In this document: positions 1 to 21,288 of the stretch, in pieces
Layout: every line of letters starts with the position of its first letter
How positions within the stretch are numbered: the first letter of the stretch is position 1
Origin: Phlegmacium glaucopus
Taxonomy: Eukaryota; Basidiomycota; Agaricomycetes; Agaricales; Cortinariaceae
Reading direction: 5' to 3'
NCBI GenBank assembly: GCA_015039465.1
Contig: MU130245.1
Coordinates: 1-21,288 of the forward strand
Length of the DNA: 21,288 nucleotides
Position numbers and translations under genes: made by a program
The notes under the pieces: generated by a model
The model's input: the letters and a program-made list of their open reading frames with translations, nothing else
Database searches by the model: none
Told to the model about the DNA's origin: nothing

Positions 1-393
1 GGTGGAATCTGCTGGAGTCCACTGGAGGTCCGGTGGAATCTGCTGGAATCTGCTGGAGTCCACTGGAGTCCACTGGAGTCTGCCGGAGTCCACTGGAGTC
101 CGCTGGAGTCCACTGGAGTCTGCTGGAGTCCACTGGAGTCTGCTGGAGTCCACTGGAGTCTGCTGGAGTCCAGTGGAGTCTGCTGGAGTCCAGTGGAGTC
201 TGCTGGAGTCCAGTGGAGTCTGCTGGAGTCTGGTGGACAAGTCCGCCGGAGTCTGCCGGAATGAGTCCGGAAAGACTCCGGTGGAATTTACTGGACTCCA
301 CTGGACTGACAAATTTGGCCTATGTCACACTGAAAAATCCTGGACTGGAGTCCGGTGGAGTCCAGTAAATTCCACTGGATTCCAGCGGAGTAT
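1..393. repeat. Minisatellite of 10/20 bp CTGGAGTC units
   Basis: A tandem array with a 10-base beat in which the core CTGGAGTC is preceded alternately by TG and CA, giving a 20-base higher-order unit TGCTGGAGTCCACTGGAGTC. It is regular from about 50 to 230 and decays into TGGAATTC, GGACTCC and CCGGAGTC variants toward 390. The core is close to self-complementary (TGGAGTCCA), so long stretches could fold into hairpins. Long open frames cross the array on both strands only because the repeat lacks stop codons; none is a credible gene. The array touches the left window edge, so its full length is unknown. Confidence 0.93.
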
Positions 394-413
394 GTGGGGG
401 AGTGTACAGTCCT
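1..413. mobile_element. Right-hand end of a second fold-back-like element (partial)
   Basis: Gypsy RT coding homology stops at about 414, and the next bases (394-413) read GTGGGGGAGTGTACAGTCCT, followed inward by the TGGAGTCC minisatellite. The fold-back element at 8605-10790 ends the same way: GTGGGGGACTGTAAAG at 10771-10786, with a TTGGAATTCC minisatellite just inside. The shared end motif is GTGGGGGASTGTAMAG. I infer that a related element is inserted in the gypsy RT and runs off the left edge. The 9 bases after the end (414-422, CGGTGATGT) would be its target duplication, but the other end is outside the window. Seen: the motif and the break. Inferred: the identity of the element. Confidence 0.5.
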
Positions 414-1232
414 CGGTGATGTTGTAAGGCGATGAGCTCCAAAAGGTGTCTGAAATGTCGTGTAGTCTCACAAAGACTGTGCCAATGTATGCTTGTCATA
501 CCCCACATACAAATCCAATATACTTCCGCATGCTCTCCCTGCAAACTGCTCTGCTAACTGATCTGTGAACGGTGGGACTCCCGAGTGTCTGATAGTGACG
601 CGATTCAACAGCTCAAGAGACTGCACAATTCGCAATGACTTCCCATCCTTCTTCAACACGCAAAACCACCGTGAACAATACAATGAGTTGCTAGGCTCAA
701 ACACCCCTGCATCTATCTTCTTCTTAATCAACCCGCACACTTCTTTGAAAATCCCTGGAGGAATAGGAATATTTCACTCGACCCAAGGCGTATGGGGAAT
801 CACTGGAATTTCAACTGGAGGAAAGAAGTCCTCGCGAAAATGACCTTGCTCCAGATCTATCCACGTGAACGCGTCTTGATGTAATGACATGAAATGATGC
901 AAGAGTTCACATTCCGCTGGCCAAAGAAACCCTCCTCCATTCAACTCGTCAAACACCTCCTTCCTTTCTTGCGTATATCGACCCACTGGTACGAATGGGG
1001 GTGGGTTTGGATTAAGGATTGGTAGACTCCCCAATGCATCCCCCTTGATCTCCCTCACAATTCTAAACTTCTCCAACAACTCACTCCTTACTGGCTTAAC
1101 CTTCCTCGCTACTGGCTTATACTTCTTTCCTGCAAATACTGTGACTGTTTGCGCTTGTGATTGATTAACTGGGGGTAATGCTGACTCGTGGTTGACGCTA
1201 TCGCGCACCAATACTGATTGGTAGTGTGAGAA
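414..1232 (-). pseudogene. Gypsy reverse transcriptase, N-terminal fragment with two in-frame stops
   Basis: The frame opens after a TAA at about 1230 and carries linker residues (GKKYKPVARKVKPV), then RT-entry residues typical of basidiomycete gypsy pol (PPVEIPVIPHTPWVE, GVFEPSN, SRWFCVLKKDGKSLRIV, AEQFAGRACGSILDLYVGYD, TTFQTPFGAHRL). Two TGA stops, at 774-776 and 468-470, interrupt a frame that is otherwise continuous across both. In related elements both positions are usually Arg, so CGA to TGA changes are likely. The fragment ends right after the TPFG region, so the catalytic YxDD segment is missing. RT would copy element RNA into cDNA inside Gag particles; this copy cannot. Confidence 0.9.
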
Positions 1233-2915
1233 GAAAGCTTAAAAGTCGCCATCATGAAAATAAGCGGACTTCAAATTCACTTACCTATTTTGGAAGGAGC
1301 CCTGAATCGCGTTCCTGGTCAACAAATCATTTGTTCAACGTTATCACCCCCATTGCTCATCATACTCTCAATGTCTCACACTATGCTCTCCATTGTTTTC
1401 ACTATCAACATGCTCCTAAGCATATACCATCCATTCGTTCCTTGGCTAGTGATCCAGCAAAGCGATCAATCTACTATTCACATTGGTCATCAGCTCGTGT
1501 TTGATCGTGTCTTTAATCCATCATTTCAAGAACAGCCCCTTTATGGATGCATCAACTACATCTCCCATTATGTACAAGGCTTTGTCATTGTTGTTGTGGC
1601 TATGGACCCACAAGTCTTCCCCTCAGCCATCTATCTTGCCATCCCTCACTCTTGGATTTCACTCAGTCCCCTATCCTCACTCATCTACCTCTTATCTTAT
1701 CATTCACTGCCAAAACCATCATTCACACGGTACCTGAAGTCTTCCCACCCTCTTTATGACAATTTAGGAAGTCCAGGAGGATCACGACTAAGCAGGAATT
1801 GCAGATGAATCAGCAGCAGAGGATTATTCTCACAGTGTGTCAAGTGTTATCAAGGCTGCGTGACATGGGATCATGGGCAGGTAGTATTTTCTCGGGAACA
1901 AGGCTGCGCCTTTCAAGTGTTGACTCAGGACCTTTCACATTTCTGACATGACCACACACCTTTGGAGTCGATATATTTTTGCTATTGGACTATGTACACT
2001 GCCTTCTCTTCTTTTCTCTCGCACTTTGACATTTTACAGATCTTTTTATTGTTCCTTCTTCTTTTCCATTGTTCTTTCTTCTCACAGCTGTCCTCTCTTC
2101 ATCATTCTTCCTTTGACAGCACGTACTTCTTTCTTTTTATTTGTTTTACATAGCATAAATACTGCTCTTTTGTACCAGGATAGGTAGTTCAGTTCAATTC
2201 ATTCTTACCCCCCACTTTCATCATCTCAGTGGAATTCCAGTGAATTCCTCCCTTAAGTTCAATTTTCTTGCCCCTTACTGTCAATCTATCCCCTATCCCT
2301 CAACCGCTATAGTCTTACTGAAGACTCTCTCTTGCTCATCCTCATCCTCGTCTTATACCTCATTCATCTTCCAAGACCTTCATCCTCCTCCTTCTCTTCT
2401 CTATTCCTTCCCCTTACCTCTGTGTGTTAAAAGTCAAGGTTATACCTTCCCTAAACAAACAACAGGGAGTCTCTTGACCTAAGGTCTGGTCCACTGCTCT
2501 CTGGTTGGTGTTTATATACAACAACAACAACAATTTATAACGCTAGCTGGTCTCGCTGCCTGGCTCAAACGTCCTGAAATAGTGCTAGGGGGCCACTGTG
2601 CCCAAATGTGCGTAGCTGATAGTTGTACTTCTTGCGACTTGCTCTTGTCTTCTCTCGCAACTGCCTGATGCTTCGCCTTTATCACTTGCTCTTCCGCTCC
2701 CCATCCCTTTGCTATTGACCACATATCCTCCCATCCTCCCTCTCTTCTCTCTTGCCTTCCCCTAACACCGTCCTCTCTGACTGATTGTATTCCCAAACAA
2801 CTTTCGGAGGAAACTGAATGATTCACTGAATAATGTGGAATAGTTGATTTATCAATTTCTGAAAATATTGTACATTGTTGATTATCACGAGAATCTTGTA
2901 TCAGTCCCTCCTTCA
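1233..2915. other. Gypsy protease-RT interval without a gene; pyrimidine-rich, possible LTR-like insert
   Basis: No credible coding sequence was found on either strand. In related gypsy elements this interval encodes a low-complexity linker, but here the minus strand is full of stops apart from one open stretch at 2943-2512 that follows the protease stop in another frame and has no recognisable motif. The plus strand is strongly C+T-rich from about 1960 to 2460. A TATA-like CATAAATAC at about 2153, followed by GTACCAGGATAGG and a (CAA)n run at 2518-2533, resembles the promoter side of an LTR in the plus orientation. I could not find matching ends or a target duplication, so this remains a suggestion. 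Confidence 0.45.
2518..2534. repeat. (ACA)n microsatellite
   Basis: A short run of about five ACA/CAA triplets directly downstream of TTTATATACA. It produces a run of Cys codons in one minus frame and has no coding meaning. Confidence 0.85.
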
Positions 2916-3735
2916 TCAAAAATCCTCCTCCCCAACATCGCAAGACTGTCCATGAGGATGAGTGGCCATCATGACTCCTTTGCCCAAGTTCGGATCCTCA
3001 ATAGTGAGCATCTGCTGACCGTCCGCAAAATTCTTGACTGTGCTTTCGGTAACCAAGTTGAATGGACGACCTAAAAGAACATTGTAAGCTGGAAAACGAA
3101 GAATATGGACCCGCACGTAAATTGTTATATCGCCAAACTTGAATGGGACATTTTGCGCTAATCCCAGTGACTTGTTAAATGTGCCATTCGTGGACTGCAT
3201 TTGAAGCTTGATTTGCGGATCGTACATTAAACCGAGGTCATTACAGATCTCTTCAGACATCGCTATGATTTGACAACCAGGATCCAAGATGCACTCTACC
3301 TCTCGCTTGTTGTCGACAATGCAGAAAATGGCATGAATTGCGCTGGACTCTGCAGCAACCATGAGTTCAGCTGGGTCTGGAAGCTCTCCTGGTGGTAAGG
3401 TGAAGAGGTACTTCTCAATTGGATCCTGGATCACTATCCTCTCCCTCTCTATCATTCCCTCTGCTAAAGTTGACAACCCTATCATCATCTCCTCATCCTC
3501 AAACTCCTCCTCTATGACTGCCGCAAGGTTCTGTGTAGCAACTGATGCCCGTTCCTGACCCTGAGGTACATGCTTATTGGTGATCTGTTTGTGAACATGA
3601 GAGCAAACCTCGGGAGAGATGGACCACAATTTGTGCTGGGTAAGAGTGATGGGAGCTTCCATGGAACGCTGGCAGACATCCGCAGCTATCTTGGTATCAT
3701 ATACAGGTGGATAGGTACAGTAAGATGGGTCATTC
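2916..3735 (-). pseudogene. Gypsy Gag-Pol aspartic protease region
   Basis: The open frame contains LTQHKLWSISPEV near its start and then a retropepsin-like core. This has the strand VECILDPGCQIIAMSEEIC holding the active-site triad as D-P-G instead of the usual D-S/T-G, then GLAQNVPFKFGDITIYV and the flap/dimer region ending FPAYNVLLGRPFNLVTES, a signature seen in fungal gypsy polyproteins. The enzyme would cleave the polyprotein during particle maturation. Its frame differs from Gag: coding similarity (VYDTKIAADVCQRS) already runs in this frame from about 3725, while the Gag frame stops at 3686, so a frameshift lies near 3700-3735. The ordinary TGA at 2916 ends the frame. Confidence 0.85.
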
Positions 3736-5638
3736 CTGCATACTGGGGCTGGAGCGTTGAACCTCTGTTGTTGCCCAATGACTCGGTTGACTGGTGGGCG
3801 TATGCAGCGTCCTTAGCTTTCACAAATGAGTGTTCTACTGTTGCTGGCTTGTTTGTGCTAACTGGCGCGCGGAATGTGTTGACTCTCGGTCTAACCTCCT
3901 CTTCTCTCTCTCTTTCTTCTCCATCCCTTGCTCTCTGCCCTCTCGTCTGAACTCCCTTCCCCTTCTGCTGTAATGCAAATATTTCTGCCTGCAAGCTTGC
4001 AATATGTTCCTCTGCTGTCAAATGATACACGGAGTGAATTTGAGTAATGTCTGGCTTGCTCTTGTTCATGATACGCATGTTGATTGTCTGTACAAACAAT
4101 TTGGCTGCAATCGTGTTAGGGTTCCTCCTGTGCCACTCGTCAACCTTCTCCTTCAAATTCGCTCCTGGAAGTGCCTGTGGTATCCACTCTCCTCCCGGCA
4201 ACCCTATCTTTCCATCCACCAACCTCACCACTTTACCCTGCTTAAGATACTCCTCTACTGCTTTGCAATCCCTTATCAAATGCTCCAACCCATCAAACAA
4301 ACACCTCAACTGCCTCCTTGGCCCTCCTGAGTATCCTCCACCTCCTGAATATCCTCCACCTCCTGACCTCATCGTTTATAACAGACTGCAAAGCTCTGCG
4401 AATAATGTGCCAAGTTCTCCCCCTTCCGCGGGACCCGCCGGCTGTGAAACCGAGGTACGTTCAGTAGTAATTCACTGCTGTGCTGGCTGGGACGGTTGCT
4501 GTTGCACAAAATACGCTGGCAAGAAATTTGAGGAGCTTTGTAACATGAACTGTGTAGCTTTGAAGATCTCTCCCACTCTGTAGGGTAACAAAGGATTGTG
4601 ATGCGGATGAGTGATCTGAAGTCTGGTGGTTACTGCAGGAATCAGGACATGTGGTATAGCTCGCATATATCCACACTGTTGTTCGTGCTTGCCAATATAG
4701 CCTTTGCTGATAAGCCACTGCGTTAATATGATATACTTTGTATGGAAGTCCGCCAACTCATCCCTAGTCATTATCCCAAGGCGCTGCCTCTCACCAATTA
4801 GGAAATCCATATCGTGGACAGTGTAGAGGTCGCTGTCATTACTGCCAGGATACATGCATATTATGGCAGCCTTGAGGTCGTTATATGTGGCTGCGGGATC
4901 TCCAAACTCCTCAAACACTTTCCAAGAACCTTCCATCTCCCAATCTGTATACCCCACCATACACTCCTTCTTCCTCCTCTCATCACTCACTCCAAACTTA
5001 GCATACAACCACTCCAAATATTCAAAAAAGCAAGACAACTCGCAAGGCTTCATCTTATCGAAGAATGGTGCCATAGATTCACCTGGGAGCGGCAAATATA
5101 GGTCGTTGTTTCAATGAGAAACATGCTGCAAGTCTCCAGCCTCTGCAGACGTGTTAGCGTCTACTTGAGAGTGGTACATGTATTCGTCAGGTTGCAATTT
5201 CATAAATGATAAGTCCAATATATTTGTGGGATAAACGAACAAAGCTGCAGGAACTTTTACTGGCATGGAAGGGTCTGAAATCGGCTGTTCAACTGGGAAT
5301 TCAACGATTGCTTTATCAGGTGTAACTGGACTTGGCAAAACCACCGCTAAAGGCATAACCAGCTCTGGTGATATAGTAGGTTCGACCAATAAAACAGTCG
5401 TTGGAATAAGCTTGTCCAAGAATGATTGGGCTAACTCGAATGCCATGGGTTCACCTATTGGATGCGAAGCAAACCCGTCCTCTGGGGTGATTTCTGGTGA
5501 AGAAATTGTAGTAACCGGTTGAGCTTCCAGTGACCGCTTTGTGAGACGAGTAGAGACTGGAATTTTTGAGGAAAAATGAACAAGAACCCCTTGCGGTGGG
5601 CTCCAATTTGATGTACCTGCGGTGGGGTCAGACCACAA
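3686..5638 (-). pseudogene. Gypsy Gag (capsid and zinc-knuckle-like) with in-frame stops
   Basis: One minus frame runs through three segments separated by stops at 5111-5113, 4472-4474 and 4376-4378. The first (5638-5114) is a Pro/Val/Glu-rich N-terminal region with no recognised domain. The second (5095-4475) is the capsid-like core of basidiomycete gypsy Gag (MPLPGE, FFEYLEWLYAKFGV, YPGSNDSDLYTVHDMDFLIGERQRLGI, ISKGYIGKHEQQ). The third starts with a Gly-rich stretch and a degenerate zinc knuckle, CLFDGLEHLIRDC, whose second Cys is Asp, then GKIGLPGGEWIPQALPG and an E/R-rich tail. Gag would form the intracellular particle. The broken frame makes this a pseudogene; the apparent start at 5638 is not an ATG. 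Confidence 0.85.
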
Positions 5639-5798
5639 GTACTAATGTAGTTCAGAGGGGTTAATGTAGTTTTCCTCGATAGAATTTAAAGAGAAGTTTG
5701 CAGTGATGTACCTGCGGGGGGATCAGACCACAAGTAGTAATGTAGTTTGGAGGGGTTGATGTAGATTTCCTTGATAGAATTTAAAGGGAAGTTCATGG
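5610..5798. repeat. 95 bp tandem duplication at the gypsy 5' flank
   Basis: GATGTACCTGCGG at 5610 recurs at 5705, and the similarity continues through CAGACCACAAGTA, AATGTAGTTT, GAGGGGTT and GATAGAATTTAAAG in both copies, giving two units of about 95 and 94 bases with scattered substitutions. The first unit overlaps the extreme start of the open Gag frame. It may be the remnant of a 5' LTR or leader of the gypsy element. The second copy ends where the copia LTR-like unit begins at 5799. Confidence 0.85.
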
Positions 5799-7177
5799 TA
5801 TTGAAATACACAAGGAGAGTAGACCGTGAAGATAGCGAGGTTCACGAATGATAACGCAGTATGCAAAGTAGCTTAAAGAATGAGACTATTGACTTAGAAC
5901 ATTGCTGCAAAGTTTATGGGATCAAAACTCTGGCCGTCTCTTGTTCACCTGTCCTCCTACTTGCTACAGGTACTCAATACAAGAGTAATAAACTAACCAG
6001 GTGCGGATATGCGAAACAGTAATGTAAAATTTGAGCTAATGCAAAGTCACATGGGCCCAGTAGTTTGGTAATGAAGGGATAGGAGATAAAGTAAAAATAA
6101 AGGTGATGAGTAAGGAGGTCAGTTGAATGACCTCCTGTTTTGAAAGAATGATAAAAATATATATATGGAAAGATGAAAGAAAGTAAATGCAAAACAACAC
6201 AGACCATGATAATACCAATGAAAAGGATGCACGGAGAGGTAAGGAATGCGTATGTTAAGTTTAAAACAAAGGGAGTCACGTCAGAGTTACTCCGGAACGG
6301 AACCGGAACAGTAACCCGGAAAGGACGTTGGCCTCAGCGTGTGTGCTGTGCCGCCCAGCTCCTAAGGTGTCCTGATTTCGGAACGGAAGAAGAAAGTAAC
6401 AAGTCGGAAGACCTCAGTGACTTAGAGGAAAACAAGAGGAGGAAACTAAGTTGATATTCGAACTGAGGGAAAACATACAAGTTTTGAGTACTTAAATAAA
6501 TAAAGGAATTGCAACCGAAATATAAAAGATAAATATAAGTGCTGCGTTCTGCTCCTGGAAAGGTCCTGCATTCTTAGGTGAATAATCCATAGCTGGTGTG
6601 CTGACTGATAGTGGGAAAGTGATGACAAATGACTAGTTGTTATGACGAAGGTGTGGCAAGGGGTTTGGGATATCGTTGGAGGAGTCGGACTGATACGGAG
6701 AAGTCTCGGAGTTGGACGTAGGAGGAGTAGAGTCGGAGACAAGGGAAAGTACTGGAACGGAGTATGGACTACCGGAAACGACTCCGTTGGAGTCGGACCG
6801 GAGTAACGTGTGACGGAATGTAACAGCATATGCGAAACCATGAAAGACCACGAGGTTAGAGAGTGGCTGTGTGAAGGTGTGGTTGCAAAAGAATCAAATG
6901 GTTAAGTCCAATATTGACTGAGAGAACTGAATATATGTCGAGATGTGAAGTGCGAAGGGGAATAAGGGAGCTTTGGAGAGTTACAAAGGCCGTAGAAGTG
7001 ATGTGCGAAGGTCATGTGAGGGCTATATCATGTTGTGCGAGATGCAAAGGATGTGCGAGAACCGTGAATGAGAGTGCGAATGAAGTTGGTACCCGCAAGG
7101 CGTCCGCATATACTGCGAAGTTGTTAAATTGCAAAAATAACCAGTTTACAAACCTAGAGGCTATATGGGTCCTATCA
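5799..7177 (-). repeat. Copia LTR-like unit A, interrupted by a solo LTR
   Basis: This unit aligns with unit B (7182-8010) along its length: TATTGAAATAC at the left, CTTAAAGAATGAGACT, GGGATCAAAACTCTGG, CTACTTGCTACAGGTACT, GGTCAGTTGAATGACCTCC, TAAATTGCAAAAATAACCAG, ending GAGGCTATATGGGTCCTATCA. It is interrupted at 6253-6825 by an unrelated solo LTR; without that it is about 800 bp. Compared with unit B it lacks the outer roughly 30 bases that carry the TGTTGAAAT terminus. No gene is supported; the plus-strand frame at 6914-7360 is chance. It may be a second, older LTR or an internal tandem duplication of the copia LTR. Confidence 0.8.
6253..6825. mobile_element. Solo LTR, 573 bp (copy 1)
   Basis: Begins TGTTAAGTTTAAAACAAAGG and ends GGAATGTAACA, so the ends are TG...CA with a 5 bp terminal inverted repeat (TGTTA/TAACA). 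It is flanked by GCGTA (6248-6252) and GCATA (6826-6830), a 5 bp target duplication with one change. Unit B holds the matching uninterrupted site, GGAATGTGTGTGCAAACC near 7627. The body is rich in GGAAC/CGGAG/TCCGGA motifs and has TATAAAAG-like sequence near 6520. No coding region, so it is a recombined solo LTR. Its full-length parent is not in the window. The orientation is unproven. Confidence 0.9.
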
Positions 7178-7181
7178 GCGG

Positions 7182-8010
7182 TATTGAAATACGCAAGAAG
7201 AATAGGTTGCGAAGATAGCAAAGTTCGTGAACGAAAACGCAGTGCACAAAGTAGCTTAAAGAATGAGACTGTTGACTTAGAATGTTGCTGCAGAGTTTAT
7301 GGGATCAAAACTCTGGGCGTCTCTTGTTCACCCATCCTCCTACTTGCTACAGGTACTTAATACAAGAGTAAAGAACTAACCAGGTGTGGATATGCGAAAC
7401 AGTAATGTAAGAATTGAGCTAATGCGAAGTCACATGGGCCCAATAGTTTGGTAACAAAGGGATAGGAGATAAAGTAAAAATAAAGGTGATGAGTAAGGAG
7501 GTCAGTTGAATGACCTCCTGTTTCGAAAGAATGATAAATATATATATATGTAAAGATGAAAGAAAGTAAATGCAAAAGAACACGAACCACAATAAAACCA
7601 ATGCAAAGGATGCACGGGGAGATAAGGAATGTGTGTGCAAACCATAAAAGACCGTGAGATTAGAGGATGGCTGTGTGAAGGTATGGTTTCAAAGGGGTCG
7701 AATGGTTAAGTCCAATATTGACTGAGAGAACTGAAGATATGTTGAAATATGAAGTGCAAAGAGGAATGAGGGTGCTTTGGATAGTTATGAAGGTCATAGA
7801 AGTGATGTGTGAAGGTTATGTGAGTACTATATCATGTTATGCAAGGTGCAAAGGATATGTGAGAACCACAAGTGAGAGTGCAAATAAAGATGGTACCCGC
7901 AAGGTGTCTGCATATACTGCAAAGTTGTTAAATTGCAAAAATAACCAGTTTACAAACCTAGAGGCTATATGGGTCCTATCACCATATAATATTTCTATGC
8001 AATTTCAACA
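7182..8010 (-). repeat. Copia 3' LTR (unit B), 829 bp
   Basis: On the minus strand the copia pol is followed by the purine tract GTGGGAG (8017-8011) and immediately by TGTTGAAATTGCATAG, the expected TG start of an LTR. The far end at 7182 reads GTATTTCAATA, a near-match to the inverted terminus ATTTCAACA. This unit is uninterrupted and serves as the empty-site reference for unit A. The last pol codons lie inside the LTR, which is common in copia elements. A perfect inverted stem GGAGGTCA/TGACCTCC sits at about 7497-7518. Confidence 0.78.
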
Positions 8011-8604
8011 CTCCCACTTGGTTGAGGTTCCATGCCTAGTAGACAAATGAAGTATGACTGTTTTTCACCTGTGAGAGCATTTGTCAGTCCATCCGCTGCC
8101 ATATGTTTTGTTGGGATATAATCAAGATTTATTTGTCCATCTGATATTGCGAAGCGAATGAAATGGTATCGAAGTTGGTTGTGTTTTGTTCTCGGGTGAT
8201 CTCCAGGGTTCTTTGCCAACACTATTGCACCTTGGTTATCTCCTAAAAGTGTTGTTGGTTGTGTTTGTCAGAATCCGAGCTGTTCAAGTAGATTTCTTAA
8301 CCAAATGACTTCTTGTGTCGCTTGTGTACAAGCCATATATTCTGCCTCGGTTGAAGATAATGCTGGCAATGATTGTAACTTGCTGCTCCAGCTTACGGCT
8401 GAACCACACATTTTGAAAACATATCCACCTGTCAAATGACGAGTATCAATTTCTCCAGCCCAATCCGAGTCAGTATATCCTAGTATGATTGTTGACAGTT
8501 CTTCTTCTTCATCTCCACAAAAAACTAACCCCAAGTCTTTAGTTCCTCCCAAGTATTGTAGGACGTGTATTGCCTGTTGCCAATGTACTAGTCTGGGGTT
8601 TGAA
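7995..8604 (-). pseudogene. Copia pol, RNase H domain (C-terminal piece)
   Basis: From the junction the frame reads SSNPRLVHWQQAIHVLQYL, then RNase H motifs GYTDSDWAGEIDTRHLTGGY, AVSWSSKLQ, ALSSTEAEYMA and, after an in-frame TGA at 8268-8270, LLGDNQGAIVLAKNPGDHPR, RYHFIR, DYIPTKHMAADGLTNAL and a natural TAG at 7995. The acidic residues of the Asp (TDSD), Glu (TEAEY) and Asp (GDNQGA) motifs are present. RNase H would remove the RNA strand during reverse transcription. The TGA probably replaces an ancestral CGA or similar codon. The natural stop lies 13 bases inside the LTR. Confidence 0.92.
8011..8017 (-). promoter_or_regulatory. Polypurine tract of the copia element
   Basis: GTGGGAG on the minus strand directly precedes the TGTTGAAAT LTR start. 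Position and composition fit the plus-strand cDNA primer of an LTR retrotransposon. It also encodes part of SGSVEIA at the end of pol. Confidence 0.6.
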
Positions 8605-8629
8605 GAGGTCTTTACGGTCCCCCACCCTT

Positions 8630-8920
8630 TCCAATTGGAATTCCTTGGAATCCTTTGGAAGGATTTAGTACTGTGTCTCACTGTAAAGTCATGTATTCTC
8701 GGAATTTCTTTCCAATCCCATTCCAATCCCATTCCAACAAATTCCAAGCTTTCCAGTAGAAATCCAGTTTCCAATTGGAATCCTTGGAATTCCTATGAAT
8801 CTTTCCAATTGGAATCCTTTGGAATGCCCAGGACTTCCCAGGATTCCAAATATTCCAATTGGAAAGATTGGACTTTCCAAGGATTCCAAGTGTTTCCAAG
8901 AATTCCAATTGCCAACTTCC
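8630..8920. repeat. Minisatellite of TTCCAATTGGAA / TTGGAATCC units, left arm
   Basis: An irregular array of TTCC...GGAA words (TTCCAATTGGAA, GGAATCCTTTGGAA, ATTCCAAGGATTCC) in the outer arm. The units are self-complementary, so the array can fold on itself as well as pair with the other arm. The open frames over it (about 8485-8931 plus, 8678-8993 minus) come from the repeat and are not genes. Confidence 0.88.
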
Positions 8921-8981
8921 TAATCAAGTAATTAATCACCTGACTTGTAGCATATGACAAATAAAAGAATACCAGTAAGGA

Positions 8982-9057
8982 GGATTGAACCAAAGACCTT
9001 GAGAAAGGTCATGTGACATAATTCCCACACTGCATCAGTGATCTACCAACTGCACCA
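8982..9057 (-). promoter_or_regulatory. tRNA-like Pol III A/B box pair, left arm
   Basis: On the minus strand, A box TGGTGCAGTTGG (9057-9046) matches TRGYNNARNNG, and B box GGTTCAATCCT (8991-8981) matches GGTTCRANYCC at 10 of 11 positions, 54 bases apart. Between them is the hairpin GACCTT-TCTC-AAGGTC. A TTTT run follows about 20 bases downstream. The acceptor, D and T stems do not pair properly, so this is a tRNA-derived or SINE-like promoter and not a functional tRNA. Confidence 0.55.
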
Positions 9058-9326
9058 TCATTGCTTGTATATGTATAAAAACTAATGGTTATATATACCC
9101 CTCCCACCTGACTAAATAATATATTCTGGCACTTGCTGAGGGGCTGCTACCATGTATTATATACCAAAATGTTCATAAAAATGAGGGGAATCCATTGGTA
9201 ATAGAATCGCGATGTGATACACACTTTGATATGTAGTTATATGCGAAATACTGCAGAATATACAGTAAAATAATGCGCTCTATGCTTATAAATGAGCCGA
9301 ACATGACGCACCATATACCGATAGAA

Positions 9327-9477
9327 AGCTACACTGCTAGGGAATCTAACCATACTATGAGCGTGGGAATATAAGCCCTTTTTCAATATTAAAACATATA
9401 AAATGTGTAAAAACACGCACCAGACATGGCGCATGCACGTGATTTATATATATTCTGAAAGCTGTTATTAGCACGAT
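9327..9477. other. Loop of the fold-back element
   Basis: About 150 bases between the arms with no inverted partner, no open frame of note and no recognised motif. It holds AT-rich stretches and a CGCATGCACGTG-like palindromic patch near 9431. Confidence 0.7.
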
Positions 9478-9699
9478 TCTATCGGTATATCATGCGTCAT
9501 GTTCGGCTCATTTATAAGCATAGAGCGCATTATTTTACTGTATATTCTGCAGTATTTCGCAAATAACTACATATCAAAGTGCGTATCACATCGCGATTCT
9601 ATTACCAATGGATTCCCCTCATTTTTATGAACATTTTGGTATATAATACATGGTAGCAGCCCCTCAGCAAGTGCCAGAATATATTATTTAGTCAGGTGG

Positions 9700-10285
9700 T
9701 GTTAAGTTTAAGACAAAAGGAGAAGTCACATCGGAGTTACTCCGGAACGGACGGAACGGAACCGGAACAGTAACCCGGAAAGGACGTTGGCCTCAGCGTG
9801 TGTGCTGTGCTGCCCAGCTCCTAAGGTGTCCTGATTTCGGAACGGAAGAAGAAAGTAACAAGTCGGAAGACCTCAGTGACTTAGAGGAAAAACAAGAGGA
9901 GGGAAACTAAGTTGATATTTGAACTGAGGGAAAACATACAAGTTCGAGTACTTTAAATATAAAAGAAATTGCAACCAAAATATAGAATATAAATATAAGT
10001 GCTGCGTTCTGCTCCCGGAAAAGGCCCTGCATTCTTGGGTGAATAATCCATGGCTGGTGTGCTGACTGATAGTGGGAAAGATGATGACAAAGAATAGTGG
10101 TAGTGGTGAAGAAGTGATAACGGGTTTGGAGTATGGATGGAAGAACCGGAATGACACGGAGAAGTCTCGGAGTTGAACATAGGAAGAGTAGTTCGGGGAA
10201 TAAGGGAAGGCACTGTTCGGAGTACGGACTACCGGAGACAGCTCCGACGGAGCTGGACTGGAGTAACGTAAGACGGAATGTAACA
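9700..10285. mobile_element. Solo LTR, 586 bp (copy 2)
   Basis: Begins TGTTAAGTTTAAGACAAAAG and ends GGAATGTAACA, flanked by a perfect 5 bp duplication GGTGG (9695-9699, 10286-10290). It is the same family and orientation as 6253-6825, with the two differing by small indels (for example an extra GGACGGAAC near 9750) and scattered substitutions. The opposite arm keeps the unoccupied site (CCTCCCACCTGAC near 9101), so the LTR arrived after the fold-back arms were formed. No coding capacity. Confidence 0.93.
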
Positions 10286-10336
10286 GGTGGGAGGGGTATA
10301 TATAACCATTAGTTTTTATATATATACAAGCAATGA

Positions 10337-10412
10337 TGGTGCAGTTGGTAGATCACTGATGCAGTGTGGGAATTATGTCACATGACCTTTCTCAAGGTCT
10401 TTGGTTCAATCC
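10337..10412 (+). promoter_or_regulatory. tRNA-like Pol III A/B box pair, right arm
   Basis: The plus-strand twin of the pair in the left arm: A box TGGTGCAGTTGG at 10337-10348, B box GGTTCAATCC at 10403-10412, with hairpin GACCTTTCTCAAGGTC between and a TTTT at about 10434. Each would direct a short outward transcript of roughly 100 bases. The conserved spacing and boxes are seen; transcription is inferred. Confidence 0.55.
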
Positions 10413-10492
10413 TCCTTACTGGTATTAATATTATTTTCTTTGTCATTTGCTACAAGTCAGGTGATTAATTACTTGATTAGGAAGTTGGCAAT

Positions 10493-10770
10493 TTGAATTC
10501 TTGGAATCCTTGGAATTCCTTGGAAACACTTGGAACATTTGGAATTCCTTGGAAACACTTGGAACATTTGGAATTCCTTGGAAACATTTGGAATTCCTTG
10601 GAAACAGTTGGAATGAAATTAGAAATAATCCTGGAAACAATTGGAATTACTTGGAAACATTTGGAATTCCTTGGAAACATCTTGGAAACAATTGGAATTA
10701 TTTGGAATTCCAAGGACTTCCAAGGATTCCAAGGATTCCAAATGTTTTCAAGGAATTCCAATTGGAAAGG
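10493..10770. repeat. Minisatellite of TTGGAATTCCTTGGAAAC units, right arm
   Basis: A tandem series of words such as TTCCTTGGAAACACTTGGAA and TTCCTTGGAAACATTTGGAA, more regular than the left-arm array and richer in GGAAAC. Long frames rich in W, N, L, E and G cross it on both strands; they are artefacts of the repeat. Confidence 0.9.
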
Positions 10771-10787
10771 GTGGGGGACTGTAAAGT

Positions 10788-12632
10788 ATTGGGTTTGAAC
10801 TAAATTTACTTAGTGCTCCCACTGCAAAGGCAATGTCTGGTCGTGTACTGAGCATTGCATACATTAGCGTTCCGATGAGACTTTGATAAGGGTATGATCG
10901 CATGGCATCCTTTTCAATATCTGTTTGTGGGCAGTCATCTTTGGACAACTTGATTGCTGAGCTCAATGGGGTTGGATGTGAGCAACTGTCTGCGACATTA
11001 TATTGTTTGAGTGATTCTTGAATGTATCGAGTTTGAAATAGTTGGATGATTCGATGATCTCTATCGTAGTTGATTTTGTGTCCTAGGATTTGTGTAATTG
11101 GACCCAGGTCCTTGATTTTGAAATGCAAGCTGAGTAATTGCTTGTGTTCAGCCATGACGGATTGGTTGGTTCCAAGCAATCCCATGTCGTCAATGTAAAC
11201 AGCTAGAAAGCAAATTATACCATTGTTTCTGTATACATATATGCAGAAATCAGCATGGATACGCTTATAGCCAATTTTCGCCAATTCAGTGTCAAGAAGG
11301 CTGTTCCAAACACAGGAAGCTTGTCTTAATCCATAGATTGAGGCGAGTAACTTAACGACCTTTCTGGAATAGGTTCCACATCCCTCTGGGAAACAAAGGT
11401 AAAGCTTGATGTCTAGTAGACCATTTAGGAAAGCTGTTTCTACATCCAGATGGTCGAAATAGAGACGCAGCCTTACTGCTAAGGCGCAGAGGACGCAAAT
11501 CAAAGTAAGTTTTACAACCAGGGCAAAAGTTTCATTGAAGTCAATTCCAGGCATCTGGTAGTAACCTTTTGCAACTATTCGAGCTTTGTAACACTCTATT
11601 GTGCCATCAGTGTTACATTTAATTTTGAAGACAAATTTTGCATCGATAGCTTTATGGCCAGGTGGAAAGGAATTTTGTTCTTCAAACGTACCCATTTTTT
11701 TGAGTGACTGTAATTCCGATTGTATAGCCTCATTCCAATGATCAGCATCAGTACGACTCATTGCCTCTGCATATGTTTGTGGATCTTGAGAAAAGCCTGA
11801 TGAAGCTGCTGAGGCTGCATATGCTTGCGCTATTTCCACATATGCTGCTGGAATTTCTGGGTCTTCTTCAACAATTTCTTCATCAAGTGTTGGCGCTTGA
11901 AGCGGAGGTAGTGATGGATTCAGTTTGATTAGGTCATCAATTGGTGAGGTAGGGGATTGTCTAAAGCGTTCTGGAAGTCGACAAGTATGTGGACCTTCAA
12001 TATCGGGTGGTGGTCCCAGTAATTTGATTTCTGTTCTTCGACGTCTATGGGGTTGTACATGTGGCAAAGGTGCTGGTTGTTGATTTTCCAGAGACCAAGG
12101 ATGAATGTGCATGTCTTCGTTTTCAAGATCTTCAAGGTGAGTATTAGCTTCTTGTTCTAGAATACTCTTTCTTTGGTATCTGGTATTCTCATCATTCCAC
12201 CCATCTCCAACTTGTGTGATGCCAGAATTGTTTATGGCATTTTCTCCATTCCAGATGATCTCAGTTAGATCAACTTTCTGTTCTGGGATGGATGGGGGCT
12301 TTAATTGTTCATCAAAGATGACATCTCATGAGATAAACATGCACCGTTGCTTTGGATCCCAGAGTTGATAAGCTTTTGTACCCGGTTCATATCCCATCAT
12401 TACACATTTCCTTGTTTTTGAATCTAGCTTAGTGCGCCTTTCCTTTGGGATGTGGGCATATGCTGGGCAGCCAAACGGACGGTATTGTGTAATATGTGGT
12501 TTATTGCCTGTCCAAGCTTCATGTGGGGACTTATTGGGTAACCGATTTATCAGGTATGCCACTGTAGTTACTGCATGTTCCCAAAAGCCCTTAGAAATGT
12601 TGGAATCATGTAGCATTGCGCTAACAGACGGC
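10788..12632 (-). pseudogene. Copia pol: integrase C-terminal region and reverse transcriptase
   Basis: The frame starts inside integrase at AMLHDSN and reads KGFWEHAVTTVAYLINRLP, FGCPAYAHIPKERRTKLDSK and GYEPGTKAYQLWDPK. A TGA at 12326-12328 follows IS where DVIFDE continues, then comes an acidic linker and the RT domain. RT motifs are KARIVAKGYYQMPGIDFNET, HLDVETAFLNG, YGLRQASCVWN, the catalytic YIDD in LAVYIDDMGLLG, and TRPDIAFAVGALSKFSSNP at the insertion point. Apart from the one TGA the frame is open for about 600 codons, so decay is recent compared with the gypsy element. Upstream of 12632 the sequence is unrelated. Confidence 0.93.
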
Positions 12633-12765
12633 CAGCACTGAGCGAGGACCTGCAAAGCCAGGACTGCCGAAATGCGGAATTTGAAAGTCTGCTCAACTGT
12701 TGATGTGACTTTGTGTTACTTTTGATTTTCGACTCCTCTCCATTGCAATGGGTCCTGCATGGACT
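12632..12765 (-). repeat. Inverted copy of a kinase-upstream segment (partner at 20600-20738)
   Basis: The reverse complement shares CCGCATTTCGGCAGTC, GGCTTTGCA, GACCGTCTGTT-like, TTGCAAT and GGAGTCGAAA words in the same order with 20600-20738. It abuts the point where copia homology starts, and just beyond it (from about 12826) the neighbouring sequence matches the right-hand locus in direct orientation, so an inversion breakpoint lies between 12765 and 12826. No gene was seen. Confidence 0.7.
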
Positions 12766-12825
12766 TCACCTATAAATTCAAAATAAATGCTGTTATGTAG
12801 CCTGAACCCTTGCGGCATCTTCCAA

Positions 12826-13290
12826 GGGAAATAGGTCGTTCCAAAGAGTGTTAGTATGTTAGTATGTACATGGTATTCTAAGTTCTTGCGGTATCTGCCA
12901 AAGGAGATGTTTCTGGGGCCTGGGCTGGGATCACTGGCAGGACATGCCATCAAACATGAGGAGTTCATTTTTCTTCCTGTGGGCCAGAATTTTCTGCACA
13001 AAATGAGGTAGAAAGGGGTTCCCTTTGAGCTTTGAGCTTTGAGCTTTGAGCTTTGAGCTTTGAGCAATAGCAATCAGACCTAGAGCTTTGTGCTACATTT
13101 CAAGTGCAAGATGATGACCCTAGAAAGGCTAGTAGAACATGCAGAACTTGGACACGATGGACCACCTTCTAGATTATGGACTCTTCTCTGACTCCATACA
13201 GCGATCATTTGCAAACCAGAGATATATGCCTGACATCGGATGACACTTCTGATGACATTTCTGCCTGTGTTGTGATTCTGTTATTGTGAG
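12826..13290. repeat. Spacer module R1, direct copy of 20872-21190
   Basis: AGGTCGTTCCAAAGAGTGTT, CGGTATCTGCCAAAGGAGATG-like, ATTAGATTATGG-like, CTCTGACTCCAT and GCCTGTGTTGTGATTCTGTT recur in order in the right-hand copy. The distal upstream flank of kinase A keeps only a short part (about 16620-16665). The module belongs to the upstream side of the kinase genes. No coding sequence was found; the minus frame at 12693-13073 is open by chance over a microsatellite. Confidence 0.85.
13024..13065. repeat. (TTTGAGC)6 microsatellite
   Basis: Six perfect 7-base copies inside module R1. The equivalent place near 20990 has no expansion, so it grew after the modules separated. Confidence 0.97.
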
Positions 13291-13429
13291 ATACTTTGAT
13301 TGCCCTGACAAACTCGAGGCAGGTCAGTATGGTTCAAGGAGAGGGCCATGAAGTACGCCTACTCAATACCTGCTATCCTCCCCCCAAAATTTCAAGCTAC
13401 CCCATGACGATATTATTATTGGTTGCTGT

Positions 13430-13757
13430 CCATTCCAGGGGAGCACTATCTGGAATCATCAGCGGGCATGAATGGTTGACAGATATTTAGTCTATTGTGC
13501 CTCATGTCTGAACTACCGTACAAGTTAAAGGGACGCGGCACCATGAGGTGTTGTACTTAGGCTAATTGTCCTGATATAATATACAGACAAAGGCTAGCAT
13601 CTTTCAAGTTCCCAATTCTATATTCTGGTGGGAAGTATGTTCCCATTTTTCAACGGATCCAAATTGTAATGAAATGCTTTCCTGTGCGATTATGCAATTT
13701 TTTCTGATGTGGATAAGGTTGGCAAAGCTATTTATAGATACTCAACCTCCCTTACAT
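13430..13757. repeat. Spacer module R2, direct copy of 16670-17000
   Basis: Shared words in order include GGAATCATCAGC, GATATAATATAC, GCTAGCATCTTTCAAG, CCAATTCTATATTCTGG, CCCATTTTTCAA, TGGATCCAAATTGTA, GAAATGCTTTCCTGTGCGAT and the TATA-like GCTATTTATAGATAC. The TATA-like word is conserved in both copies. No gene was seen here. Bases 13290-13430 between R1 and R2 have no partner and no recognised feature. Confidence 0.85.
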
Positions 13758-13765
13758 GTTTGCTG

Positions 13766-14405
13766 CATCAGTAAAATAGCATTTCAGATTCCATGTTTTC
13801 AAGAGTTTTCATTTGTATCTACATGATTCTGGGTTTTTGGAAGCCTGGAAACACAGAAACACAGAAACTCTGCAGTTCTTACATTGTATGACAACAAAAA
13901 TGCTAAGTATTCAGTCACTACGAAATTTAGTCTACCAAAGTAATACTACTAGTTACTAGTAACTAGTAAGACTACGACTAGCTGATGCTAGTGGGGAATT
14001 AACTGTGCAGTGGTGGCTTTATATAAGTAACTGGCCTCAGGGTTAGCTCGCTAGAAATCACCAGAATATTCCATCAATTCCAGTTGTCAATGTCAAGCAA
14101 TTGATGGAATATTCTAGCGAACTAACCCTGAGCCCATTTACTTATTATATAAAGGCCACCACTTTTCACCCAATTCCCATGAGCATCTGCTCATCATATG
14201 TAGTCTTACTAGAGTAATTATGTATGTAAATTGTTAAATTCGAGTTTCTACAAGTTTCCTAGGTTCCCACACCCCACCCAACAGGTGTGTTTCCTGGAAA
14301 AGGGACATAAGTTTCCTGATGTCTGAGTTTCCATAGTTTCTGTGCGTTTTCTCATGTTTTCTATGTTGTGCAACCTCTGGAAACTCAGATGCAAAGTTAC
14401 TGATG
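13766..14405. mobile_element. 640 bp terminal-inverted-repeat insertion in the kinase spacer
   Basis: Starts CATCAGTAAAATAGCATTTC and ends with the inverted form: the reverse strand from 14405 reads CATCAGTAACTTTGCATCTG, giving about 28 bases of imperfect terminal inverted repeat. The arms hold inverted GGAAAC/CACAGAAAC words. The equivalent spacer at 17000-17040 lacks it and joins the flanks (GCTAGATTTGAATT against GCTG...TGGATTGGAATT), so copy 2 is the empty site. The target duplication is short or unclear. No coding region; a non-autonomous DNA element. Confidence 0.7.
13945..14212. mobile_element. MITE-like palindrome nested in the 640 bp insertion
   Basis: A 268 bp near-palindrome. ACTAGTAAGACTAC (13962-13975) pairs with GTAGTCTTACTAGA (14200-14213), GTGGTGGCTTTATATAAGTA with its complement near 14140-14163, and GAATATTCCATCAATT with AATTGATGGAATATTC around a loop near 14080. 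AGTAAT flanks both sides (13939-13944, 14213-14218) and may be the target duplication. The left end has local expansions of CTAGTTACTAGTAACTAGT. Non-coding. Confidence 0.78.
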
Positions 14406-14429
14406 TGGATTGGAATTAAAACCCTTGTT

Positions 14430-14985
14430 TGTCGGTGTTATTTCCTGCCTGCTGAAGTTGATTCTAGTTTATTTTGCTTTTTGAGATTGCTGAATCCCAT
14501 GTTCAAACAGATTGCAAACAAACTCCATATAAGTAAGCAGACTTCGCTTGTTATGTATTTTGAGCTAGGCCAAAGAGAGTCAAAAGCCCCAAGAAAAGTT
14601 GAGACATATGTCAATACATACTGGGGACTAACACAAACAAGGAACATGTAGAAATGTTGTTTCGGCTCCCAAGCAAAGGAGAGTGACTCGAGTATCGAAT
14701 ACAGCCCTGCGCATCAATGACGAGAATGAAACAAATAATACTCTTTGACGAGGAATGCATATGCGAGTGGTATATAAAATTAAAGAAGGGCGAGAGCACG
14801 ATTTAGGAACATATTCAAGCATCCATTGACTGCGAAAATTGTGTCGATAACAACGTAATGGGGGAATACAAAGTACAATTGTGCTAACAAATGTCTACTT
14901 GCGCCGCTTTGACACCGCACTCTCTAACCCGTCGACATGCTCAGGAAGGCGTTTGCCAAGAGGAACCATCCAGTCCATGTATCAT
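14430..14985. repeat. Spacer module R3 and kinase A 3' end, direct copy of 17040-17514
   Basis: Shared words include TGTCGGTGTTAT, GGCCAAAGAGAGTC, CACAAACAAGGAACATGT, AATTGTGTCGATAACAAC, ATAATGGGGGAATACAAA-like, CTACTTGCGCCGCTTTGACA and AACCATCCAGTCCATGTATC. The last part is the C-terminal coding end of the kinase. A 50-base stretch around 14690-14750 is private to this copy. No other gene was seen. Confidence 0.88.
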
Positions 14986-16471
14986 TGAATCTGTTATCGA
15001 GCTCGCTTGACGCATCTGTACCAGGGTAGATTTTTCCGGATCTCCGTCTAAAGGCATCGGGAAGTAGTCCACTTTGAAGTCCTCGGGCTTCGCGGATTCC
15101 CAGGTTCGAAGATCATCTGGTGGGTTGGAGTCATTGGTAGGTGACTTTATTCCGGTTGGAGTGATGCTGAGAGGCTCCATCTTCATGGCCGCCTCCCGGA
15201 GACGCTCAGAGAACCATGTTTCATCAGGTTCATCCAACTTGATAGATATCCCGCTGTTCGGAAGATAACGCTCAAGGAAGACTTTACCCAGTTGGTCCAC
15301 GAGTTTGTTGACACCAATCTTCTCGAATTGGGCGACGCCCCAATCACTTCGATCGATCAGACAGTGTGTTAACACGCTCATCTTGCCTTTACCTCCAATT
15401 ACCGACCCATCTCGGAGCCGACTGTTACGGGAAAAGATGGTTTGCATCCCTTCATAGAGGGAACCGGGGAGCTCGTCATGTTTTAGATAGAGTAGAGCCT
15501 CGTAAACGAAGACCCAGAAGGCAGACTCTATATCATCCCATAGCGTATGTCTTACAGTAGGACCTTCGTTCTGTAAGATTCTCGCGGAAATAAATGCCCA
15601 AGTGCCCTGCATATACACTGTCAGTAACCACAAAATTAGACATATGAATCGTAACTCACGGTACGTCCAGAACGTGGTTCGCCTCCATGCTTCCCCCAAA
15701 GCAAACACATATCCCAGTCGATAAGAATACCTCTCCATTCTTGGGTCTCTTTATCTTTGACGATCATTATGTTGCTGGCGCTGAGATCGCGGTGTAATAT
15801 ACCCACTTTGTACGCTTGTTGAGCGCCTGGTAGAGAGATCGTTAGAATTGCCAACCAAAAAAATGGATAAAACGCGCACCTTCAACCGCATCGGCAATAC
15901 AGGATAGCAGTACTTTGCACCAGGCAAACGTTGATAAGTCACGAGCGACAGTATTCAAAATTAAATGATGGCAAACCATTTTGCATTTCAAGTATTTTGA
16001 TTTTGAAGAGAACTCCTCGATCCGTTCCTGCGTTTCCGTCTCCAGCCCAGGAACGTCGCCGCCCAAACGCATAGATCGCACATCCTGTTCCTTTAGCATC
16101 CGGTAGGTAACTGCTTCGCGAGCCGTAATACGCTGGAAATCATTTTTCAATGAATCTTTCAGAGAACACATTGTAGACTTCTTTCGATTCATTCGATTCT
16201 TTACGTTCTCTTCATAAGGATAAGCTAGACAGCGACTATTGGCACGATTAAAAGGAAACAGAGGGGCACGCGCATATTTCGGAGGCGGAATGAAGAAGGT
16301 TTCTTGGACGTCCGTTTTGTCATCTGTCACGTCCATGCGAAAGAATCCTTCAGAGGAGAGGCGCATGTCACTAGGTTTGAACATCTGGGGATCCAATCCG
16401 ACTAGATAGTGACCCTTTGTCTCGAAAGCGATCCTTTCATACTCTTTCTTCATATCCCTGGGCGCGTTCAT
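14941..16471 (-). CDS. Fungal-type protein kinase (FunK1 family), kinase A
   Basis: Three exons: 16471-15880, 15826-15660 and 15606-14941. The two 53 bp GT-AG introns carry CTAAC and CTGAC branch-like words; the predicted protein is 474 aa. Residues in order: LKDS with the likely ATP-contacting Lys105, Glu119 in REAVTYRML, GILHRDLSASNIMI with His209-Arg-Asp211, IDWDMCLL with the metal-binding Asp234 (DWD in place of DFG), and RTGTWAFIS as the activation-segment end. The C-terminus is hydrophilic. FunK1 kinases are expanded in multicellular basidiomycetes; substrates are unknown. The ATG at 16471 follows an in-frame TAA eight codons upstream. The protein lacks the N-terminal RFIRWDR-type region present in the neighbouring mirrored copy, so it may be N-terminally shortened. 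Confidence 0.88.
15607..15659 (-). other. Kinase A intron 2 (53 bp)
   Basis: GTGAGTTACG at the donor, TATGCAG at the acceptor and CTGAC 12-16 bases upstream of it. Splicing joins SGRT to GTWAFIS in phase 0, which restores the kinase motif. The same intron occurs at 19505-19557 and, mirrored, in the 17515-19292 block. Confidence 0.9.
15827..15879 (-). other. Kinase A intron 1 (53 bp)
   Basis: Donor GTGCGCG, acceptor CTACCAG, branch-like TTCTAACG. Without splicing the frame stops within the intron. With splicing ADAVEG joins AQQAYKVGILHRD. The donor is non-consensus after GT but is conserved in all three copies. Confidence 0.88.
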
Positions 16472-17000
16472 TGAGGAGGGTAGGTAACAGACTTATGAGA
16501 ATACGGGTCTGTCGAGCTGTTGGGGCTCGCGTCCTTGGCCACTGCTGTTGTGCGAGTCAAGAACGAACCTTGCACGTGAACGTATTTGTACTTGATTACG
16601 CCAGAATCCTCGAACCCTCTCCAGTACATCGTATTCTTGCGGCATCTGCTGAGGGAGATGTCCGAGTCCACTCCGAGAGGACACACCTTTGGAAATCATC
16701 AGCAGGCGAGAATGATTGACAAATATTGAGTATAATGTCTTGACTACGGTACAATGGGCGCGGCACTCTCCATGAGGTGCTGCACTCACTGGCAGGCTGA
16801 TTGTTCCGATATAATATACTACAGGGCTAGCATCTTTCAAGGCTCCCAATTCTATATTCTGGTAGGAAACGTGTCCCCATTTTTCAATGGATCCAAATTG
16901 TACTGAAATGCTTTCCTGTGCGATTATCAATCTAATAGCACTTTTTCTGAGATGTGGATTAAGGTTGGTGAGGCTATTTATAGATACACCACTTCCTTCA
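16472..17000. repeat. Kinase A upstream region with R2 copy
   Basis: The 170 bases next to the ATG match the upstream region of the right-hand copy (20375-20545), with shared GGTAACAGACTTATGAGAAT, GTCGAGCTGTTGGGG and GCGAGTCAAGAACGAACCTT. From about 16670 to 17000 the sequence is module R2, including GCTATTTATAGATACACCAC. No TATA box is placed convincingly for the minus-strand kinase; a promoter must lie here by position only. Confidence 0.75.
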
Positions 17001-17039
17001 CCCAACATTCACGGTCCAACCAACATTCGCTAGATTTGA

Positions 17040-17514
17040 ATTCGAACTCTTATTTTGTCGGTGTTATATTCTTGCTGAAATTTATTTCGCGTTCTGAGAT
17101 TACTGAATCCCGCATTCAAACAGCTGCAGACTCTATATAAGTAACCAGACTTGTTATCTATTTTAGGCGGGCCAAAGAGAGTCGGGAGCCCCAGGAAGGA
17201 GTTCAGACGTATAGATACGGGAGACCTAGCACAAACAAGGAACATGTGGGAATGTTGTTCCGGCTCCCAGGCGAAGGAGAATATCCAAGACAGCCTATAT
17301 ATGTAAATATAAATGAGGGCCAGAGCACGATTTATGAACACATCTAACCATCCATTGGCTGCAAAAATTGTGTCGATAACAACATAATGGGGGAATACAA
17401 AATACAACTGTGCTAACAAATATCTACTTGCGCCGCTTTGACATCGAACTCTCTGACGCGTCGACATGCTCGGAATGGCGTTTGCCAAGGGAAGAACCAT
17501 CCAGTCCATGTATC
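17040..17514. repeat. Spacer module R3, second copy
   Basis: Direct copy of 14430-14985, ending in the C-terminal codons of a kinase at ...CCAGTCCATGTATC. Homology to kinase A in the normal orientation stops abruptly at 17514/17515. Here R2 and R3 adjoin without the 640 bp insertion found in the left copy. Confidence 0.88.
17424..17514 (-). pseudogene. C-terminal codons of the third FunK1 kinase (normal orientation)
   Basis: Minus-strand codons IHGLDGSS followed by LGKRHSEHV and a terminal KRRK, with stop TAG at 17424-17426. This tail is longer than that of kinase A (SSWQTPS) because of an indel near 17490. The piece has no start. Its upstream coding sequence is found only in the mirrored block: the last mirrored bases give ITDS plus two bases of Met, and 17514 supplies the third base, so the frame is exactly continuous once the block is turned round. 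Confidence 0.8.
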
Positions 17515-19292
17515 GACGGATACGTCCGCAGCCAGACAGGTACAGAAAAGCTTTGGTGAAGAAGAGTTACAACTAAGAACCAGGTATGCGAGCGAAGTAA
17601 GCGACCCTGGCAGCTCCTCGGCAGCAGTGAGCAGCTAAGCTAATGTGGTTCGTGGGTAAGGTGTAGAAGTTGAAGATGGACGCGATACCGGTTGAGTGTG
17701 AAGAAGTCTCTCCTAAGCTGGGGTGTCAACTCGCTCGATGCGGAGGTCTCAGGCACGCCCGGCGGAAATTCTTTATAGTAGTTAGGTGAACCGTACCACC
17801 ACGATTCAAGTGCGTACCACTGTTGGAGGAGAGGAAACTTCCTAAGAAAGCGTATATGCACTGTCTACTGTTTTGCTTATTCGCCTAAGGGAAGAAGTAA
17901 GGTGGAGGCTTTATACGCGCGCGTAGAGACAAAGGAAAATTAGCACGGTTATCTGCGACAGATCGCATAGGACTAGGACTATTTCTCTGGCATCTCTTAG
18001 TTCTCTTGCATTTCTTAGTTCTCCTCCATCTCTTACTTCTCCTGCACCTCTTAGTTCTCCTGCACCTCTTACTTCTCCTAGTTGTTTGCGGATGTTACAC
18101 AAAGGACTTTCTAAGTACCTTTTTCCTGACGCGTCGTATGCTGAGCGCTTCGTCGATAGATGGCCTACGACTTCCTCGTCGTACAGTTCGTACACGGTAG
18201 ATACGCGAACCCGCCGCTGCAAGGGCCCGACCTCTGCCTTTGCGTCCTTACCTAGTTCCTCGAGGGAAGTTTTAGTTTTATGAACTTTACGTTTTACCAG
18301 ACGGTAGTATATTAAAACTTATGACAGCGAGCGCTGAATAGTTGCAAATGGACCACGTTTCATGACGATAGGACATAACGGCTACGCCAACTTCCACGCG
18401 CAAAATAGGTAAAAAACCAACCGTTAAGATTGCTAGAGAGATGGTCCACGAGTTGTCCGCATGTTTCGGCCATATAATGTGGCGCTAGAGTCGCGGCCGT
18501 TGTATTACTAGCAGTTCCTATTTCTCTGGGTTCTTACCTCTCCATAAGAATAGCTGACCCTATACACAGACGACACCTCCTTCGTACCTCCGCTTGGTGC
18601 AAGACCTGCATGGCACTCAATGCTAAGTATACAGATTAAAACACCAATGACTGTCACATATACGTCCCGTGAACCCGTAAATAAAGGCACGTTTAGGATG
18701 TCTTGCTTCCAGGATGACATTCTGTATGCGATACCCTACTATATCTCAGACGGAAGACCCAGGAGTAGATGCTCCGAGATGAGATAGACTTTGTACGGTG
18801 CGTCGGGCCAGGAGAGATAGCGTTCTACGTCTGGTAGAAAAGAGAATTCCTAATGGAGGCCCTACCCAGCCATTAACCGCCACTTCCGTTCTACTCGCAC
18901 AATTGTGTGACGAGCCAACCAGCTTCATTGCCCAAGGAGTGGGTTAAGCTCTTTGAACCACAGTTGTTTGAGGACCTGGTTGACCCTTTTCAGAAGTTAG
19001 TAGCAATACTACAGTCGCTCTCGCTCTATAGATAGTTTAACCTACTTGGACTACTTTGTACCAAGAGACTCTCAGAGGCCCGCCGCCGGTACTTCTACCT
19101 CGGGGAGAGGTAGTGGGGTTGGCGTTATTTCAGCGGATGGTTACTGAGGTTAGGTGGTCTACTAGAAGCTTGGACCCTTAGGCGCTTCGGGCTCCTGAAG
19201 TTTCACCTGATGAAGGGCTACGGAAATCTGCCTCTAGGCCTTTTTAGATGGGTCCATGCCTACGCAGTTCGCTCGAGCTATTGTCTAAGTTA
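17515..19292. other. Mirror-image (reversed, not complemented) FunK1 kinase gene
   Basis: Read right to left without complementing, this block matches kinase A and the copy at 19318-20374 nearly base for base. For example CTCTGGGTTCTTACCTCTCC at 18524-18543 read backwards is CCTCTCCATTCTTGGGTCTC of kinase A (15730-15749). Both introns are present in mirrored form (about 18400-18455 and 18620-18675). Complementing left to right, without reversing, gives FunK1 codons: an N-terminal region with ARFIRWDRRGAVVTRRFDY, RGFDPTVE and FIPPPKYARASLFPFNRAN, then an acidic repeat, LKDS, GILHRDLSAGNIMI, a DWD region and GTWAFIS. One probable 1-base frameshift lies near 18130. As deposited, neither strand encodes it. 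Frames open in the block as written (for example 17640-17861, 18508-18720) are meaningless. Confidence 0.95.
17982..18080. repeat. 18 bp coding minisatellite inside the mirrored kinase
   Basis: About five and a half units of TTAGTTCTCCTGCACCTC-type sequence. In the mirrored reading they encode an acidic stretch of ENQEDV-like hexapeptides, expanded from the single EENVKN of kinase A (residues 87-92). The other two kinase copies have no expansion. Confidence 0.88.
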
Positions 19293-19317
19293 AAAAAAAA
19301 AAAAAAAAAAAAAAAAA
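19292..19317. repeat. Run of 26 A
   Basis: A pure A tract exactly at the right edge of the mirrored block. Its first A (19292) belongs to the mirrored coding sequence, leaving 25 extra. To its right the next kinase copy starts in mid-exon 3. It may be a poly(A) tail, but its place between two broken gene ends fits padding at a contig join better. Confidence 0.9.
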
Positions 19318-20374
19318 TCCTTAAGAGAAAAGATGGTCTGCATCTTGTCGATAGAGAGGACCGGGCTGCGTGGCATGTTTCAGATAGAGTAGAGCCTCGT
19401 AGATGAGGACCCAGAAGGCAGACTCTATATCATCCCATAGCGTATGTCTTACAGTAGGACCTTCGTTCTGTAGGATTCTCAACGGAAATAAATGCCCAAG
19501 TGCCCTATATATACACTGTCAGTAACCACAAAATTAGACATATGAATCGTAACTCACGGTACGTCCAGAACGTGGTTCGCCTCCATGCTTCCTCCACAGC
19601 AAACACATATCCCAGTCGATAAGAATACCTCTCCATTCTTGGGTCTCTTTATCCTTGACGATCATTATGTTGCCGGCGCTGAGATCGCGGTGTAATATAC
19701 CGGCTTTGTATGCCTGTTGAGCGCCTGGTAGAGAGATCGTTAGAATTGCCAACCAAAAAATGGATAAAACGCGCACCTTCAATCGCATCGGCAATACAGG
19801 ATAGCAGTACTTTGCACCAGGTAAACGTTGATAAGTCGCGAGCGACAGTATTCAAAATTAAATGATGGCAGACCATTTTGCATTTCAAGTATTTTGATTT
19901 TGAAGGGAGCTCCTCGATCCATTCCTGCGTTTCCGCCTCCAGCCCAGGAACGTCGCCGCCAAAGCGCATAGATGGCACATGATCGACATCCTGCTCCTTC
20001 AGCATCCGGTAAATAACTGCTTCGCGAACCGTACGCTGGAAGTCCTTTTTCAATGAATCTCTCAGGAAACACATTGTAGACTTCTTTCGATTCATTCGAT
20101 TCTTTACGTTCTCTTCATAAGGATAAGCTAGAGAGCGACTAGTGGCACGATTAAAAGGAAACAGAGAGGCACGCGCATATTTCGGAGGTGGAATAAAGAA
20201 GGTTTCTTGGACGTCCGTTTTGTCGTATGTCAGGTCCATGCGAAAGAATCCTTCAGAGGAGAGGCGGATGTCGCCATGTTTGACCATCTGGGGATCCAAT
20301 CCGACGAGATAGTGACCCTTTGTCTCAAGGGCGATCCTTTCATACTCTTTCTTCATATACCTGGGGGGGTCCAT
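19318..20374 (-). pseudogene. FunK1 kinase copy, 3' truncated and frameshifted
   Basis: Exon 1 20374-19777, intron 19776-19725 (52 bp), exon 2 19724-19558, intron 19557-19505 (TAG acceptor), then a broken exon 3. Exon 1 keeps FIPPPKYARASLFPFNRA, FLRDSLKKDFQ with the Lys motif changed from LKDS to LRDS, and REAVIYRML. Exon 2 keeps GILHRDLSAGNIMI and IDWDMCLL. Just into exon 3, near 19482, an extra base relative to kinase A shifts the frame after TWAFIS, and coding homology stops at 19318 against the A run. It has GNIMI where kinase A has SNIMI. The loss of the Lys at LKDS, the frameshift and the missing C-terminal 180 or so residues make a functional product unlikely. Confidence 0.87.
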
Positions 20375-20600
20375 TGAAAAGGATAGGTAACAGACTTATG
20401 AGAATAGGGGTCCGTCGAGCTGTTGGGGATCGCGTCTTTGGCGCCTCATACCACTGCTGTGCGAGTCAAGAACGAACCTTGGTTCATAGCAGGCATTCCA
20501 GGTTGTTTGTACTTGATTGCGTCAGAATCCTCAAACCTCTCCTAAAATACATACCAGTATTTCTTTTTGCATTTATAGCTGACAATGCGAGACCCTTTGC
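20375..20600. other. Upstream region of the right-hand kinase copy
   Basis: Homologous to 16472-16625 upstream of kinase A up to TCAGAATCCTCAAACCTCTCC near 20540, then unique. No gene was seen; the open plus frame at 20320-20655 is chance overlap with the minus-strand gene. Confidence 0.65.
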
Positions 20601-20738
20601 AATCGATAGGAGTCGAAACTTTAGAAAAGGTAACGCTCAGAACTTAGCGCTTTAGCAGTGATGGATTCCGCATTTCGGCAGTCCCGGCTTTGCACATTTG
20701 GCTTTGTCTTTCAGGTCTTCGCTGACCGTCTGTTTTAG
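20600..20738 (+). repeat. Segment with inverted partner at 12632-12765
   Basis: Contains TTTGCAAT, GGAGTCGAAA, ATTCCGCATTTCGGCAGTCC, GGCTTTGCA and GACCGTCTGTT in the order found on the minus strand at the left copy. Here it sits between the kinase upstream region and module R1, which looks like the original arrangement. Bases 20739-20868 show nothing recognisable. Confidence 0.68.
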
Positions 20739-20867
20739 AGTACGGATAAGCGCATTTATCACAAAGTGTCACTCTCAAAACTTGCAAGGCGCATTCTTTG
20801 TGCTATCTGCTGAGTTCTCTGACATCTGTTTTATGACGCCCATTGTTCGGCTATTTTTTGTTTGAAC

Positions 20868-21190
20868 AGGTCGTTCCAAAGAGTGTTAGTATTCATGCGG
20901 CATCTACCGAGGGAGATGTTCCCGTCAACGTGAGGATTTCATTTTTCTACTACCTGGGCAGAGGTTCCTGCACGAAAGGTGGTCCCCTTCAACAATAGCG
21001 ATCGGACCTAGGGCTTTGAAGCGGAAGCTGAGGGCCCTAGGACATGCAGAAGACGAGGATATTCTCCTTAGATTATGGATCTTGTCTCTGACTCCATCCA
21101 CTGATGATTTTCAGGGAGATATCATAATGCCTGGAATCAGACGACACCTCCGATAACATTTCCGCCTGTGTTGTGATTCTGTTATTCTTT
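20868..21190. repeat. Spacer module R1, second copy
   Basis: Direct copy of 12826-13290 (AGGTCGTTCCAAAGAGTGTT, GAGGGAGATGTTCCC, AGATTATGGATCTTGTCTCT, GCCTGTGTTGTGATTCTGTT) with small deletions and no TTTGAGC expansion. It places the right-hand kinase as one more unit of the array. Bases 21191-21288 have no partner and no recognised feature. Confidence 0.85.
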
Positions 21191-21288
21191 GGACCCATCT
21201 GCGTCGTGTTTCTCCATCTATAACTTCAACGACGACTGCTCATTGGCTGTGGTATGAATCAGAATGTTACAATATGCCCATTCATCAA

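Follow-up and report, generated by a model that had tools for sequence, protein, structure and literature searches.

The mirror repeats that form H-DNA are short homopurine-homopyrimidine tracts. The block described here shares their letter symmetry in parallel polarity but is 1.8 kb long, the length of a gene, and of mixed sequence. It lies in the assembly of Phlegmacium glaucopus, which comprises 60.5 Mb in 259 contigs. We analysed the first 21,288 bases of one contig (C88:1-21288) and refer to this whole stretch of DNA as the window. The gene that the block spells backwards belongs with family copies on contigs C88 and C150. Compared with Pkinase_fungal (PF17667), the domain carried by public relatives, we saw nothing unusual in the gene after correcting its reading direction. 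A further likeness is to the output of assembly software. In a paper analysing Phlegmacium (Cortinarius) glaucopus, JGI hybrid assemblies are described as the product of ALLPATHS-LG, with PBJelly used to patch them from PacBio reads; in the parts of the paper available to us, this is stated for hybrid assemblies generally (PMC7550596). According to the available passages of its own description, PBJelly defines a gap as 25 or more N (PMC3504050). It extends flanks into gaps, and a gap is 'overfilled' if the extensions exceed it without a recognised overlap (PMC3504050; English et al. 2012). In those passages, overfilled gaps resemble the present locus in having an over-long flank extension, no recognised overlap, a remaining gap and a gap unit of 25 letters. 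The locus differs from them, as so described, because the extension is reversed without being complemented, and because the gap letters are A.

We compared four forms of the block with the rest of the window. Note that reversing the letters gives the complement as read on the other strand. The initial annotation held that the block matches kinase A, and the copy at 19.3 kb, when its letters are reversed but not complemented. This was confirmed. Bases 1-1202 of the reversed string align to kinase A at 14984-16176 (90.5%, 1210 columns, E 0) and bases 440-1202 align to 19316-20079 (96.5%, 765 columns, E 0). Additional pieces, of 158 and 162 bases, align to 16214-16371 (86%) and 20117-20278 (83%), respectively. 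As the annotation had expected, neither the block as written nor its reverse complement gives such a match; their best hit in the window is 14 bases long with E 0.28, which is the level of chance. The reading frame for the C-terminal part of kinase A behaves in the same way. Against the reversed string, it aligns over 252 columns (84%, E 2e-154), while the best match to the block as written has E 0.24. Bases 1270-1778 of the reversed block align to another forward family copy (L014, 91.8%). Briefly, bases 1-1245 and 1270-1778, from the total of 1778, are explained by alignments. A k-mer model also scores the block as reversed (500-base bins of -11.3, -9.7 and -16.2). Both edges proposed earlier, 17515 and 19292, are exact: the left seam falls between 17514 and 17515, and the block ends with the base that opens a run of 26 A. 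The description of the block as a 'diverged paralogue' needs recasting; a separate, mirrored paralogue is not the best view of it. The block is 96.5% identical to the right flank where the two overlap, and the closest of the copies compared (C150:39991-41816) matches it at 96.2%. The text of the block spells a predicted kinase gene backwards; the DNA itself almost surely does not.

The arrangement of the locus is set out in Table 1. Joined to the reversed block, the left flank (17201-17514) gives a single HSP to copy L010 on C150 (39991-41816), spanning 1419 columns at 96.05% with 4 gap columns. The seam between 17514 and 17515 sits within a long identical stretch of this HSP. Conversely, with the block as written, the alignment ends at the seam. 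Text inserted between two contig edges thus continues at least one flank, and the left seam is continuous only after reversing. On the other side, from its base 440 onward, the reversed block overlaps the right flank where that flank begins (19316-20079). There is one indel in the first 160 columns of this overlap, and differences are more frequent beyond. The extension and the opposite flank (96.5%, 765 columns) were left unmerged, as at an overfilled gap. From these alignments, the block can be read as what is missing from the gene with its 3' end at 17298-17514; it extends that gene and overruns the next copy, which begins at 19318. The fill continued the left flank and overran the start of the right flank with no merging, and 25 letters stand between the two.

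Table 1. Features of the mirrored locus, with positions in the window.
Feature	Position	Strand	Evidence or remark
Kinase A, forward member of the predicted fungal kinase family, taken as reference	14941..16471	-	ORFs 14941-15738 and 15842-16471
Left flank, 3' end of kinase gene B in normal orientation, stopping at the gap edge	17298..17514	-	88% to 14771-14983
Putative gap-fill block written backwards, 1778 bases	17515..19292	.	Alignments, seam, k-mer score
Part of the block overlapping the right flank, mirror of 19316-20079	18091..18853	.	96.5%
Putative 25-A placeholder, visible as 26 A since the block ends in A	19293..19317	+	Genome-wide run counts
Right flank, kinase copy in normal orientation, truncated by the gap edge	19318..20481	-	19321-20481 is 91.3% to 15425-16572

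The genome contains 157 runs of exactly 25 A on the + strand and one on the - strand. For exactly 24 A, the equivalent counts are 0 and 1. For exactly 26 A they are 72 and 1, and the run at window position 19292 is among them. Since the orientation of contigs is arbitrary, biological A runs are not expected to favour one strand so strongly, or to have so sharp a lower limit of length. From these counts, we read the exact-25 runs as text-level placeholders that are lengthened where the neighbouring base happens to be A. Such a placeholder has a fixed length in the frame of the assembly and is independent of biological strand, as for an artefact of gap filling.

Twelve sites with 25 or 26 A were scored using the k-mer model of normal and reversed sequence. 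The kinase search had already supplied two of these, another step of the analysis supplied five, and the last five were hand-picked from the exact-25 runs. At eight of the 12, at least one 500-base bin scored below -6, compared with 1 of 163 null bins. The model was trained on normal sequence, and this null may be optimistic, since the training stretches that supplied its bins also contain the kinase family. For one of the eight (C88:141454), the only such bin scores -6.7 and lies apart from its A25. The remaining four sites have no reversed bin. Scored apart, a 32-A run at C3:37034 and a 44-T run at C6 have no bin below -6. For three of the 12 sites compared (the present one on C88, and those on C125 and C24) the reversed fill overlaps the opposite flank. 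The overlap at C125, past the 25-A run and into the right flank, is 97.9% over 1115 columns. At C24, all 57 of 57 bases agree with the right flank.

Backward text is also found elsewhere in the assembly. As written, the block matches C88:24198 onward, C88:27075-27523, the end of C150, C150 at 36.4 kb and C125 at 417.1 kb, all of which are reversed relative to normal copies. The stretch C88:24198-27523 (L029-L030; 3326 bases) has reversed pieces throughout, contains parts of two kinase copies and lacks a placeholder. Once reversed, it runs into the right flank at 27524 as a single HSP (1413 columns, 90.4%). Similarly, the reversed text at the end of C150 continues the left flank (1635 columns, 91.9%). 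The effect is not confined to kinase genes. At C5:283890, the text next to the A25 encodes ankyrin repeats when reversed (PF00023, E 6.8e-48), and the longest ORF there, as written, has no Pfam match. This was the named domain found in one of four reversed ORFs when eight fragments were scanned against Pfam; the reversed copia-like and gag-like ORFs (labelled by eye), one reversed ORF from C3, and the four as-written ORFs gave none.

Counts of short words gave the same picture genome-wide. A 19-mer from a dispersed repeat has 526 exact copies in normal orientation and 42 backward (42 of 568, about 7%). The word was chosen from the repeat at window positions 1385-2361 and is also present in the reversed text at C3:48158. 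For a 17-mer from the kinase, there are nine normal and three backward copies. We measured the distance from repeat words to placeholders using 100 of the 526 normal words and 99 of the 157 exact-25 runs on the + strand, with no runs longer than 26. Among the copies so listed, five of 42 backward words, and two of 100 normal ones, lie within 1 kb of a placeholder (Fisher p 0.024; random expectation 0.24). Within 2 kb, the numbers are five of 42 and three of 100 (p 0.050) and, within 3 kb, five of 42 and six of 100 (p 0.30). The other 37 of the 42 backward words are more than 3 kb from any listed A25 or A26 run. That many backward words are distant from placeholders would be expected if many fills were closed. 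A single isolated error was rejected because there are more reversed blocks on C88, C125 and C150, and because the repeat word is backward at 42 places. Hence, the same fault is present at unrelated loci of one assembly.

We are close to certain, from the letters at the seams and the runs, that 17515-19292 is predicted kinase gene sequence reversed, and not complemented, by a long-read gap-filling step that pasted the fill into the scaffold. The events may be envisaged as follows. A long-read gap filler would have written some fills reversed without complementing them. The step at fault may be PBJelly, or the local pipeline in which it ran. The site itself would be an 'overfilled' gap, left with a gap of minimum size, and the 25 gap letters could later have been written as A. 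Only part of the fills would be reversed, perhaps those handled in one orientation. Since a stretch lacking a placeholder is also reversed, the reversal probably took place at fill write-out, after local assembly. Reversed fills, or gaps coded as A, are not described in the parts available to us of PMC7550596, PMC3504050, PMC9635638, PMC6240028 or PMC7757076. Likewise, among the papers listed in our literature searches (20 of 123 and 20 of 29), none has a title or opening abstract lines describing reversed, uncomplemented fills.

The kinase family is large. The C-terminal ORF of kinase A matches Pkinase_fungal (PF17667) weakly, with 20.4 bits against a cut-off of 24.1, and the N-terminal ORF matches no Pfam profile. 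Public relatives (P0001-P0009) carry PF17667 as a precomputed assignment, and one public protein (P0025) matches window 15394-15606 with 100% identity over 71 residues. Of 31 public proteins retrieved by homology, 15 match stretches of the assembly that we examined at 97% or better over at least 40 residues, and all 15 are labelled Phlegmacium glaucopus. With kinase A as the query, at least 56 pieces were matched, many of them on C88, C150, C198 and C224. As a separate observation, C198 and C224 agree exactly in length with public contigs, unlike C88 and C150. Several reversed copies differ from each other by 5-9%. We built a tree from three reversed and 14 normal copies, with the reversed stretches at C88:27075, C125 and C150:36399 left out. 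Two of the reversed copies (the C150 end and C88:24198) are sisters, with support of 100/100, and are 95.4% identical. The third falls beside winC and L010, a placement that is not strongly supported. As judged from these sequences, the tree neither proves nor excludes a mirrored lineage. A test for selection by codon position did not discriminate, since there was no third-position excess even among forward copies. The organism itself would have one ordinary kinase gene here, or two in tandem.

Might the mirrored block be physically real, with some process having copied kilobases in parallel polarity? The letters are indeed as described, several reversed copies differ by 5-9%, and the tree pairs two of them as sisters. 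Yet reads from one locus, used twice, would also produce two reversed sisters, and this is a simpler account than a mirrored lineage. The reversed stretches border 25-A placeholders locked to one strand, and only reversal in place restores the gene at the edges tested. Moreover, other sequence is affected, such as the ankyrin repeats, and the correct reading would overlap the opposite flank at three sites. We know of no polymerase or recombinase that copies DNA in this way. The initial annotation had named a reversed, uncomplemented segment as the simplest explanation, and our data strongly support this. Its title leans toward physical reality, which is very unlikely given the strand-locked runs, the seams in place, and recurrence in other sequences; a true mirror copy is, we think, vanishingly improbable. 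An ordinary inversion, or inverted duplicate, would leave the reverse complement. Normal inverted repeats do occur in the window (for example, 9104-9326 and 9477-9699, at 98%) but the reverse complement of the block finds nothing better than E 0.28 there. Ordinary inversion is refuted by this and we give it practically no credence at all. Chance similarity was rejected along with it, because only the reversed form aligns in the window.

The letters might instead have been reversed after assembly, during preparation of the database or data set, rather than by a gap filler. Contigs C88 (196,354) and C150 (69,740) are shorter than the public contigs carrying their proteins (207,479 and 86,744), which would suit such handling. 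However, the reversed segments coincide with the anatomy of gap filling, namely seams in place, overlap with the opposite flank, and placeholders of 25 bases. A mistake made in later handling would not be expected to follow gap edges, so this coincidence counts against it, and we regard the idea as very improbable. If the fills were reversed during gap filling, as we propose, the tool need not have been PBJelly. Another gap closer, a script for contig extension, or polishing may have been at fault. In favour, the available passages of PMC3504050 do not describe the fault for PBJelly, and the program is named, in what is available of PMC7550596, for hybrid assemblies in general. On the other hand, the 25-base gap unit, flank extension and overfilled gaps documented for PBJelly in those passages fit the anatomy (PMC3504050), and PBJelly is the patcher named in the paper on Phlegmacium glaucopus (PMC7550596). 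We lean against a different tool but take it seriously.

We conclude that the block is most likely an assembly artefact, and not a real feature, so far as sequence can tell; it merits a flag in the public record. More broadly, it is plausible, if a shade on the doubtful side, that a widely used route for long-read gap filling has an undescribed fault, by which fills are written backwards and leftover gaps are coded as 25 A. This genome, and others made similarly, would then carry many hidden mirror-image genes and repeats, missed by ordinary homology searches. Since one repeat word is backward in about 7% of its exact copies, genes in such stretches would be invisible to ordinary annotation. 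The message is a warning about data quality rather than biology. One cheap diagnostic is to look for homopolymer runs that are in excess at a single exact length and on one strand. Another is to match the reversed, uncomplemented text of a genome against itself. Both could be used to screen other assemblies from the same route.

Other features of the window are of ordinary kinds. The left part contains the remains of retrotransposons: 2916-3662 encodes a gag-type aspartyl protease, and 10748-12112 a copia-type reverse transcriptase (RVT_2, E 9.8e-52). At the start of the contig (1-260) there is a short, imperfect tandem repeat of CTGGAGTC-like units. Finally, positions 8874-9110 and 10284-10526 form an ordinary inverted repeat (94%) that, with the pair at 9104-9326 and 9477-9699, contrasts with the mirrored block.
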